Assembly: GCA_035640355.1 (NCBI GenBank)
Contig: DASQWI010000006.1
Span: forward strand, 1-64,000
DNA length: 64,000 nucleotides
Origin: Actinomycetota bacterium
Lineage (GTDB): Bacteria; Actinomycetota; UBA4738; HRBIN12
Direction of reading: 5' to 3'
A model generated the notes under the pieces. That model worked only from the letters and a program-made list of their open reading frames with translations. It ran no database searches and was not told the origin of the DNA. Positions 1-64,000 of the stretch are shown here, piece by piece (position 1 is the first letter of the stretch; every line of letters starts with the position of its first letter). The translations under genes and the position numbers were made by a program.

Positions 1-178
1 GGGGTTCCGTATCCCCGGTGTCGGCCCCAGCCTGTACCCGCCGAACATCCTGATCGGGACGGTCTCGCGCGTTCTCTCCGATGAGGGCGCGTTAGAGAAG
101 TCCATCACCGTCCGTCCGGCCGTCGACTTCTCCAGCCTGCACGTCGTGCTCGTGGTGCTGTCGAGTGGGACCGGATAG
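1..178 (+). CDS. mreC: Rod shape-determining protein MreC, C-terminal end (5' truncated by window)
   Basis: Only the last 58 codons are present, read from base 2 to a TAG at 176-178. The segment has the usual MreC ending: a GIPVG-like turn (here PPNILIGTV), then a stretch with VRPAVDFSSL and a hydrophobic strand that ends the beta-barrel domain. MreC is a membrane-anchored periplasmic-side scaffold that links the MreB filament to the elongation synthases. It lies 11 bases before mreD and clearly heads the mreC-mreD-mrdA-rodA elongation operon; mreB would be expected upstream. The N-terminal membrane helix and coiled coil are outside the window. Confidence 0.85.
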   Translation, partial: GFRIPGVGPSLYPPNILIGTVSRVLSDEGALEKSITVRPAVDFSSLHVVLVVLSSGTG

Positions 179-189
179 CCTGACGTCCC

Positions 190-696
190 GTGCGCCGAGC
201 GATCCTGCTCACCGTTGTCGTGCTCACGGCGCTCCTGTTGCAATCGACGGTGTTCCCGAACGCGACGCTGCTCGGTGCGAAGCCCGAGCTGATGTACCTG
301 CTGGCGATCTCGTTCGGCGCGCTCGAGGGTCCGGCATCGGGGGCGATCGCCGGGTTCGTCGGCGGTATGGCCCAGGACTTCTTGTTGAACCAACCGAAGG
401 GGATCACGGCCCTCACGCTCACCCTGCTCGGCTACGCGATCGGCATGTTGCGGCAGTTCATCGTCAGCCCGTCGCCGCTGTTGCCGGTGTTCCTGGTCGC
501 CGGCGGGACGTTCTCGGGCATTCTGTTCTACGGGGTCGTGACGTTCCTTCTCGGCCAGATGGACACGTCGTGGCTGTACCAGCTCCGCGTGGCGGCGTTG
601 TCCGGTCTGTACAACGCGTTGCTGACGCCGATCGCGTTCCCGATCCTTCGCCGTGCGGTGGAGGGATCGCGCTCGCAGCGCGTGTTCCGGTGGTGA
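190..696 (+). CDS. mreD: Rod shape-determining protein MreD
   Basis: This is a 168-residue, strongly hydrophobic protein with five or six membrane segments, the usual size and composition of MreD. It starts with GTG at 190 (MRRAILLTVVVLTALLLQ) and an LLQSTVFP-type first helix end, followed by a central GGMAQDFLL segment that matches the family pattern of G-x-x-x-D-x-L. MreD is an inner-membrane partner of MreC in the elongasome. It sits between mreC and the PBP2 gene, which starts only 7 bases downstream, so it is part of the same transcript. No odd features were seen. Confidence 0.9.
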   Translation: MRRAILLTVVVLTALLLQSTVFPNATLLGAKPELMYLLAISFGALEGPASGAIAGFVGGMAQDFLLNQPKGITALTLTLLGYAIGMLRQFIVSPSPLLPVFLVAGGTFSGILFYGVVTFLLGQMDTSWLYQLRVAALSGLYNALLTPIAFPILRRAVEGSRSQRVFRW

Positions 697-703
697 CGCG
701 CAG

Positions 704-2707
704 GTGACCGAGGGGGGTCGAGCCGGTCTCCGGCTGAAGGTGCTCGCCGCGCTCGTCGTCGCCATGTTCGCCGCACTCACGACGCGCCTGTGGTTCCTTC
801 AGGTGCTCGCCGCCGACGACTACAAGCACCTCGCGAACGAAAACGCCGTTCGTCTGGTCGAACGGCCGGCGGTACGCGGGCAGATCAAGGACGCGTCGGG
901 GGAGGTCCTCGTCGGTAACCGCCTCTCGAGCGTCGTCACCGTGAACCGCGAGAAGGCGGGAGACGATCTCCAGACCGTCCTGTCGCGGCTGTCGCAGGTG
1001 CTCGACGTACCGGTAGCGGACCTCGAGCGGCGTCTCGAGGACCCCAACTACTTCTCGTTCTCGCCGGTCCCCGTCGCCATGGACGTGCCCAAGCGGCTCG
1101 TCTTCTACATCCGCGAGCGTCCCGGCGACTTCCGCGGTGTCGAGGTGGTGGACCTCGCGGTTCGGACGTATCCGCTGGGCGAGTCGGCCGCGCACGTCCT
1201 CGGATACCTGAGCGAGATCTTCGCGGAGGAGCTCGACAGTCCGGCCTTCGCCGACTACGAGCCGGGCGACCTCGTCGGCCGCGCGGGCGTCGAGGCCGTG
1301 TACGAGCAGGAGCTTTCGGGCGTCGACGGGATCACCAAGTACCGGGTCAACTCCTCCGGGGAGAACCTGGGCCCCATCGGCGGCGAACCTCCGGTCCGCG
1401 GGAACGACGTCGTGCTGACGCTCGACGCCGACCTGCAGGTCCTCGCCGAACGCAGCTTGATCCTCGGCATGCGCCGAGCACGTGGGATCTTCGATTCCGA
1501 CTCGGGTGTCAACCTGAAGGCGAACGCGGGCGCGGCCATCGTGATGAATCCCGACACCGGCGGCATCGAGGCGATGGTCTCGATCCCGAGCTTCAACCCG
1601 AAGGTGTTCACGCGATCGCTCGTCCAGTTCGACGCCGAGTTCGACTTCGACACGCGGTTCGGCGCCGCGACGGGCTACCCGCTTCTCAACCGGGCGATCG
1701 CCGGCGAGTACCCGCCCGGCTCGGTGTACAAGCCGTGGGTCGCGCTGTCGGCGCTCCAGCGGACCAGGGAGGTCCCTCGCGAACCGATCGTGACGACGAC
1801 CGACGTGTACGAGTGTCCACCCGAGTACGTGACGCCGTTCGACGAGAGCGACCCCAACGCGATTATCTACAGCTTCAACAACTGGACGTCGGCGAACCTC
1901 GGATTCATGAACCTGTCGCGAGCGCTCGCGCTGTCGTGCGACACGATCTTCTACCCGATGGGCTACGAGTATTGGCGCCTCTATTACCCCCCGCCGCCGA
2001 TCGACGACATCCAGGGCAACGATGACGTACCGGCCAGACAGCCACTCCAAAGGGACCTCCGCGGCGCCGGGTTCGGGAGCGAGACGCACATCGACCTTCC
2101 GGGCGAGCTGTCCGGACGTGTCCCAACCGCCGAATGGAAACGCAACATCCACGCTGCGTATCCCGAGTCGTTCCCGGAGGGCGAGTGGTTCCCCGGTGAC
2201 TTCATCCTCATGACGATCGGGCAGGGAGACACGCTCGTCACGCCGATCCAGCTCGCAGAGGCGTACTCGGCGCTGATGCACCAGGACCAGAGGGTCTGCA
2301 CACCGCACGTGGTCGACCGCGTCGTCGATCCCCAAGGCAACGTCGTCCGGGAGTACCGGCGCACATGCAAGGATCGGCTGCCGTTCGACCCGGGCTACGT
2401 CGCGTACGTTCGCGCCGCCCTGACCGGAACGGTCAGGGACGGAACGGCGAGGGGTGCATTCGCCGGCTTCCCGTTCGATCGCGTCTGGGTGGCCGGCAAG
2501 ACCGGGACCGCTGAGGTGGACCCCAAGCAGGACTACTCGTGGTTCGCGGCCATGACCGAGGCGCTGGGTGAACGCCATGTCGTCGTCGTCCTCGTCGAGC
2601 AAGGCGGGCACGGTTCGACGACCGCCGCGCCGATCGCTCGACGCATCATCGAAGGGATGTACGGGCTCGAGTTCAGCGATCCAACCGGCGTCGAGGTGAC
2701 GGACTGA
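704..2707 (+). CDS. mrdA: Penicillin-binding protein 2, elongation-specific transpeptidase
   Basis: The protein has 667 residues from the GTG at 704, which lies 7 bases after the mreD stop and precedes a single N-terminal membrane helix (about residues 12-35). An earlier in-frame ATG at 653 lies inside mreD and is not needed. A PBP dimerisation/pedestal domain is followed by the transpeptidase domain. The three active-site motifs are visible: S340-x-x-K343 (PPGSVYKP), SCD at 411-413 and KTG at 599-601 (GKTGTAE). The enzyme cross-links peptidoglycan during lateral wall growth together with RodA. Its stop overlaps the rodA start by one base (TGATG), which suggests coupled translation. Length and motifs are typical of a class B PBP2. 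Confidence 0.93.
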   Translation: MTEGGRAGLRLKVLAALVVAMFAALTTRLWFLQVLAADDYKHLANENAVRLVERPAVRGQIKDASGEVLVGNRLSSVVTVNREKAGDDLQTVLSRLSQVLDVPVADLERRLEDPNYFSFSPVPVAMDVPKRLVFYIRERPGDFRGVEVVDLAVRTYPLGESAAHVLGYLSEIFAEELDSPAFADYEPGDLVGRAGVEAVYEQELSGVDGITKYRVNSSGENLGPIGGEPPVRGNDVVLTLDADLQVLAERSLILGMRRARGIFDSDSGVNLKANAGAAIVMNPDTGGIEAMVSIPSFNPKVFTRSLVQFDAEFDFDTRFGAATGYPLLNRAIAGEYPPGSVYKPWVALSALQRTREVPREPIVTTTDVYECPPEYVTPFDESDPNAIIYSFNNWTSANLGFMNLSRALALSCDTIFYPMGYEYWRLYYPPPPIDDIQGNDDVPARQPLQRDLRGAGFGSETHIDLPGELSGRVPTAEWKRNIHAAYPESFPEGEWFPGDFILMTIGQGDTLVTPIQLAEAYSALMHQDQRVCTPHVVDRVVDPQGNVVREYRRTCKDRLPFDPGYVAYVRAALTGTVRDGTARGAFAGFPFDRVWVAGKTGTAEVDPKQDYSWFAAMTEALGERHVVVVLVEQGGHGSTTAAPIARRIIEGMYGLEFSDPTGVEVTD

Positions 2708-3843
2708 TGGATCTCGTTGCGGGCAGGGCCTATCCAATCGAGCGCCGTCCGGTTCGGCACATCGACCCCGTGCTCATCATCGCGGTGATCGGGCTGGTGA
2801 TCATCGGCGTTTTCGCCATCTACTCGACGACGAATGAGGCGCTCTCCGCTGTGGACCTCGATCCCGGTCGGTTCGTGAAGCGTCAAATCACCTTCGCGGT
2901 CCTCGCGGTGGTCGTCGTCATGGCCATCGCGAGCTTCGACTACCGATTCCTGCGTGTGTACGCGGGCCTGATCTACGCGACGTCCATCGTGCTTCTGATC
3001 CTGGTACGAACGCCGTTCGGAACGTCGGTGAAGGGCTCCCAGCGGTGGTTCGAGCTCCTCGGGTTCCAGCTGGCGCCGTCCGAGATCGCGAAGCTCGCCT
3101 TGATCGGGATGCTCGCCGCGTTCGTCTCGGAGATCCGTAGCGAGCTCTCCCTCCCCGACGTGTTCCGCGCGGCTGGTCTCGCCGCGCTCCCGGCTGCGCT
3201 CGTGTTCCTACAGCCGGACCTCGGAACGTCGATCGTGTTCGCGGCGATCCTCGTCGGGATCCTCGTCGTAGCGGGCGCGCGTGCTCGACATCTCGGCATC
3301 CTCGCGCTAACGGCCATCGTGCTGATCTTTGCCGGGTTCCAGGTCGGCCTCGTTCGCGAGTACCAGATCGCGCGGCTCACCGGGTTCCTCGACGCGGCGA
3401 ACGATCCGGACCGAACCGACTACAACCGTCTTCAGGCTGAGGTCGCCATCGGCGCAGGCGGCGTGTTCGGCCTCGGGTACCTGCAGGGGACGCAGACGAA
3501 CCTGCGATTCGTCCCCGAGCAGCACACCGACTTCATCTTCACGGCGATCGGCGAGGAGTTCGGATTCGTCGGCGCCCTGGGTTTGCTCGGTCTGTTCGGC
3601 GTGGTGCTGTGGCGCGCGTTCCGAATCGCATTCGTCGCCAAAGACGCGTTCGGCACGTATCTCGCGGCGGGCGTGGCGTCGATGCTCGCCCTGCAGATGT
3701 TCGTGAACGTCGGGATGGCGATCGGCATCATGCCGATCACCGGCATCCCGTTACCGTTCGTGTCCTACGGAGGAAGCTCGCTCCTCGTGAACGCGGCGGC
3801 GGTCGGCGTGCTGCTCAACGTGCACATGCGCCGCTTCACGTAG
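2707..3843 (+). CDS. rodA: RodA, SEDS-family peptidoglycan glycosyltransferase
   Basis: A 378-residue polytopic membrane protein of the FtsW/RodA/SpoVE family with about ten membrane helices. Family hallmarks are visible: a KGSQRW stretch in the early loop, a QPDLGTS motif, an extended extracytoplasmic loop with NRLQAEVAIGAGG and QTDFIF-like residues (here HTDFIFTAIGEEFG), and the C-terminal GIPLPFVSYGGSS signature. RodA polymerises lipid II into glycan strands in partnership with PBP2, whose gene overlaps it by one base. The gene ends 11 bases before the convergent receiver-kinase gene. No U-rich terminator is visible between them. Confidence 0.93.
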   Translation: MDLVAGRAYPIERRPVRHIDPVLIIAVIGLVIIGVFAIYSTTNEALSAVDLDPGRFVKRQITFAVLAVVVVMAIASFDYRFLRVYAGLIYATSIVLLILVRTPFGTSVKGSQRWFELLGFQLAPSEIAKLALIGMLAAFVSEIRSELSLPDVFRAAGLAALPAALVFLQPDLGTSIVFAAILVGILVVAGARARHLGILALTAIVLIFAGFQVGLVREYQIARLTGFLDAANDPDRTDYNRLQAEVAIGAGGVFGLGYLQGTQTNLRFVPEQHTDFIFTAIGEEFGFVGALGLLGLFGVVLWRAFRIAFVAKDAFGTYLAAGVASMLALQMFVNVGMAIGIMPITGIPLPFVSYGGSSLLVNAAAVGVLLNVHMRRFT

Positions 3844-3854
3844 ACGGCGCCTCG

Positions 3855-5033
3855 TTACTCGATCGCGTCGTCGAGCTCCAGCGGGATCGTCCACAGGAAT
3901 GTCGAACCGTCTTGCCTCGAACGTTCGAGGACCACGTCGCCGTCCATCGCCCGTGCCGCGGTTCGCGCGAGCGCGAGACCCATGCCGGCTCCCTGGTGGA
4001 CGCGAACGTTGAGCTCCTCGAGCTGCTCCAGCGGACCGAAGATCCGCTCCGACTCGTGATCAGAGATCCCGCCGCCATGATCGGACACGCGGACCTCGAT
4101 GCACTCGCCGTTCCGAGTGACCCCGATCTCGACGGTGGACGCTTCCGGTGAGAACCGCATCGCGTTGTCGACGAGCTCGACGAGTACGCGCCCCGCCACG
4201 GTCTTGTTCAGGTGCGCTTTCGGGAGCCCTTCCTCGGCCGAGACCTGCACGCGAAGATGGCCGCTCGCAACCTCACGAGCGACGTCGGCAACGTCAACCT
4301 GTTCGGTCAGCGCGGCGTCGACGGTGAGCTCGAACCGCTCGCACAGGCGTGAGAGCGCCTCCGCCCGGGAGACGAGCCGTTCGAGGAGGTCGTTCTGCAG
4401 CTCGAGGGGGACCTTGCCGCTCGCGAGGGTCTGTCCCACGCCGAGGATCACCGTCACCGGAGTTCTGAGCTCGTGCGAGAGTCGGGCGACGAGGTCGTGC
4501 CGTCGTGCTGCGCGCTCGACGAGCGCCTCCTGGGCGGCCTCGAGTTCGCGCGCGCGGCGGCGCTCGCGATCGAGCGCCTCGGTGAGCTCCTCGATCACAC
4601 GCGGCGTGACCTCGGCGCTGAGGACGGCGCCGCCCTCGGCGGCCCTCTGGACGGCGTTCAGGATCTCGTCGCCGTCGGAGTCCTTGAGGACATATCCCGA
4701 TGCGCCGGCGACGAGCATCTCGCGCACGATGAGCTGGTCCTCGTGCCCCGACAGCGCCACGATGCCGACGCCGGGGAAGCGCTCTTTGAGGCGCCGGGTG
4801 GCCTCGATCCCGTCCATGAACGGCATCCGGACGTCCATCAGCACGACGTCGGGCAGGAGCTCCGGCACGAGTTCGAGCGCGCGGATGCCGTTGTCGGCTT
4901 CGCCAACTACCGACAACCCGTCGGTGTCGAGCAGCGAGAGGACCGACTCCCGAAAGCCCGTGTTGTCGTCGACGACGAGCACTCGGATCGGCCGTGGCTG
5001 CCGCTCGGCGTGAGGAAGGACGGCCGGTTTCAT
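3855..5033 (-). CDS. Hybrid response regulator-histidine kinase (REC-HisKA-HATPase)
   Basis: A soluble 392-residue protein with an unusual domain order for a kinase. The N-terminal receiver (about 15-135) has acidic residues D22/D23, phosphoacceptor D67 in LMDVRM and K117. A coiled linker (about 145-180) leads to a HisKA motif with H187 (SHELRTP), then an HATPase domain with N-box N290, DHGGG at 318-322 and GAGMGLA at 348-354. All catalytic residues are present. No membrane segment or sensor domain is seen, so the receiver is probably the input and an upstream kinase controls this one. No partner regulator lies next to it. It is convergent with rodA and divergent from the RNase E/G leader. 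Confidence 0.88.
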   Translation of the reverse strand: MKPAVLPHAERQPRPIRVLVVDDNTGFRESVLSLLDTDGLSVVGEADNGIRALELVPELLPDVVLMDVRMPFMDGIEATRRLKERFPGVGIVALSGHEDQLIVREMLVAGASGYVLKDSDGDEILNAVQRAAEGGAVLSAEVTPRVIEELTEALDRERRRARELEAAQEALVERAARRHDLVARLSHELRTPVTVILGVGQTLASGKVPLELQNDLLERLVSRAEALSRLCERFELTVDAALTEQVDVADVAREVASGHLRVQVSAEEGLPKAHLNKTVAGRVLVELVDNAMRFSPEASTVEIGVTRNGECIEVRVSDHGGGISDHESERIFGPLEQLEELNVRVHQGAGMGLALARTAARAMDGDVVLERSRQDGSTFLWTIPLELDDAIE

Positions 5034-5205
5034 TAGGCCCGGGGAAGTGTGGCGTGCTTGGCCCGGTTGGTGTATCAGGCACCCGTCCGGTTCTGACGGC
5101 CGCGGACCCCACAGCCTGTAGCCGGGAAGAGCTAGTGCCGCGGGTTTCCTAGGGCCTTTGTCGACGGATCGCCGCAGCCTCCCCGGTCCTTCGGCACCCC
5201 CTTGC

Positions 5206-5519
5206 TATCCTGTGAGCAGGTTTCCCGCCGAGCGCGCGGCCATCCGGGCCGCGAGAACGCCCGGCGAGGTTCGAGGAGGCGAGGCCCGGCGACGCCGGCG
5301 CCCGGTGACCCGGAGCGCGGCGGCCGGACGGCCCGCAGAGGACAGGGGTTTTCGCGTGCGCGACAGAGCGCCGCAGGGGCGAGGCGGCCGGACGGTCGCC
5401 GAACCCCGGCGCATACAAGGAATCGGTAGCACGTTGTGCCGTCGCACCTCCCCATCCCCCCGCGGGTCGACTCCTGCACAAACGCCGCCCGTCTCCTCCA
5501 TTGCGCGAAGGGAGATGGC
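5206..5519 (+). promoter_or_regulatory. Putative promoter and structured 5' leader of the RNase E/G gene
   Basis: The 486 bases between the receiver-kinase start and the RNase E/G start hold no convincing gene. A TATCCT hexamer at 5206-5211 could be a -10 box, giving a leader of about 300 bases. This stretch is very GC-rich and self-complementary. There is a perfect 7-bp stem (5235-5241 with 5247-5253) nested in a CGCCG/CGGCG pair (5226-5230 with 5262-5266), then further GGCC/GGCC and GGCGA/TCGCC pairs and a GCAC-GTT-GTGC hairpin. Regulation of RNase E through its own leader is known in enterobacteria; its application here is inference. Confidence 0.45.
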
Positions 5520-7670
5520 ATGACCGATGCACCAACCCCGGAACAGATCGGGGTGCGTGAGGAGGACCAGGACACCTCGTCGTCCGCGGCGTCGAAGGAC
5601 GGGACGTCCGACAGCGCTGAAACGACGACGCCGCCGCGTCGACGACGCTCACGAGGTGGACGGGGGCGCAGCAGCAGTAGCCGTTCGCGAGCAGCTGCCG
5701 GGAACGAGGCTACCGAGACGACTGCGGAGCCGGCAACGGTCGAGGAGCGCGGTGGAGACGAAGTGCCGGAGATCGATCTCGACGCGCAGCCCGGCGAGAC
5801 CGAGCGCGTCGACGCGACGATCGAGATTTCGGCCGACGGCCAAGTGACTTCAGAGGGCGTTCGACGGAGGCGCCGCCGAGGCGGGCGTGGACGGCGCGGC
5901 CGGGGCCGGGCGGTCGCCCAAGCGGACTCGGATGCCGCCGACGGCACCGAACCCGTCGATGTGGTGGCCAACGAGGCGGAAGGCGCCGATCTCGAGGTCG
6001 AGACCGTCGGAGTCGCAGAGGAGTCGCCGGCCGGGGCAGCGGCACCGCGCCGCCGTCGGCGTCGCGGTGGCCGAGGACGCCGTCGAAGCTCGCAGGCAGC
6101 GGCCCTCACCGGCTCCGAGGGGTCGGCTGACGACGGCGATGACGTCCCTCGGGTCGCCACCGACGAGACCGGAGACGAAGCGACCACGCGGACGAGCACG
6201 CCGAGGACGCGCCGCACTCGGGCGACCGCGACGACATCGCGAACGCGCTCGCGCGGGCCGAGGACCGCCGCCGCCGAGGCGGAGCGCGAGGACACCGCGC
6301 GTAGGGTCACCCAAACGAAGGAGGACGCATCGTCGGATGGCAGGGTCTCCACTCGCCTCAGCCGCCAGCGTCAGAGCCGTCAGGTTCGCCGTCGCCGAGA
6401 CGTCCCGCCCACGATCAAGCCCGTCACCGACAAGGTCATGGTGGTCACCGAGCACGGCGATCGCGACCAGATCGCGGTGCTCGAGGGACCCGACTTGGTC
6501 CAGCATTACGTCACGCGCGCCGGAACGCGTTCGATGGTCGGGAACGTGTACCTCGGCCGCGTGCAGAACGTGCTGCCCGGCATGGAGGCAGCCTTCGTCG
6601 ACGTCGGTCGCGGTCGCAACGCCGTTCTGTACGCCGGCGAGGTGAACTGGTCGCCCGAGGATCTCGACGGCGCTCCGCGCCGGATCGAGCACGCGCTGAA
6701 GAGCGGGCAGTCGATCATGGTCCAGGTCACCAAGGACCCCATCGGTGGGAAGGGCGCGCGACTCACCGCGCAGATCTCGCTCCCCGGTCGCTACCTGGTC
6801 CTCGCGCCGAACTCGGACGTCACCGGCGTAAGCCGTCGCCTCGGCGTCACGGAACGGAACCGCCTCAAGGCCATCTACCGGCGCATCAAGCCGGATCAGC
6901 ACGGCCTGATCGTGCGGACCGCCGCCGCCAGCGCGACCGAGGAAGCGCTCACGGCTGATCTCGAACGCCTGTTGAACGAATGGGCGTCGATCGAGAAAGC
7001 GGCGAAACGAGCGAAGGCGCCCGCGGTTCTGTACGAGGAGCCCGAGCTGACGCTCCGCGTGGTGCGCGACCTGTTCACCGATGAGGAGTACCGAGAGCTT
7101 GCGACGGACTCGAAGCGCCTGTACGAGCAGATCGTCGGTTACCTGGCAGGGATCGCGCCGGACCTGTTGCCGAAGGTGCGGCTCCACCAGGGCTCGCTAC
7201 CCGTGTTCGAGGAGTACCGAATCGTCGAGCAGATCCTGAAGGGGCTCGACCGCAAGGTGTGGCTGCCTTCGGGCGGCTACATCGTCATCGACCGAACCGA
7301 GGCGCTCACCGTGATCGACGTGAATACCGGAAAGTCGGTGGGCAAGACGAATCTCGAGGAGACGGTCGTCAACACGAACGTCGAAGCCGCGCGGGAGATC
7401 GCCCGGCAACTCCGGTTGCGCGACATCGGCGGGATGATCGTCATCGACTTCATCGACATGCTCCTCGAGCAGAACAAGAAGAAGGTCATCGGCGCGATGA
7501 AGGAGGCGCTCGCGCAGGACAAGTCGCGAAGCCAGGTTTTCGACATCAGCCCGCTCGGCCTGCTCGAGGTGACGCGGAAGCGCGTGTCTGGTGGACTTCT
7601 CGAGTCGTTCTCCGAGACCTGCCCCACGTGCGAGGGGCGCGGTCTGATCCTGAAGTACGACGTCGATTGA
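5520..7670 (+). CDS. rne: Ribonuclease E/G family endoribonuclease
   Basis: The protein has 716 residues from ATG 5520, which has a GAAGGGAG Shine-Dalgarno; an in-frame ATG at 5436 has none. Residues 1-300 are a low-complexity tail with three basic RGG boxes (about 40-50, 115-130 and 177-189) separated by acidic stretches. Then follow an S1 domain, the catalytic DNase-I-like domain with VIDVNTGKSVG and the IVIDFIDM acidic motif, and a Zn-link CPTCEGRG near the end. There is no C-terminal scaffold. The enzyme cleaves single-stranded AU-rich RNA in mRNA decay and in rRNA and tRNA maturation. It is followed by rplU, rpmA and obgE, the usual neighbours. Confidence 0.93.
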   Translation: MTDAPTPEQIGVREEDQDTSSSAASKDGTSDSAETTTPPRRRRSRGGRGRSSSSRSRAAAGNEATETTAEPATVEERGGDEVPEIDLDAQPGETERVDATIEISADGQVTSEGVRRRRRRGGRGRRGRGRAVAQADSDAADGTEPVDVVANEAEGADLEVETVGVAEESPAGAAAPRRRRRRGGRGRRRSSQAAALTGSEGSADDGDDVPRVATDETGDEATTRTSTPRTRRTRATATTSRTRSRGPRTAAAEAEREDTARRVTQTKEDASSDGRVSTRLSRQRQSRQVRRRRDVPPTIKPVTDKVMVVTEHGDRDQIAVLEGPDLVQHYVTRAGTRSMVGNVYLGRVQNVLPGMEAAFVDVGRGRNAVLYAGEVNWSPEDLDGAPRRIEHALKSGQSIMVQVTKDPIGGKGARLTAQISLPGRYLVLAPNSDVTGVSRRLGVTERNRLKAIYRRIKPDQHGLIVRTAAASATEEALTADLERLLNEWASIEKAAKRAKAPAVLYEEPELTLRVVRDLFTDEEYRELATDSKRLYEQIVGYLAGIAPDLLPKVRLHQGSLPVFEEYRIVEQILKGLDRKVWLPSGGYIVIDRTEALTVIDVNTGKSVGKTNLEETVVNTNVEAAREIARQLRLRDIGGMIVIDFIDMLLEQNKKKVIGAMKEALAQDKSRSQVFDISPLGLLEVTRKRVSGGLLESFSETCPTCEGRGLILKYDVD

Positions 7671-7696
7671 TCATCCACCGAGGAGGCGAACGCTAG

Positions 7697-8047
7697 ATGT
7701 ACGCGGTCATCAGGACCGGCGGCAAGCAGCAGAAGGTCAAGCCGGGCGACGTCATCGAGGTCGAGCTCCTGCACGCCGACGGAGACACCGTCACGTTCCA
7801 ACCGCTGCTCGTCGTCGACGACGACGGAACGACCCACGTCGGCAAGGACGTCCAGAAGGCCGTCGTTACGGCGAAGCTGCTCGGCGAGCAAAAGGGCGAC
7901 AAGGTCAACGTCTTCAAGTACAAGAGCAAGTCGGGGTATTCGCGTCGGCAGGGTCACCGTCAGCTGATGACGCTGCTCGAGATCTCCGAGGTCAAGCTGC
8001 CGGCGAAGCGCGGCACGTCGAAGTCCACGGAGAAGTCCGAGGACTGA
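7697..8047 (+). CDS. rplU: 50S ribosomal protein L21
   Basis: A 116-residue protein starting MYAVIRTGGKQQKV, the diagnostic L21 opening, and containing GYSRRQGHRQ, which matches the conserved GHRQ RNA-binding segment. It begins 26 bases after the RNase E/G stop with a strong GAGGAGG Shine-Dalgarno. The C-terminal tail (after about residue 102) is a short charged extension. L21 binds 23S rRNA domain I in the large subunit. Its gene is paired with rpmA (L27), as in almost all bacteria. Confidence 0.97.
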   Translation: MYAVIRTGGKQQKVKPGDVIEVELLHADGDTVTFQPLLVVDDDGTTHVGKDVQKAVVTAKLLGEQKGDKVNVFKYKSKSGYSRRQGHRQLMTLLEISEVKLPAKRGTSKSTEKSED

Positions 8048-8109
8048 CTAGCACCAAGGTCGGACGACGAACCGACTGTCGGTACGCTTCCTAGTCTCTG
8101 ACCCTTTGG

Positions 8110-8115
8110 TACCCT
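8110..8115 (+). promoter_or_regulatory. Putative -10 box for rpmA
   Basis: TACCCT lies 10 bases before the rpmA ATG, and no Shine-Dalgarno precedes that ATG. A start point here would give a leader of only a few bases. rpmA could thus be transcribed separately from rplU. Confidence 0.4.
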
Positions 8116-8125
8116 CGAACGCGTC

Positions 8126-8383
8126 ATGGCGCACAAGAAGGGCGGCGGCTCCTCACGCAACGGACGCGATTCCGAGTCCAAGCGGCTCGGCGTCAAGTCG
8201 TACGGCGGTCAGCAGGTGACGGCCGGCGCGATCATCGTGCGCCAGAGGGGCACCAAGATCCATGCCGGCGACGGCGTGGGCAGGGGCGGCGACGACACGC
8301 TGTTCGCGACTCGGCCCGGCGTCGTGCGATACCACGAATCCCGCGGCCGCCGGTACGCCTCGATCGACCAGGCGAAGGCCTAG
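8126..8383 (+). CDS. rpmA: 50S ribosomal protein L27
   Basis: An 85-residue protein starting [16 protein letters not shown], the classical L27 N-terminus that reaches the peptidyl-transferase centre, followed by [10 protein letters not shown] and an [13 protein letters not shown] motif. There is no N-terminal extension of the cleaved Firmicutes type. The gene lies 78 bases after rplU. No Shine-Dalgarno is visible and a TACCCT hexamer lies close upstream, so it may have its own nearly leaderless promoter. Its TAG stop shares the palindrome CTAG with the stop of the convergent reverse-strand gene. Confidence 0.97.
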
Positions 8384-8817
8384 GCGGTCTTCGCGGCGTC
8401 GACCGCCGCGCGGACACGCCCTTCCCATTCCCGCAGCAGCTCGCGAAGGTCTCGGTTGGCCATCCCCAGATAGGTCACGTTCCGCCGACGAACGCGTCGT
8501 TTGGTCGGACGCCCGAATCCGCCGAGCGACGGTCGGAGCGGCTCTTCCGGAGGCTGCAGTGGGGGCGGCTGCACGAAGTAGAACGCGACTCGTTCGTCGC
8601 CGCCTCCGAGCTCGACGAGGAGGACCGGCGACCCGCGGAGCCGTCGCGTTCGCGTCACCTCGGAAAGAGACCAGCGTTTCACGCCGAGCGGATCGTCCGT
8701 GGGCGTGAACTCGAGCGCGCCTTCGCCGATCGTCAGCGAACCCTTGACACCCTCCATCGACGCGCCGCGACCCAGCGGGACGATCCAAACGGTGACTGAG
8801 GGGGTCATCGCGCCCAT
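8380..8817 (-). CDS. Hypothetical protein with PH/GRAM-like fold
   Basis: A 145-residue protein read from ATG 8817 (or the second Met at 8808). The first half, with a strand pattern around [13 protein letters not shown] and [21 protein letters not shown], resembles bacterial PH-like or GRAM domains. The middle is proline-rich and the end is a basic, amphipathic helix. No membrane segment or catalytic motif is seen. The gene is on the opposite strand in the middle of the rplU-rpmA-obgE cluster: it is convergent with rpmA and divergent from obgE, whose ATG is 39 bases away. Its function is unknown, and the fold call is by pattern only. Confidence 0.65.
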
Positions 8818-8856
8818 GATGCCGCCGGCCCATCCGTTTCGGCCACAATCGCGTGT

Positions 8857-10113
8857 ATGGCCTTCGTCGACGAGGTGACCGTGTTCGCTCGCGGCGGACG
8901 AGGCGGTGATGGGTCCGCGGCGATGCTGAGCGAGCCGTTCAAGCCACGCGGGGGTCCCGACGGTGGCGACGGCGGCAACGGCGGCAATGTCGTGTTCCAG
9001 GTGTCGACCGGTATTCGCGACCTGTCGTCGCTCGCCGACCACCCGCACCAGCGCGCCGAAAGCGGCAAGTCGGGAGGACGGCGCCGGCGAACCGGCGCCG
9101 TCGGGGAGGATCTCGTCGTGCTCGTTCCGGACGGCACGCGGGTCGAGGACGAGGAAGGTCTGCTCGCCGACCTGGTCGGGGAGGGCGCACGCGCGGTGGT
9201 CGCGCGGGGCGGCCGAGGAGGCCGAGGCAACGCTTCGCTCGTCTCGGCGAAGAACCGGGTGCCGCGCACGTCCGAAGCGGGGGAGCCCGGCGAGGAGAGG
9301 CGCCTTCGCGTCGAGTTGCGCATCGTGGCCGACCTCGGACTGGTCGGCCTCCCGAACGCAGGCAAGTCGACGCTGCTCGCGTCGCTCACCGCGGCCCGCC
9401 CGAAGATCGCTGCGTACCCGTTCACCACCCTGGCGCCGAACCTCGGCGTCGCCGAAGATGACGACGCACGTTTCGTCGTCGCGGACGTGCCCGGTCTCAT
9501 CGAGGGCGCCAGCGCGGGACGCGGGCTCGGCCACCGGTTCCTTCGCCACGTCACGCGATGCCGCGCGCTCGTCTACGTGGTCGACCTCTCATCGGACGAC
9601 CCGGCCGCGGACCTGTCGACCCTGCGGGCGGAGCTCGACGAGTACGACACTTCGCTCTCGCGTCGGCCATCAGTAGTGGTCGGGACCAAGCGTGACCTCG
9701 CCCCAGACGTCGACGTGAACGGAGCGCTCGGTCACGGAGCCATCGCGGTTTCCGCCGTCACCGGCGAGGGGATGGACGACCTCCGGGATCTTCTGTCGCG
9801 GCTCTCCGCCGAGGCGGAGGCCGCCGAGGAGCAACGTCGCCCGTACGTGGTCCTAAGGCCGGCACGGCCGCGGTTCGTGGTAACGAGAGAAGGTGACCGG
9901 TTCCGGGTCGTCGGCCGCGGGGTCGAACGCTGGGTGGCGGAGACGGACATGGACGACCCGGCGAAGGTCGTGCGCCTACAACGACGGCTCGTGCGCGAAG
10001 GCGTGGAGCGGCAGCTCGTCGCTGCGGGCGCCCGCCGCGGCGACGAGGTCGTGATCGGGAGCGTGGCGTTCGAGTTCCTTCCGGACGAGGAGATCGCCGA
10101 TGGGACGACGTGA
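8857..10113 (+). CDS. obgE: GTPase ObgE/CgtA
   Basis: A 418-residue protein with the three-domain architecture of actinobacterial Obg. The glycine-rich OBG domain (about 1-158) contains GGRGGDG and GGRGGRGN motifs. The G domain has a P-loop G164-LPNAGKS, a DVPGLIEGA switch II, TKRD for guanine specificity and an SAVTGEG G5. The C-terminal OCT domain (about 340-410) ends before an acidic tail. Obg binds the 50S subunit and is involved in its assembly and the stringent response. CACAAT lies 7 bases before the ATG with no Shine-Dalgarno, which may be a near-leaderless promoter. The 3' end overlaps the next gene by 14 bases. Confidence 0.96.
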   Translation: MAFVDEVTVFARGGRGGDGSAAMLSEPFKPRGGPDGGDGGNGGNVVFQVSTGIRDLSSLADHPHQRAESGKSGGRRRRTGAVGEDLVVLVPDGTRVEDEEGLLADLVGEGARAVVARGGRGGRGNASLVSAKNRVPRTSEAGEPGEERRLRVELRIVADLGLVGLPNAGKSTLLASLTAARPKIAAYPFTTLAPNLGVAEDDDARFVVADVPGLIEGASAGRGLGHRFLRHVTRCRALVYVVDLSSDDPAADLSTLRAELDEYDTSLSRRPSVVVGTKRDLAPDVDVNGALGHGAIAVSAVTGEGMDDLRDLLSRLSAEAEAAEEQRRPYVVLRPARPRFVVTREGDRFRVVGRGVERWVAETDMDDPAKVVRLQRRLVREGVERQLVAAGARRGDEVVIGSVAFEFLPDEEIADGTT

Positions 10114-10564
10114 AGACCTGCTTCGGCAAGAGGCGGGGGCGTGGGGCAGGATCGATGGTGTCGTCGAGTCCGTGTCGGCGGCCGAGCTGGTTCGACCCGG
10201 CTACACGGTCGAGGGGTGGTCGGCGAAGGACATGATGGCCCACATCGCGGCGTGGTCGAACGTCGCCGCGGGCGTCCTTCGCGAGATCTCGGCGGGAAAG
10301 AGGAGCGGTCATCACGCCTGGGACGAGCCTGGTGGCGTCGACCGACTCAACGCCGAGTGGTTCGAGCGCGACCGGGAACTCGACGTCGACACGGTTCGGT
10401 CGGAATGGCACGCCTCGCGCACGCGAATGCTCGAGGCCTTCGGCGCGCTTGACGAGATCACTCCGGACGCCGGCGAGTGGTTCGAGGAGAGTGGGCCGTC
10501 GCACTACGCCGAGCACATGCCCGACCTCGAACGATGGGTCATGCGGATGCGCAGCGAACGGTGA
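10100..10564 (+). CDS. DinB-like / maleylpyruvate isomerase N-terminal-type protein
   Basis: A 154-residue soluble protein that looks like a four-helix DinB/MDMPI-fold domain. The segment VEGWSAKDMMAHIAAWSNV is the typical second-helix signature (WsxkdvlaHlaaW) with a histidine that can bind metal in this superfamily; a second conserved His is in the SHYAEHMPDLERW segment near the end. Its ATG lies inside the last codons of obgE, giving a 14-base overlap, so it is co-translated with obgE. Members act as thiol-dependent transferases or isomerases, but the substrate here cannot be told. Confidence 0.7.
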   Translation: MGRREDLLRQEAGAWGRIDGVVESVSAAELVRPGYTVEGWSAKDMMAHIAAWSNVAAGVLREISAGKRSGHHAWDEPGGVDRLNAEWFERDRELDVDTVRSEWHASRTRMLEAFGALDEITPDAGEWFEESGPSHYAEHMPDLERWVMRMRSER

Positions 10565-10596
10565 TGTGCCTCGACGGCGCGCGCCGGAACGGGCCG

Positions 10597-10602
10597 TAGG
10601 AT
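10597..10602 (+). promoter_or_regulatory. Putative -10 box for nadD (leaderless type)
   Basis: TAGGAT ends 7 bases before the nadD ATG. No Shine-Dalgarno is present, so transcription would start at or next to the A of the start codon. Confidence 0.5.
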
Positions 10603-10609
10603 TGCCTGA

Positions 10610-11203
10610 ATGGGACGGCGCCTCGGAGTGATGGGTGGAACCTTCGACCCCATCCACTACGGCCACCTCACCACCGCGGAGGAGGCGCTCGGACAGTTCT
10701 CCCTCGATGAGGTGGTGTTCGTCCCGACGGGTACGCCGTGGATGAAGGAGGAGCGCGACGTCTCGCCGGCGGAGCATCGATACCTGATGACGGTGATCGC
10801 GACGGCGAGCAATCCGCGGTTCCGAGTGTCGCGCATCGAGATCGATCGGGAGGGACCCACCTACACGGTGGAGACGCTTCGCGCGCTCGCGGCCGACAAC
10901 CCGGACGCGGAGCTCTACTTCATCACCGGCGCGGACGCGATGCTCGAGATCTTCGAATGGAAGGACACCGACGAGGTCCTCTCGCTCGCGCACTTCATCG
11001 CGGCGACGCGACCCGGGTACGACCTCGCTCGGTTCGAGGCGCTGACGCCGACGCGGCATCCGAACGTAAGCCTGATGAACATCCCGGCCCTGGCGATCAG
11101 CTCGACGGACCTTCGAGAACGCGTTCACGGTGGTCGCCCCATCCGCTACCTCGTCCCCGAGGGCGTGAAGAGCTACATCGAGAAGGCAGCGTTGTACTTA
11201 TGA
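10610..11203 (+). CDS. nadD: Nicotinate-nucleotide adenylyltransferase
   Basis: A 197-residue enzyme of the nucleotidyltransferase alpha/beta-phosphodiesterase superfamily. It shows the GGTFDPIH opening, the H16-x-G-H19 active-site motif, a YTVETLRAL segment and a late [10 protein letters not shown] motif, the ISSTxxR signature. It adenylates nicotinate mononucleotide to deamido-NAD in NAD biosynthesis. It has a leaderless-type promoter. Downstream comes rsfS, as in most actinobacteria and Firmicutes, but a short ATGA-overlapping reading frame intervenes at 11200-11349. Confidence 0.96.
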
Positions 11204-11349
11204 CAGGGGGCTCGGTCGTGAGAGGTCAACCGAGACACATCGAGCTCGGCGAGCGTGTGCGAGACTTGCCCGGCATGAAACCTGAACGTGTCGATGTCAT
11301 CAGGCCTCGCGTCCGGCTCGTGATCGCAGGGAAGGACTTCACAGGTTGA
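11200..11349 (+). pseudogene. Short reading frame with Ppx/GppA-like tail motif
   Basis: A 49-codon frame starts inside the nadD stop (ATGA). Its middle reads ERVRDLPGMKPERVDVI, which resembles the R-x-LPGM-x-P-x-RADVI segment near the end of the conserved domain of exopolyphosphatase/GppA proteins. The expected following VAGA-type segment is lost. It could be the remnant of a ppx-like gene or a small translated protein coupled to nadD. The resemblance is from memory of the family and rests on about 17 residues, so the call is tentative. Confidence 0.35.
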
Positions 11350-11367
11350 ACGACCCCGAAGGACGGC

Positions 11368-11760
11368 GTGCCGGGTAGACCGCCGGACGCTGAGGAAAGC
11401 CGAGAGGCCGCGGTCGCGGCGGCGCGCGCGGCGGCCGCGAAGCAGGCCGAGCACATCACGATCCTCGACGTGCACGGGCTGATCGTGATCACGGACTACT
11501 TCGTGATCTGCTCCGGCACGACGGAGCGACAGGTCCGAACGATCGTCGAGGAGATCGAGAAAGCCCTCCGCGACCTCGGCCGCAAACCCGCGCGACGCGA
11601 GGGGGAGACCGAGAGACGGTGGGTGCTCCTCGACTACGTCGACCTCGTGGTCCACGTGTTCACCGAGCAGGAGCGTGAGTACTACGACCTGGAGCGCCTT
11701 TGGGGCGACGCGCCGCGTTCGGCCTGGGAGGACGAGGGGATCGCGAGCTCATCCGGCTAG
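11368..11760 (+). CDS. rsfS: Ribosomal silencing factor RsfS
   Basis: A 130-residue protein starting with GTG 11368. The family core is clear: ILDVHGLIVITDYFVICSG near residues 32-50, TERQVRTIVEEIE, then RWVLLDYVDLVVHVF and the YYDLERLWGDAP ending. RsfS binds L14 on the large subunit and blocks subunit joining when nutrients are short. It follows nadD, the standard arrangement, and is the last gene before the tRNA. Confidence 0.94.
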   Translation: MPGRPPDAEESREAAVAAARAAAAKQAEHITILDVHGLIVITDYFVICSGTTERQVRTIVEEIEKALRDLGRKPARREGETERRWVLLDYVDLVVHVFTEQEREYYDLERLWGDAPRSAWEDEGIASSSG

Positions 11761-11792
11761 GGTCGACGGGCGGGAACGCCGAAAACGTTCGC

Positions 11793-11798
11793 TACACT
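11793..11798 (+). promoter_or_regulatory. Putative -10 box of the tRNA-Ala gene
   Basis: TACACT ends 12 bases before the first base of the mature tRNA. No clear -35 box is seen at the right distance. Confidence 0.4.
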
Positions 11799-11810
11799 GA
11801 CCGTTCGTAC

Positions 11811-11883
11811 GGGCCCATAGCTCAGCTGGTAGAGCGCATGGCTGGCAGCCATGAGGTCAGGGGTTCGAATCCCCTTGGGTCCA
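11811..11883 (+). tRNA. tRNA-Ala (anticodon GGC)
   Basis: A complete cloverleaf can be folded. The 7-bp acceptor GGGCCCA pairs with TGGGTCC with one G-T pair. The D arm is GCTC-AGCTGGTA-GAGC, the anticodon stem CATGG/CCATG encloses CTGGCAG with anticodon GGC, and the T arm is GGGG-TTCGAAT-CCCC. The discriminator base is A. The 3' CCA is not encoded. The gene has its own -10 box and stands at the left edge of a stretch of accessory-looking genes. Confidence 0.96.
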
Positions 11884-12003
11884 CTTCCGCAGCTCAGATG
11901 TTTGCCCCAGAAGAAGGAGCCTCAAAAGGAGTTCGCTCACACTGAAGATTGCAAGATCAACTGGCTTCACGGCCTGATGTTCGAGCGGGACGAGAACGGG
12001 TAG
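11884..12003 (+). pseudogene. Possible gene remnant directly after the tRNA
   Basis: From the base after the tRNA to a TAG at 12001-12003 one frame stays open and reads like real protein: a lysine-rich part with KKEPQKEFAHTEDC, then INWLHGLMFERDENG. It has no start codon of its own and no Shine-Dalgarno. It looks like the 3' end of a lost gene, left behind by deletion or integration beside the tRNA. I do not recognise the family, and chance cannot be excluded in 40 codons. Confidence 0.25.
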
Positions 12004-12296
12004 CGTCAGGCTTCGCCGCGCGCCACGTCTTCGCCCAGGCCGTGACCTCGTGCCGTTCCCACAACAATCCTGATGATCTGACGCGACCGGAGCTGGGAAG
12101 CGTCGCTCGCCTTTGCCTCGTTCCGGCGTCTGGATAGGGGGGACGCGACGGATGGCCCGAACGGGTCAGTTCTTCCGGATGGTCGCGACGGGGGCTGTAG
12201 AACCATCGCGCGACATGACTGCTGATGCGGCGGGATGCTACTGAAGTGCCTTCCATAGAGGGATGAGCATTCGCCGTTCATCAGGAGCCTGCGGCC
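12004..12296. other. Intergenic stretch without a recognisable gene
   Basis: No frame in this stretch has convincing protein character on either strand. No tRNA-derived direct repeat was seen by eye. The only functional mark is the AGGAG Shine-Dalgarno at 12283-12287 that belongs to the following gene. Confidence 0.5.
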
Positions 12297-13463
12297 ATGT
12301 CGATCGTCGAACGCTCCGCCCCATCGTTCGCGCAGCCCGGTGCAGCGGAGAACGATCGGCTCCGCGTGATCACTGCGGGCCGTGTCGGCAACATGGAGGC
12401 GCGTCTCGGCACTAGTGGCTTCGACGTCGTCGCGATTGCCGACACCGAAGAAGAACTGATCGTCGCCCTGTCGGCGGACGACCCGGACGCGATCGTCGTC
12501 GAGGCCAACCTATGCGAGACCCTCGAGCACGTCCGCGAGCTGGCACCCGACGCCGTCGTCATCGCCGTGGGCGACCACACGCCAGCTGGCGCACTCGGCC
12601 GCATCGATCGAGGCGTATCGGGGACCGTGATGGCGGGACTCCTGCATGCCCTCGTCGCCGAGGGCGTCGGTGGGGCCGTGGTCTGGGGATTTCTCCCCGC
12701 GAGCCCGACGACGGGGCCGGTCAGCGCTCCTGAGCATGTCAGTGCCTCGCTCCTGTCCGCGAAGATCGTGGCCACCGGGACGCACATCGCGCACGCCGTC
12801 CAGGAACACACCGGGTTGATTGCGACGGCGGGTGCTGTCGTTGCGACGGCGTCGGTAAGCGTGGTGCTCACGTTGGGTGCTCCCCGGGTCCACCAGGACC
12901 CGAAACCGGCGCGCGTTCCCGAACGGGCTGTCGAGGTGGTAACCCATGATTCGACGGGCGCGACGACCGAACCGACACGAGCGCCCGTCGCTAAGGCCTC
13001 TACTGCCGAGCCTGGTGACCATCGAGCCACGCAATCGGCCGCCTACATGTCGCCCAGAGACGACGGTCTCGATGCCCCGCCGCAGAAGCTTGGGAAACCG
13101 CTGGATGAGACGCCACCGCCCGACGAGACGCCACAGCCGGACACGAACCCCCCGTCGCAGGAGGTAGCGCCGCCCGTTGACACGACTCCTCCACCGGCAA
13201 ACGACGCGACGCATCCGCCCGGCATCGCAAAGGGGTGGAACGAGCAGCGTCCTCCGAAGAACGACGACGACGGGAACCATACGGGGTGGAGCAACAACTC
13301 CGTCCCCGACGGGCTCCCGCCGGCGGGCGCGGGGCTCGGGCCCGAGGCCGCCACCGACGACGTGGTGCGGCCCGACGCCGGCGAAGACGCGGCGGCGTCC
13401 GGCAGCCGGCGAGACGCGTCTGCTACCGAGAGCTCAGACGCGACCGCGACCGCTGACGTGTAG
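12297..13463 (+). CDS. Membrane-anchored pseudo-receiver protein with proline-rich tail
   Basis: A 388-residue protein with an AGGAG Shine-Dalgarno 9 bases before ATG 12297. Residues about 22-125 look like a CheY-type receiver, but the acidic pocket after the first strand is missing and the phosphoacceptor position carries Glu (E69 in IVVEAN). One membrane helix follows (about 173-195). The remaining half is low-complexity: rich in Pro, Asp and Thr, with repeated PPPDETPQPDT-like units, then a Gly/Asn-rich WN-x-x-x patch and an acidic end. The predicted layout is a cytoplasmic pseudo-receiver with a disordered outside tail. Function is unknown. It lies in the accessory-looking stretch after the tRNA. 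Confidence 0.6.
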   Translation: MSIVERSAPSFAQPGAAENDRLRVITAGRVGNMEARLGTSGFDVVAIADTEEELIVALSADDPDAIVVEANLCETLEHVRELAPDAVVIAVGDHTPAGALGRIDRGVSGTVMAGLLHALVAEGVGGAVVWGFLPASPTTGPVSAPEHVSASLLSAKIVATGTHIAHAVQEHTGLIATAGAVVATASVSVVLTLGAPRVHQDPKPARVPERAVEVVTHDSTGATTEPTRAPVAKASTAEPGDHRATQSAAYMSPRDDGLDAPPQKLGKPLDETPPPDETPQPDTNPPSQEVAPPVDTTPPPANDATHPPGIAKGWNEQRPPKNDDDGNHTGWSNNSVPDGLPPAGAGLGPEAATDDVVRPDAGEDAAASGSRRDASATESSDATATADV

Positions 13464-13971
13464 TCCACCGAGGGTCTCGGCTCTCGCACCGAGCCGCTGC
13501 TGCAAGACGCAGCCCTCGAATTCCGGCGACATGCCCGCGCCAATCGTCGGGGCCGCCGGATTCGCTCGTCGACCGCCACCGGGTTCTCGAGAGGAATCGT
13601 GCGGTCACTGCCTAGATCCGGGCGGACGCGCGAGCGTGCGCAGATGGAAACGTTGTCCGCGGATTCCGAGGGATAGTCAACGTAGGCACGGAAATCTGCG
13701 CGTTGACTGCTGGATCTGTTGCTGCGGCGTCAGCCTTGATCAAGAATGACTTGCGACGCAGGACGACCGGTCTACTGATCAAGTCTGACCCCTCCGCGTG
13801 GCCGAGATCGCCTAGCTTCGAGTTGAGCCACCAATGCGCTGGTGCGACCTGCGCAAATGCGACGGCGCCTTGGAGCTGCTGCGCCGCAACGAGCCGTAAG
13901 CGCGACGGGAACGAATCCTTTTGTGGACGCGTGGGTATGTGACGGCCGCGGAACAGGAGGAGGTGTCGCTG
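13464..13971. other. Long intergenic stretch, no gene recognised
   Basis: The 508 bases before the PRC-barrel gene contain only short frames with unlikely composition. A small CTCGG/CCGAG inverted repeat just after the preceding stop may be a weak transcript end. Close to the next gene is a good GGAGGAGG Shine-Dalgarno. Base composition is somewhat less GC-biased than in the flanking housekeeping genes, which fits decayed or acquired DNA. Nothing else can be supported. Confidence 0.45.
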
Positions 13972-14313
13972 ATGCCGCATACGGATCTGTGGACGTACCC
14001 CGCGGACGTGCAAGCAACGAGGAAGGCGCTTGTCGGCTGTGACGTTCAGGCGCGAGATGGCTCGATCGGGAAGGTCGATGAGGCTACCGAGGAGACCGGC
14101 CGCGCTCACCTTGTCGTAGATACCGGTCCGTGGATTCTCGGCCGGAAGGTCGTCATCCCGGCCGGGACGATTGAGCGGATCGACATCGATGATCAGGCGA
14201 TCTTCGTCAGCCTGTCGAAGGAGCAGATCAAGAACTCTCCTGAGTTCGATCCCACGCGGTTCGACGACGATTACCGGACGCGGCTCGGAACGTATTACGA
14301 ACCGTACGTCTGA
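13972..14313 (+). CDS. PRC-barrel domain protein
   Basis: A 113-residue protein from ATG 13972, chosen because GGAGGAGG lies 9 bases upstream; an in-frame start at 13921 has no such signal. Residues about 20-75 (GCDVQARDGSIGKVDEATEE, then LVVDTGPWILGRKVVIPAG and a final VSLSKEQIKNSPEF) follow the beta-barrel pattern of stress-type PRC-barrel proteins, which often end with an R-x-x-Y tail as here (YYEPYV). Such proteins are small, soluble and often stress-induced; their role is poorly known. It is followed by a perfect 15-bp hairpin. Confidence 0.75.
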   Translation: MPHTDLWTYPADVQATRKALVGCDVQARDGSIGKVDEATEETGRAHLVVDTGPWILGRKVVIPAGTIERIDIDDQAIFVSLSKEQIKNSPEFDPTRFDDDYRTRLGTYYEPYV

Positions 14314-14335
14314 TAAGCAAGGAGCTGGCATCAAC

Positions 14336-14369
14336 CCGGAACGGAGGCGGGGAACCGCCTCCGTTCCGG
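14336..14369 (+). terminator. Perfect 15-bp GC-rich hairpin with GGAA loop
   Basis: Bases 14336-14350 pair perfectly with 14355-14369 around a GGAA (GNRA-type) tetraloop. It lies 22 bases after the PRC-barrel stop and has no T-run behind it. It may end transcription in the manner of U-less high-GC terminators or protect a 3' end. Confidence 0.6.
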
Positions 14370-14386
14370 CCAAACCGACGCCGAAC

Positions 14387-14524
14387 ATGCGCGGCGGACC
14401 GGGATGGTGGAAGCGAATGGGGGAGGTCCTCCCTCAGAGACATGACCTCTGGTGGACGCTGCGCGAGGAGGACACCACTGCCGCTCTCGCCCAGCAGATC
14501 CTTCTGGCCATTGAGGAGCACTGA
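14387..14524 (+). CDS. Possible small protein (45 residues)
   Basis: An ATG at 14387 opens a short frame that reads like a genuine protein: GGPGWWKRMGEVLPQRHDLW followed by a helical TAALAQQILLAIEEH ending. It is tryptophan-rich at the start and amphipathic at the end. There is no clear Shine-Dalgarno and the hairpin lies just upstream, so expression is uncertain. I know no family for it. Confidence 0.35.
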   Translation: MRGGPGWWKRMGEVLPQRHDLWWTLREEDTTAALAQQILLAIEEH

Positions 14525-14592
14525 TTGCCGGCCATGCGAGCGCAGATGCACTAGCTACCGATCGGGAAGAGCGGTGAGCTCGACCTGGATGG

Positions 14593-14802
14593 CTAGACGA
14601 ACTCTCGGTCCAAGGTCTCGCTGAGACTGCGGAGGGCTTCCCGCGCCGCTTCGCACTGGTCCTTGATTTCCTTGGTTCGCCGCTCTATCTGCTCGACCGT
14701 CTCCCACTCTTCATCCACGATGCGCCGTCGCGCTGCGGAGCGCGTGACGAACGCGGGAAGGCTAGGGGCGTAGGTGGGAACGGCAGGATCGCCATCAGCC
14801 AC
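14593..14802 (-). CDS. Small coiled-coil protein (69 residues)
   Basis: A reverse-strand frame from GTG 14802. The first 24 residues are variable; then RRIVDEEWETVEQIERRTKEIKDQCEAAREALRSLSETLD gives a continuous, highly charged helix with heptad spacing, hence a likely coiled coil (seen residues 26-65, quoted here only to indicate the helix borders: R26 to D65). A TAAGGT hexamer ends 6 bases before the GTG, a leaderless-type promoter that supports both the gene and its start. Function is unknown. It is divergent from the next gene, which has a mirror-image promoter. Confidence 0.6.
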   Translation of the reverse strand: MADGDPAVPTYAPSLPAFVTRSAARRRIVDEEWETVEQIERRTKEIKDQCEAAREALRSLSETLDREFV

Positions 14803-14808
14803 GCATCG

Positions 14809-14814
14809 ACCTTA
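14809..14814 (-). promoter_or_regulatory. Putative -10 box of the small coiled-coil gene
   Basis: TAAGGT on the reverse strand ends 6 bases before the GTG at 14802, the exact distance for transcription from the first base of the start codon. Confidence 0.5.
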
Positions 14815-14908
14815 GCCCTCGTGCGCGGGCCGTGAAAGTCGGTCAGACGGGCTAGGAAGTGCCAAGAACCGCGATATGGCGCTAACTGGGTTGGTGGCGC
14901 ATCGCCGC

Positions 14909-14914
14909 TAGGGT
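14909..14914 (+). promoter_or_regulatory. Putative -10 box for the gene at 14921
   Basis: TAGGGT ends 6 bases before the GTG at 14921. With the reverse-strand TAAGGT at 14809-14814 it forms a divergent pair of leaderless-type promoters. Confidence 0.5.
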
Positions 14915-14920
14915 TCGGGC

Positions 14921-15403
14921 GTGGATGGCTCGTCGCTCGAAGCGATCGTCCTCTATCTGGACGAAGAGGGGATCCAGCACGTGTCTCCGCTCGGCAGCCA
15001 AACGTTGCGGGCATCATGGGATCCGAACCTCGACCCGCACGAAGCCATCGTCGATGCCGTCGCGAGCCTCGGTCTGATACCGATCATGGTCCACTCGACG
15101 TCGTGGAGGGTCGTGGACCGATCGATCCTCCTCACGTTCCTCGTCATCGTCGAGCCGCCCGGGCACGTCCCGACCACGCACGAGGTCGAGCTCGTGGCGC
15201 GAGTGGAGCTGGCACGGGGACGCGCGACCGGTCCTCCGCCAGAGGTGCACCTGACTCAGGTCGTCGAGCACGGCCTTCGGCATCTCGCATGGCTCGTGCG
15301 GGAGGACGTCGCCATCCACGAAGCGCTCACCGGATGGCCTCGAGCGCTGAGCGAGTACGACCCCGAACCGTTCCGCGCCTTCGGTCGCGAACCGGGCTCC
15401 TGA
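14921..15403 (+). CDS. Conserved-looking hypothetical protein
   Basis: A 160-residue soluble protein from GTG 14921 with a leaderless-type TAGGGT box. The sequence alternates strands and helices, for example IVLYLDEEGIQHVSP at the start, a hydrophobic ILLTFLVIVEPP strand in the middle and a helical HGLRHLAWLVREDV segment, and ends with YDPEPFRAFGREP. No membrane helix or catalytic motif is recognised. Only 13 bases separate it from the nucleotidyltransferase region downstream, with a GAGGAGG between, so they probably form one transcript. Function cannot be assigned. Confidence 0.6.
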   Translation: MDGSSLEAIVLYLDEEGIQHVSPLGSQTLRASWDPNLDPHEAIVDAVASLGLIPIMVHSTSWRVVDRSILLTFLVIVEPPGHVPTTHEVELVARVELARGRATGPPPEVHLTQVVEHGLRHLAWLVREDVAIHEALTGWPRALSEYDPEPFRAFGREPGS

Positions 15404-15431
15404 ATCGAGGAGGACCACGACCCCATCAGAT

Positions 15432-16217
15432 CTGCCGGACCGCCTCACCGCGACCGATCGTGGTCAGATCGAGGAGGTCGTTGCCGTCCTTCGCGACGCG
15501 CTAGGCGACGCTTTGGTCGGCGCGTACCTGCACGGGTCGGCGGTCCTCGGCGGCCTCCGGGCAGACAGCGACCTCGACGTGCTGGCCGTCTCGGCGCGAG
15601 AAACGACCGATGATGAGAAGCGGAAGATCGCCTCCGGTCTGCTCGCGGTATCCGGGGATCGTTCGCGGGGTGATGGGCAGCGTCCGATCGAGCTCACGAT
15701 CGTGGCGGCGTCGGAGGTACGACCGTGGCGGTATCCGCCGCGACGAGACTTCCAGTACGGGGAGTGGCTGCGGGAGCGGTTCGAGCGCGGTGATCCCGAC
15801 CTCTTCCGGCCGACGATCGATCCGGACGTTGCAATCCTCGTCACCATGGTCCGACTCGGCGACGTGACCATGACCGGCTCGGCCGCGGGCACGACGTTCG
15901 ACGAGGTGCCTCCGCGCGATCTAGCCGCGGCGCTCGTTGCAGACATCCCCGGTCTGATCGACGACATCGACTGGGACACGCGCAACGTCGTCCTGACCCT
16001 CGCGCGGATGTGGAACACCGTCGTGACGGGACGGATCCGGTCCAAGGACGCGGCCGCCGAATGGGCACTCGAGCGGTTAGCTCGGGAACATCGTCCCGTG
16101 CTGGCGCGGGCGCGCGAGGGATACCTACGAGGGAACGAGTCGTGGGAGGACCTGCGGGCACAGGTCCTGCCGTTCGCACACGCCGTCGTCGCGGAGATCG
16201 AGGCCGGTCGCCGCTGA
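15432..16217 (+). CDS. AadA-like aminoglycoside/spectinomycin nucleotidyltransferase, start codon unclear
   Basis: The reading frame is open from 15351 to the TGA at 16215-16217. The nucleotidyltransferase motif GSAVLGGLRADSDLDVLAV carries the two catalytic Asp, and IELTIV gives the third acidic residue. A helical C-terminal domain (about 140-260) with LARMWNTVVTG and KDAAAEWAL resembles the AadA C-terminal domain. The natural N-terminal helix (QIEEVVAVLRDALGDALVGAYLHG) lies upstream of the first possible start, TTG 15513. No ATG, GTG or TTG exists between 15351 and 15513, although a GAGGAGG is at 15407-15413. CTG 15432 or ACG 15417 are the candidates; I give 15432. It may confer or be derived from resistance, or act on another substrate. 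Confidence 0.65.
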   Translation: MPDRLTATDRGQIEEVVAVLRDALGDALVGAYLHGSAVLGGLRADSDLDVLAVSARETTDDEKRKIASGLLAVSGDRSRGDGQRPIELTIVAASEVRPWRYPPRRDFQYGEWLRERFERGDPDLFRPTIDPDVAILVTMVRLGDVTMTGSAAGTTFDEVPPRDLAAALVADIPGLIDDIDWDTRNVVLTLARMWNTVVTGRIRSKDAAAEWALERLAREHRPVLARAREGYLRGNESWEDLRAQVLPFAHAVVAEIEAGRR

Positions 16218-16289
16218 TCTCGCCGGTCCGGCATGAGGGCCCCGTCTGTCGGAAGATGTTGTGCAGACTCGCGGGGACGGAGGACCAGC

Positions 16290-17096
16290 GTGGCTGACGA
16301 GCTCGACCAGCAGATCGACTCGCTGTTCGGGATGCCGCCCGACCGGTTCATCCCCGAACGCGACGCGCTTGCGAAGCGGCTGCGAGCGACCGGAGACCGC
16401 GAGGCCGCGGATCGTGTGAAGGGGCTGCGCAAGCCGACCGTGCCCGCGTGGGCACTGAACCAGCTCGCGCGCCAGGACCCCCGCGGCGTGTCGGACGTCG
16501 TCGAGCTCGGGGCTCGCCTTCGCGATGCTCAACGCCGGGCGATCTCCGGCGGTGACGCCGGACCGCTGCGTGAGGCGAGCGAAGCTCGGCGGGCGCTCGT
16601 CGCGCGACTCGCGCATGTCGCCGCGGAGATCCTCCAGGGCACCGGCACCGCTTCGGGACCGCACGAGGAAGAGATCACGTCGACGCTCGAGGCCGCTGCC
16701 GCGGACGAGGAGGCCGCCGAGCGGCTCCGGGCCGGACGGCTCGAGCGCCCCCTCCGTCCGCCGTCGAGTTTCGGCGAGGGCGGGCTCCGTGTGCTCGAGG
16801 GAGGAGGGCGATCGAAAGCCGCGGAGGCGACGGCAGAGCGTGAGCGCGCGGGTGCGAAGGCCCACGAGCGTGCGGAGGAGGCGCGCACGGTTGAACGCGA
16901 GCTCCGAGCCGCACAGTCGATGGCGCGACGCACTGGTGAATCGGTCGAGCGCACGCGAACGCGGTACGACGATCTCGACCGACGCCGGACCGAGGCGCGA
17001 GAGGCGCTCCGCGACGCCGAAGCCGCACACCGAGGAGCGGAGCTCGAGCGGAAACGTCTGGAGCGGCGGCTCGAGAAGCTGAAACCGAGCGAGTAG
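16290..17096 (+). CDS. Actinobacterial coiled-coil hypothetical protein
   Basis: A 268-residue protein from GTG 16290 with a GGAGG Shine-Dalgarno 6 bases upstream. The N-terminal 60 residues show a pattern I have seen in uncharacterised actinobacterial proteins: LFGMPPDRFIPERDALAKRL, then GDREAADRVKGLRKPTVPAW and ALNQLAR. The rest (about 85-268) is almost entirely charged helix rich in Ala, Arg and Glu, with long heptad stretches that predict a coiled coil. No membrane segment is seen. Function is unknown. Much of the composition reflects the high GC content. Confidence 0.7.
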   Translation: MADELDQQIDSLFGMPPDRFIPERDALAKRLRATGDREAADRVKGLRKPTVPAWALNQLARQDPRGVSDVVELGARLRDAQRRAISGGDAGPLREASEARRALVARLAHVAAEILQGTGTASGPHEEEITSTLEAAAADEEAAERLRAGRLERPLRPPSSFGEGGLRVLEGGGRSKAAEATAERERAGAKAHERAEEARTVERELRAAQSMARRTGESVERTRTRYDDLDRRRTEAREALRDAEAAHRGAELERKRLERRLEKLKPSE

Positions 17097-17112
17097 AGCG
17101 GAACCCTCCCGC

Positions 17113-17118
17113 TAGACT
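17113..17118 (+). promoter_or_regulatory. Putative -10 box for the gene at 17128
   Basis: TAGACT ends 9 bases before ATG 17128. No Shine-Dalgarno lies between, so the leader would be zero to three bases long. Confidence 0.45.
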
Positions 17119-17127
17119 CCGCGGCTC

Positions 17128-18336
17128 ATGCGCATCCTCGTCGTGGGAGCCGGAGGCGTCGGAAGCGCGGTGGCGCCGATCGCCTCCCGCCGCGACTTCT
17201 ACGAGACGATCGTCTTCGCCGACTACGAGGAAGCGAAGGCGCGTCGCGTCGTCGAGCGGTACGACGACGAACGGTTCGTCGCCGCCCGCGTCGATGCATC
17301 CGATGCCGCGTCGGTCGCCGCTGTCGCAGAGGAACATCGCTGCGACGCGATCCTCAACGCCGTCGACCCTCGGTTCGTCATGCCGGTTTTCCGGGCGGCG
17401 TTCGACGTCGGCGCGACGTACATGGACATGGCGATGTCGCTCTCGGAGCCACATCCGGAGCGTCCCTACGAGGTCGTGGGGAAGAAGCTCGGCGACGATC
17501 AGTTCGCCGAGGCCGACCGGTGGGAGGAGCGTGGACTACTCGCGCTGGTCGGCTGCGGCGTGGAGCCCGGCATGTCGGACGTCTTCGCGCGGTACGCCGC
17601 CGACGAGCTCTTCGACGGCATCGATCAGATCGGCGTGCGCGACGGCGCGAACATCGTGATCGAGGCGTACGAGTTCGCCCCGACGTTCTCGATCTGGACG
17701 GCGATCGAGGAGTGCTTGAACCCGCCGCTGATCTGGGAACGCGAGCGCAGCTGGTTCACGACAGCGCCGTTCAGCGAGCCCGAGATCTTCATATTCCCCG
17801 ACGGGATCGGGCCGCTCGAGTGCGTGAACGTGGAGCACGAGGAGGTCGTTCTCGTTCCGCGGAGGATCGACTGCGAGCGCGTGACGTTCAAGTACGGGCT
17901 CGGCGCCGAGTTCATCGAGGTGCTGCAGACGTTGCACAAGCTCGGCCTGGACCGCACCGAGCGTGTCCCCGTCGGAGGCGCGGAGGTCTCTCCGCGCGAC
18001 GTCGTCGCGGCCGTGCTGCCGGATCCGGCAACGCTCGGGGACAGGATGCGGGGGAAGACCTGCGCGGGAACCTGGGTGACCGGCACGGGGACCGGCGGTC
18101 GGCGCCGAGAGGTCTACCTGTACCACGTCGTCGACAACGACGAGGCGTGGGGGCGCGACGGCGCCCAGGCGGTGGTGTGGCAGACGGCGATCAATCCGGT
18201 GATCGCGTTCGAACTGCTGTCCACCGGGGCCTGGAGCGGGGCGGGCGTGCTCGGCCCGGAGGCGTTCGAGCCGACCCCGTTCCTCGACCTGCTCAACGAC
18301 CACGGGTCCCCGTGGGGCCTCGAGGAACGCGGCTAA
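17128..18336 (+). CDS. Saccharopine dehydrogenase-like NAD(P)-binding oxidoreductase
   Basis: A 402-residue protein starting MRILVVGAGGVG, a Rossmann dinucleotide-binding motif (G7-x-G-G-x-G12). It continues with DAILNAVDPRF and a CGVEPGMSDVF segment that matches the G-x-x-PG-x-S/T signature of the saccharopine dehydrogenase, carboxynorspermidine dehydrogenase and lysine 6-dehydrogenase group. The C-terminal catalytic domain follows (about 130-390). The reaction is an NAD(P)-dependent reductive coupling or oxidation at an amino group; the substrate is not evident. An arginase-family gene lies 2.2 kb downstream, so a role in polyamine or basic amino-acid metabolism is possible but inferred. 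Confidence 0.8.
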   Translation: MRILVVGAGGVGSAVAPIASRRDFYETIVFADYEEAKARRVVERYDDERFVAARVDASDAASVAAVAEEHRCDAILNAVDPRFVMPVFRAAFDVGATYMDMAMSLSEPHPERPYEVVGKKLGDDQFAEADRWEERGLLALVGCGVEPGMSDVFARYAADELFDGIDQIGVRDGANIVIEAYEFAPTFSIWTAIEECLNPPLIWERERSWFTTAPFSEPEIFIFPDGIGPLECVNVEHEEVVLVPRRIDCERVTFKYGLGAEFIEVLQTLHKLGLDRTERVPVGGAEVSPRDVVAAVLPDPATLGDRMRGKTCAGTWVTGTGTGGRRREVYLYHVVDNDEAWGRDGAQAVVWQTAINPVIAFELLSTGAWSGAGVLGPEAFEPTPFLDLLNDHGSPWGLEERG

Positions 18337-18396
18337 GGTCCGACCTCAGCCGGTTCGATGCTCTCCCAGAGGCCTGCCTATCGGAGAAAGAGAGCG

Positions 18397-20496
18397 ATGT
18401 CGATCGACGTCGGCCGCGGCCACCCGACTGCCGGCCCGGGACGTGAGCCACTCGAGATCGACGCCCGGCGCTTGCTGGACGCGACGCCGGAGTGCCTGGT
18501 GGTCGCGGCGATCGACGGGCGCGTGGTCTATGCAAACGAGCGGGTCCGCGGCCTCTCCGGGTTCGGTCCCAACGAGCTGATCGACCACCCGGTCGACGAG
18601 CTCGTCGTCGCCGAGGTCAACCTGTCGGATGCCATCGGTTCGATCGTCCAGGGCTCGTGCAGACGCAAGGAAGGCACGGAGATCCCCCTCGAGATCCACG
18701 TCGGCGAGGTCGTAGGCCCGGAGCGCCGGTATCTCGTCGTGACGTTGCGCGACACGAGTGCCGTTCACGCCCTGGAGACCTCGCGGTTCGAGACCGCCGC
18801 CAAGTACGAGGCGCTCGTCGAGGGCATCCCCGCGATCACGTACATCGACCCGGTCGACGAGAACGAGTTCTCGATCTACGTCAGCCCGCAGGTGCGCGAC
18901 ATGCTCGGGATCACGCAGGAGCAGTGGCTTTCCGACCATTACGCGTGGCGCAAGCACGTCCATCCGGACGACGTCGATAAGGCGTGGGCGGACTACGTCG
19001 AGGCCTACACGAACCGCGAGTCGCTCACGCACGAGTACCGCATGGTCCACGAGGACGGCCACGTCATCTGGGTCAGCGATCAGGCGTTCATCGTCCGGAA
19101 CGAGGACGGCGAACCGTGGCTGATCCAGGGAGTGATCTTCGACATCACCGAACGCAAGAACGCCGAGGAGCAGGTGGCATTCCTCGCGTATCACGACAAG
19201 CTGACGGGCCTTCCGAACCGCGTGTTGTTCGAGGAGATGCTCGAGGCGTCACTCGCCCGCGCTCGCCGGCACGAGCTCGCCGTCGGCGTGTTGTACCTCG
19301 ACCTCGACAACTTCAAGCTCGTGAACGACTCGTTGGGACACCACGCGGGCGACGCGCTCCTCCGGCAGCTCGCCGAACGACTGCGGGGGTGCACCCGTGA
19401 GACCGACCTCGTCGCTCGGCAGGGCGGCGACGAGTTCCTGTTGCTGCTCGCGGACCTCGAGCGCGGGCCATCGGCGACGACCGAGATCGACGCCGAGGTG
19501 GTCGCCGCGGAATCGGTGGCGGTCCGCGTGCGCGAGGCGTTGCAGCGGCCGTTCGACCTCGACGGAACGTTGTTCTACGCGACGGGGAGCGTCGGGATCA
19601 GCCTGTTCCCGCGCGACGGCACCGACCCCACGACGCTGATGATGAACGCCGACGCGGCCATGTACCAGGCGAAGCGGACCGGACCGGGCTCGTACGTGGT
19701 GTTCACGAGCGGCGACGAGGATCGCGTCGGCAAGCTCTCGTTCACGACTCGGCTCAGACGCGCCGTCGAGCACGAGGACTGGGTGCTTCACTACCAACCG
19801 GTCGTCGACCTCTCGTCCCGGAAGGTCACCGGCGCCGAGGCGCTCGTTCGCTGGCACGAGCCCAACGGCGGGCTCGTTCCGCCGGGTCAGTTCATCCCCC
19901 TCGCCGAGGAGCTCGGACTGATCGAGGCCATCGGCGACTGGGTCATGGGCGATCTCGTCCGCCAACAAGCCGAGTGGCAGTCGCGGGGGATCGAGCTCAC
20001 GGTGGGGTTCAACCTGTCGCCGCGCGAGCTGTGGTCGACTCGCCTCCCCGAGCGCATCCTCGGAAAGCTCAAGAGGGGCGGCGTCGATCCCACGACCGTC
20101 GTCGTGGAGATCACGGAGTCGACGGCCATGGCGGATCCCGATCGCACGCAGCGAATCCTGTCCGAGATGCACGCGTGGGGACTGAAGCTGGCGATCGACG
20201 ACTTCGGGACCGGCTACTCGTCGCTGTCGCGGCTGAAGCACCTGCCGGTCGACATCCTGAAGATCGACCGCTCGTTCGTCTCCCGCGTCGACGAGGACTT
20301 GGACAACGCGAACATGGTCCGCGCGATGATCGACCTCGCGCAGAACCTCGGCATGATCCCGCTGGCCGAGGGGATCGAGACCCAGAGTGAAGTCGAGTTC
20401 CTCGTCGAGAACGGGTGTCCGTTCGGACAGGGCTTTTCCCTGGGGCGCCCGATGCCGGCGTCCGAGATCCCCGCGTTCATCGCTACCACCCGATAG
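18397..20496 (+). CDS. PAS-GGDEF-EAL cyclic-di-GMP turnover protein
   Basis: A soluble 699-residue protein from ATG 18397, chosen for its GGAGAAAG Shine-Dalgarno over an in-frame ATG at 18358. Two PAS-like domains (about 20-130 and 140-260) are followed by a GGDEF domain with intact GGDEF at 343-347 and an I-site RETD at 334-337. The EAL domain has E481-A-L in GAEALVRW, the EITES motif and DDFGTGYSS with its metal-binding Asp pair. Both cyclase and phosphodiesterase motifs are complete, so the protein may be bifunctional or switched by the PAS sensors. No membrane helix is present. It lies 60 bases after the saccharopine-dehydrogenase-like gene. Confidence 0.93.
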   Translation: MSIDVGRGHPTAGPGREPLEIDARRLLDATPECLVVAAIDGRVVYANERVRGLSGFGPNELIDHPVDELVVAEVNLSDAIGSIVQGSCRRKEGTEIPLEIHVGEVVGPERRYLVVTLRDTSAVHALETSRFETAAKYEALVEGIPAITYIDPVDENEFSIYVSPQVRDMLGITQEQWLSDHYAWRKHVHPDDVDKAWADYVEAYTNRESLTHEYRMVHEDGHVIWVSDQAFIVRNEDGEPWLIQGVIFDITERKNAEEQVAFLAYHDKLTGLPNRVLFEEMLEASLARARRHELAVGVLYLDLDNFKLVNDSLGHHAGDALLRQLAERLRGCTRETDLVARQGGDEFLLLLADLERGPSATTEIDAEVVAAESVAVRVREALQRPFDLDGTLFYATGSVGISLFPRDGTDPTTLMMNADAAMYQAKRTGPGSYVVFTSGDEDRVGKLSFTTRLRRAVEHEDWVLHYQPVVDLSSRKVTGAEALVRWHEPNGGLVPPGQFIPLAEELGLIEAIGDWVMGDLVRQQAEWQSRGIELTVGFNLSPRELWSTRLPERILGKLKRGGVDPTTVVVEITESTAMADPDRTQRILSEMHAWGLKLAIDDFGTGYSSLSRLKHLPVDILKIDRSFVSRVDEDLDNANMVRAMIDLAQNLGMIPLAEGIETQSEVEFLVENGCPFGQGFSLGRPMPASEIPAFIATTR

Positions 20497-20519
20497 CCCT
20501 GCTCGACCGGCAGGCTCGA

Positions 20520-20525
20520 TAGCAT
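20520..20525 (+). promoter_or_regulatory. Putative -10 box for the arginase-like gene
   Basis: TAGCAT ends 6 bases before GTG 20532, which places the first transcribed base at the start codon. Confidence 0.5.
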
Positions 20526-20531
20526 CCGCGC

Positions 20532-21407
20532 GTGCCACGCGCGTTCGACTTGTGGGGAGCCCCGTTCGACGGCGGCGCGACGCTCGGGTGGCCCGGAGCG
20601 CGGTACGCGCCCCCACGGATCCGCGAATCGCTCGAGTGGATGTGGATGCGCGCGCAGGACGGCCGCATCTACGACGTGGACGCCGAGCGTTTCGTCGACG
20701 TGCCGGACGAGCTCGTCGTCGATCGGGGTGACGTCGCCGTGGTCCCGCACGATCTGATCGCGACGATCGATGCGTGTTCCGACGCCGTCGCGTCGAGCGT
20801 TCGAGCCGGGCGAGTGCCGATCGTCATCGGCGGCGAGGACTCTCTCTTCTATCCCGTCGTGCGCGGCGTGCACGACGTCGTCGAGGGCTCGGTCGCCGTG
20901 ATCCATTTCGACGCGCACTTCGACCTGATGGACGAGAGCGTCCGGCAGGGACGGTTCAGCCACTCGAGCGGGATGCGCCGGAGCCTCGAGCTCGACCGCG
21001 TCGACCCGGCCGCTTCGATCCAGGTCGGCGTACGGCACTTCAACTACCCGCGGTCACGCGAGTTCGCCGTGGCCGAGGGGCTCGAGCAGATGACGGCCCG
21101 ACGGTTCCACGAGCTCGGCGCCGCGGCCGTCGCGGCTCACATCCAGGAACGCGTCCGGGCGGCCGATCACGTCGTGTGGTCGTTCGACATCGACACGGTC
21201 GATCCCGCGCACGCTCCCGGTGCCGGCGCGCACGAACCCGGTGGTCTCACCACCGCCCAGGCGATCGAGTCCGTTCGACTGCTCGCGCCGCGCTGCGATG
21301 CGTTCGCGGTTACCGAGGTGAACCCGATGAAGGACCTCGGCGACATGACCAGCACGCTGGCCGCGTACCTCGTGTTCCACTTCGTCATCGCCGCCGCAGC
21401 GTCCTGA
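20532..21407 (+). CDS. Arginase/agmatinase (ureohydrolase) family protein with altered metal ligand
   Basis: A 291-residue protein with the ureohydrolase alpha/beta fold. Two of the metal motifs are present: DAHFD at 127-131 and SFDIDTVDPAHAPG in the C-terminal third, followed by a TEVNP segment. The first motif, normally GGDHS, is GGEDS at 100-104. The histidine that binds the first manganese in arginases is thus Asp103. The enzyme probably hydrolyses a guanidino, amidino or formimino compound to release urea or a related product, but the change at this ligand argues against assuming arginase or agmatinase. It has its own leaderless-type promoter and lies 45 bases before leuS. Confidence 0.8.
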   Translation: MPRAFDLWGAPFDGGATLGWPGARYAPPRIRESLEWMWMRAQDGRIYDVDAERFVDVPDELVVDRGDVAVVPHDLIATIDACSDAVASSVRAGRVPIVIGGEDSLFYPVVRGVHDVVEGSVAVIHFDAHFDLMDESVRQGRFSHSSGMRRSLELDRVDPAASIQVGVRHFNYPRSREFAVAEGLEQMTARRFHELGAAAVAAHIQERVRAADHVVWSFDIDTVDPAHAPGAGAHEPGGLTTAQAIESVRLLAPRCDAFAVTEVNPMKDLGDMTSTLAAYLVFHFVIAAAAS

Positions 21408-21435
21408 CCTGCACGGAACCCGCGTGATCGCCCGG

Positions 21436-21441
21436 TAGCAT
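21436..21441 (+). promoter_or_regulatory. Putative -10 box for leuS
   Basis: TAGCAT lies 10 bases before the leuS ATG. No T-box or leader peptide fits in so short a leader. Confidence 0.4.
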
Positions 21442-21451
21442 CTTCTTCGAG

Positions 21452-23896
21452 ATGCGCAGGTACGAAGCGTCCGAGATCGAACCGAAGTGGGTCGAACGCT
21501 GGGAGTCGGAAGGCCTGTACCGGGCCTTGGACGACCCTGCCGATCCTCGGCCGCGGTTCTACGCGCTCGACATGTTCCCGTACCCCTCGGGCGACCTGCA
21601 CATGGGGCACGCCGAGGCGTTCAGCGGGGGGGACACGATCGCCCGGTACCGATGGATGCAGGGCAACAATGTCCTGCATCCCATCGGGTGGGACTCGTTC
21701 GGGCTGCCGGCCGAGAACGCGGCGATCAAGCGCGGCATCCACCCCAAGGAATGGACGTACACGAACATCGAACAACAACGACGCTCGTTCCGCCGGATGG
21801 GGATGTCCTTCGACTGGTCGCGGCAGTTCAACACGAGCGATCCCGAGTACTACCGGTGGACGCAATGGCTGTTCATCCGGCTGTTCGAACGGGGCCTGGC
21901 GTACCGGAAGAACGCGCCGGCGAACTGGTGCCCGACGGATCAGACGGTCCTGGCCAACGAACAGGTCATCAACGGCCTCTGTGAGAGGGACGGCACGCCG
22001 GTCGTTCGCAAGGATCTGACGCAGTGGTTCTTCAGGACGACCGAGTATGCGCAGCGGCTGCTCGACGACATGGACCAGCTCGACTGGCCCGAGCGAGTCG
22101 TCACCATGCAGCGGAACTGGATCGGGCGGTCCGAGGGCGCCGCAGTCGAGTTCGAGATCGCCGAGACCGGCGACATGGTCGAGGTGTTCACCACCCGCCC
22201 GGACACGCTTTGGGGCGTGACGTTCTTCGTGTTCGCCGTGGAGCACCCGCTCGTGTCGAAGCTGGCGGAGGCGGGCGGGACGGGTGACGAGGCGAAGGAG
22301 CTCGCCGACGAGCTCGCGGCAACGCCTCTAACGAATCGAGAGCAGGCGGACAGCCGTGAGGGCGTTCCCCTCGGCGTGCACGCGGTGAACCCAGTCAACG
22401 GCGAGAAGGTCCCTGTCTTCGTCGCGCCGTACGTGTTGATGGAGTACGGCACGGGCGCGGTGATGGGCGTCCCCGCTCACGATCAGCGCGACTTCGAGTT
22501 CGCGCGTACGCACGGGCTGCCGATCCGCGTCGTGGTGCAACCGCCCGACGAGCCGCGCGATCCCGCCACGATGACCGAGGCGTACGACCACGAGGGTGTG
22601 ATGGTGAACTCCGGGCCGTTCGACGGCGTTGGCTCACCCGAGTCGATCGAGCAGGTCACGCGGTGGCTCGAGGAACAAGGCCGGGGACGGCACGCGGTGA
22701 CGTTTCGGCTACGCGACTGGCTGATCAGCCGACAGCGCTACTGGGGCGCGCCGATCCCCATCGTGCACTGTCCGGTTCACGGAGAGGTCGCCGTTCCGGA
22801 GGATCAGCTGCCCGTCTTGCTTCCTGACGACGTGGATTTCCAGCCGGGCGGCGAATCACCGCTTGCCCGGCATCCCACGTGGAAGCACACGACGTGTCCC
22901 GTCGGCGGCGAGGAGGCCGTTCGCGACACGGACACGATGGACACGTTCGTCGACTCGTCCTGGTACTTCTTTCGCTACTGCTCGCCACACGAGGAGCGAC
23001 AGGCGTTCGATCCCGAGCTCGTCGAACGATGGATGCCGGTCGATCAGTACACAGGCGGGATCGAGCACGCGATCCTCCACCTGTTGTACTTCCGGTTCTT
23101 CACGAAGGTCTTCCACGACACGGGCCTCGTGAGCTTCGAGGAGCCGACGCTCCGGCTGATGAACCAAGGCCAGGTGATCTACGGCGGTGCGGCGATGTCG
23201 AAATCGAAGGGGAACATCGTGGAGCCCATGCCCCTCGTCGGGCGGTGGGGTGCGGACACGATGCGGCTGACGATGCTGTTCGCCGGTCCGTTCGAGGACG
23301 ACATCGACTGGAAGCTGATCGCGCCCGATCCGGAACGGCGTCCGGGCGTGAACTCATGGCTCGGCCGAGTGTTCGCCGCCGTGCAGGAGGCCTTCGACCG
23401 CGTCGCGGAGGAGCCGGAGGCGCTTCGACGCGTGACGCACCGAACGATCAAGGGGGTCACCGAGGACCTCGAGGATTTCCGGTTCAACGTGGCGATCGCC
23501 AAGCTGATGGTCTTGACCAACGAGATCCGTTCGGCGCTCGACGGTGGCGCCGGCGCGCGCGAGGCGTCCACCGCGCTCGTGCAGATGATGGCGCCGATGG
23601 CGCCGTTCGTCGCCGAGGAGCTGTGGCGTGAGACGCTCGGCAACGAGTCGTCCGTCCACATGTCGTCCTGGCCGGCGTTCGACACGGCACTGGCGGCCGA
23701 GGACTCCGTCGTGCTGGTCGTCCAGGTGGACGGGCATGTCCGTGACCGCATCGACGTCCCTCCCGACGCCTCCGAGGAGCGGTGCCGTGAGCTCGCGCTG
23801 GCCTCCGAGAGGGCGCTCAAGGCGATCGACGGCCGCGAGATCCACCGGGTGATCGTCCGGCCTCCGCGCCTGGTCAATCTGGTTACGCTGGGCTGA
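21452..23896 (+). CDS. leuS: Leucyl-tRNA synthetase
   Basis: A class I synthetase of 814 residues, the normal bacterial length. The HIGH motif is HMGH at 50-53, inside FPYPSGDLHMGHAEAF, the leucyl-specific version. The CP1 editing domain is present, with TTRPDTLWGVTF and the LMEYGTGAVMGVPAHD motif. The KMSKS motif is AMSKSK (MSKSK at 582-586), so its first lysine is alanine. An anticodon-binding helical domain and a C-terminal domain ending VRPPRLVNLVTLG complete the enzyme. It charges tRNA-Leu in the cytoplasm. It precedes the competence genes comEA and comEC, a frequent actinobacterial order. Confidence 0.97.
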   Translation: MRRYEASEIEPKWVERWESEGLYRALDDPADPRPRFYALDMFPYPSGDLHMGHAEAFSGGDTIARYRWMQGNNVLHPIGWDSFGLPAENAAIKRGIHPKEWTYTNIEQQRRSFRRMGMSFDWSRQFNTSDPEYYRWTQWLFIRLFERGLAYRKNAPANWCPTDQTVLANEQVINGLCERDGTPVVRKDLTQWFFRTTEYAQRLLDDMDQLDWPERVVTMQRNWIGRSEGAAVEFEIAETGDMVEVFTTRPDTLWGVTFFVFAVEHPLVSKLAEAGGTGDEAKELADELAATPLTNREQADSREGVPLGVHAVNPVNGEKVPVFVAPYVLMEYGTGAVMGVPAHDQRDFEFARTHGLPIRVVVQPPDEPRDPATMTEAYDHEGVMVNSGPFDGVGSPESIEQVTRWLEEQGRGRHAVTFRLRDWLISRQRYWGAPIPIVHCPVHGEVAVPEDQLPVLLPDDVDFQPGGESPLARHPTWKHTTCPVGGEEAVRDTDTMDTFVDSSWYFFRYCSPHEERQAFDPELVERWMPVDQYTGGIEHAILHLLYFRFFTKVFHDTGLVSFEEPTLRLMNQGQVIYGGAAMSKSKGNIVEPMPLVGRWGADTMRLTMLFAGPFEDDIDWKLIAPDPERRPGVNSWLGRVFAAVQEAFDRVAEEPEALRRVTHRTIKGVTEDLEDFRFNVAIAKLMVLTNEIRSALDGGAGAREASTALVQMMAPMAPFVAEELWRETLGNESSVHMSSWPAFDTALAAEDSVVLVVQVDGHVRDRIDVPPDASEERCRELALASERALKAIDGREIHRVIVRPPRLVNLVTLG

Positions 23897-24024
23897 ACCG
23901 GAGGCGGTCCATGTGACCGAGGTCACGGCGGCGGCGCCAGGCGTGCGCTAGCGTTCCGGACGTCCCTCTCACATCCGCGACCGCCGGTGCGGTATGCGCG
24001 GGCTCGTCGACGTGAGGGGGCGCG

Positions 24025-24645
24025 TTGCCGGGAGAGTCGATCCGCGATCGCCTCGCCACGCTTTCGCGTGCGGAGCTCATCGCGCTCGTCGCCGTCGTCG
24101 GGGTGACCGTCGCCGGCGCGGGATTCTGGTACGTACGTTCGGTCCCGGCGCCCGTGCAGGTTCGCTCCGGCCCGTCCGAAGCCCTCGTCGCGGCGCCGCC
24201 CGCGTCGGCGTCGCCGACGATGGTCATCCTGGTCGACGTCGCCGGGTGGGTTCGGCGTCCCGGCGTGTACGAGTTCGCCGAAGGTGCGCGTGTCATCGAT
24301 GCGATCGACGCGGCCGGCGGCGCTCGACCCGGCGCGGTTCTGTCGAGCCTCAACCTCGCGGCGCCGCTCGTCGACGGCACGCAGGTATTGGTCCCCAAGG
24401 AGTCGCAGTCGGCGCCGACGACGGAAACCGGAACCGGGACCTCAGGCGCAACGGGTCTCGTCAACGTCAACAGCGCGACGAACGCTGAGCTCGAGACGCT
24501 GCCGGGTATCGGCGAGGTCATCGCTCAGGCGATCGTTGATCACCGGACCGAGAACGGACCGTTCACGTCGGTCGACCAGCTCGTCGACGTCAGCGGGATC
24601 GGCGACGCGACGCTCGAGAACATCCGGGAGCTCGTCACGGTGTGA
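24025..24645 (+). CDS. comEA: ComEA-like DNA-binding competence protein
   Basis: A 206-residue protein starting with TTG 24025 after a GAGGGGG Shine-Dalgarno. One membrane helix (about 17-38, ELIALVAVVGVTVAGAGFWYV) anchors it. An SLBB domain follows (about 65-125, VDVAGWVRRPGVYEFAEGARV), then a Thr/Ser/Gly linker, then tandem helix-hairpin-helix motifs (about 143-206, VNVNSATNAELETLPGIGEV). ComEA binds double-stranded DNA outside the membrane during transformation. Its stop overlaps the comEC start by 4 bases (GTGA). The 128 bases before it contain a TAGCGT box but no gene. Confidence 0.9.
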   Translation: MPGESIRDRLATLSRAELIALVAVVGVTVAGAGFWYVRSVPAPVQVRSGPSEALVAAPPASASPTMVILVDVAGWVRRPGVYEFAEGARVIDAIDAAGGARPGAVLSSLNLAAPLVDGTQVLVPKESQSAPTTETGTGTSGATGLVNVNSATNAELETLPGIGEVIAQAIVDHRTENGPFTSVDQLVDVSGIGDATLENIRELVTV

Positions 24646-27026
24646 CGGGCTGGCTCCTTCCGGGTCTTGCCGCGGCGCTGTGGCTCGGCTTGCTCGTGCG
24701 TCCGCTGGTCGGTGAGCGAGCTCCAGTACTCGTGTGGATGCTCGCAACGGCGGTGGCCTTCGGGGCAGCGGTCGGGTGCGCGCCGCGGATCGTTCCGACC
24801 GACGCGTTGCAACCGTTGGTGTCGGAGCCGCAGGACGCGCGGCTGGTCGACTCGGTCGCTCCATCGCGCTTGCGGCGTCGGCGCGCTCCGCCGTGGCTCG
24901 TCGGTGCACTGGCGCTCGTCGGTGCCCTCACGCTCGGGGTCGGTTGGGGGAGCGCGCAGGCACACCGGATCGAGGGGGCGTTTCTCGCGCGCGTCGCGCC
25001 GGCGAGTGTGACGGTCGACGGGTCGCTTCGAACCGATCCGAACGTGGACGGCGACCGATGGAGCGCCGTCGCGGACGTCTCGTTCGCGGAAACGGAGGAC
25101 GCGGCCGCGCGGGCTCGAGAATCGGTATGGGTCGACGGCCGCGGCGAGGCGCCGAACGCCGTGCGCGGCGACCAGGTCCGCCTAGTCGGGCGCGCCGTCG
25201 TCTCCGACGATGCGCAGTTCGCCGGGTTCCTCTCGAGCCGAGGTCTCGTCGCGGAGCTTCAGGTCGATTCGGCGACGCGGCTCGGCCCGTCGAGCGTCGC
25301 GTTCGTCAGGTGGGCGCAGTCGTTTCGAGCGCTTGTCGGCGGATCGATCCGCGAGCTGTTCCCTTCGCGCGAGGCCGGCCTGCTGCTCGGGCTCACGCTC
25401 GGCGACGACTCGCTGCTCGATCCAGAGGTCGAACGCGACTTCCGCGCGAGCGGTCTGTCGCACCTGCTGGTCGTGTCGGGCGGGAACGTCGCGATGGTCC
25501 TCGCGCCCGTGCTCGCACTCGCGGCGGCATTGAAGCTGTCGCCATGGCCGAGGTTCGCGCTCGGCGTCGGGACCGTCGTGTTCTTCGTCGTGCTGACGGG
25601 TGCCGAGCCGTCGGTTCTGCGCGCAGGAGTCATGGCCGGTCTGACGCTGTTCGGCGTGATGCTCGGTCGACCGAGGAGCGCCGCGTCGATCCTGTCGGCG
25701 TCGGTGTTCCTCCTGCTCGTACTGGATCCCGCGCTCGTGTGGTCGGTGGGGTTCCAGCTTTCCGTCGCTGCGACCGCGGGCATGGTCGCGTTGGCGACGC
25801 CACTCGCCGATCGCATGCCCGTGCTGCCCAAGCCCATCGCGCTCGCGGCGGGCGCGACGGTTGCCGCCCAGATCGGCGTGACGCCGGTGCTGCTCTACCA
25901 CTTCAACGAAGTGCCGACGTCGACGTTGTTCGCGAACGTGCTCGCCTTCGCGGCCGTCGCCCCGAGCCTGTTGCTCGGCCTCGTGGCGGCGTTCGTCGCG
26001 ATCGTGTGGTCGTCGCTCGGACGCCTGCTCGCGGCGATCGCGCTCCTGCCGCTCCGCTACCTCGAGATCCTCTCCGATCACGCCGCTCGGGCGCCGGCTC
26101 CGTGGATCACCGGCGGAGGCATGGCGACGCTCGTGCTTGGCCTGTTGTTCGCGGCCGCGTTCGCGTGGTGGATCCGTTCGGGACGGCGACCACCGCGTTT
26201 GGTGATGCTCGCGGGACTCGTCCTCGCGCCCCTCCTCGTCTGGTCGACCGCGCTCTCGTCGGGGCCGCCGTCGGGGCTCACCGTCCGGTTCTTCGACGTG
26301 GGGCAAGGCGATGCGGCGTTGCTCACGTCGCCGGCGGGCGTGACGATGCTCGTCGACGGTGGGCCGGACGAGGCGCAGGTTGCGACGGAACTCGCGGCAC
26401 TCGGTGTCAAGCGGCTCGACGTGGTCGTGGCGAGCCACCCGCACGCGGATCACGTCGTCGGTTTGCCCGCGATCTTGGCCCGCGTACCGGTTGGGCTCTT
26501 GATCGAGCCGGGCTGCGCCGACGACTCGCCCGACGGCGAGGGGCTCGCCGACGCGGTCTCCGATGAGGGCGTACCGGTTCGTCATCCGCGCGCCGGGGAG
26601 GTCTTCGTCGTCGAGGACGTCGTCGTCGAGGTGCTCTCGCCCGATCGGTGTTGGAAGGGCACCGAGTCGGATGCGAACAACGACGCGATCGTGCTCCGCG
26701 CGAGCGTCGGCGAGGACACGGTGCTCTTCGCCACCGAGCCCGAGGAACCCGCACAACAGGTGATGCTCGACGACGGCGTCGATCTTCGCGCCGACGTGCT
26801 CAAGGTGCCGCACCACGGAGCAGCAACGTCGCTCGAGGAATTCCTCCTGGCGGTCGATGCCGAGCTTGCGGTCGTGAGCGTCGGACCCAACACGTACGGG
26901 CACCCGGTACCGGAGGTCCTGCAATGGCTCGGCGACGGTGGAGCGGAGGTGCTCCGCACGGATCAGGCCGGCGACATCACCGTGTCGTTCTCGCCGTCGG
27001 GGCCGCTTGTACAGTTCGCGGCGTGA
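24642..27026 (+). CDS. comEC: ComEC/Rec2-family DNA uptake channel with metallo-beta-lactamase domain
   Basis: A 794-residue membrane protein from GTG 24642. Two or three N-terminal helices precede an OB-like DUF4131 domain, then the Competence domain with about eight helices, including FRASGLSHLLVVSGGN, the family signature. The C-terminal third is a metallo-beta-lactamase domain with FFDVGQGDAALL and the metal motif SHPHADH at 598-604, followed by KVPHHGAATSLE. It is the inner-membrane channel for single-stranded DNA; the lactamase-like domain is thought to be a nuclease. Overlaps on both sides couple it to comEA and holA. Confidence 0.94.
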   Translation: MTGWLLPGLAAALWLGLLVRPLVGERAPVLVWMLATAVAFGAAVGCAPRIVPTDALQPLVSEPQDARLVDSVAPSRLRRRRAPPWLVGALALVGALTLGVGWGSAQAHRIEGAFLARVAPASVTVDGSLRTDPNVDGDRWSAVADVSFAETEDAAARARESVWVDGRGEAPNAVRGDQVRLVGRAVVSDDAQFAGFLSSRGLVAELQVDSATRLGPSSVAFVRWAQSFRALVGGSIRELFPSREAGLLLGLTLGDDSLLDPEVERDFRASGLSHLLVVSGGNVAMVLAPVLALAAALKLSPWPRFALGVGTVVFFVVLTGAEPSVLRAGVMAGLTLFGVMLGRPRSAASILSASVFLLLVLDPALVWSVGFQLSVAATAGMVALATPLADRMPVLPKPIALAAGATVAAQIGVTPVLLYHFNEVPTSTLFANVLAFAAVAPSLLLGLVAAFVAIVWSSLGRLLAAIALLPLRYLEILSDHAARAPAPWITGGGMATLVLGLLFAAAFAWWIRSGRRPPRLVMLAGLVLAPLLVWSTALSSGPPSGLTVRFFDVGQGDAALLTSPAGVTMLVDGGPDEAQVATELAALGVKRLDVVVASHPHADHVVGLPAILARVPVGLLIEPGCADDSPDGEGLADAVSDEGVPVRHPRAGEVFVVEDVVVEVLSPDRCWKGTESDANNDAIVLRASVGEDTVLFATEPEEPAQQVMLDDGVDLRADVLKVPHHGAATSLEEFLLAVDAELAVVSVGPNTYGHPVPEVLQWLGDGGAEVLRTDQAGDITVSFSPSGPLVQFAA

Positions 27027-28009
27027 CCGAGCGGAAAGGGAGTTCGACGAACGCCGCGAGGAGACCGATCCACCTCTTGTGGGGTCACGACGACTTCCTC
27101 CTTCGCGCCGCGGCCCTCGAGCTCTTCGGCGACGTGCGTCCGCGAGAGGTCGATGCGGCCGAATGGGTGGGCGGCGAGACGGCCGACCTGGCGACGCCGT
27201 CGTTGTTCGGCGAGGCGCGTGGGCTGCTCGTTTCGAACGCCCGCGCTCTGCGCGAGGACGCGGTCGCCGAGCTCCGGCGGTACGTCTCGGCGGCCGATCC
27301 GAACGCGATCCTCATCCTCACCGCGACCGTCGGTGAACGCGCGAAGCCGCCGGCCGGCCTGCTGAAGCTCGTCGAGGGCGTGGGGTCCGTGAGGGAGGTG
27401 CGCTTGCAGCGCAAGGAGCTCGGGGGATGGATCGGAAAGCGCGCCACGGCGACGGGCCTGAACCTCGCCCCCGACGGCGTCCAGGCGCTCATCGAAACGA
27501 TCGGAGAGGACCCGGCGGCGCTCGATCAGGCGCTCGAACAGCTCGTCGCCGCGTTCCCCGGTGAGCGCATCACGCGCGGCGTGGTGACGAGGCAGTTCCG
27601 AGGCCTCGGTGACCAGCACATGTGGGACTTGTGCGACAAGGCGTTCACCCGCGACATGCCGGGTGCGATGCGATCGCTCCGAACGCTACTCGAGGCGCGG
27701 GACGCAGGGCTTCCGATCCTCGGAGCGATCGTCTCGCGCCTGCGAGACCTGATGCGCCTTCGTTCGTTGCCCAACCGCGTTCCTCTGGGCGAGGTCGCGC
27801 GGCAGGCCGGTCTGCGGTTCGAATGGCAGGCCAGGCGGTACCGCGATCAGGCCCGCCGGTTCAGCCTCGATGAGCTCGTCCTCGTGCACGAGCGAGTGGC
27901 CTGGGCCGATCGCGCGCTGAAGTCCGGCGCGACCGACGACGTGGTGCTCCCGTTGGTGATCGCGGCGATCGCCGGAGACCCGGCCGACGTTCCGGTGACG
28001 CCGATCTAG
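27023..28009 (+). CDS. holA: DNA polymerase III subunit delta
   Basis: A 328-residue protein from GTG 27023, which overlaps the comEC stop by 4 bases; longer in-frame extensions lie inside comEC. It has the HolA pattern: an N-terminal HLLWGHDDFLLRAAALEL segment in place of a P-loop, a central NAILILTATVGERAKP strand, KELGGWIGKRATATG, then a helical third domain with FTRDMPGAMRSLRTLLEA and an ending rich in WADRALKSGA. It is the clamp-loader subunit that opens the beta clamp. The comEC-holA-rpsT association is common. The gene is convergent with the HAD-HerA fusion, 12 bases away. Confidence 0.92.
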   Translation: MTERKGSSTNAARRPIHLLWGHDDFLLRAAALELFGDVRPREVDAAEWVGGETADLATPSLFGEARGLLVSNARALREDAVAELRRYVSAADPNAILILTATVGERAKPPAGLLKLVEGVGSVREVRLQRKELGGWIGKRATATGLNLAPDGVQALIETIGEDPAALDQALEQLVAAFPGERITRGVVTRQFRGLGDQHMWDLCDKAFTRDMPGAMRSLRTLLEARDAGLPILGAIVSRLRDLMRLRSLPNRVPLGEVARQAGLRFEWQARRYRDQARRFSLDELVLVHERVAWADRALKSGATDDVVLPLVIAAIAGDPADVPVTPI

Positions 28010-28021
28010 GAACGGACCCGG

Positions 28022-29731
28022 TCAGGGCGACGCTTCCGCGGGCACCGTGTAGCGCTCCGAGACGGCATCGAGGATCTCGCGCCGGCTCGTCTCGGCATCC
28101 GTGTCATTCGCGACACGCTTCGCAACCTCTCCGAGCGCCTCGTCCTTGATCACGTCACGGAACCACCTCTCGTAGTCGCCGCGGCCGAGGTGCCACAGCC
28201 ACGTCTCGTCGTCGACGCCCTCGGCGATCTGCGCGAACACCGCGAGGTTCTGCGCCTTGAGGTTCAGCCTGTCGTCTGGTCCGCGGAAGAAGAACGCCTT
28301 CTCCTCGACGTCGCCCTGCGCGTACTTGCGGCGGTGCCTTCGCCGTTCCTGGCCCGGTTCGACGGGGGCGAACGCGATCGGGGACTCTTCGACGAACCAC
28401 GCGACGGCCTGCCCTTCGTCCGGTCGAACGGCGTCGTCCCGCGGCGGCTCGACGCCTACAACGTTCGCGAACTTCCCCAGGGACTCGCTCGCTCCCTTGG
28501 AGGGCGTCAGCACCAGGTTCACCGGTTCGAGTGCCGCCGGCGACATCGCGTCGGCGTGCACGGTGACCATCACGACCGAGGCGACCCGTCGCGGGAGCGT
28601 CGCCTCCGGCGTCTGCAGGCCCGACGGGAGCAGGTGGTGCGCCTCGTCCACGACCAGCCAGTGCGGACGGCCGGTCTCGGCGCGCAGCTCCTGGAGCCTC
28701 GGTAGGAGCGAGCTCAGGAAGCCCGGACGGTCGTCGAGCCGCTCACCGAGCAGGTTCAGGACCAGGTTGATGTCGGGATCGACGAGCGCGTCGAGCGCCT
28801 CGTCGACGGTCGGTGCCCCGTCGTGAGATCCGAGGACCACCCCGTGCTCGAGCTCCTCGTAGTCGCCTTCCGGATCGATCAGGCAGAACTGGTACGCGTG
28901 CTCCACCAGCTCTTCGAGGAACGCCGTGACGAGCGTCGACTTCCCACTGCCGGATGGTCCGGTGACCAGCACGTTCGTGCGGTAGGGCCGAACCCGCACC
29001 GGTTCGCCGTCCTCGGCGGTCCCGATCACGATGTCGTGACGTGGAAGGCGCTCGTCGAGAAGCTCGAGGTCCGACTCGAGCAGCCCGTCGCAGAGCTCGC
29101 GAACGCCGTCGCCCCGGGTGCCGTTCGTCACGTAGTCGCATCGGTCCTTCACGGCGGGGAGCGCGTTCGCCACGGCCACCGAGAGCTCGCACGCATCGAG
29201 GAACGCGTGGTCGTTCTCCGCGTCGCCCACGCCGACGACGTTGTGCGGCGACAGTCGCAGCTCGTCGAGGGCCGCTGCGAGTCCCGACGCCTTCGTGACG
29301 CCGGCCGGCAGCACCATCACGGCGCCCTTGTTGAAGATGATCTGCAGCTCGAGGCCGAGCTCGTGGATCGCTTCGATCACGGTCGTCTGGTGCGGCTCCC
29401 ACGTCGCGACGATGACGTGACCGACGGAGAGTGGCTCGACGGCGCGTTCCTTCAGCGCGTCGACGAACGCGGGCGGAGGCGCTTCGGTCAGCGCTCGGGC
29501 GTTTCGCGTGGCCGGATCGAACAGCACCGCGCCGTTCTCCGCCACGACTCGGTCGAACACGTCGAGTCGGTCGAAGGCTTGGCGAAGGTCCTCGAGCTCG
29601 CGGCCGGTGACCAGGATCGTCCGGCGGCCGCTTTCGCGAACGCGTTCGATCGTCTCGACGACGTCGTCCGGGACAACGCCGTCGGTGGCAATCGTGCCGT
29701 CGTAGTCAGTGGCCAGGGCCACGTATCGCAC
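28022..29731 (-). CDS. Fusion of HAD-superfamily phosphatase and HerA-like ATPase
   Basis: A 569-residue protein in one uninterrupted frame. Residues 1-225 are a type IIB HAD phosphatase: DYDGT with D9 and D11, VTGR near 41-44, K146 and GDAEND at 169-174, so all four motifs are present. Residues about 245-470 are a P-loop ATPase with Walker A GPSGSGKST at 258-266, Walker B WLVVDEAHH with D362/E363, and the LIDPEGDYEELE segment typical of HerA/FtsK-like ATPases. The last 100 residues are helical. HAD IIB enzymes hydrolyse sugar phosphates; HerA-type ATPases form hexamers on DNA or act as NTP-driven motors. How the two halves cooperate is not known to me. It is downstream of rpsT on the same strand. 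Confidence 0.88.
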   Translation of the reverse strand: MRYVALATDYDGTIATDGVVPDDVVETIERVRESGRRTILVTGRELEDLRQAFDRLDVFDRVVAENGAVLFDPATRNARALTEAPPPAFVDALKERAVEPLSVGHVIVATWEPHQTTVIEAIHELGLELQIIFNKGAVMVLPAGVTKASGLAAALDELRLSPHNVVGVGDAENDHAFLDACELSVAVANALPAVKDRCDYVTNGTRGDGVRELCDGLLESDLELLDERLPRHDIVIGTAEDGEPVRVRPYRTNVLVTGPSGSGKSTLVTAFLEELVEHAYQFCLIDPEGDYEELEHGVVLGSHDGAPTVDEALDALVDPDINLVLNLLGERLDDRPGFLSSLLPRLQELRAETGRPHWLVVDEAHHLLPSGLQTPEATLPRRVASVVMVTVHADAMSPAALEPVNLVLTPSKGASESLGKFANVVGVEPPRDDAVRPDEGQAVAWFVEESPIAFAPVEPGQERRRHRRKYAQGDVEEKAFFFRGPDDRLNLKAQNLAVFAQIAEGVDDETWLWHLGRGDYERWFRDVIKDEALGEVAKRVANDTDAETSRREILDAVSERYTVPAEASP

Positions 29732-29774
29732 CGCGCACTCCTACCCGAGGAGGTGACGAACGACGCCTGGAGGG

Positions 29775-30050
29775 CTACTCGCCCGACGCGGCGGCGCGGT
29801 TCGCCGCCTTGGCCAGGCGTGACGCGTGGCGCGCGGCGGCGCGCTTGTGGATGACGCCCTTCGAGGCGGCGCGGTCGTACGCGCGAGCCGCGTCGCGGGC
29901 GCCGGCCAGGGCGGCGTCACCATCACCGCTGCCCGCAGCGGAGGTGACCTTCTTCGACGCCGTCTTGAGGGCGCTGCGGACCGCCTTGTTGCGCTTGCGG
30001 CGGTGCTCGTTTTGGCGGTTGCGCTTGATCTGCGACTTGATGTTGGCCAT
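29775..30050 (-). CDS. rpsT: 30S ribosomal protein S20
   Basis: A 91-residue, very basic and alanine-rich protein starting [18 protein letters not shown], with [20 protein letters not shown] near the end: the usual S20 pattern. S20 binds 16S rRNA helix 44 and the 5' domain. The gene is on the opposite strand to holA and lepA, and a TAGACT box 9 bases before its ATG makes it divergent from lepA. Confidence 0.96.
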
Positions 30051-30059
30051 GGACGGGCG

Positions 30060-30065
30060 AGTCTA
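30060..30065 (-). promoter_or_regulatory. Putative -10 box for rpsT
   Basis: Reverse-strand TAGACT ends 9 bases before the rpsT ATG. No Shine-Dalgarno is visible between them. Confidence 0.45.
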
Positions 30066-30115
30066 CCAGCGCGGTTTCGTCGTTCGAATTGAGCCGGACC
30101 TATGCGGCCCGCCCG

Positions 30116-30121
30116 TACGAT
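30116..30121 (+). promoter_or_regulatory. Putative -10 box for lepA
   Basis: TACGAT overlaps the in-frame ATG at 30122 and ends 9 bases before the GTG at 30131. This favours GTG 30131 as the real lepA start. Confidence 0.45.
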
Positions 30122-30130
30122 ATGCCGGCC

Positions 30131-31960
30131 GTGACCGAATCCACCCGCATCCGCAACTTCTGCATCATCGCCCACATCGACCACGGAAAGTCGACGCTGG
30201 CCGATCGCCTGCTGGAGCTGACACACACCGTTCCCGACCGGGAGATGCGCGAGCAGTACCTCGACAAGATGGACCTCGAGCGGGAACGCGGCATCACGAT
30301 CAAGGCCCAGGCAGTCCGGCTCGCTTACCGCACGAGCGACGTCGATCATGAGCTGAACCTGATCGACACGCCGGGGCACGTCGACTTCACCTACGAGGTA
30401 TCCCGGTCGCTCGCCGCGTGCGAGGGCGCCATCCTGCTCGTCGACGCTGCGCAGGGGATCGAGGCGCAGACGCTCGCGAACTATCACCTGGCGCGCGACG
30501 CCGGACTGGTGATCGTGCCGGCCCTGAACAAGATCGACCTGCCGCAGGCGAACGTCGAGGAGAATCGGCGCGAGCTCGCCGAGCTCGTCGGCATGGAGCC
30601 GGACGACGTCCTGGCCGTCTCCGGCAAGACGGGCCAGGGGGTCACCGACCTCGTCGAACGCGTCATCGAGCGCGTTCCGCCGCCGTCGGGTGATCCGAAC
30701 GCGCGGCTCCGCGCGCTGATCTTCGACTCGAGCTTCGACCCCTACCGTGGCGTCGTCGCGTACGTCCGCGTGTTCGATGGCGCGCTCCCCTCACGCTCGA
30801 AGGTCCGGTTCATGGCGACGGGTATCGATTCCGACGCCGAGGAAGCCGGCGTGTTCGCGCCCGAGGCGACGCCCGTGCCGTCGCTCGACGCGGGCGAGGT
30901 CGGCTACCTGGTCACCGGCCTGAAGGACGTGCACCAGGTCAAGGTGGGCGACACCGTGACCATCGCGGGGAAGCAACGAGCTGATGAACCTTTGCCCGGT
31001 TATCGAGAGCCGCTGCCGATGGTGTGGAGCGGTCTGTATCCCGCAGAGGGCGGTGACTACACGGAGCTGAGAGACGCGCTCGACCGGCTGAAGCTGAGCG
31101 ACGCGGCGCTCGTTTTCGAGCCCGAGACGTCGCAGGCGCTCGGCTTCGGGTTTCGGTGCGGGTTCCTCGGACTGCTCCACATGGACATCGTCAAGGAACG
31201 GCTCGAGCGCGAGTTCTCGCTCGAGCTCATCGCCACCGCGCCGAACGTCGAGTTCCACGCGGTCCGCGGCGACGAGAGGATCGTCGTGCACAACCCGAGC
31301 GAGATGCCCCAGCCGGGAACGTACGACCGCGTCGAGGAGCCGATCGTGCTCGCCACGATCATCACGCCGAGCGAGTACCTGGGCCCGGTGTTCGAGCTGT
31401 GCCAGTCGCGCCGCGGTGAGCTCTTGGAGATGAGCTACCTGTCGCCCGAGCGTGCCGAGGTCCATTACAAGCTCCCGCTCGCGGAGATCATCTTCGACTT
31501 CTTCGACCAGCTGAAGTCGCGCACCCGCGGGTACGCGTCGCTCGACTACGAACCGATCGGGTATGAGTTGAGCGAGCTCGTCAGGGTCGACGTGCTGCTC
31601 CACGGCGAGCCGGTGGACGCGTTCTCGAGCGTCGTGCACCGGGACAAGGCGTACGGGTACGGCCGGCGGATGGTCGATCGTTTGCGAGAACTGATCCCGC
31701 GGCAGCTGTTCGACGTGGCGATCCAGGCGTCGATCGGATCGCGGATCATCGCCCGCGAGACGGTCAAGGCCAAGCGCAAGGACGTGCTCGCGAAGTGCTA
31801 CGGCGGCGACATCACCCGGAAACGGAAGCTGCTCGAGGAGCAGAAGAAGGGGAAGGCGCGACTACGGCGCGTCGGCCGGGTCGACGTTCCGCAGGAGGCG
31901 TTCATCGAGGCGCTCCGCATCGACAAGGGTGACCGAACGAAGGCGGGGACGCGATCGTGA
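30131..31960 (+). CDS. lepA: Elongation factor 4 (LepA), ribosome-associated GTPase
   Basis: A 609-residue protein from GTG 30131. The G domain opens [19 protein letters not shown] and includes [13 protein letters not shown] and [23 protein letters not shown]. Domains II, III and V follow, and the LepA-specific C-terminal domain ends [26 protein letters not shown] with a basic tail. The whole length matches LepA rather than EF-G. EF4 acts on the ribosome, affecting initiation and back-translocation under stress. GTG 30131 is preferred over ATG 30122 because the latter overlaps the -10 box. Its stop overlaps the hemW start by 4 bases. Confidence 0.96.
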
Positions 31961-33057
31961 GCGCGGGTCTCTACGTGCACGTGCCGTTCTGCGTGACCCG
32001 GTGTGGGTACTGCGACTTCAACGCATACGCCGGCTTGGATCACCTGCGATCGCGGTACATCGCGGCGTTGGTGCGAGAGGCTGACCTCGCAGCCGACGAA
32101 TGGTCGGGCGAGACGTTCGTCAGCGTGTTCTTGGGCGGGGGGACGCCGACTACGCTCGACGTCGAGGACCTCCAAGCGTTGCTGACGCGATTGCGCTCGA
32201 CGGTCGACGTCGCTTCGGACGCCGAGATCACGATCGAGGCGAACCCCGACACCGTCGATCGGGCGGGGCTATCGGGGCTCCTCGATGCGGGATACGCCCG
32301 CCTGTCGATGGGAGCGCAGTCGTTCGATCATGCGGTATTGGCGGCGCTCGAGCGGTTGCACGATCCGGATTCGGCCAAACGTGCGATGCACGCTGCGCGA
32401 GCGGCCGGCTATGCCAACGTGAACCTCGACCTGATCTACGGCGCCAACGGCGAAACGCTCGAGTCGTGGGAGCGTACGCTGCGCGCGACGGTCGACCTTC
32501 AGCCCGAACACGTTTCCGCGTACGCGCTGACGATCGAGCAGTCGACCCCGCTGGGGCGGAAGGTACAACGCGGCGTCGTGCCGGCACCCGACGCCGACTT
32601 GCAAGCCGACATGTTCGAGCTCGCGTGCGAAGTGCTCGGCGAGGCAGGCTTCCGCCACTACGAGGTGTCCAACTGGGCGAAGCCCGGGCTCGAGTGCAGG
32701 CACAACCTCGGGTACTGGGAGCGGCGGCCTTACCTCGGGCTTGGTGCCGGCGCGCACTCGTACCGCGACGACGGCCGGTGGTGGAACGTGCGTCCACCCG
32801 AGGAGTATCTGTCGCTGGTCGAGAATGGACGGCTCCCGATCGGCGGCGACGAACGGCTCGAACCGAGCGACGCCCACCTCGAAGAGGTGTTCCTCCGATT
32901 GCGCATCCTCGAAGGGGTGCCGTCTTCGTGGATCGAAGACGAGCGGTCGGCCCCGTTCGTAGAGTCAGGCTTGCTCCTCGAAATCGACGGGGCGCTCGTG
33001 CCGACCGAGCGAGGAATGCTCTTGTTGAACGAGCTCGTCCTCGCGCTCGCCGGCTAG
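31957..33057 (+). CDS. hemW: HemW-like radical SAM protein (heme chaperone)
   Basis: A 366-residue radical SAM protein with the C12-x3-C16-x2-C19 cluster ([12 protein letters not shown]) close to the N-terminus and a YVHVPFC opening. The internal CRHNLGYW contains the HNxxYW motif that separates HemW from true coproporphyrinogen oxidase HemN. A GGGTPT motif is also present. HemW carries heme to apoproteins; older annotation calls it oxygen-independent coproporphyrinogen III oxidase. It is coupled to lepA by a GTGA overlap. Its TAG and the stop of the convergent reverse gene share a CTAG palindrome. Confidence 0.92.
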
Positions 33058-34868
33058 GCCTGCGACGGACCGAGGTTCGAGCCGCAGAGCGTCTCGCCGG
33101 ACTGGAACGACGGCGGACCGGGGCCGACGGGTTCGGTGAACTCCCGAACGTCGACGATCGTCACAGTGACGTCGTCGTTGAGCGAGTATGTAATCGCGGT
33201 CGCCCGCCAGACGGAGTCCGTCGAATCCGGCGGATCCTCCGTCGCCGTGGTGTGGATCAGCACGCGTCCGTCCGGGGAGTCCTCGCAGCGGAGCGTTTCA
33301 ATGTCGAACGCGTCGCCACCGAGCCACAGCTGGGGTTCCACTCCCGGTTCGAGTCCGCCTCGCGGGTACCCCGGCGGCGCCACCGTCACGGGACCGAGCC
33401 CGGCTCCGCCGTCTCCCAGCTGTACATCGAACAGCTTCAGCCCGACGATCGAGAACTGAACGTTCTGGATCAGGACCTCGTCGACCCCGTCACCATCCAC
33501 GTCGGGCGCGGAGAACGCCGAGCAGAACGAGTCACACTCGAGGGGTCCGTACGACGTGTCTGCCAGTCCGTCACCGGTGACGTCGACCGCCAGCACCTGC
33601 ATGCCGTCGCCGAGGTCGGGGCATGCGGTATCGCCCGCCTTCGTCGCCACGTACACCTTGCCGTCAACGCCCGGTGCGAACTCGCCTCGAACGCTCGTCA
33701 CGTTGCAGACCGGGAACCCGAGACCGATGTCCTTCCCGGCACGCGTGGGGCTCGCTGTCGGTGTCGGTGTCGGTGTCGGCGTCGGAACGACCGGCGCGTC
33801 ATCGGGCGCCGCCGCCCAGGCCGGCTCGCCGAGCGCGCCGGCGACGGCCGTCGGCTCTCCGCCGCTGGCGGGAATCGTGTAGACCTGTCCGGTGTCGGCC
33901 GAGAACACGATCGACCCACCATCCGGTGACCATGCCGGGCTGGCGAGGTTCGGCAGCGCGTCGAATACGAGTGTCTGATCAGACCCATCCGGCGCCATGG
34001 TGTACAAGCCGAAGCCGCGCGGCACGCCACGGACGAACGCGATCCGATCCATGTCCCACGACCAAGCAGGCCAGACCTCGCTCTCATCGGAGGTACGAGT
34101 CACGTTCGTTAGCTGCGATTCACCGAGCCGAACTACATAGATGTCCCACGTGTCGTTCGTCCCCGGTCCCGGGTAATCGCCCGTGGCGCCTTGGAAGGCG
34201 AGGCGGTTTCCGTCAGGTGCCCACGTCGGGTCACCGGTCAACATGTTGTCCGTTCCCGGGATGAGGTGAGTAGCGCCGGTGGCCAAGTCCAGGATGTAGA
34301 TGCCGAAGGGCCCGCCCGGGACGTCTCCATTGAACGCGATCCTCGTGCCGTCGGGTGACCAGGCCGGATCCTGGACAACGGCCGGCTCGTTGGTGAGCCA
34401 GGTCGGCGGCCCACCCTCGATCGGGACGGTCGCGAGGACCGCTACCTGTTCGCTCACGAACGACGGGATCGAATGCACGACCACGACCGTGCGCCCATCA
34501 GGCGACACGTCCGGGGACCCATAGTCGGCACCGCCTTCCGGCGTCAGCCGACGCAAGCCCGTGCCATCGGACGAAACCGCCATCAGCGCCTCGCCTTCAC
34601 GCTCGAGCGGGATCGAGAACACGATCTCTCCGTTCGTCTCGGAAGGTGTCGCCGCGTCGCGCTCGGCATCCTCACCGAAGACGTGCGACAACCCGTACAC
34701 GCCCGCGACGCTCACCGCGACGACGGCGATGGCGAGAACCCCGGACTCGACCTTGCGCACGATGCGGCGGCGCTCGCGACGGCGGATCAGGTCCTCGTAG
34801 ATGCCGCTCGGGTCCGCGGGGCGGCCGGCCCGCTCGAGCTCGCGCCTCAAGCGTTCATCAAGCGCCAC
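33054..34868 (-). CDS. Transmembrane beta-propeller protein, probable anti-sigma partner
   Basis: A 604-residue protein. Residues 1-40 are a charged cytoplasmic segment (ELERAGRPADPSGIYEDLI, then RRRERRR), followed by one membrane helix (about 42-62) and a TolB-like PD40 propeller (about 80-370) with repeats such as SPDVSPDGRTV, PAWSPDGTRIAF and PTWAPDGNRLAF. A PTPTPTPT linker precedes a second extracytoplasmic domain (about 395-604) with VDVTGDGLADT and PDVDGDGVDEV, which resemble FG-GAP calcium-binding loops. The gene starts 11 bases inside the end of the ECF sigma gene, so it is translated with it. This suggests an anti-sigma factor or sensor; no ZAS motif is seen. Confidence 0.8.
   Translation of the reverse strand: MALDERLRRELERAGRPADPSGIYEDLIRRRERRRIVRKVESGVLAIAVVAVSVAGVYGLSHVFGEDAERDAATPSETNGEIVFSIPLEREGEALMAVSSDGTGLRRLTPEGGADYGSPDVSPDGRTVVVVHSIPSFVSEQVAVLATVPIEGGPPTWLTNEPAVVQDPAWSPDGTRIAFNGDVPGGPFGIYILDLATGATHLIPGTDNMLTGDPTWAPDGNRLAFQGATGDYPGPGTNDTWDIYVVRLGESQLTNVTRTSDESEVWPAWSWDMDRIAFVRGVPRGFGLYTMAPDGSDQTLVFDALPNLASPAWSPDGGSIVFSADTGQVYTIPASGGEPTAVAGALGEPAWAAAPDDAPVVPTPTPTPTPTASPTRAGKDIGLGFPVCNVTSVRGEFAPGVDGKVYVATKAGDTACPDLGDGMQVLAVDVTGDGLADTSYGPLECDSFCSAFSAPDVDGDGVDEVLIQNVQFSIVGLKLFDVQLGDGGAGLGPVTVAPPGYPRGGLEPGVEPQLWLGGDAFDIETLRCEDSPDGRVLIHTTATEDPPDSTDSVWRATAITYSLNDDVTVTIVDVREFTEPVGPGPPSFQSGETLCGSNLGPSQA
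33757..33785. repeat. Hexanucleotide tandem repeat (GTCGGT)n
   Basis: Nearly five copies of GTCGGT lie within the beta-propeller gene, with the last copies changed to GTCGGC. Read on the reverse strand it encodes the Pro-Thr linker. The unit is two codons long, so copy-number changes alter linker length without a frameshift. Confidence 0.8.
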
Positions 34869-35367
34869 GGTCGTTCGCCTCCATGTCCTCGTCGACGCCG
34901 AGCGAGACGGCGAGCGCCCCCCGCGCCCGGAAGAGCGTGCTCTTCACCGTTCCCTCGCTCACCTTCAGCACCTTTGCGATCTCCTTCGTCTCCATCCCCA
35001 GGTAGTACCGGCACACCACCGCTTCCCGCTGCCGGCGAGAGAGCTTCGCTAACGCGCGCTCTATATCAACGCGTTCGGAGTCGATGAGGTCGGCACCGGC
35101 AACGCTCTGCAGCCGAGAGCCCGCCTTCCGTTCCGCTATCAATCGACGCAGTCCGCTTCGTGCCAGGTTCAGCGCCACCGTCGTGACCCACGCGTTCAGC
35201 GACTCGATCGAATCGCCTCGCTCCGATCGCTCCCACGCGCGGAGCAGCGCCTCCTGAACGGCGTCCTCGGCAGCGGGCCGGCTCCCGCTCGTCAGCGCGA
35301 CCGCCGCGACGAGCCGCGGATAGCTCGCGTGGAGGAACTCTCGAATGGTGATCTCGTCGACGCGCAT
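34858..35367 (-). CDS. ECF-family RNA polymerase sigma factor
   Basis: A 169-residue sigma factor from ATG 35367 (MRVDEITIREFL); an in-frame start at 35388 would overlap its own -10 box. Region 2 is SYPRLVAAVALTSGSRPAAEDAVQEALLRAWE with the DAVQE helix, and region 4 is LSRRQREAVVCRYYLGMETKEIAKVLKVSEGTVKSTLFRAR, a helix-turn-helix (positions about 118-158; quoted only for its borders). No region 3 is present, as in ECF sigmas. The next gene encodes a membrane beta-propeller and overlaps its 3' end by 11 bases. A TGACAACC-16-CGTC promoter lies just upstream, so it probably directs its own transcription. It is divergent from hrcA. Confidence 0.9.
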   Translation of the reverse strand: MRVDEITIREFLHASYPRLVAAVALTSGSRPAAEDAVQEALLRAWERSERGDSIESLNAWVTTVALNLARSGLRRLIAERKAGSRLQSVAGADLIDSERVDIERALAKLSRRQREAVVCRYYLGMETKEIAKVLKVSEGTVKSTLFRARGALAVSLGVDEDMEANDRGA

Positions 35368-35381
35368 GGGTTCGAGCGTAG

Positions 35382-35409
35382 GACGCACGGAGGCGGCAAA
35401 CGGTTGTCA
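35382..35409 (-). promoter_or_regulatory. Putative ECF-type autoregulatory promoter
   Basis: On the reverse strand TGACAACC (35409-35402) and CGTC (35385-35382) are separated by 16 bases, which fits the AAC/CGTC pattern of ECF promoters. The sigma ATG is 14 bases after CGTC. A TACGCT box that could serve the main sigma factor overlaps its end (35380-35375). Confidence 0.55.
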
Positions 35410-35424
35410 TGAGCTCAGAAGTCC

Positions 35425-35451
35425 CTAGCACTCTCGGGGGTAGACTGCTAA
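35425..35451 (+). promoter_or_regulatory. CIRCE operator for HrcA
   Basis: CTAGCACTC, nine bases, GACTGCTAA: each half differs from the CIRCE consensus (TTAGCACTC-N9-GAGTGCTAA) at one base. It ends 5 bases before the hrcA ATG at 35457 and contains a TAGACT box at 35441-35446, so HrcA binding would block its own promoter. Confidence 0.9.
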
Positions 35452-35456
35452 GGGTC

Positions 35457-36497
35457 ATGGTCGAACCTGAACTCGGAGCCCGGAAGATCGCGGTTCTGCA
35501 CGCCGTCGTCGAGGAGTACGTACGCGGCGGCGAGCCAGTCGGCAGCGAGACCATCGCCGAGCGCTCGGGCCTCGGTGTATCTGCCGCAACGATCCGCAAC
35601 GAGATGGCGGCGCTCGAGGAGCTCGGCTATCTCATGCACCCGCACACGTCGGCCGGCCGGATCCCGACCGACGCCGGTTATCGCAAGTACGTCGACACGC
35701 TTCCGCCGGGTGGTCGCCTACGCGATGCGCAACGCCGGGCGATCGCCGGCTTCTTCGCGGAGACGATGGTCGACCTGGAGGAAGTCCTTCGCGGGACGAC
35801 GCAGCTCCTCTCCCGCGTAACGCAGTACGCCGGCCTGGCCGTTCCGCCGTCGAGTTCGGACGAGCCGGTCCTTCGCACCGAGCTGGTCGAGGTCGGCAGC
35901 TCGCTCCTGTTCCTGATCATCGGTCAGCACGGTCGCGTGGACAAAACGATGATCGACCGCCCCGACGGGCTCGAGGATGACGCGCTCACGATGCTCGACC
36001 GAACGCTGTCGGATCGATTCCGGGGCAAGACCGTGGCCGACGCGCGCGCGGAGGCTCTGAAGGCCGCGCCGACGGCGAAGCCTGCGGAGCGCACGCTCCT
36101 TCTCGCCGCCGCCGATGCGTTCGGCGGGATCCAGACGGGCGCGGGCGCGCACCTCGTGCTCATCGGCGGCGTGGCCAACCTCGCCGACGAAGCGGCGCAC
36201 TGGCGTCGCGAGACCGTGCGACGCCTGTTCGAGGCGCTCGAACACGAGTCCGAGATGCTCGAGCTCCTTCGCGACGTCACGCTGTTGCAGGACGTGAACG
36301 TGACGATCGGGGGCGAGCATCCGCACACCCGCGACTGGGAGGCGTCGATCGTGTCGGCGCCGTTCCGCGCGGGTACGACGGCGCTCGGCACCGTGGGCGT
36401 CGTCGGTCCCACCGCGATGGACTACGTCACGGTCATGGCGTCCGTCCGCGCCGTCGCGCGCCGCCTGTCCGAGCTCGCGACGGAGGTCGACGCGTAA
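35457..36497 (+). CDS. hrcA: Heat-inducible transcription repressor HrcA
   Basis: A 346-residue repressor. ATG 35457 is chosen because the CIRCE element and -10 box lie directly upstream and would be inside the gene if the earlier in-frame start (35409) were used. The N-terminal winged helix contains VVEEYVRGGEPVGSETIAE and SAATIRNEMAALEELGYL, then HTSAGRIPTDAGYR, the HrcA signature. A GAF-like domain follows, and the end is AMDYVTVMASVRAVARRLSEL. HrcA represses heat-shock genes via CIRCE with GroEL as folding partner. It is followed 3 bases later by dnaJ. Confidence 0.96.
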   Translation: MVEPELGARKIAVLHAVVEEYVRGGEPVGSETIAERSGLGVSAATIRNEMAALEELGYLMHPHTSAGRIPTDAGYRKYVDTLPPGGRLRDAQRRAIAGFFAETMVDLEEVLRGTTQLLSRVTQYAGLAVPPSSSDEPVLRTELVEVGSSLLFLIIGQHGRVDKTMIDRPDGLEDDALTMLDRTLSDRFRGKTVADARAEALKAAPTAKPAERTLLLAAADAFGGIQTGAGAHLVLIGGVANLADEAAHWRRETVRRLFEALEHESEMLELLRDVTLLQDVNVTIGGEHPHTRDWEASIVSAPFRAGTTALGTVGVVGPTAMDYVTVMASVRAVARRLSELATEVDA

Positions 36498-36500
36498 GAC

Positions 36501-37604
36501 ATGGCGCAGATCCGCGACCTCTACGAGATCCTCGGTGTCGGACGCGACGCGTCGAACGACGACATCAAGAAGGCGTACCGCCGGCTCGCGCGGGAGTTCC
36601 ACCCCGACGTGAACGGCGACCCCGCCGCCGAAGACCGGTTCAAGGAGATCACCGCGGCGTACGAGATCCTTTCGGATGCCCATCGACGGCAGCAGTACGA
36701 CCTCTACGGGTCGGGCCGGGGGATCGGAGAGTTTCCGTTCGGCGACGTCGCCGACATCTTCGAGGCGTTCTTCGGCGCCGGCACGTTCGGTCGCAGGCGA
36801 ACCGCTACGCGCCGCACGAGAACGCACAACGGTGAGGACGTGTTCGCGGAGGCACGCCTGGCCTTCCGCGAGGCCGTGTTCGGCGTTCGTCGCGAGATCG
36901 AGCTCGAACGGCTGGAACCATGCGATCGCTGCGACGGTACGGGGGCCGAACCGGGAACGTCGCCGCAGCGATGCCGGACCTGTGGAGGCGCCGGCCAGGT
37001 GCAGGACGTTCGACGAAGCATCTTCGGCACAGTGATGACGGCACACCCCTGCCCGACGTGCGAGGGGACCGGCGAGGAGATCGTCACGGCGTGTGAGCGG
37101 TGCGACGGGCGGGGCCGCATCTCTGTCGACACCACGGTGCCAGTGGACATCCCGGCCGGCGTGTCGAATGGGCTCGACCTTCGCGTCCCCGGTGCGGGCC
37201 ACGCAGGACGGGTGGGCGGTACTCCCGGCGATCTCTACGTGTCGCTACGCGTCGACGAGGATCCCGTGTTCGAACGGCGCGGCACGGATCTGTTCGCCAG
37301 CCTCGACGTTCCGATGGTGCAGGCGGCCCTCGGCGCCGAGGTGGAGATCGACACGCTCGACGGAACCGAGCGCGTCGACGTAAATCCGGGGACACCTTCC
37401 GGCACCACGCACCGCCTTCGCGGCAAGGGCGTTCCGAATCTCGGCGGGCGAGGGCGCGGCGACCTGTTCCTCACGCTCCAGGTCACGACGCCGAAGCCGG
37501 GTTCGAGGCAGGAGCGAGAGCTGCTCGAGCGCCTGGCGGAGCTGCGCGGGGAGCCTGCAGGCAAGCGGGCGTCAGTGAAAGCCGACCTTCGGCGCCGCGG
37601 CTAG
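36501..37604 (+). CDS. dnaJ: Chaperone protein DnaJ
   Basis: A 367-residue DnaJ. The J domain (about 5-70) holds the HPD motif in [11 protein letters not shown] short G/F linker follows, then four zinc-binding repeats ([32 protein letters not shown]) around 130-210, and the C-terminal substrate-binding domains with [19 protein letters not shown]. It stimulates DnaK ATPase and binds unfolded proteins. It is co-transcribed with hrcA, 3 bases upstream; grpE and dnaK are not in this window. Its TAG stop is part of the -10 box of the next gene. Confidence 0.96.
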
Positions 37605-37607
37605 TCT
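37602..37607 (+). promoter_or_regulatory. Putative -10 box for the HIT gene
   Basis: TAGTCT starts with the dnaJ stop codon and ends 7 bases before ATG 37615, giving a leaderless-type start. Confidence 0.45.
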
Positions 37608-37614
37608 CCCGGTA

Positions 37615-37971
37615 ATGAGTCCAGCCCGAGACGCGCAGTGCGTCTTCTGCAAGATCTCCGCGCACGAGATCCCGTCGGAGATCGTTCACGAGACCGACAC
37701 GGTCGTCGCGTTCCGCGACACGAATCCGCAGGCCCCCACACACATCCTCCTGATCCCGCAGGACCACATCGAGGACCTGACGTCGATCACGGACGACCAC
37801 GGACAGGTGCTCGCGGACATCGTGCGTGCGGCCGCGCACCTCGCGCACGCCGAGGGGATCGACAGCGGATGGCGCCTCGTTGCGAACGTGGGACCCGACG
37901 CTGGCCAGTCGGTCTTCCATCTGCACTTTCACCTATTGGGCGGACGGAAGATGTCCTGGCCGCCGGGGTGA
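37615..37971 (+). CDS. HIT-family nucleotide-binding hydrolase
   Basis: A 118-residue HINT-type protein. It opens CVFCKISAHEIPSEIVHETD, with a C-x2-C pair that in this group binds zinc with a histidine, and has the histidine triad SVFHLHFHLLGGR near residues 100-112. Such proteins hydrolyse AMP conjugates of amines or sulfates. It stands between dnaJ and phoH, the usual place in actinobacteria, with a leaderless-type promoter of its own. Confidence 0.93.
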   Translation: MSPARDAQCVFCKISAHEIPSEIVHETDTVVAFRDTNPQAPTHILLIPQDHIEDLTSITDDHGQVLADIVRAAAHLAHAEGIDSGWRLVANVGPDAGQSVFHLHFHLLGGRKMSWPPG

Positions 37972-38010
37972 TCGGGCCATCCGAACGACGTGGCCGTCCG
38001 AGCCCAGGGG

Positions 38011-38016
38011 TAGAAT
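38011..38016 (+). promoter_or_regulatory. Putative -10 box for the phoH operon
   Basis: TAGAAT lies 25 bases before ATG 38042, so a leader of about 20 bases is expected. It would start the phoH-ybeY-CNNM-cdd transcript. Confidence 0.4.
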
Positions 38017-38041
38017 CCCCATCTTCAGATCGGGTCGTCGG

Positions 38042-39070
38042 ATGACGATCCATTCCGAACGAGGAGGAACGGGGGACCACCCCAGAGACGACCGTTTGGC
38101 GGAAGCCACGCAGGTGAAGATCCTGGTCCCGGGAGACCAGAACATGGTCGCTCTCCTCGGCCAGCGCGACGAGCTGTTGAAGCTCGTGGAGGCCGCGTTC
38201 GACTCACACATCGTGGTCAGGGGCAACGAGATCACGATCTCCGGACCGCCCCGAGAGACCGACCGCGTCGCCCTGCTGTTCGAGGAACTGATCGAGTTGC
38301 TCGACAAAGGACACGAGCTGACCGCGTCGTCGGTGGGCCGCTCGATCGAGCTCATCAAGGGCGACGAGGCGCGCCCGACGCAGGTGCTGGGCGACGTGCT
38401 CCTGACCGGTCGCGGCAAGGGCGTTGCGCCCAAGACGCTGGGGCAGAAGCAGTACGTCGATGCGATCCGCAACGCGACGGTCACGTTCGCCGTCGGACCC
38501 GCAGGTACAGGCAAGACCTATCTCGCCGTGGCCACAGCCGTTCGCGCGTTGCAAGAGAAGGAGGTGACGCGGCTCATCCTGTCGCGACCCGCCGTCGAGG
38601 CCGGCGAGCGGCTCGGGTTCCTTCCGGGAACGCTCTACGAGAAGATCGACCCGTACATGAAGCCGTTGTACGACGCGCTCTTCGAGATGATGGGCGCCGA
38701 CGCGCTACCTCGACTGATGGAACGCGGCACGATCGAGGTCGCCCCCCTCGCATTTCTGCGCGGTCGAACGCTGAACGACGCGTTCATCATTCTGGACGAG
38801 GCCCAGAACACGACGCCCGAGCAGATGAAGATGTTCCTGACGCGCCTGGGGTTCGGCTCCAAGGCGGTCGTGAACGGCGACGTCACGCAGATCGACCTCC
38901 CCGCGGGGCAGACGTCTGGCCTGGTCGTCGTGCAGGACATCCTCACCGGTATCGACGGGATCGAGATCGCGCACCTCGGGGGACGCGACGTCGTCCGTCA
39001 CAAGATCGTCCAGGACATCGTGGAGGCGTACCAGGTGTTCGGGGAGCGGCGGGCGCGTGCCGATGGCTGA
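38042..39070 (+). CDS. phoH: PhoH-like ATPase
   Basis: A 342-residue PhoH family protein from ATG 38042. An N-terminal region (about 20-125) resembles a KH-like or PhoH-associated domain. The P-loop GPAGTGKT is at 152-159, followed by SRPAVEAGERLGFLPG and DPYMKPLYDAL, typical of PhoH, and Walker B FIILDEAQN. The protein is an ATPase linked to RNA metabolism, perhaps a helicase, and its gene is regularly next to ybeY. It overlaps ybeY by 8 bases. The Shine-Dalgarno-like AGGAGG near 38063 lies after the chosen ATG, so a shorter form from TTG or GTG cannot be excluded. Confidence 0.92.
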   Translation: MTIHSERGGTGDHPRDDRLAEATQVKILVPGDQNMVALLGQRDELLKLVEAAFDSHIVVRGNEITISGPPRETDRVALLFEELIELLDKGHELTASSVGRSIELIKGDEARPTQVLGDVLLTGRGKGVAPKTLGQKQYVDAIRNATVTFAVGPAGTGKTYLAVATAVRALQEKEVTRLILSRPAVEAGERLGFLPGTLYEKIDPYMKPLYDALFEMMGADALPRLMERGTIEVAPLAFLRGRTLNDAFIILDEAQNTTPEQMKMFLTRLGFGSKAVVNGDVTQIDLPAGQTSGLVVVQDILTGIDGIEIAHLGGRDVVRHKIVQDIVEAYQVFGERRARADG

Positions 39071-39506
39071 CGCCAGCCAAACCGCTGACGGCGACGGCCC
39101 TCCACTGATCCTGGTCGACGACCGCCAAGACGAGCCAGTCGACGCGGACGCCCTCATCGTGCTGGCCCGAGCGTGTCTCGAAGGCGAAGGCGTCCCCAAC
39201 GCCGAGCTCTCCGTATCGTTCGTCAGCGAGGACGAGATGTCCGATCTGCACGAGCGCTATCTCGACGAGCAGGGCCCCACGGACGTGCTGTCGTTCCCGC
39301 TCGGCGACGACGATCCCGAGTCGGGCCGTCGCGTCCTGGGCGACGTGGTCATCGCGCCGACGGTCGCCGCGCGGAACAATCCGAGCGATCCCGGCGGTGA
39401 GCTCCGGCTCTTGCTCGTGCACGGCATCCTTCACCTGCTCGGACACGACCACATGAACGACGCCGACCACGCCGAGATGTGGGCGCGCCAGGAGCGCTAC
39501 GCGTGA
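39063..39506 (+). CDS. ybeY: Endoribonuclease YbeY
   Basis: A 147-residue metalloprotein from ATG 39063. The diagnostic motif HGILHLLGHDH (H-x3-H-x5-H zinc site) is near residues 120-130. It also has LSVSFVSEDEMSDLHERYLD and TDVLSFPLGDD, both standard for the family. YbeY trims 16S rRNA 3' ends and takes part in ribosome quality control. It overlaps phoH by 8 bases and the CNNM gene by 4, so the three are translationally coupled. Confidence 0.95.
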   Translation: MADASQTADGDGPPLILVDDRQDEPVDADALIVLARACLEGEGVPNAELSVSFVSEDEMSDLHERYLDEQGPTDVLSFPLGDDDPESGRRVLGDVVIAPTVAARNNPSDPGGELRLLLVHGILHLLGHDHMNDADHAEMWARQERYA

Positions 39507-40765
39507 TCTGGCTCTGGATCCTCGTCGTCGTCCTCGTGTTGTTCGGCTCGATCCTGGCCATCGCCGAGGCGTCGCTCACGCGCATGAGCCGCGTTCGCGC
39601 GCTCGCACTGGTCGAGGAGGGGCGCCGCAACGCCGTCCTCCTGGAGCGGATCGAGGCCGAGCCGCCTCGGTTCTTGAACGCGATCTACCTGGCAGTGATG
39701 TTCAGCCAGAACGGCTCGGCAATCCTGGTGGCGATCATCGCCGAGCGAACGTTCGGCGGAGTGGGGATCACCCTGATCTCGGTCGGTTTCACGCTCCTGT
39801 ACTTCGTCATCGTCGAGGCGATGAGCAAGACGTTCGCGGTGCTGCATTCGGACAGCGCCGCGCTCGCCGTCTCGCCGCTCGTGTGGTTCCTCGGCCGCGT
39901 CCTTGCCCTTCCGACGCGCGCATTGATCGGCATCGCGAACGTTCTGCTTCCCGGCCGCGGTCTGAAGGAGGGTCCGTTCGTGTCGGAAGCCGATCTGCGC
40001 TCGATGGCCGAGGTCGGCCACGAGGAGGGGACGATCGAGAGCGACGAGAAGGACCTGATCCACTCGATCTTCGAGTTCGGCGACACGATCGTCCGCGAGG
40101 TCATGGTGCCGCGCCCGGACATCGAGGCGATCGAGGCCGACAAGACCCTCCGCGACGTCCAGGCGCTGGTGTTGCAGCACGGGTTCTCTCGGATCCCGGT
40201 GTTCGACGCCGACCTCGACAACGTGGTCGGCGTCGTCTACGCGAAGGACGTGCTCAAGGCGCTCCATCAGGGCAAGCACGACATGCCACTCTCCGACGTC
40301 GTGCGCCAGGCGCGGTTCGTCCCCGAGTCGAAGAGGGTCGCGGACCTGTTGCGCGACATGCAGAAGGAGAAGTTCCACATCGCGCTGGTCACCGACGAGT
40401 ACGGGAGCGTGTCTGGACTGGTGACGCTGGAGGACCTGCTCGAGGAGCTCGTCGGTGAGATCGCGGACGAGTACGACACCGAGGAGCCCGAGATCGAGCA
40501 GGTCTCCGACGGCGTCTTCCGCGTCGACGGGAAGATGCCGATCGACGAGGTGAACGACATCCTCGACATCGAGCTGCCCGACGAGGAGTGGGACACGGTC
40601 GGCGGCCTGTTGCTCGGACTGATGGGCGAGATCCCCGATGAGGGAGACACCGTCGACTTCCAAGGCGTGACCTTCACGGCCGAGCGCGTGAACGGGCGCC
40701 GCATCGCCAAGGTGTTGATCAATCGGCCGCCGAGCGAAGAGCCGGTGGCGACAGGGGCGAAGTGA
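39503..40765 (+). CDS. CNNM/CorC-HlyC family membrane protein with CBS domains
   Basis: A 420-residue protein from GTG 39503 (GTGA overlap with ybeY). The CNNM (DUF21) domain (about 1-180) has four membrane helices including [24 protein letters not shown]. Two CBS domains (about 195-320, [15 protein letters not shown] onward) follow, then a CorC_HlyC domain (about 335-415) with [21 protein letters not shown]. Related proteins transport or regulate magnesium; earlier annotation as hemolysin is historical. Its position between ybeY and era is widely conserved in actinobacteria. Confidence 0.92.
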
Positions 40766-41178
40766 TCTCGAACGAGCCGATCGACGAGCTCGTTGCGGCC
40801 GCTCGAAGCGCGAAGGAACGCGCCTACGCCCCGTACAGCAAGTTCCGCGTCGGCGCGGCGGTTCTGGCCGGCGGCCGAATCTACGTCGGGGCGAACATCG
40901 AGAACGCGTCGTACCCGCTCAGCGTGTGCGCTGAGCGGAACGCCGTGGCCGCCGCCGTCATCGCCGATGAGCGGCGGATCGATGCCGTGGCCGTGTCGAC
41001 CGACGAGGGCGAGCCGACACCGCCGTGCGGTGGCTGCCGGCAGGTGCTGAACGAGTTCGGCCCGGGGATGCGGGTGATCTCGGAGGGAGCGGACGGCAAG
41101 CGGGCGGAGTGGTCGCTCTCGGAGCTGCTCCCGCACGCGTTCGGACCGGAGGATCTCGGCGTCGATAGGCCGACCTAG
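40762..41178 (+). CDS. cdd: Cytidine deaminase
   Basis: A 138-residue, single-domain enzyme from GTG 40762, overlapping the CNNM gene by 4 bases. The zinc site is C56-A57-E58 (VCAERNA) with P-C89-G-G-C92. The [14 protein letters not shown] and NIENASYPL segments are the substrate-binding signatures of homotetrameric cytidine deaminases. It converts cytidine and deoxycytidine to uridine forms in pyrimidine salvage. The window also encodes deoC, another step of deoxynucleoside breakdown, 3 kb away. Confidence 0.94.
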
Positions 41179-41192
41179 GCAACCGGCTCGTA

Positions 41193-41198
41193 TACGCT
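41193..41198 (+). promoter_or_regulatory. Putative -10 box for era
   Basis: TACGCT, inside TATACGCT, ends 7 bases before ATG 41206, a leaderless-type spacing. era may thus be transcribed separately from cdd. Confidence 0.45.
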
Positions 41199-41205
41199 CG
41201 TCGAG

Positions 41206-42087
41206 ATGGGCCATCGCAGCGGACTCGTCGCCGTCGTTGGCCGCCCCAACGTCGGCAAGTCGTCGATCGTGAACGCGTTGGTTGGCCGCAAGGTTGCCAT
41301 CGTCTCCGACAAGCCGCAGACGACCCGCCGTGACGCTCGGGCGATCCTCACGACCGACAGTTGTCAGATCGTCTTCACCGATACACCCGGGTTCCACAAG
41401 CCCAAGACATTGCTCGGCGAGCGGCTGAACGAGCGCGTCGGGGAGGCGACACACGGCGTCGATGCGATCGTCATGGTCGTCGACGCGCATGCCGGCGCCG
41501 GCAGCGGAGACGAGTTCGTCTACGCGCAGAAGGTCAGACCTACCGGCTCGCCCGCGCTTTGCGCCGTGAACAAGATCGATCTGTTGCGCAGACACGGAGA
41601 GGTGCCACAGCTGCAGGCGGCCGCCGATCTCGGGGCGTTCGACGAGATCGTGCCCACGTCGGCGAGGACCGGGCGGGGGATCGGCGTCCTGCTCGACCTC
41701 CTCGTCGAACGGATGCCGGAGGGGCCCCCGCTGTACCCGGAGAACGCCGAGACCGACCAGCCGCTCGAGATCCGGTTGGCGGAGATCGTCCGGGAGAAGG
41801 CGCTCGGCGTGACCAGGCAGGAGGTTCCGCACTCGATCGCGGTCGTCGTTGAGGAGCTCGACGCCGACGACTCGCTCACCAAGGTTCACGCCTCGCTCAT
41901 CGTCGAGCGTGAGTCGCAAAAGGGGATCGTGATCGGCAAGGGCGGCTCGACGCTGAAGACCATCGGCTCTCGAGCACGAGAGGAGATGGAGCTCGTACTC
42001 GGCGGCAAGGTGTTCCTCGATCTTCGGGTGAAGGTCCTCAAGGAGTGGCAGCGGGACCCCAAGGCCCTCCAGCGCCTCGGGTTCTGA
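41206..42087 (+). CDS. era: GTPase Era
   Basis: A 293-residue protein: the G domain opens GLVAVVGRPNVGKSSIVNAL, has QTTRRDARAI switch I, DTPGFHKPK switch II and NKIDLL. A KH domain follows (about 205-290) with GIVIGKGGSTLKTIGSRAREEME, the GxxG loop. Era binds the 3' end of 16S rRNA in 30S assembly. It is usually followed by recO, but here a UbiA block and a deo block separate the two by almost 9 kb. Confidence 0.96.
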   Translation: MGHRSGLVAVVGRPNVGKSSIVNALVGRKVAIVSDKPQTTRRDARAILTTDSCQIVFTDTPGFHKPKTLLGERLNERVGEATHGVDAIVMVVDAHAGAGSGDEFVYAQKVRPTGSPALCAVNKIDLLRRHGEVPQLQAAADLGAFDEIVPTSARTGRGIGVLLDLLVERMPEGPPLYPENAETDQPLEIRLAEIVREKALGVTRQEVPHSIAVVVEELDADDSLTKVHASLIVERESQKGIVIGKGGSTLKTIGSRAREEMELVLGGKVFLDLRVKVLKEWQRDPKALQRLGF

Positions 42088-42108
42088 CCGACCCTCTTGC
42101 CGACTGTC

Positions 42109-43089
42109 TCAACCCTTGTACGCGATCCGGATGTCGTCTCGTCCGCTCGTCATGGCGCGGAACACCGTGCCGAACACCACCGCCAGGAACGCCAGGGTGA
42201 GCACGCGCAACCCGTCTGGGGCGTCGGCCGATCCCAGCAAGAGCCACGCGAGAGCGCAGGCGAGCAGACCGTTCCCCATCTTCGCCCCGATCCCGATCGC
42301 GATCTGCTCCGATCGGGCGTCACCCGCGCGCCACAGGACTCGCAGCATCCACAAGATCGCGGCCCCGAACAGCGCCACGACCACTGCCAACCCCGGATTC
42401 GGCCCGAGCGCGAAGACGAGCAACGCACACCCGAGCAGCACGGCCACCAGGCTGACCGCACACGTCGCACTCTTCCCGTGCGCCAGTAGGAGGGTCGGCT
42501 TGCCGAAGGCCGCATCTCCCTCGCGGTCTCGAAAGTCCTTCAGGTTGATCCTGGCGACGAACAGCATGTACAGCGCGGCGGCGAGCAGTCCGTCCGTCGT
42601 ATCGATCCTTCCGCCCGCGGCCAGCATGCCGAGTCCGTACGGCACGAGCACGTACGCGACGGCGAGGGCGACCGGCGCAGCCCACGTCCGATACGACAGT
42701 CGTATGGGCCGCAAGGAGTACACATATCCGATCGCGAGCGAGGCCACCGTGAGCCCCAGGGTCGGTGCACCCGCGAGCGCGGCGGCGATGATGGCGACGG
42801 GGGCGGCGACGGCATTCGTCCGCCACAGGTCGCGTTCGCTCGCGTCGCCCGTCACGAGCGGCCGGCCTGCGTCGAGCGGGTGGTTGATGCGATCGATGTC
42901 TTTGTCGGCGACGTCGTTCGCGGTTGTTGCCACCACATAGCTCGCGCAAAGCGCTACCGCGGTGAGGATCAGGTTTACCGTCGGCCGGATGGGACCCTGC
43001 GCCGCCGCGCCGAGCAGGAGGAACGCCCAGAGCGTGACGGCGATCCGCCAGCGGAGCATCCGAATGAAGAGCTGAGCGGTTCGCGTCAC
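42109..43089 (-). CDS. UbiA-family prenyltransferase
   Basis: A 326-residue integral membrane protein from GTG 43089. The first Asp-rich motif is NDVADKDIDRINHP (N-D-x-x-D-x-x-x-D) and the second is NLKDFRDREGD; both bind magnesium and prenyl diphosphate. About nine helices are visible. UbiA enzymes attach prenyl chains to aromatic rings, sugars or glycerol phosphate. The acceptor cannot be told: menaquinone, decaprenyl-phosphoribose and heme O enzymes are all relatives. It overlaps the upstream membrane gene by 4 bases. It is convergent with era. Confidence 0.85.
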   Translation of the reverse strand: MTRTAQLFIRMLRWRIAVTLWAFLLLGAAAQGPIRPTVNLILTAVALCASYVVATTANDVADKDIDRINHPLDAGRPLVTGDASERDLWRTNAVAAPVAIIAAALAGAPTLGLTVASLAIGYVYSLRPIRLSYRTWAAPVALAVAYVLVPYGLGMLAAGGRIDTTDGLLAAALYMLFVARINLKDFRDREGDAAFGKPTLLLAHGKSATCAVSLVAVLLGCALLVFALGPNPGLAVVVALFGAAILWMLRVLWRAGDARSEQIAIGIGAKMGNGLLACALAWLLLGSADAPDGLRVLTLAFLAVVFGTVFRAMTSGRDDIRIAYKG

Positions 43090-43913
43090 TTGGGGACCAC
43101 CGTCCGAAGCGGCCAGATGGAGGCGAGCACCAGCACGTAGACGATCCACAGCACGTGGTACAGCGCCAGGAACGCGAATCCCAGCCAGAACAAGCTGACG
43201 ACGGCTCCGACGTCGGCGAGGAGCTGCGGCGAGATGGCGATACGCCGAAACGCCCAACCGATGAGCGTGGCGGCGATCGCCAGCACAAGCGCGACGAGAC
43301 CCGCGACGGCCGAAGTGAAGACGAAGTCGAGGTACTGGAGCGGCGCCAGGAGGATGACGAACAGGATGATCCAGGCCCCGGTCAGCACGACCAGCGGGAT
43401 GACGATGAGAAAGACGATCGCAACCGTTCGGCGCACGCGACGTGTCCGGCCCGGCGCGCGCCGTTGCCACAACCGGTACAGCACCGCGTAGACGCCGGCG
43501 TACAAGCCGAACACCGCGGCGGCCGTAAGAACTGCGCCGCCGGGATCGGCGACCGTCCCGAAAGCGTCCTCGAGTGCGCGCACGGCGTTGACCTCGTAAA
43601 GACCGTGCGGGGCGAGCACGAACTTGACGACCGCGATCAACCCGAATCCGGCCGCGAACGATGCGCCTATCCGACCGGGAAGACGCAGGTCGCGTCGGAC
43701 GATCACGTACATCGCTGCCGTCATCGCCGCCGCGATCACGGTCCCGATCAACGCGAGCGCCGCGATGGTCGGTCGATCACCACCCGACCGCGGGAACAGG
43801 ACCGTGGCGACGATGGCCACTGCGGCGGCAGCCCCCATCGTGAGCCAGCCCGCCCGAGAGAGCGTCTGGCCCCGTACGGACTCCGTTTCAGAGGAACGCT
43901 CACCGGGGTCCAT
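43086..43913 (-). CDS. Polytopic membrane protein of unknown function
   Basis: A 275-residue protein from ATG 43913, chosen because a TACGGT box lies 8 bases upstream; longer in-frame starts would run into the deoC promoter. About eight membrane helices are seen, separated by short basic loops such as RRAPGRTRRVRR. No signature residues are recognised. It overlaps the UbiA gene by a GTGA and is therefore probably its partner. Function is unknown. Confidence 0.7.
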   Translation of the reverse strand: MDPGERSSETESVRGQTLSRAGWLTMGAAAAVAIVATVLFPRSGGDRPTIAALALIGTVIAAAMTAAMYVIVRRDLRLPGRIGASFAAGFGLIAVVKFVLAPHGLYEVNAVRALEDAFGTVADPGGAVLTAAAVFGLYAGVYAVLYRLWQRRAPGRTRRVRRTVAIVFLIVIPLVVLTGAWIILFVILLAPLQYLDFVFTSAVAGLVALVLAIAATLIGWAFRRIAISPQLLADVGAVVSLFWLGFAFLALYHVLWIVYVLVLASIWPLRTVVPK

Positions 43914-43921
43914 CCCCGCGA

Positions 43922-43927
43922 ACCGTA
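43922..43927 (-). promoter_or_regulatory. Putative -10 box for the UbiA operon
   Basis: Reverse-strand TACGGT ends 8 bases before ATG 43913. It lies 46 bases from the forward TACCAT of deoC, forming a divergent pair. Confidence 0.45.
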
Positions 43928-43972
43928 CGCCGTCGCTGCGCAGCGTGAATAGCCGCGTACGGCCCTCGGCCG

Positions 43973-43978
43973 TACCAT
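43973..43978 (+). promoter_or_regulatory. Putative -10 box for deoC
   Basis: TACCAT ends 8 bases before ATG 43987, which supports that start over TTG 43984. Confidence 0.45.
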
Positions 43979-43986
43979 GACTCTTG

Positions 43987-44946
43987 ATGTCGCAGGCAGC
44001 CAAGATCGAACGGTCGCGCCCAGGTCTCGCGCCCTATTCGCCGAAGGACGTCGCGCGGTTGGTGGGCCGGACCACCCCGGTCGATGCCGTCGGCCTCGAG
44101 GAGCGTGCGGCCTCGCTCGCAAAACGGTCGATCAAGCGCGAGTCGAAGCTCTGGGCGCTCGACCTGGCGATCCGGTGCATGGACCTCACCACGCTCGAGG
44201 GGGTCGACACGACCGGCAAAATCGTCGCGCTCTGCGCGAAGGCCGTTCGCCCGAATCCGGTCGACGATTCGATCCCGTCGGTCGCTGCGGTGTGTCTGTA
44301 CCCGCAGCTCGTGCCGGTCGCCGTCGGGCAGCTGAAGAGCACGACGGTCAAGGTGGCGAGCGTTGCGGGCGCCTTTCCGGCCGGGCTCGCGCCGCTCGAC
44401 GCTCGGCTGGCCGAGATCCGAGAGGTCGTGGAGCTCGGCGCGCACGAGGTCGACATCGTGTTGAACCGCTCGCTGTTCCTCGGGGGGCGGTACGCCGAGT
44501 GCTTCGAGGAGCTCGCGGCGGCGCGAGACGCAGCCGGCGGCGCGCACCTCAAGGTCATCCTGGAGACGGGCGAGCTCGGCTCGTACGACCGGGTTCGACA
44601 GGCGAGCGTGCTGGCCATGGCCGCCGGCGCCGATTTCATCAAGACGTCGACGGGCAAGATCGGTGTCGGCGCGGAGCTCGGTTCGGCCCTCTGCATGATG
44701 GAGGCGGCGCGCGACTTCTTCATCGAGACCGGGCACGCCGTCGGGGTCAAGGTGGCCGGTGGGGTCCGGCAGAGCAAGCAGGCGATCCAGTACCTCGTGT
44801 TGCTGTATGAGACGCTCGGCCCGCAGTGGATGACGCCGGATCTGTTCCGCATCGGCGCGTCGACGCTCCTGAACGACGTGCTGATGCAGATCGACAAGGA
44901 ACGTACCGGGCACTACCAGGGACCCGACTACTACACGATCGACTAG
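43987..44946 (+). CDS. deoC: Deoxyribose-phosphate aldolase, long form
   Basis: A 319-residue class I aldolase. The catalytic pair is K189 (HLKVILETGEL) and the Schiff-base K219 (FIKTSTGK); K255 is in VKVAGGVR. An N-terminal extension of about 60 residues makes it longer than the 250-residue E. coli type and like the long DeoC form. It cleaves 2-deoxyribose 5-phosphate to glyceraldehyde 3-phosphate and acetaldehyde. Two aldehyde dehydrogenase genes follow, and the first could oxidise the acetaldehyde, so the three look like one deoxyribose catabolism operon. Confidence 0.93.
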   Translation: MSQAAKIERSRPGLAPYSPKDVARLVGRTTPVDAVGLEERAASLAKRSIKRESKLWALDLAIRCMDLTTLEGVDTTGKIVALCAKAVRPNPVDDSIPSVAAVCLYPQLVPVAVGQLKSTTVKVASVAGAFPAGLAPLDARLAEIREVVELGAHEVDIVLNRSLFLGGRYAECFEELAAARDAAGGAHLKVILETGELGSYDRVRQASVLAMAAGADFIKTSTGKIGVGAELGSALCMMEAARDFFIETGHAVGVKVAGGVRQSKQAIQYLVLLYETLGPQWMTPDLFRIGASTLLNDVLMQIDKERTGHYQGPDYYTID

Positions 44947-45007
44947 CGAGGGGGTGGGGGACCCAAGAAGCGAGCGCGGGTGCGCGAGCGTTGGTCCCCC
45001 GATAGGG

Positions 45008-46510
45008 ATGGCGAAGATCGAACCGAAGGCGACGTCGGCGCTCGAACAGCGTGAGCCGATCTGGGAGTACGCGGACGCGCCCGAGTCGACCGAGATCGTC
45101 CGGCTGCAGGACCGCTACGGGCTGTTCGTGGGCGGCGAGTTCGTGGAGCCGAAGAGCGGCCGGTGGTTCGAGACGATCAACCCGGCGACCGAGGAGACGC
45201 TCGCCGAAGTCGGAGATGCGGGGCCCGAGGACGTCGATCTGGCAGTCACCGCGGCCCGCGACGCGTACGATCAGCATTGGCGGGACCTTCCCGCGCCCGA
45301 GCGGGCGAAGTACCTGTTCCGGATCGCGCGGGGGCTCCAGGAGCGCGCCCGCGAGTTCGCCGTCCTCGAGTCGATGAACGGTGGAAAGCCGATCAAGGAA
45401 TCGCGCGACGTCGACCTACCGCTCGCCGCGGCGCACTTCTTCTACTACGCGGGCTGGGCGGACAAGCTCGAGTACGCGTTCCCGAACCGCCGGCCGAAGC
45501 CGATCGGAGTGGCCGGACAGATCATTCCGTGGAACTTCCCCCTTCTGATGGCGGCGTGGAAGCTCGCGCCGGCGCTGGCGGCGGGGAACACGACGGTGCT
45601 GAAGCCCGCGGAGACCACGCCACTCACGGCGCTGCTCCTGGCGGAAGTGATCCGCGACGCGGAGCTTCCGCCGGGCGTCGTGAACATCATCACCGGTGCG
45701 GGCGAGACGGGCTCGCACCTGGTGAACCACGACGCCGTCGACAAGATCGCGTTCACCGGCTCGACCGACGTCGGCAAGATCATCCGGCGTGCGACCGCCG
45801 GAACGGGGAAGCGCCTCACGCTCGAGCTGGGGGGCAAGGCGGCGAACATCGTGTTCGAGGACGCGCCGCTCGATCAGGCCGTCGAGGGCGTGATCAACGG
45901 CATCTTCTTCAACCAGGGGCACGTGTGCTGCGCGGGCTCACGATTGCTCGTGCAGGAGTCGGTGTTCGAACCGCTCCTGGACAAGCTCAAGGCGCGCCTG
46001 CAGACGCTCCGCGTGGGGAACCCGCTCGACAAGAACACGGACATCGGCGCGATCAACTCCAAGCAACAGCTGCGAAAGATCGAGGAGCTCGTCGCGAGCG
46101 GGGTCGACGAAGGCGCCGAGATCTACCAGCCGGAGTGCGCGCTGCCCGAGCGGGGGTTCTGGTTCTGCCCCACGCTGTTCACGAACGTTTCGCAGAGCCA
46201 CCGGATCGCGCGCGAGGAGATCTTCGGTCCGGTGCTGTCGATCCTCACGTTCCGAACGCCGGCCGAGGCGGTCGAGAAGGCCAACAACACGCCGTACGGC
46301 CTGTCCGCCGGGGTGTGGACGGAGAAGGGATCGCGGATCCTGTGGATGGCCGAGCGGCTGCGGGCCGGCGTCGTGTGGGCGAACACGTTCAACCGCTTCG
46401 ATCCCGGATCTCCGTTCGGCGGATACAAGGAGAGCGGGTTCGGGCGCGAGGGCGGCCGTCACGGGCTCGAGCCGTATCTCGAGCTCGACGGAGCCATGAC
46501 GGTTCAGTGA
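45008..46510 (+). CDS. NAD(P)-dependent aldehyde dehydrogenase
   Basis: A full-length 500-residue aldehyde dehydrogenase from ATG 45008. The signatures are PWNFPLLMAAWKLAPALAAG, FTGSTDVGK, E273 in LELGGK and the catalytic Cys307 in NQGHVCCAGSR, followed by EEIFGPVLSI and GGYKESGFGREGG. The first 30 residues are an extension before the typical GLFVGGEFV start. Being downstream of deoC it probably oxidises acetaldehyde. The end overlaps the start of the half-length aldehyde dehydrogenase by 4 bases. Confidence 0.94.
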   Translation: MAKIEPKATSALEQREPIWEYADAPESTEIVRLQDRYGLFVGGEFVEPKSGRWFETINPATEETLAEVGDAGPEDVDLAVTAARDAYDQHWRDLPAPERAKYLFRIARGLQERAREFAVLESMNGGKPIKESRDVDLPLAAAHFFYYAGWADKLEYAFPNRRPKPIGVAGQIIPWNFPLLMAAWKLAPALAAGNTTVLKPAETTPLTALLLAEVIRDAELPPGVVNIITGAGETGSHLVNHDAVDKIAFTGSTDVGKIIRRATAGTGKRLTLELGGKAANIVFEDAPLDQAVEGVINGIFFNQGHVCCAGSRLLVQESVFEPLLDKLKARLQTLRVGNPLDKNTDIGAINSKQQLRKIEELVASGVDEGAEIYQPECALPERGFWFCPTLFTNVSQSHRIAREEIFGPVLSILTFRTPAEAVEKANNTPYGLSAGVWTEKGSRILWMAERLRAGVVWANTFNRFDPGSPFGGYKESGFGREGGRHGLEPYLELDGAMTVQ

Positions 46511-47367
46511 CGGACGAGCGCGTTCCGGTACGCCGCACGGCGAAGCTGTTCATCGGCGGTGAGTTCCCGCGGAGCGAGTCGGGACGGTCGTACGAGGTGT
46601 TCTCGCACGACGGACAGCTCCTCGCTTGGGCGGCGCGCGCGTCGAGGAAGGACCTTCGCGACGCCGTTCGAGCCGCGCGTGCCGCGCATGCCGGGTGGGC
46701 CGGGAAGACCGCCTACAACCGCGCACAGGTCCTGTACCGCGTCGCCGAGCTGATGGAGGGCCGCCGGTCGCAGTTCGAGGCCGAGCTCGCGGACGCGGGC
46801 GCAACGGACCCACGCCGAGGAGTCGACGCCGCGATCGATCGGTGGGTGTGGTACGCCGGGTGGGCCGACAAGATCGGTCAGGTGCTCGGCGCCACCAATC
46901 CCGTCGCCGGCCCCTACTTCAACTTCACGATCCCGGAGTCGATGGGCGTCGTCGGCATCGTGGCGCCGCAGGAGCAGTCGTTGCTCGGTCTGGTGTCGCG
47001 GCTCGCGCCGGCGATCGTGAGCGGCAACACGGGGGTCGTGATCGCGAGCGAGAAGAGCCCGCTTCCGGCCGTCTCGCTCGCCGAGGTGCTCTCGACGTCC
47101 GACGTTCCGGGAGGTGTCGTGAACGTCCTGACCGGGCTGACGAACGAGCTCGTGTCCTGGCTGGCCGGCCACATGGACGTGAACGCGATCGACGTGACTG
47201 GCGTGCCGACGGAGCTCCTCGCGCAGGTCGAGGAGCTTGCCGCGGAGAACGTGAAGCGTGTGCATCGCGCGCCGGCGGTCGATCCCTTCGCGCAGGAGGC
47301 CCAGAGCCCGTACGAGATCACCGCGCTCACGGAGTTCAAGACGGTCTGGCATCCCGTCGGCGCCTGA
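46507..47367 (+). CDS. Half-length aldehyde dehydrogenase-like protein lacking catalytic residues
   Basis: A 286-residue protein from GTG 46507. It matches only the N-terminal and coenzyme-binding part of aldehyde dehydrogenases: LFIGGEFPRSESG, then AAIDRWVWYAGWADKIGQVLG, GVVGIVAPQEQSLLGLVSRL and PGGVVNVLTGLTNEL. The sequence ends with a divergent tail before the positions of the catalytic Glu and Cys. The normal PWN motif is APQ here. The frame is intact and the start is translationally coupled to the full enzyme, so it may be a structural or regulatory partner rather than debris. Confidence 0.8.
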   Translation: MTDERVPVRRTAKLFIGGEFPRSESGRSYEVFSHDGQLLAWAARASRKDLRDAVRAARAAHAGWAGKTAYNRAQVLYRVAELMEGRRSQFEAELADAGATDPRRGVDAAIDRWVWYAGWADKIGQVLGATNPVAGPYFNFTIPESMGVVGIVAPQEQSLLGLVSRLAPAIVSGNTGVVIASEKSPLPAVSLAEVLSTSDVPGGVVNVLTGLTNELVSWLAGHMDVNAIDVTGVPTELLAQVEELAAENVKRVHRAPAVDPFAQEAQSPYEITALTEFKTVWHPVGA

Positions 47368-47377
47368 TCGAGAAGCT

Positions 47378-47875
47378 CTATTCGCAGGGCTGCGTGACGA
47401 CCGGTCCGTCGATGCGCTCCATCCGGATCTCGATCCCGTCCGAGCTCAGATAGATCGCGCGGTCGCGGCTGACGACCGCCATCGCGCCGACATCCTGGTT
47501 CACGAGCAGGTCGAACGAGTCGGCTCGTGCCGGGTCGACCGGCCGCCAGAAGCTGCCGTCGAAGTCGGTGAGATGCCCGAGGCCACAGTGACCCGTGTCG
47601 AAGACGTACGCGACGTTCGGCTCGAGGTGACCGGAACTGGGGAAGAACCGGAATCCCTGCTCGTCGCTCACGAACTCCGAGCGAAGGTCCGAACGCGTCG
47701 GCGACGGGAGCGCAGCCGGCGCCGACCAGTCAACGTCCGGCGCGAGTGAGGGGTCGCGCATCGCCACGCCGAACGAGATGCCCGCGACCACCGCGATGAT
47801 GACCGCTCCGGCGATGCCGATGCGTTTGAAGTCCACGGCTCCATCATCGCGCCGGTGGCGTTTCTCGCCCAGCAT
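47378..47875 (-). CDS. Membrane-anchored hypothetical protein
   Basis: A 165-residue protein with a basic N-terminus (KRHRRDD), a single membrane helix (about 19-39, IGIAGAVIIAVVAGISFGVAM) and an exported domain. The latter has VAYVFDTGHCGLGHLTDFDGSFWRP, with a cysteine that may pair with the Cys near the C-terminus (QPCE). The domain resembles other small actinobacterial exported domains without known function. It is convergent with the half aldehyde dehydrogenase gene and divergent from the TPR-LuxR regulator. Confidence 0.65.
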   Translation of the reverse strand: MLGEKRHRRDDGAVDFKRIGIAGAVIIAVVAGISFGVAMRDPSLAPDVDWSAPAALPSPTRSDLRSEFVSDEQGFRFFPSSGHLEPNVAYVFDTGHCGLGHLTDFDGSFWRPVDPARADSFDLLVNQDVGAMAVVSRDRAIYLSSDGIEIRMERIDGPVVTQPCE

Positions 47876-47922
47876 GCTGGAGGACGCCTTCCGCGGGGCG
47901 CCCGCGTGCCATCATCGGAGAG

Positions 47923-49626
47923 ATGGGCGTGGACACCGTGGCGGATGCAGTACGCCGAGGCGAGGACGCCCTCGACGAAGGACAGTGGCAAGCAGCGCGT
48001 GAGGCGTTCGAGGCCGCGCTCGCTGGGTTGTCCGACACGTCGGAGGGTGTCGCGGTCACACCCCCGGGCGCTGTGGTGGCCGAGGCCGAAGAAGGTTTGG
48101 CCCGAGCGCTCTGGTGGCTGCATGACTTCGAGGCGGCGGTTGGCCACATGGAGCGGGCGTACGCCGCGTTCCGCGCCGCCGGCGACGAGACCTCCGCGGC
48201 GCGCTCGGCGCGGTGGCTTGCTCGTGAGCACGCGGCCGCGTTCGGCAACGCCGCTGCGAGCTCGGGGTGGTACGCGCGGGCCGAGGGACTGATCGGTGCC
48301 GCGGACGACCCGGAGCGCGGCTGGCTGGCGCTGGCGCGCGCGGAGCGGGCGAGCGGTCCCGACGAGATCGCGCGAAACGCAGCCGACGCGCTGGCCAGTG
48401 CGCGATCCCAACGCGACTCCGACCTCGAGGCCGCCGCGCTCGTCAGACTCGGATACGCCGACGTGGCTTCCGGCGACGTCGTGGCGGGGATGGCCAAGAT
48501 CGACGAGGCGATGGCCGCGGCGACCGGCGGCGACGTCCGCGGTCTGGAGACGATCGGCGACGTCATCTGCGTCGGGATATCGGCCTGCGAGCACGCCGCC
48601 GACTGGCAGCGAATCGAGCAGTGGGGCCAGGTGGTCGAGCGATGGCTCTCGCAGCACGAGCACGTCGCCGTGCTCGGCTTCTGCTACGCCTGCTGTGCAG
48701 AGATGTTCGTCGCCTCCGGACAATGGGAGATGGCCGAGGGGCTGCTCGTCGACGGTCTCCGCGCGATGCAGGAGGCGAAGCTCCGGGCGAGGTGCGTGCA
48801 TCCGGCGGCCAAGCTGGCCGAGCTCAGGCTCCTCCAGGGACGGCTGGAAGAGGCGGAACAGCTGCTCGCGGGCTTCGAGTCACTACCGGAGTCCACGCAC
48901 GCGCTGGCGATGCTGTATCTCGCGAAGGGTGACGTGGCGATCGCCGCCGCCGTGCTCCACCGTCGGCTGAACGCGGTCGGCGACGACAACGTCCTCGCAG
49001 CGCCGTTCCTCGCGCTGCTCGTCGACGTTCGGCTCGCGCAGGGCGACATCGACGGCGCGGGCGAGACGGCTCGCCGCCTCGAGGCCGTTGCTCGGCAGTC
49101 CTCGCTGCCGCGGCTCGACGCGATGTCTTCCTATGCCGTGGGCCGCGTGGCGAACGCCGCGGGAGCCACTGAGGACGCGATCAAGCAGTTCGCCGCGGCG
49201 ATCGATGCCTTCAGCGAGCAGGGGATGGCGCTCGACGCGGCGAGGTCGCGGTTCGAGCTCGCCAGAACGCTCGACCGGACCGATCCGGAGGTCGCCGTCG
49301 GCGAGGCCCGAGTGGCGCTCGCCGAGTTCGAGCGGCTCGGCGCTCCTCGGGACGCCGACGCCGCCGCCGCGTTCCTGCGCGACCATGGGGTCGCCGGGCG
49401 AACCGGCCCGAAGAAGCTCGGTCTGCTCAGCCGTCGCGAGCGAGAGGTGCTGGCGCTCCTCGGCGAAGGCCTCACGAACGCCGAGATCGCCGCGCGTCTG
49501 TTCATCAGCACGAAGACGGCCGGCAACCACGTGAGCAACATCCTCGGCAAGCTGAACCTACGTGGTCGTTCGGAGGCCGCGGCCTACGCGATCCGGCACA
49601 TTCCCGGAAATCGGTCCGAGGAATAG
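47923..49626 (+). CDS. LuxR-type transcription regulator with TPR-like domain
   Basis: A 567-residue protein from ATG 47923 with a CGGAGAG Shine-Dalgarno. Residues 1-490 form an alanine-rich helical solenoid with TPR-like repeats (for example EGQWQAAREAFEAAL, GRLEEAEQLLAGFE, GDIDGAGETARRLEAV). The last 65 residues are a LuxR-type helix-turn-helix (LSRREREVLALLGEGLTNAEI, then STKTAGNHVSNILGKL). It lacks the AAA/STAND ATPase of LAL or MalT regulators. It may regulate the SRPBCC and cupin genes that follow, though this is only inferred from position. Confidence 0.88.
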   Translation: MGVDTVADAVRRGEDALDEGQWQAAREAFEAALAGLSDTSEGVAVTPPGAVVAEAEEGLARALWWLHDFEAAVGHMERAYAAFRAAGDETSAARSARWLAREHAAAFGNAAASSGWYARAEGLIGAADDPERGWLALARAERASGPDEIARNAADALASARSQRDSDLEAAALVRLGYADVASGDVVAGMAKIDEAMAAATGGDVRGLETIGDVICVGISACEHAADWQRIEQWGQVVERWLSQHEHVAVLGFCYACCAEMFVASGQWEMAEGLLVDGLRAMQEAKLRARCVHPAAKLAELRLLQGRLEEAEQLLAGFESLPESTHALAMLYLAKGDVAIAAAVLHRRLNAVGDDNVLAAPFLALLVDVRLAQGDIDGAGETARRLEAVARQSSLPRLDAMSSYAVGRVANAAGATEDAIKQFAAAIDAFSEQGMALDAARSRFELARTLDRTDPEVAVGEARVALAEFERLGAPRDADAAAAFLRDHGVAGRTGPKKLGLLSRREREVLALLGEGLTNAEIAARLFISTKTAGNHVSNILGKLNLRGRSEAAAYAIRHIPGNRSEE

Positions 49627-49672
49627 GGAACCTTCCCCATCCTCTTCGCTCCGCTTCGGCGCACCCTCCTCA

Positions 49673-49685
49673 CGTCCACGGATAC
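49673..49685 (+). repeat. 13-base element, copy 1 of 2
   Basis: GTCCACGGATACG lies 13 bases before the start of the SRPBCC gene. The identical sequence precedes the cupin gene at 50293-50305. It may be an operator or a shared promoter element. Confidence 0.5.
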
Positions 49686-49698
49686 GGGGAGGTGCGTC

Positions 49699-50262
49699 AT
49701 GGCGACGCTGCAGAAGGGGGCACGAAGGAACGCCCTGCGGGCCGAGCTCGTGGTGAAGGTGACCGAGCCGAGCAAGGCATCGGCGTCGGCGGTTTACGAC
49801 CTGCTGGCCGACATCGGGAGCCACCTCGAATGGGGCGGCCGGATGCAGCGCAAGAAGACCTACCGGCTGCTCACGATCGACGCGCCCGATGGTCCGGCGT
49901 CGGTCGGGACCGAGTTTCGGAGCACGGGCGCGGACGCGATGGGAACCTTCGATGACGACTCCGTGGTCACCGAGGCGAGCCGGCCCGAGGTGTTCGAGTT
50001 CGTGACCGAGGCGCGGCTCTCCACCAAGAAGGGCGCCCTCGTCGAGTGGACGTCCGTGCACCGCTACGAACTCGAGTCCGGCGACCGCGGTTGCGTAGTG
50101 TCCTACACGATTCGGACGACCCGGATCAGCGAGCTCCCCGGGGCGCTCGGGATGTTCAACGTGCCGGGTCTCCGCTCACTCTTGCTGACGCTCGGTCGAT
50201 CGAACGTCCGCAGAGGGGTGAGGAACCTGGCGCGGCTCGCGGAGCAGCGGATGGCAGCGTGA
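49699..50262 (+). CDS. SRPBCC-family protein
   Basis: A 187-residue soluble protein with the helix-grip pattern: ASASAVYDLLADIGSHLEWGG, a long first helix after a strand, then paired strands with GTEFRSTG, EVFEFVTEARL and a C-terminal helix. These are features of SRPBCC proteins that bind hydrophobic ligands (aromatase/cyclase, START, polyketide cyclase groups). The ligand is unknown. The ATG has a GGGGAGGTG Shine-Dalgarno. It follows the TPR-LuxR regulator and shares a 13-base upstream element with the cupin gene. Confidence 0.75.
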   Translation: MATLQKGARRNALRAELVVKVTEPSKASASAVYDLLADIGSHLEWGGRMQRKKTYRLLTIDAPDGPASVGTEFRSTGADAMGTFDDDSVVTEASRPEVFEFVTEARLSTKKGALVEWTSVHRYELESGDRGCVVSYTIRTTRISELPGALGMFNVPGLRSLLLTLGRSNVRRGVRNLARLAEQRMAA

Positions 50263-50292
50263 CGAACCAGCGGGTCGGAGTCGATCGCATCG

Positions 50293-50305
50293 GTCCACGG
50301 ATACG
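50293..50305 (+). repeat. 13-base element, copy 2 of 2
   Basis: Identical to 49673-49685. It lies 23 bases before ATG 50329, ahead of a strong AGGAGG. Confidence 0.5.
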
Positions 50306-50328
50306 TCGAACAGGAAGGAGGAGATGAG

Positions 50329-50703
50329 ATGGCCAAGGCATCGAAGGCGAGCGCTTCCGAGCACGTCGAGGCGGAAGGGTTCGAGGGCCATTACGCCGAG
50401 CTCGGTGGGTACACCGTCGGGTTCGAGAGCTACACGGCAGACGCCGACATGACCCCGCTGTTCGTCGGTCTGCCCGACGACAAGTGCCAATGCGAGCACT
50501 GGGGATTCGTGTTCGAGGGCAAGGTCGTGTACCACACGGCCAAGGGGGACGAGGAGTTCGTGGGCGGAGACGCCTACTTCGTCGGACCTGGACACACGCC
50601 GTCGATCTTCGCCGGCACCTCGCTCGTCGAGTTCAGTCCCACCGACCGCCTGAACGAGACGATGGAGGTCGTCACGAAGAACATGGAGGCGGGCGGCTCC
50701 TAA
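50329..50703 (+). CDS. Cupin-like protein
   Basis: A 124-residue protein with a GGAAGGAGGAG Shine-Dalgarno. After a helical N-terminus it shows a single beta-barrel: CQCEHWGFVFEGKVVYHTAKG, EEFVGGDAYFVGPGHTPS and SLVEFSPTDRLNETM. This fits the two cupin motifs with His in the first (CEHWG) and His in the second (PGHTP). It could bind a metal and a small ligand. Function is unknown. It is in line with the SRPBCC gene and is followed by recO on a different promoter. Confidence 0.75.
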   Translation: MAKASKASASEHVEAEGFEGHYAELGGYTVGFESYTADADMTPLFVGLPDDKCQCEHWGFVFEGKVVYHTAKGDEEFVGGDAYFVGPGHTPSIFAGTSLVEFSPTDRLNETMEVVTKNMEAGGS

Positions 50704-50814
50704 CGGTCGTGACGTCCCGTTGACACGTCGGGGCGACCGGGCGATCTCGCCCGGTCGCTCCCGGATGTCACGACTTCACAACGTTCGTTTCCCTGGCGGC
50801 ATCGGCGCCGAGGC

Positions 50815-50820
50815 TACGAT
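50815..50820 (+). promoter_or_regulatory. Putative -10 box for recO
   Basis: TACGAT ends 7 bases before ATG 50828. An upstream in-frame start at 50720 lies before this box and can be dismissed. Confidence 0.5.
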
Positions 50821-50827
50821 TCAGTCG

Positions 50828-51568
50828 ATGCCCCTGTACAAGGAACAAGGCGTCGTGCTGCGCTCGAGCAAGCTCGGCGAGGCCGACAAGATCGTGACGG
50901 TCATGACGCAGGGCTCGGGCAAGGTTCGCGCCGTCGCGAAAGGCATCCGGAAGACAACTTCACGATTCGGCGCGCGACTCGAGCCGTTCACGCATGTGTC
51001 GCTCATGGTGTACCGGGGAAGAGGTGCGCTCGACACCGTGAGCCAAGCCGAGATCATCTCGCCATTCATGGCGCTCCGCGGCGACCTCGACCTGTTCGCC
51101 GCTGGTGAAACCATGCTCGAGGCCGTCGACAAGGTGGCCGAGGAGCACGAGCGCAACGTGCGCCTGTTCATGCTCCTGCTGACGGGCATGCGCGCGCTCG
51201 AAACGCAACCAGCCGATCCGTCCGCTGTCGCCGAGTCCTTCTTGTTGAAGCTGCTGTCGCTGTCTGGGTTCCATCCGAGCCTCACCGCCTGCGCCGTCTG
51301 CGGCCGCCCCGAGCCCGATCGGTTCGCCAGCGGTCAGGGTGGCGCCGTCTGCCGCGAGGATGCCGAGTTCGACGCAGGACCCGCCTCGAGGCGCGCGCTC
51401 GACCACCTCGCGGCGTTGGGCGCTGCCGGCCTGCTTGAGGCGGGCGACATCACGGCCGATACCACCGTGAGGCGCGAGTCGCGCGCCTTGCTGTTCGGTT
51501 TCGCCGAGTACCACCTCGAACGACGGATGAAGAGCCTGCCCATGCTCGCCAGGAGCCTCGTTCCATGA
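50828..51568 (+). CDS. recO: DNA repair protein RecO
   Basis: A 246-residue protein from ATG 50828. The N-terminal OB fold opens YKEQGVVLRSSKLGEADKIV and has GSGKVRAVAKGIRKTTSRFG. The helical C-terminal domain contains a zinc-finger-like CAVCGRP and GGAVCRED; only three cysteines of the usual four are seen. RecO loads RecA together with RecR in gap repair. It overlaps uppS by 4 bases (ATGA), the normal actinobacterial order. Confidence 0.93.
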   Translation: MPLYKEQGVVLRSSKLGEADKIVTVMTQGSGKVRAVAKGIRKTTSRFGARLEPFTHVSLMVYRGRGALDTVSQAEIISPFMALRGDLDLFAAGETMLEAVDKVAEEHERNVRLFMLLLTGMRALETQPADPSAVAESFLLKLLSLSGFHPSLTACAVCGRPEPDRFASGQGGAVCREDAEFDAGPASRRALDHLAALGAAGLLEAGDITADTTVRRESRALLFGFAEYHLERRMKSLPMLARSLVP

Positions 51569-52314
51569 GCACCTACCTCCACGATCTCGATCGCGAGGGA
51601 CTACCTCGGCACGTGGGCATCGTCATGGACGGCAACGGCAGGTGGGCTCGTCATCGCGGCCTTCCCCGGACCGAGGGTCACGCCGCCGGTGAGGCGGCGA
51701 TGTGGGACACGGTCGTCGGCGCGGACGCGCTCGGTCTCGAGTGGCTCACCATGTTCGCGTTCTCCACCGAGAACTGGAACCGTCCCAAGGCCGAGGTTCG
51801 CTATCTGATGGGGTTCAATCGTGGGCTGCTCCGGCGTCGTCGCGACGAGCTCCATCGGATGAACGTTCGGGTCCGCTGGCTCGGCCGGCGCGACTGGCGC
51901 GTTCCCCGATTGGTCCTCCGCGAGATGGAGATCTCCGAGGAGCTGACCAAGGACAACACCGGGATGACGCTGACGATCGCGTTCAACTACGGCGGGCGGA
52001 TCGAGGTGGCCGACGCCGTGAAGCAGCTCATCGCCGATCACGATGCCGGCCTGCTGAAAGGCGAGAAGATCACGCCCGAGTCGATCTCGCGGCGGCTGTA
52101 CCACCCCGACATGCCCGACCCAGACCTCATCATCCGCACGAGCGGCGAGGAGCGGATCAGCAACTTCCTGCTGTGGCAGGCGGCGTACAGCGAGCTGTAC
52201 TTCACGCCGGTGTACTGGCCCGACTTCGATCGCGAGCATCTGTACGAGGCGATCCGCGACTATCAGAAGCGTTCCCGCCGCTTCGGCGCGATCGCCGAGA
52301 ACGATTCCGACTGA
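51565..52314 (+). CDS. uppS: Isoprenyl transferase (undecaprenyl/decaprenyl diphosphate synthase family)
   Basis: A 249-residue cis-prenyltransferase. HVGIVMDGNGRWARHRGLPRT carries the catalytic Asp22 and the P-loop-like diphosphate site; TMFAFSTENWNRP and PDPDLIIRTSGEERISNFL(L) are the later signatures, with DFDREHLYEAIRDYQ at the end. It extends farnesyl or similar allylic diphosphates with isopentenyl diphosphate to make the lipid carrier of wall synthesis. The chain length cannot be read. It is coupled to recO and lies about 100 bases before glyQS. Confidence 0.94.
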   Translation: MSTYLHDLDREGLPRHVGIVMDGNGRWARHRGLPRTEGHAAGEAAMWDTVVGADALGLEWLTMFAFSTENWNRPKAEVRYLMGFNRGLLRRRRDELHRMNVRVRWLGRRDWRVPRLVLREMEISEELTKDNTGMTLTIAFNYGGRIEVADAVKQLIADHDAGLLKGEKITPESISRRLYHPDMPDPDLIIRTSGEERISNFLLWQAAYSELYFTPVYWPDFDREHLYEAIRDYQKRSRRFGAIAENDSD

Positions 52315-52362
52315 CTCCTCGACGCCGCGGAGCGGATCCCTCGGCTCCGGCATCGTGCCCCG

Positions 52363-52368
52363 TACACT
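52363..52368 (+). promoter_or_regulatory. Putative -10 box for glyQS
   Basis: TACACT lies 50 bases before ATG 52419. The leader of about 44 bases ends with a GGGAAGGAG Shine-Dalgarno; no T-box structure would fit in it. Confidence 0.4.
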
Positions 52369-52418
52369 GAAGTCCACGCCAGCGGCCGCCGCCAGCGACC
52401 GGGAAGGAGCACAAGCAC

Positions 52419-53792
52419 ATGGCCGGACTGATGGAGGCCATCACCTCCCTCGCCAAGCGACGGGGGATCGCGTTCCAGTCGAGCGAGATCTACGGCGGGC
52501 TGCGGTCGTCGTGGGACTACGGCCCTCTCGGCGTCGAACTGAAACGCAACGTCAAGGACGCCTGGTGGCGTTCGATGGTCCAGCTCCGACACGATGTCGT
52601 CGGGCTCGACGCCGCGATCATCATGTCCCCTCGGGTCTGGGAGGCCAGCGGTCACCTCGAGGTGTTCACCGATCCGCTCGTCGAGTGCCTGAACTGCCAT
52701 CAGCGTTTCCGCGCCGATCACCTGCCCGGCGTCCACGCGCCGCAGTCCGGGCACGAGGAGGACGAGACGACCGTCGACATGCACGAGCGGCCGACATGCC
52801 CTAACTGCGGGCACCACGACTTCACCGACCCGAGGAACTTCAACCTGATGTTCAAGACGCACATGGGTCCGGTCGTCGATGAGGCAAACGCCGTCTACCT
52901 GCGGCCCGAGACCGCCCAGGGGATGTTCGTCGACTTCGTGACGATCCAGTCGGTGTCGCGGAAGAAGGTGCCGTTCGGGATCGCGCAGATCGGCAAGTCG
53001 TTTCGCAACGAGATCACGCCGGGGAACTTCATCTTCCGCATGCGCGAGTTCGAGCAGATGGAGATGGAGTTCTTCGTCGAGCCCGGGACGGACGAGCAGT
53101 GGCACGACTACTGGATCGAACAGCGCCGTCGCTGGTATCTGGATCTTGGCCTGCGGGAGGAGAACCTACGGCTTCGCGAGCACGACGCGGACGAGCTATC
53201 GCACTACTCCAAACGCACCGTCGACATCGAGTACCGCTTCCCGTTCACCGACTGGGGCGAGCTCGAGGGTATCGCCAACCGAACGGACTTCGACCTCAAA
53301 CAGCACGAGAAGTTCTCAGGCCAAGACATGACCTATTTCGACCAGGACCGCGACGAGCGGTACCACCCGTATGTGATCGAACCGGCGGCGGGCGTGGACC
53401 GGGCGCTCCTCGCGTTCCTGATCGACGCCTACCGCGAGGAGGAGGCGCCGACCGCCAAGGGAGGGACCGAGAAGCGGACGTACCTGGCGCTCAGTAAGGA
53501 GCTGGCGCCGGTGAAGGTCGCCGTGCTCCCGCTGTCGAGGAACGAACGGCTCATGCCGGAGGCCCGCGCGGTGTTCGACCTGGTCAAGCCGGAGTGGATG
53601 TGCGACTACGACGACGCCGGTTCGATCGGGCGTCGGTACCGACGCCAGGACGAGGTGGGGACGCCCTTCTGCGTCACGGTCGACTTCGACACGCTCGAGG
53701 ATCGCGCCGTCACCGTGCGCGAACGCGACTCGATGGGGCAGGAGCGACTACCGATCGCGAACCTGGTGTCCCATCTCGCCGAACGCCTGTAG
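52419..53792 (+). CDS. glyQS: Glycyl-tRNA synthetase, alpha2 dimeric type
   Basis: A 457-residue class II synthetase. It opens [29 protein letters not shown], typical of the single-chain dimeric enzyme. A zinc-ribbon-like insertion is present with CLNCHQRF and CPNCGHHDF. Motif 2 is [25 protein letters not shown] and motif 3 is in [13 protein letters not shown]. An anticodon-binding domain ends with [15 protein letters not shown]. The two-subunit GlyQ/GlyS form is not used. It charges tRNA-Gly. Confidence 0.96.
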
Positions 53793-53799
53793 GAACCTC

Positions 53800-54063
53800 G
53801 TGGACGAGCCGAAAACCAGACCGGGAGGGCCGGAGGAGAAGACGGTGAACGAGGCGAACGTTCTGCGAACCCCCGGCGATCAACATGGATGGGTACGGGT
53901 GTACGCGATTGCCTTCGTGCTGATGGCAGTTGCCGGCGGCCTGTTCGTGGCCTCGTTCCTCGGGCGCCTGGAGTCGATCCGCTTGCTGTGGGCGTCGGCA
54001 GGGGTTTCCGTCGCGGCGATCGTTGTTGCGGCCGTGAGTGTCTTCGTCCCGAGGCGCCGATGA
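53800..54063 (+). CDS. Small membrane protein
   Basis: An 87-residue protein from GTG 53800, 7 bases after glyQS with a TAGGAA signal. A charged, proline-rich N-terminus is followed by two membrane helices (about 33-52 and 62-82) and a basic C-terminus (VPRRR). It overlaps the start of the lipoprotein protease gene by 4 bases. Function is unknown. Confidence 0.6.
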   Translation: MDEPKTRPGGPEEKTVNEANVLRTPGDQHGWVRVYAIAFVLMAVAGGLFVASFLGRLESIRLLWASAGVSVAAIVVAAVSVFVPRRR

Positions 54064-55391
54064 ACACGCTCACTCGCGGACTCGTCGTCGCGCTCCTGCT
54101 GGCTGCGGCATGCACCTCGAATGACCCGCCGGCACCCGGCGGCGAGTCACCGGTCTCACCGTCGATCGATGAGCCTTCACCCCAGGAGGTACCTCCGTCT
54201 TCCGGCGGCCGTGACTCGGCGCCCGCCGCGCTCGAGCGACTGTGCACGTTGCCGCAGCCGAAGTTCAACCAGGGCAACGGCGCTCCTGCGGAGGGGCCGA
54301 CGCCGCCGGCGATCGCCGACGTGATGCGTCAGCTCGAGCAGATCCGTGGGTTCGAGTTCAGCGAGCGCGTCGTCGCCGAACCGAAGCCGCCGGCCGAGGT
54401 CGCCCAGGGCATCCGTGACTACGTCGAGACCACGTTCCCTCGGCGGTTCTACGACCGCCGGAGCCTCGCGTGGCAGACGATCGGCGTGATCCCCGAGGGG
54501 ACGAGCATCCGGGAGGACCTGCTCGAATACGTGTCGACGCAGGTGATCGGGTATTACGACACGATCACGGGCGAGCTCGTGTTCATCGGGACGAGCGATC
54601 CGTCACCGCTCGAGCGCGTCACGCTCGCGCACGAGCTCACCCACGCGATCGACGATCAGCGCTTCGGCCTCGAGCAGGTCGATCTGCTCGGCGCGGAGTG
54701 CCGCGACGAGGAGCTCCAGGCCGCGCTCGCGGTCGTCGAGGGCAACGCGACGTTCTTCATGCTGCGATGGGGGCAGAGCTTCCTGTCGGTGGAGGAGCAG
54801 CTCGAGCTGAGCGCCGAAGCCGCGGCGCAGCAACCCCCTCCGAGCACCGTTGCGCCGTTCATCGACGCGATCCAGCAGTGGCCGTACCTCGATGGGCTCA
54901 GGTTCATCACGCACGTCGAGACCGCCGGCGGACTCGACGCGGTCGACAGCGTGTTCCGCGAGCTGCCGGTGTCGACCGAGCAGATCATCCATCCCGAGCG
55001 TTATCCCGACGACGTACCGACGTCCGTCGACGTGCCGGACATCTTCGGCGCCATCGGGGGAGGTTGGAACGACCTCGACGTGCAGAGCGTGGGGGAGATG
55101 TGGCTCGATCTCGCGCTCTCTCTGCGTATCGACGATGCCGACGCGGCCGACGCGGCCGCGGGTTGGGACGGAGGGATCTACCGCGCGTGGTCCCATGGCC
55201 GAGACGTCGCGGTCATCCTCAGCACCGAATGGGACACACCGGAAGACGCGGACGAGTTCGCGACGGCGATGGAGCGGTGGATCGCCGAAGGCGACCAGAT
55301 TGCCGAGGTGCTTCCCATCGACGGAACGTCGGTCCGCGTGGCCTTCGCGACGAGCGACGAGATCCTCGGGAACCTCATCGGTGCGGCCTAG
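54060..55391 (+). CDS. Lipoprotein with HExxH metalloprotease motif
   Basis: A 443-residue protein from ATG 54060 (ATGA overlap). A signal peptide ends in the lipobox LLAAAC with Cys18, then a Pro/Ser-rich linker of about 40 residues. The catalytic zinc motif H191-E-L-T-H195 is in TLAHELTHAIDDQRFGL; the third ligand is probably in the ALAVVEGNATFFM segment (Glu), giving a gluzincin-like site. The C-terminal region (about 340-443) is a separate mixed domain. It is likely an extracytoplasmic protease anchored to the membrane; the substrate is unknown. Similar proteins are frequent in soil actinobacteria. Confidence 0.8.
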   Translation: MNTLTRGLVVALLLAAACTSNDPPAPGGESPVSPSIDEPSPQEVPPSSGGRDSAPAALERLCTLPQPKFNQGNGAPAEGPTPPAIADVMRQLEQIRGFEFSERVVAEPKPPAEVAQGIRDYVETTFPRRFYDRRSLAWQTIGVIPEGTSIREDLLEYVSTQVIGYYDTITGELVFIGTSDPSPLERVTLAHELTHAIDDQRFGLEQVDLLGAECRDEELQAALAVVEGNATFFMLRWGQSFLSVEEQLELSAEAAAQQPPPSTVAPFIDAIQQWPYLDGLRFITHVETAGGLDAVDSVFRELPVSTEQIIHPERYPDDVPTSVDVPDIFGAIGGGWNDLDVQSVGEMWLDLALSLRIDDADAADAAAGWDGGIYRAWSHGRDVAVILSTEWDTPEDADEFATAMERWIAEGDQIAEVLPIDGTSVRVAFATSDEILGNLIGAA

Positions 55392-55405
55392 GCGCCGGCC
55401 CACCG

Positions 55406-55411
55406 TAAACT
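55406..55411 (+). promoter_or_regulatory. Putative -10 box for ppdK
   Basis: TAAACT lies 30 bases before GTG 55442, and a CGGAGG Shine-Dalgarno follows in the short leader. Confidence 0.4.
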
Positions 55412-55441
55412 GACCCGACCACGCACGACCGGAGGCTTGCC

Positions 55442-58162
55442 GTGACCAAGTACGTCTACGACTTCTCCGAGGGCAACAAGGACATGAAGGATCTCCTCGG
55501 CGGGAAGGGAGCGAACCTCGCCGAGATGACGAACATGGGACTACCCGTTCCCCCCGGGTTCACCATCACGACCGAGGCGTGCCTCGCCTACCTCGCCAAA
55601 GACGAGTTCCCGCCGGGACTCATGGATGAAAACGAAGAGCACCTCCGGGGGCTCGAACACGCCATGACGAAGAAGCTCGGCGATGCCGAGGACCCGCTCC
55701 TCGTGTCCGTTCGATCGGGAGCGAAGTTCTCGATGCCCGGGATGATGGACACGGTCTTGAACCTCGGTCTCGACGACCGCTCGCTCGAAGGACTCGCCAA
55801 GCAGACCGAGGGGGACTGGCGCTTCGCCTGGGACGCGTACCGCCGGTTCGTCCAGATGTTCGGCAAGATCGTGATGAACGTGCCGGGCGAAGAGTTCGAG
55901 CACGCGCTCGAACGCGCGAAGCAGGCCAAGGGGACGAACGCGCAGGACACGGATCTCGACGCCGATGACCTGCAGAGGCTCCACGCCGAATTCCTCGACA
56001 TCTACCGCAAACACACCGGATCCGAGTTCCCGCAGGACCCGCGCGATCAGTTGCGCCTGGCCATCGAGGCCGTGTTCAAGTCGTGGAACGGCAGGCGCGC
56101 GCGTGACTACCGACGGCAGAACAAGATCAGCGACGACCTCGGTACGGCCGTGAACGTCGTGGCGATGGTGTTCGGCAACCGCGGCGAGGACTCCGGCACG
56201 GGTGTCGCGTTCACGCGCGATCCGTCGACCGGGGAGAAGGTTCCGTACGGCGACTACCTCGCGAACGCGCAGGGGGAGGATGTCGTCGCCGGCATCCGCA
56301 ACACGCTCCCGCTCGCCGAGCTCGAGAACCTCGACCCGAAGTCCTATCGAGAGCTCCGCCGGGTGATGGACACACTCGAGAAGCACTATCGCGACATGTG
56401 CGACATCGAGTTCACGATCGAGAAGGGCAAGCTCTGGATCCTCCAGACACGCATCGGCAAGCGAACCGCGCTCGCCGAGTGGGTCATGGCGTTCGACATG
56501 CTCAACGAGGGCCTCATCGACGAGGACACAGCGCTCCTGCGAGTCGACGCCAACCGCTTGGAGGAGCTGTTCAAGCGGCGCGTGAAGGCCGACGGGACCC
56601 GGCCGATCGCGAAGGGCTTGAACGCGTCGCCCGGTGCCGCAGTCGGGGAGGTCGTGTTCACGGCGGACGATGCCGAGTCGCGCGCGAGAGAGGGCCACAA
56701 GGTCGTGCTCGTTCGGCGCGAGACCACCCCGGACGACTATCACGGCATGATTGCGTCGCAGGGGATCCTGACCAGCGCCGGCGGAACCAACTCGCACGCG
56801 GCGGTCGTCGCGAGGGGCGAGGGCATTCCAGCGGTGTGCGGCGCCGACGGGATCAGGATCGACTTCGGCACGCGTTCGTTCACGGCGAACGGGACGACCG
56901 TGAAGGAGACCGATGTCGTCACGATCGACGGCTTCACGGGGAACGTGTATGTCGGCGAGCTGCCGCTCGAGGAGTCGGTGCTCGAGAAGGCCCGTTCGGG
57001 CGACGCGGCCGCTCGGGAGGAGAGGATCTGGCAGGCGTTCGATCGGCTCATGTCGATCGCCGACATGCGCAGGCGCCTGCGCGTCCGCGCGAACGCGGAC
57101 ACCCCTGACCAGTCGACCAATGCCCGCGAACGCGGAGCGGAGGGCATCGGCCTGTGCCGGACCGAGCACATGTTCCTCGGCCAGGAACGCGTGGCGGCGG
57201 TTCAGCAGATGATCTTCGCCGACACGCCCGAGGAAGAACAGTCGGCCTACGACCAGCTGCTGCCGCTGCAGCGCGAGGACTTCGTCGGCATCTTCCGGGC
57301 GATGGACGGCGTGCCGGTCACGGTTCGGCTTCTCGATCCGCCGCTGCACGAGTTCCTCCCCAACCAGGTGGATCTCGCGGTCGCGGTAACCAGGGCCGAG
57401 GACAGCGGCGAGGACGTCGTCGTTCTGCGCGATCAGAGGATCCCGCTCGAGCAGGCGAGGAACCTGCTGCGCAAGGTCAACGAGCTGCACGAGGCGAACC
57501 CGATGCTCGGCCTGCGCGGCGTCCGTCTCGGCATCGTGAAGCCGGGCCTGTACGCGATGCAGGTTCGCGCGATCTGCGAGGCCACGGCGCAGGTCCGCAA
57601 GGACGGTGGCGATCCGAAGGTCGAGATCATGATCCCGCTGGTGGCGACGAAACCCGAGCTCGAGCAGATGCGTGCCGAGCTTGAGCCGGTCGCGCGCGAG
57701 GTGCTGAAGGGCGCGGGCGTGACGATCGAGCACTTCGAGTGGGGGACGATGATCGAGGTCCCGCGTGCCGCCGTGACTTCCGGCGAGATCGCCGAGGTGG
57801 CCGACTTCTTCTCGTTCGGAACGAACGACCTCACGCAGATGGGCTTCGGATTCTCTCGCGACGACATCGGCAAGTTCGTCGGCCTGTATGAGGAGCGCAA
57901 GCTCGTGCCGGCGAACCCCTTCGTCACGATCGACCAGGACGGCGTCGGTCGACTCATGCAACTCGCCGTCGACGAGGGGAAGGCCGCCAATCCGAACCTC
58001 CACCTCGGGATCTGCGGCGAGCATGGCGGCGATCCGGCGAGCGTCGTGTTCTGCCACGAGATCGGGCTCGATTACGTGAGCTGCTCACCGTTCCGGGTGG
58101 AGACGGCGCGCCTCGCCGCCGGTCAGGCCGCCGTCGGCTCCGCGGAGTCGGCCTCGAAGTAA
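55442..58162 (+). CDS. ppdK: Pyruvate, phosphate dikinase
   Basis: A 906-residue enzyme. The N-terminal ATP-grasp domain contains LGGKGANLAEMTNMGLPVPPGFT and RSGAKFSMPGMMDT. The swivelling phosphohistidine domain has GGTNSHAAVVARG with catalytic H452. The PEP-binding TIM barrel has EGIGLCRTEHMF, GTNDLTQM and a catalytic Cys in HLGICGEHGGD. It interconverts pyruvate, ATP and phosphate with phosphoenolpyruvate, AMP and diphosphate. At position 450, two residues before the histidine, the usual regulatory Thr is Asn, so control by a PDRP-type kinase at this site seems excluded. It has its own promoter. Confidence 0.96.
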   Translation: MTKYVYDFSEGNKDMKDLLGGKGANLAEMTNMGLPVPPGFTITTEACLAYLAKDEFPPGLMDENEEHLRGLEHAMTKKLGDAEDPLLVSVRSGAKFSMPGMMDTVLNLGLDDRSLEGLAKQTEGDWRFAWDAYRRFVQMFGKIVMNVPGEEFEHALERAKQAKGTNAQDTDLDADDLQRLHAEFLDIYRKHTGSEFPQDPRDQLRLAIEAVFKSWNGRRARDYRRQNKISDDLGTAVNVVAMVFGNRGEDSGTGVAFTRDPSTGEKVPYGDYLANAQGEDVVAGIRNTLPLAELENLDPKSYRELRRVMDTLEKHYRDMCDIEFTIEKGKLWILQTRIGKRTALAEWVMAFDMLNEGLIDEDTALLRVDANRLEELFKRRVKADGTRPIAKGLNASPGAAVGEVVFTADDAESRAREGHKVVLVRRETTPDDYHGMIASQGILTSAGGTNSHAAVVARGEGIPAVCGADGIRIDFGTRSFTANGTTVKETDVVTIDGFTGNVYVGELPLEESVLEKARSGDAAAREERIWQAFDRLMSIADMRRRLRVRANADTPDQSTNARERGAEGIGLCRTEHMFLGQERVAAVQQMIFADTPEEEQSAYDQLLPLQREDFVGIFRAMDGVPVTVRLLDPPLHEFLPNQVDLAVAVTRAEDSGEDVVVLRDQRIPLEQARNLLRKVNELHEANPMLGLRGVRLGIVKPGLYAMQVRAICEATAQVRKDGGDPKVEIMIPLVATKPELEQMRAELEPVAREVLKGAGVTIEHFEWGTMIEVPRAAVTSGEIAEVADFFSFGTNDLTQMGFGFSRDDIGKFVGLYEERKLVPANPFVTIDQDGVGRLMQLAVDEGKAANPNLHLGICGEHGGDPASVVFCHEIGLDYVSCSPFRVETARLAAGQAAVGSAESASK

Positions 58163-58230
58163 CCGCGATATCGCCCGGTCGGGAGCGAGTTTCACCCGAG
58201 TTGGTGATGCGCGCCGACGGGGCGGTCGCC

Positions 58231-58236
58231 TAGGCT
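58231..58236 (+). promoter_or_regulatory. Putative -10 box for the M15 peptidase gene
   Basis: TAGGCT lies 48 bases before GTG 58285; a very strong AGGAGGTGGTG Shine-Dalgarno precedes the start. Confidence 0.4.
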
Positions 58237-58284
58237 CGCACACCTTCCCCCGCCACATCTCCCCCGATAGGAGGTGGTGGCACG

Positions 58285-58875
58285 GTGGGCATCGGCTCAC
58301 GCCGCGTGCATTCGGTGGTCGTGGTGACGATGGTCGCGGCGCTTGCGCTCCCGCTCGTCGCGTGGCACTGGTCCAGGGTTGGCTGGCGTGACAAGCACTA
58401 CAACTATCCGGCGCGGCCGGACGGCTACACGCAGATCGTCAACCGCTTCGGGCAACCGTGCAACGCGAACGCGTCGGCAATCCCGATGAGCTGGGTTGCG
58501 GCGGACACGGGACAGACCTACACGTTCCGGTTCCACCGCAAGCTCGGCGGTTACCCGACGGAGATGGTCTCGAACAAGGGCGGCAACTCGACCAACCTGG
58601 ACAACGACGTGTACGGTCACATCAGGAACGATCACCTCAGTCCATACGTGAAGCACGGGATCTATGGCTACCTGTGCCGCACGATTCGGAACTCGACCAA
58701 GTGGAGCACCCACGCGTGGGGCATCGCGATCGACGTGTCGTCGGCCGAGGAGTACCAGGGCAAATGCTTCTCGACGGTGAACAAGTACCACGCGCCGATC
58801 TGGCGGAGCCACAACTGGTCCTGGGGTTTGCAGTTCTGCGATCCCATGCACTTCCAGTACGCCACGGGATATTGA
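58285..58875 (+). CDS. Exported M15-family (D-Ala-D-Ala carboxypeptidase/L,D-endolysin-like) peptidase
   Basis: A 196-residue protein with an N-terminal signal anchor (about 9-28, VVVVTMVAALALPLVAWHW). The catalytic domain shows STHAWGIAIDVSS, the S-x-H143-x-x-G-x-A-x-D150 zinc motif, and D-P-M-H189-F near the end, the third ligand in its usual place. The family cleaves peptidoglycan stem peptides. Length and motifs fit the M15C endolysin-like subgroup. It is in one transcript with the next two genes, which encode exported proteins of unknown role. Confidence 0.85.
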   Translation: MGIGSRRVHSVVVVTMVAALALPLVAWHWSRVGWRDKHYNYPARPDGYTQIVNRFGQPCNANASAIPMSWVAADTGQTYTFRFHRKLGGYPTEMVSNKGGNSTNLDNDVYGHIRNDHLSPYVKHGIYGYLCRTIRNSTKWSTHAWGIAIDVSSAEEYQGKCFSTVNKYHAPIWRSHNWSWGLQFCDPMHFQYATGY

Positions 58876-58878
58876 GCC

Positions 58879-59403
58879 GTGGGGGAGAGAACGAGGAGGT
58901 TCACGACGAGGCGAAAGGTTGCCGTCGGAGTGATCGCGGTGATCGTCGTTCCCGCCTCGCTCGCCGCGGTCGTCGCGGTCGCGAGGCCCGCCCCGCAGGT
59001 GGTCGCACCACCGGTTCCGCCCGACGTCCCGCGTGACACCGGCGCCGGCGAGCTGTTGCTCGTGGTCGTCGGCGGCGTGTATCCGTCTCGCGCCGAGGCG
59101 GACGCCGCAGCGGCATCGATGCAGTTCGGCGACGTCCAGGGGTACTACGTCGCCCCGGTCGCCCAGTTCCAGGGGTTCAAGGAAGGGGTCGGGGAGCCGG
59201 GTGACTTCGCGCTCGTCTCGGCGTTCCGGACGCAGGAGGGCGCCGACGCGTTCGTGGAGTTCGCGCAGATGCAAGGGAACCCGGCATACGTCCTTCCCGA
59301 ACGCGTTCGGAGTCTCGGTGGCGTGTACGTCGGACTGGGGCAGGAGGAGAACCCGGACGGATCCGGCCCGCTCCTCGCCCCGGTGCCCGAGTCGCTTCCG
59401 TGA
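58879..59403 (+). CDS. Exported protein with SPOR-like repeat
   Basis: A 174-residue protein from GTG 58879, 3 bases after the M15 gene. It has a membrane helix (about 13-35), a proline-rich linker and a domain (about 56-150) with YPSRAEADAAAASMQFGDVQGYYV and SAFRTQEGADAFVEFAQMQG. These resemble SPOR-type alpha/beta units that bind peptidoglycan denuded of stem peptides. The neighbouring M15 peptidase fits such a role. The SPOR assignment is by pattern only. Confidence 0.6.
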   Translation: MGERTRRFTTRRKVAVGVIAVIVVPASLAAVVAVARPAPQVVAPPVPPDVPRDTGAGELLLVVVGGVYPSRAEADAAAASMQFGDVQGYYVAPVAQFQGFKEGVGEPGDFALVSAFRTQEGADAFVEFAQMQGNPAYVLPERVRSLGGVYVGLGQEENPDGSGPLLAPVPESLP

Positions 59404-59828
59404 GACGCACGTTCGTACTCCTGCTTCTCGCAACGACGGCATGCACGGTCGGTGGGACGCAGGAACCGACGCCATCGCGAGTGGTATGCGACGTGCGCTT
59501 CGCCGCACCCTCTGGGTTCGGCTCGCTCGAGCCGCTCGAGGTGGAATACGACGATCACGTCGGCGTTCGTCTCGACTTCCGAGACGAACGCCGTCGCGAG
59601 GTCCATGTCTTCGCCGGCATCCCGGGTGAGATCGGCGAGGGTCTTCCGTCTGCGGGCTGGGTCACCCTCAACGAGGGTGGACCGAAGCGGGTGGTGGGAC
59701 GCGATCAGGTTTGGGTCGTGGTGTGGGATGAGGGCGACATCTGCGATCCTCGCGCCGTCCTCGTGAATGGCCTGTCGCGCCGTGAGTTCGTCACCGCCCT
59801 CGCAGAGATGGGTCTGGCTCCGAGCTGA
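59400..59828 (+). CDS. Small lipoprotein
   Basis: A 142-residue protein from GTG 59400, overlapping the previous gene by 4 bases. A signal peptide ends with LLLLATTAC, a lipobox with Cys15. The mature part is beta-rich with DVRFAAPSGFGSLEPLEVEYD and two cysteines (VVCDV, DICDP) that may form a disulfide. Function is unknown. It completes the group of exported proteins. Confidence 0.65.
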   Translation: MRRTFVLLLLATTACTVGGTQEPTPSRVVCDVRFAAPSGFGSLEPLEVEYDDHVGVRLDFRDERRREVHVFAGIPGEIGEGLPSAGWVTLNEGGPKRVVGRDQVWVVVWDEGDICDPRAVLVNGLSRREFVTALAEMGLAPS

Positions 59829-59846
59829 AGAACCGCAGCGCGTTGC

Positions 59847-59852
59847 TAGCAT
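59847..59852 (+). promoter_or_regulatory. Putative -10 box for the YdcF-like gene
   Basis: TAGCAT ends 9 bases before GTG 59862; no Shine-Dalgarno is visible. Confidence 0.45.
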
Positions 59853-59861
59853 CCTCTGCGC

Positions 59862-60470
59862 GTGAGCGCGGTCCGCCGCCATCCGGTGTTCTTCACGATC
59901 GCCGTGGTGGCGATCGCGGCGGCGGTTCTCCTTGCCGTGACCGCCTTCGCGGTGTGGCGCGCCGCGCACTCGGACGATGCCAGTCGGGTCGACACAGTGG
60001 ACGCGATCTTGGTGCTCGGCGCGGCTCACTACAACGGTGATCCCTCGCCGGTGTTCGAGGGGCGACTGCGCCACGCCGCGCTGCTGTATCGGGAAGAGCG
60101 TTCGGACCGCGTCCTCGTGCTCGGTGGGACGGCTCCTGGGGATGAGATCTCCGAGGCGGAGGCGGGACGCGATTGGCTCTTGGCGGAGGGTGTGTCGGCC
60201 GCGGCCGTCGACGCGTCGCCCGTTGGAGCGACCACGCTCGAGAGCCTTCGCGCCGCGGCGAAATGGATGCGGGACCGCGGCCTCCAGAGTGCTTTCCTCG
60301 TCTCTGATCCCTGGCACAACCTGCGGATCGAGAGGATGGCCTCGGACCTGGGGATCGTCGCGTACGCGTCGGCGACCTGGCAATCCGCGGCACGTTCCGA
60401 ATGGACGCGACTCGCCGGCTACGCGCGCGAGACGTTCGCGTACCTGTACTACCGTTTGTTCGGCCGATGA
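59862..60470 (+). CDS. YdcF-like (DUF218) membrane protein
   Basis: A 202-residue protein with an N-terminal membrane helix (about 9-33). The DUF218 domain shows DAILVLGAAHYNGDPSPVFEGRL, then RVLVLGGTAPGDEISEAEAGRDWL and ATTLESLRAAAKWM, followed by FLVSDPWHNLRIERM, all family signatures. Members include ElyC and SanA, linked to envelope integrity and possibly to polyprenyl-phosphate metabolism. It has a leaderless-type promoter and precedes dgt. Confidence 0.88.
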   Translation: MSAVRRHPVFFTIAVVAIAAAVLLAVTAFAVWRAAHSDDASRVDTVDAILVLGAAHYNGDPSPVFEGRLRHAALLYREERSDRVLVLGGTAPGDEISEAEAGRDWLLAEGVSAAAVDASPVGATTLESLRAAAKWMRDRGLQSAFLVSDPWHNLRIERMASDLGIVAYASATWQSAARSEWTRLAGYARETFAYLYYRLFGR

Positions 60471-60511
60471 CTCGTTCGTGAGCGCAACGAGGAACCGTCG
60501 TTGGGGCGCGC

Positions 60512-60517
60512 TACCAT
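60512..60517 (+). promoter_or_regulatory. Putative -10 box for dgt
   Basis: TACCAT ends 8 bases before GTG 60526. Longer in-frame starts fall inside the YdcF-like gene and lie upstream of this box. Confidence 0.5.
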
Positions 60518-60525
60518 TTCGGCCT

Positions 60526-61527
60526 GTGACGAGCCCGCGCGAGCGAACGGAGCAGATCGAGCGAGACACGCTGTCGGCCCGCGCGACCCTCGCTGCCACA
60601 AGCAAGGGCCGCGAAACGCCCGAGCCGCAAGACGCGCTCCGGACGTGCTTCCAGCGTGACCGCGACCGGATCGTCCACTCCAAGGCGTTCCGCCGGCTGA
60701 AGCACAAGACGCAGGTATTCCTCTCGCCCGAGGGCGATCACTACCGCGTCCGTCTCACTCATACGCTCGAGGTCAGCCAGATCGCGCGAACGGCCGCACG
60801 CGCCCTACGGCTGAACGAGGACCTCACCGAGGCGATCGCGCTAGCCCACGACCTCGGGCACACCCCGTTCGGCCACCTCGGGGAACAGGCGCTGACGCCG
60901 TTCCTCGGTGGTCCTTTCCGCCACAACGAACAGAGTCTTCGCATCGTCGACCATCTGGAGAACGAAGGCCGGGGTCTCAATCTCACGTGGGAGGTTCGCG
61001 ACGGCATCGTGAACCACACATGGTCGATGCCCGAGCCGTCGACGCTCGAGGCGCAGGTCGTTCGGTTCGCCGACCGCATCGCTTACGTCAACCACGACGT
61101 CGACGACGCGATCCGCGCCGGCGTCCTCACCGAGGAAGACCTCCCGACCGAAGTGGTGGAGGTCCTCGGCCGTTCCCACGCCGAGCGGGTCAACGCGCTC
61201 GTCACGGACCTCGTCGACAACAGCGACGACCGCCCGGAGATCGGGCTGGGCACCGAGGCGTTCGTCGCGCTCGATGCGCTGCGCGACTTCATGTTCGAAC
61301 GCGTCTATCTCCGCGACGACGCGCGGGCGGAACAGGAGAAGGCCGCCGGCATCGTCACCGCGCTGTTCGAGCACTACGTCGGCCACCCGAACGAGGTTCC
61401 GGAGGAGTACCATCGCGCGCCGGGGGACCTTCCGACGCGCGTGGCCGACTACATCGCCGGCATGACCGATCGGTACGCCCTCAGGACATACGAGCAGCTA
61501 TTCCTTCCCCAGTCAGAGCTCCCGTGA
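60526..61527 (+). CDS. dgt: Deoxyguanosinetriphosphate triphosphohydrolase-like protein
   Basis: A 333-residue HD-domain protein from GTG 60526. The metal motifs are present: H-x..: RLTHTLEVSQIAR, then LAHDLGHTPFGHLGE (the HD pair) and a DRIAYVNHDVDDAI late Asp. FRRLKHKTQVFLSPEGDHYR is the family signature. It cleaves dNTPs to nucleosides and triphosphate, so it affects dNTP pools. The dgt-dnaG order is common in actinobacteria. dnaG begins 23 bases after it. Confidence 0.93.
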   Translation: MTSPRERTEQIERDTLSARATLAATSKGRETPEPQDALRTCFQRDRDRIVHSKAFRRLKHKTQVFLSPEGDHYRVRLTHTLEVSQIARTAARALRLNEDLTEAIALAHDLGHTPFGHLGEQALTPFLGGPFRHNEQSLRIVDHLENEGRGLNLTWEVRDGIVNHTWSMPEPSTLEAQVVRFADRIAYVNHDVDDAIRAGVLTEEDLPTEVVEVLGRSHAERVNALVTDLVDNSDDRPEIGLGTEAFVALDALRDFMFERVYLRDDARAEQEKAAGIVTALFEHYVGHPNEVPEEYHRAPGDLPTRVADYIAGMTDRYALRTYEQLFLPQSELP

Positions 61528-61550
61528 AGCAGCCCTAGGGAAAGGAAGGC

Positions 61551-63326
61551 GTGGCGGGCAGGATCCGGCACGAGGACATCGAGGCAGTTCGCGAGCGGAC
61601 CGACATCGTCAAGCTCGTCTCGGGATATCTAACGCTCAAGAAGTCGGGTCACGACTCGTACAGCGGACTGTGCCCGTTCCACACGGAGAAGACGCCGTCG
61701 TTCTCCGTCTCACCGGCGAAGGGCGTCTTCTACTGCTTCGGGTGCGGTCAGGGTGGCGACGGGATCAAGTTCCTCCGCGAGGTCGAGCACCTCGAGTTCG
61801 CCGAGGCCGTCGAGCGTCTGGCGAGAGAAGCCGGCGTCACGCTTCGGTACGAGGGCGACTCGCTGGCCGAGCGCCGTGCGGCCTCGCGTCGGCAGGCGCT
61901 GCACCGCGCGAACCAGGAAGCGGCCGAGCTCTACCACCGCATGCTGGTCGACGGGCGTGAAGGCGAGGACGCTCGAACATATTTGGCGGAACGGAGGATC
62001 GACCAGGAAACGGCCGCGACGTTCTTGATCGGGTACGCGCCCGGCTACTCCGACTTCTTGCTCCGCAGGCTGGCGAAGACGCTCTCGACCGAGATCCTCG
62101 TCGAGGCCGGTCTCGTGCTCGGCGAAGGGGGAGACGTTCGAGATCGGTTCCGCGGCCGGATCACGTTCCCGGTGCACGACCTGTCCGGCCGAGCCGTCGG
62201 GATCGGAGCGCGGTCGATGCCCGGACGCGAGGACGGACCGAAGTACCTGAACTCTCCGGAGACGCCGATCTACCGGAAGGGCGAGGTCCTGTACAACCTG
62301 CACCGAGCGAAGGGCGGTATCGCGCGGACCGGCGACATCCACGTCGTCGAGGGGTACACCGACGTGATCGCCATGGCCCAGGCCGGGATCGAGACCGCGG
62401 TGGCGACGTGTGGCACGGCGCTCGGTGAGGGGCACTTCCGCCTCGCGTCGCGGTTCGCCGAACGCATGGTGCTGGCGTTCGACTCCGACGAGGCCGGCGC
62501 GCGCGCCGCCGAGCGCGCGTTCCAGTTCCTCGAGTCATACCCAGTCCGCGCCGTCGTGCTGATCCTGCCCGAGGGCAAGGACCCGGCGGACGTCGTTCGC
62601 ACCGAGGGTGCTGAGGCGCTCCTTTCGATGACCAAGGAGGCCGTCCCGCTCGTCGAGTACATGCTCCGGCGCACCGTCGCGCGGCATGACCTCTCCACTG
62701 TCGAGGGGCAGAGCGCGGCCGTCGCCGCCGCGCTCCCAATGCTCGAGCACCTTCGCGACCCGATCCGCCAGAGCGAGTACGGGCACCTGCTCGCCGAGCT
62801 CGCCGGCGTGAGCGATTCATCGGTCTCGATCGCGCTCGACCGAAGACTCGGGGGGCGGCCCGTCGAGGTCCGTCAGGCCGTGAAGCGCTCATCCGCGCAG
62901 GAACGCGTCGAGCGAGAGATGCTCCGCCTGCTCGCACGCGGTGGCGAGCCCGTCACCGACATCGTGGACAGATTGGAGCCGATTCATTTCCAGATGGCGC
63001 GCAACCGCGAGCTCTTCGCGTTGGTGCACGCGGCGGACGGCGACGTTCGTGGCTACGCCGCGCGTTCGGACAACGACAAGGCCGTGGCCGCGCTCTCCGC
63101 GCTCGCCGTCGAGCCGACCGAGAGCGAACCGACGCGTGGTTACGCCGAAGACGTGTGGGCGAGACTGCAGGAATTCGCGCTCAAACGACGCAGCACCGAG
63201 GTCAGATCGCAGCTGCAGAAGCTCAATCCGCAGTCCGATCCGCGATACGACGAGCTGTTCCAGCAACTGATCGCGCTCGACGGCGAGTTGCGCCGGCTCC
63301 GCGGCCGAGCCCATTCGATCGGTTGA
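61551..63326 (+). CDS. dnaG: DNA primase
   Basis: A 591-residue primase from GTG 61551. The CHC2 zinc finger is C41-x2-H44 with C62-x2-C65 (CPFHTEKTPSFSVSPAKG, then YCFGCGQGGD). The catalytic core holds GIGARSMPGREDGPKYLNSPE and the TOPRIM motifs VVEGYTDVIAM and LAFDSDEAG. A C-terminal helicase-interaction region follows (about 430-591). It makes RNA primers at the replication fork. It precedes the principal sigma gene by 69 bases, the macromolecular synthesis arrangement. Confidence 0.96.
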   Translation: MAGRIRHEDIEAVRERTDIVKLVSGYLTLKKSGHDSYSGLCPFHTEKTPSFSVSPAKGVFYCFGCGQGGDGIKFLREVEHLEFAEAVERLAREAGVTLRYEGDSLAERRAASRRQALHRANQEAAELYHRMLVDGREGEDARTYLAERRIDQETAATFLIGYAPGYSDFLLRRLAKTLSTEILVEAGLVLGEGGDVRDRFRGRITFPVHDLSGRAVGIGARSMPGREDGPKYLNSPETPIYRKGEVLYNLHRAKGGIARTGDIHVVEGYTDVIAMAQAGIETAVATCGTALGEGHFRLASRFAERMVLAFDSDEAGARAAERAFQFLESYPVRAVVLILPEGKDPADVVRTEGAEALLSMTKEAVPLVEYMLRRTVARHDLSTVEGQSAAVAAALPMLEHLRDPIRQSEYGHLLAELAGVSDSSVSIALDRRLGGRPVEVRQAVKRSSAQERVEREMLRLLARGGEPVTDIVDRLEPIHFQMARNRELFALVHAADGDVRGYAARSDNDKAVAALSALAVEPTESEPTRGYAEDVWARLQEFALKRRSTEVRSQLQKLNPQSDPRYDELFQQLIALDGELRRLRGRAHSIG

Positions 63327-63395
63327 CGGTCGTGGGCACGCGGGTTATCGCCTCGTACACTCTCGACATTCCACTCCCCGTAAGGACTTGAGCGC

Positions 63396-64000
63396 GTGAC
63401 GGAAGTGGCCCGCGATCTGGGCTTGGAAGAAGCAAAGGAAGCCATAGCCGCTCGAGGCCGAGAGCGCGGATTCGTCACATCTGACGACGTCCTCGAAGCG
63501 GTTCCGGTCGACGACTTCACCCCCGAACAGGTCGAGGAGTTCCTGACGCAGGTCGAGGAACACCTCCGCGGCGAGGGCATCGAGGTCATCGAGATCCCCG
63601 GCGACGACGTCGACGCGTCCGCACAGCGCCAGATCGACGTCGATCTGCTGAAGGCGCCGACGAACGATCCGGTCCGGATGTACCTGAAGGAGATCGGGAA
63701 GGTTCCGCTCCTGACGGCGGCGCAGGAGATCGACCTTGCGCGCCGGATCGAGACGGGGGAGTTCGCCACCGAGCTCCGCCAGCTCGTCGACGAGGACGGC
63801 CGCGTCGACCAGAAGCGCCTTCGTCGCGTCGCCGAGTCCGTCGTGGCGATCCGCGACCACCAGATCGACAAGTTCGGCAAGGTCGAGGGGATCGGCCGAG
63901 ACAAGGTCTCCCGTTCGTACCGGCCGAAGACGCACGAAGAGCTGAACGACTTCCTTCGCCGAGTCGAGCGCGACGGTCAGCTCGCCAAGCGCAAGCTGAT
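63396..64000 (+). CDS. rpoD: Principal RNA polymerase sigma factor, N-terminal part (3' truncated by window)
   Basis: From GTG 63396, preceded by a TAAGGA Shine-Dalgarno, one frame stays open to the window end (201 codons). The N-terminus is the region 1.1-like segment ([26 protein letters not shown]), then a short acidic linker and the region 1.2 signature [29 protein letters not shown]. The position after dnaG supports the principal sigma factor (RpoD/SigA). The frame leaves the window in the non-conserved region between 1.2 and 2. A TACACT at 63356-63361 could be a -10 box. Confidence 0.95.

Follow-up and report, generated by a model that had tools for sequence, protein, structure and literature searches.

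What might a sugar-phosphatase-like enzyme do with a P-loop ATPase of the HerA type built into the same polypeptide? The question is raised by a gene on the minus strand of the window (the whole stretch of 64,000 nucleotides analysed here). The first-pass annotation had described it as a HAD phosphatase joined in one frame to a HerA-like ATPase and had suggested either NTP-driven control of the phosphatase or a phosphatase for nucleic-acid ends that rides on a hexameric motor. The fusion was confirmed: the open reading frame is single and uninterrupted, and both parts were recovered by Pfam and in a PDB fold search. The adjoining rpsT and holA genes were verified by Pfam, and the quoted HAD and Walker A/B motifs are present at the given positions, except that the HAD lysine is Lys147 and not Lys146. 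The strand had not been given and a conserved C-terminal domain (residues ~475–565) had been overlooked. An AlphaFold2 single-chain model of the fusion protein has a mean pLDDT of 88.7 and a pTM of 0.77, and by sequence or model the protein consists of three intact domains that are conserved together. We favor, with a probability of roughly 0.45, a reading of the protein as a stand-alone, horizontally spread metabolic phosphatase with an ATPase switch and an OrfY docking unit, the step of which would be tied to the ATP level. The coordinates of the features are summarized in Table 1.

Table 1. Features of the fusion gene, its product and the flanking genes
Feature	Position in window	Strand	Details
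HAD-IIB / compact HerA-FtsK ATPase / OrfY-unit fusion gene	28022..29731	-	569 aa; GTG start at 29731
HAD-IIB phosphatase domain	29066..29731	-	Residues 1–222; D9, D11, T42-G43-R44, K147, G169-D170..N173-D174
P-loop ATPase domain, HerA/FtsK fold	28352..29065	-	Residues 223–460
ATPase motifs			Walker A 258–266, DPEGDY 286–291, Walker B D362-E363, sensor strand T390-V391-H392
C-terminal part	28025..28351	-	Residues 461–569; basic linker, then OrfY/DUF5752-type helical unit
rpsT (ribosomal protein S20)	29775..30050	-	PF01649, 5.4e-25
holA (DNA polymerase III delta)	26990..28009	+	PF21694; convergent with the fusion gene

The rpsT gene lies on the same strand as the fusion gene and ~43 bp upstream of it, and the two are possibly co-transcribed. 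Antisense to the fusion gene runs a 343-residue open reading frame (window 28823–29854, plus strand); comparable antisense frames recur in relatives, and this one is likely to be a side effect of G+C-rich codon usage.

The N-terminal domain matches Hydrolase_3 (PF08282) at 4.4e-26, over the Pfam cut-off, and is assigned to the HAD-IIB class by the NCBIfam model TIGR01484 (HAD-SF-IIB) with 83.3 bits against a cut-off of 41.8. HAD-IIB enzymes act on small metabolites. The nearest models are those of phosphoglycolate, Cof and sucrose-phosphate phosphatases, and the fusion protein scores under the NCBIfam cut-off of every named phosphatase equivalog shown, including the phosphoglycolate phosphatase model TIGR01487 (97 bits versus 122.75). 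In a PDB fold search with the model, the first 36 matches and most of the later ones are HAD enzymes, the best structure being 1wr8 with a TM score of 0.84 by target length. The domain resembles this protein (PH1421, of the archaeal type described by TIGR01487) in its fold, its four HAD motifs and its reduced C2B cap, but the fusion protein falls under the TIGR01487 cut-off and carries two extra domains. Trehalose-phosphatase (PF02358) is not among the 20 Pfam families that match at E ≤ 0.01. The genome itself contains a separate PF02358 trehalose-phosphatase gene; T6P is thus not an orphan step, and the role of a missing trehalose-phosphatase was rejected. Plasmid pC052_B of Nostoc sp. C052 (L022:7001-7666) encodes a stand-alone HAD domain with no ATPase nearby, 60% identical over 221 residues to the fusion HAD domain and 67% identical to that of a cyanobacterial member. 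As this homologue lacks the other domains, the HAD part may be able to function alone.

The first-pass assignment of the second half to the P-loop ATPases also held: Pfam and the PDB fold search reveal an intact ASCE-type domain with the HerA/FtsK fold. Pfam matches comprise AAA_16 (2.1e-10), AAA_22 (1.1e-9) and DUF87/HerA (PF01935; 1.9e-6, 28.6 bits against a cut-off of 23.2), the last of which aligns over residues 252–295 only and is found in 55 of 57 aligned members. The first non-HAD matches of the fold search are the HerA chains of the SIR2/HerA complex. With HerA and the HerA of SIR2–HerA (PDB entries 8wiv and 8woc) the domain shares the Walker A motif, a DPxGDY-type motif after strand 2, a DEAH Walker B motif and the core fold. 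The DEAH-type Walker B with its catalytic glutamate disfavors a PNKP-like kinase/phosphatase pair. Five residues of the two Walker motifs (Gly258, Gly263, Lys264, Asp362 and Glu363) are invariant in 57/57 sequences, a pattern that points to nucleotide binding and hydrolysis having been retained. This invariance speaks against the reading of the protein as a plain metabolic phosphatase in which the ATPase and OrfY regions would serve oligomerization only, without energy coupling; such an enzyme would agree with the HAD-only homologue of Nostoc C052, and we consider it unlikely.

Beyond this core, the domain departs from HerA in several respects. The N-terminal HAS barrel is absent, with the phosphatase in its place, and strands 2 and 3 lack the long insertion that separates them in HerA: the spacing from DPEGDY to Walker B is 76–77 residues in all 57 members, compared with about 200 residues in a HerA from the same phylum (L157; read from its sequence), and a profile–profile alignment with that HerA covers the stretch from Walker A to DPEGDY only. 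The 'AREMRK' helix of HerA, located between Walker B and the sensor strand, contains an arginine that has no conserved counterpart here (no column across positions 366–390 exceeds 13/57 Arg or Lys), and the sensor strand carries histidine instead of glutamine. Arg335, located in another helix, is invariant in the 57-sequence alignment. Judged from its sequence, the ATPase is a HerA/FtsK-fold core that lacks the elements on which the DNA-motor function of HerA depends.

This compactness bears directly on the second of the earlier ideas, which can be spelled out as a hexameric DNA motor, formed by the HerA-like part, that delivers the HAD phosphatase to ends with a 3' or 5' phosphate, or with a 3'-phosphoglycolate. 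The fold match, the DUF87 score over the cut-off, an Arg335 that could act in trans and a conserved basic linker (residues 465–473) would all suit such a motor, as would the phosphoglycolate phosphatases that come closest among HAD models; phosphoglycolate is also formed at oxidized DNA ends. Against it stand the missing HAS barrel and insertion, the nonconserved helix arginine, the small-metabolite character of the HAD-IIB class and the link of the C-terminal domain to trehalose genes, and in the neighbor comparison neither NurA nor any other DNA-repair gene recurs near the fusion gene. With a compact core and no conserved neighbor, the proposal of a DNA-end phosphatase on a motor is poorly supported and was not upheld; we regard it as quite improbable. 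Of the two earlier ideas, NTP-driven control of the phosphatase is the better one.

The C-terminal part begins with a conserved basic linker (RHRRKYAxG) of low pLDDT, and the conserved unit downstream of it is almost wholly helical. A profile of this region matches OrfY from Thermoproteus tenax (PDB entry 4cso, deposited as a transcription factor) with an E-value of 7.7e-4. When the region was modeled separately, 4cso was ranked first by Foldseek with a probability of 0.98 (next best 0.15) and was the only credible PDB match, although taken alone this fold match is weak as its E-value is only 0.28. An hhalign comparison with DUF5752 proteins gave 96%. DUF5752 (PF19027) matches 11 of the 57 members at E ≤ 0.01; among the members scored against it, the Pfam cut-off of 23 is not reached (19.6 and 14.2 bits for two members), and the domain encoded in the window has no match. 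Profile, profile–profile and fold methods together indicate that the unit is homologous to OrfY/DUF5752. The fusion protein carries a single OrfY unit joined to enzymes, whereas DUF5752 proteins are encoded by separate genes beside TreT: all four full DUF5752 loci examined (L115–L118, from the same phylum) adjoin a gene for a TreT-type glycosyltransferase, and in L117 a trehalose-phosphatase gene is adjacent as well. The genes of L117 were confirmed by Pfam and TreT was assigned in the other loci by sequence similarity. Pfam still lists the function of DUF5752 as unknown, and no paper mentioning the name was found in the open-access literature searched; a dedicated partner or regulator of TreT is a plausible role. 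One OrfY-type unit also occurs in a very long response-regulator/PEP-synthase-like (PPDK_N) reading frame (L112:1-3243, minus strand), and for this reason the unit can be viewed as a mobile module. A precedent for partner dependence is provided by the T. tenax trehalose-6-phosphate synthase/phosphatase, a fusion with a HAD-type sugar phosphatase the activity of which depends on a partner glycosyltransferase (PMC3634074). There the phosphatase is joined to a GT20 synthase, whereas here it is joined to an ATPase, and OrfY goes unmentioned in the text of that paper.

The three-part architecture is widespread. At least 532 loci in the species genomes scanned encode a relative, and the best 80 of these match over essentially the whole length, nearly all with 48–66% identity. 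These 80 derive from Cyanobacteria, Melainabacteria, Planctomycetes, Acidobacteria, Chloroflexi, Nitrospirae, Rokubacteria, Myxococcota, Alpha-, Beta- and Gammaproteobacteria, a Bacteroidetes MAG and Actinobacteria. Twelve plasmid records from eight genera also carry a relative; in 11 the tblastn match spans almost the whole protein, with 42–49% identity. Within the family, three of 17 genomes contain the gene, the two other copies being 95% and 67% identical. The first-pass annotation had raised the possibility that the fusion might be an artefact absent in close relatives; it is present in these two, and with full-length relatives in family genomes, on plasmids and in many phyla an assembly error was rejected. 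The HAD residues Asp9, Asp11, Gly43, Arg44, Lys147, Gly169, Asp170, Asn173 and Asp174 are invariant in the 57-sequence alignment, and Thr42 is conserved in ≥90%. Relative to the 95% identical copy, dN/dS is 0.16 overall (HAD 0.19, ATPase 0.17 and C-terminal part 0.10), and all three domains are under purifying selection.

The comparison of gene neighborhoods bears out the earlier remark that the gene has no known partner: no gene family recurs beside it across phyla, only generic families repeat, and a conserved operon partner was rejected save for a link to GT4, glucose dehydrogenase (GDH) and debranching-enzyme genes in a few loci. In Aminobacter the neighbors are genes for trehalose-6-phosphate synthase (TPS), a debranching enzyme and a GT4 glycosyltransferase; in Paraburkholderia and Caballeronia, GT4 and PQQ-glucose dehydrogenase genes stand beside the fusion gene; and an Obscuribacterales MAG (L077) has a debranching-enzyme homologue nearby. 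The GT4 proteins of three plasmid loci are mutually homologous, as are the two glucose dehydrogenases. Sugar genes thus flank only a few members, with stress genes near the fusion gene in other loci, and their presence is suggestive of a link to carbohydrates. An anti-phage or stress effector, in which the HerA-like ATPase senses invasion and the HAD domain drains a pool of nucleotides or sugar phosphates in the style of SIR2–HerA, would accord with the patchy, horizontally spread distribution, with the likeness of the ATPase to the HerA of SIR2/HerA and with the PADLOC match of mad8 (residues 233–371, 2.7e-13). This match is not a full one, and membership in a defense system was rejected. No defense genes recur among the neighbors, full-length matches are absent from the phage collection, all three domains have been conserved over the long term and the gene is surrounded by core genes and does not lie in a defense island; we therefore rate this role as improbable.

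The metabolic reading that we favor can be set out as follows. The HAD part would dephosphorylate a small phosphorylated metabolite, either a sugar phosphate or a phosphoglycolate-type compound. The ATPase would switch the conformation or assembly of the phosphatase in an ATP-dependent manner and would not be a DNA translocase, and the OrfY unit may dock the protein to another one, with a glycosyltransferase or a glucan/trehalose enzyme as the most plausible partner. The net effect would be to couple the phosphatase step to the ATP level of the cell. The HAD-IIB assignment, the conserved catalytic residues, the compact ATPase, the OrfY homology, the adjacency of DUF5752 and TreT and the occasional sugar-gene neighbors all point in this direction; the sub-cut-off equivalog scores, the lack of a widely recurring neighbor and the trehalose-phosphatase of the same genome appear to count against it. 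A more ambitious version, in which these proteins form a phylum-crossing group of ATP-gated metabolic phosphatases, each a HAD sugar-phosphatase regulated by a minimal HerA/FtsK-type ATPase devoid of DNA-motor elements and coupled by OrfY to glucan/trehalose synthesis, is offered as a speculative extension that we hold to be rather doubtful.

If the ATPase does gate the phosphatase, a HerA/FtsK-type fold would serve metabolic control instead of DNA pumping, and the unexplained OrfY/DUF5752 module would gain a testable role. Existing annotations, where present, read only 'HAD-IIB family hydrolase' or similar, though the full-length form spans many phyla. No paper describing the fusion was found in the open-access literature searched, which is weak evidence of novelty as most subscription papers lie outside that search, and the three-part architecture appears to be undescribed. 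Hosts of some members (Sinorhizobium, Mesorhizobium and cyanobacteria) can be cultured and are genetically tractable, which makes the function testable.

The surroundings of rpsT are a variable spot in the family, with gaps of 0.6–1.6 kb in other relatives (L145, L146 and L149). In several relatives (e.g. L143, L144 and L152) holA and rpsT are directly adjacent, without the fusion gene. In G007 (L150) the fusion gene lies in the interval from rpsT to lepA, across rpsT from its position in the window, behind a 450-residue reading frame which we take from its sequence to be a glucose/sorbosone dehydrogenase. A quick tree groups the lineage of the window with Acidobacteria and Ktedonobacteria (91% SH-aLRT), apart from other Actinobacteria (Planobispora), and places the cyanobacterial members in one group. 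The patchy presence in the family, the differences in the side of rpsT and this grouping fit acquisition by horizontal transfer together with rearrangement of the local gene order. Other Actinobacteria (L108, L109, L110, L113 and L114) contain a second, divergent subfamily in which the three parts follow one another in the same order. The genome that carries L114 (G112) also has an apparently frame-broken copy of the fusion gene (L107, contig C50).
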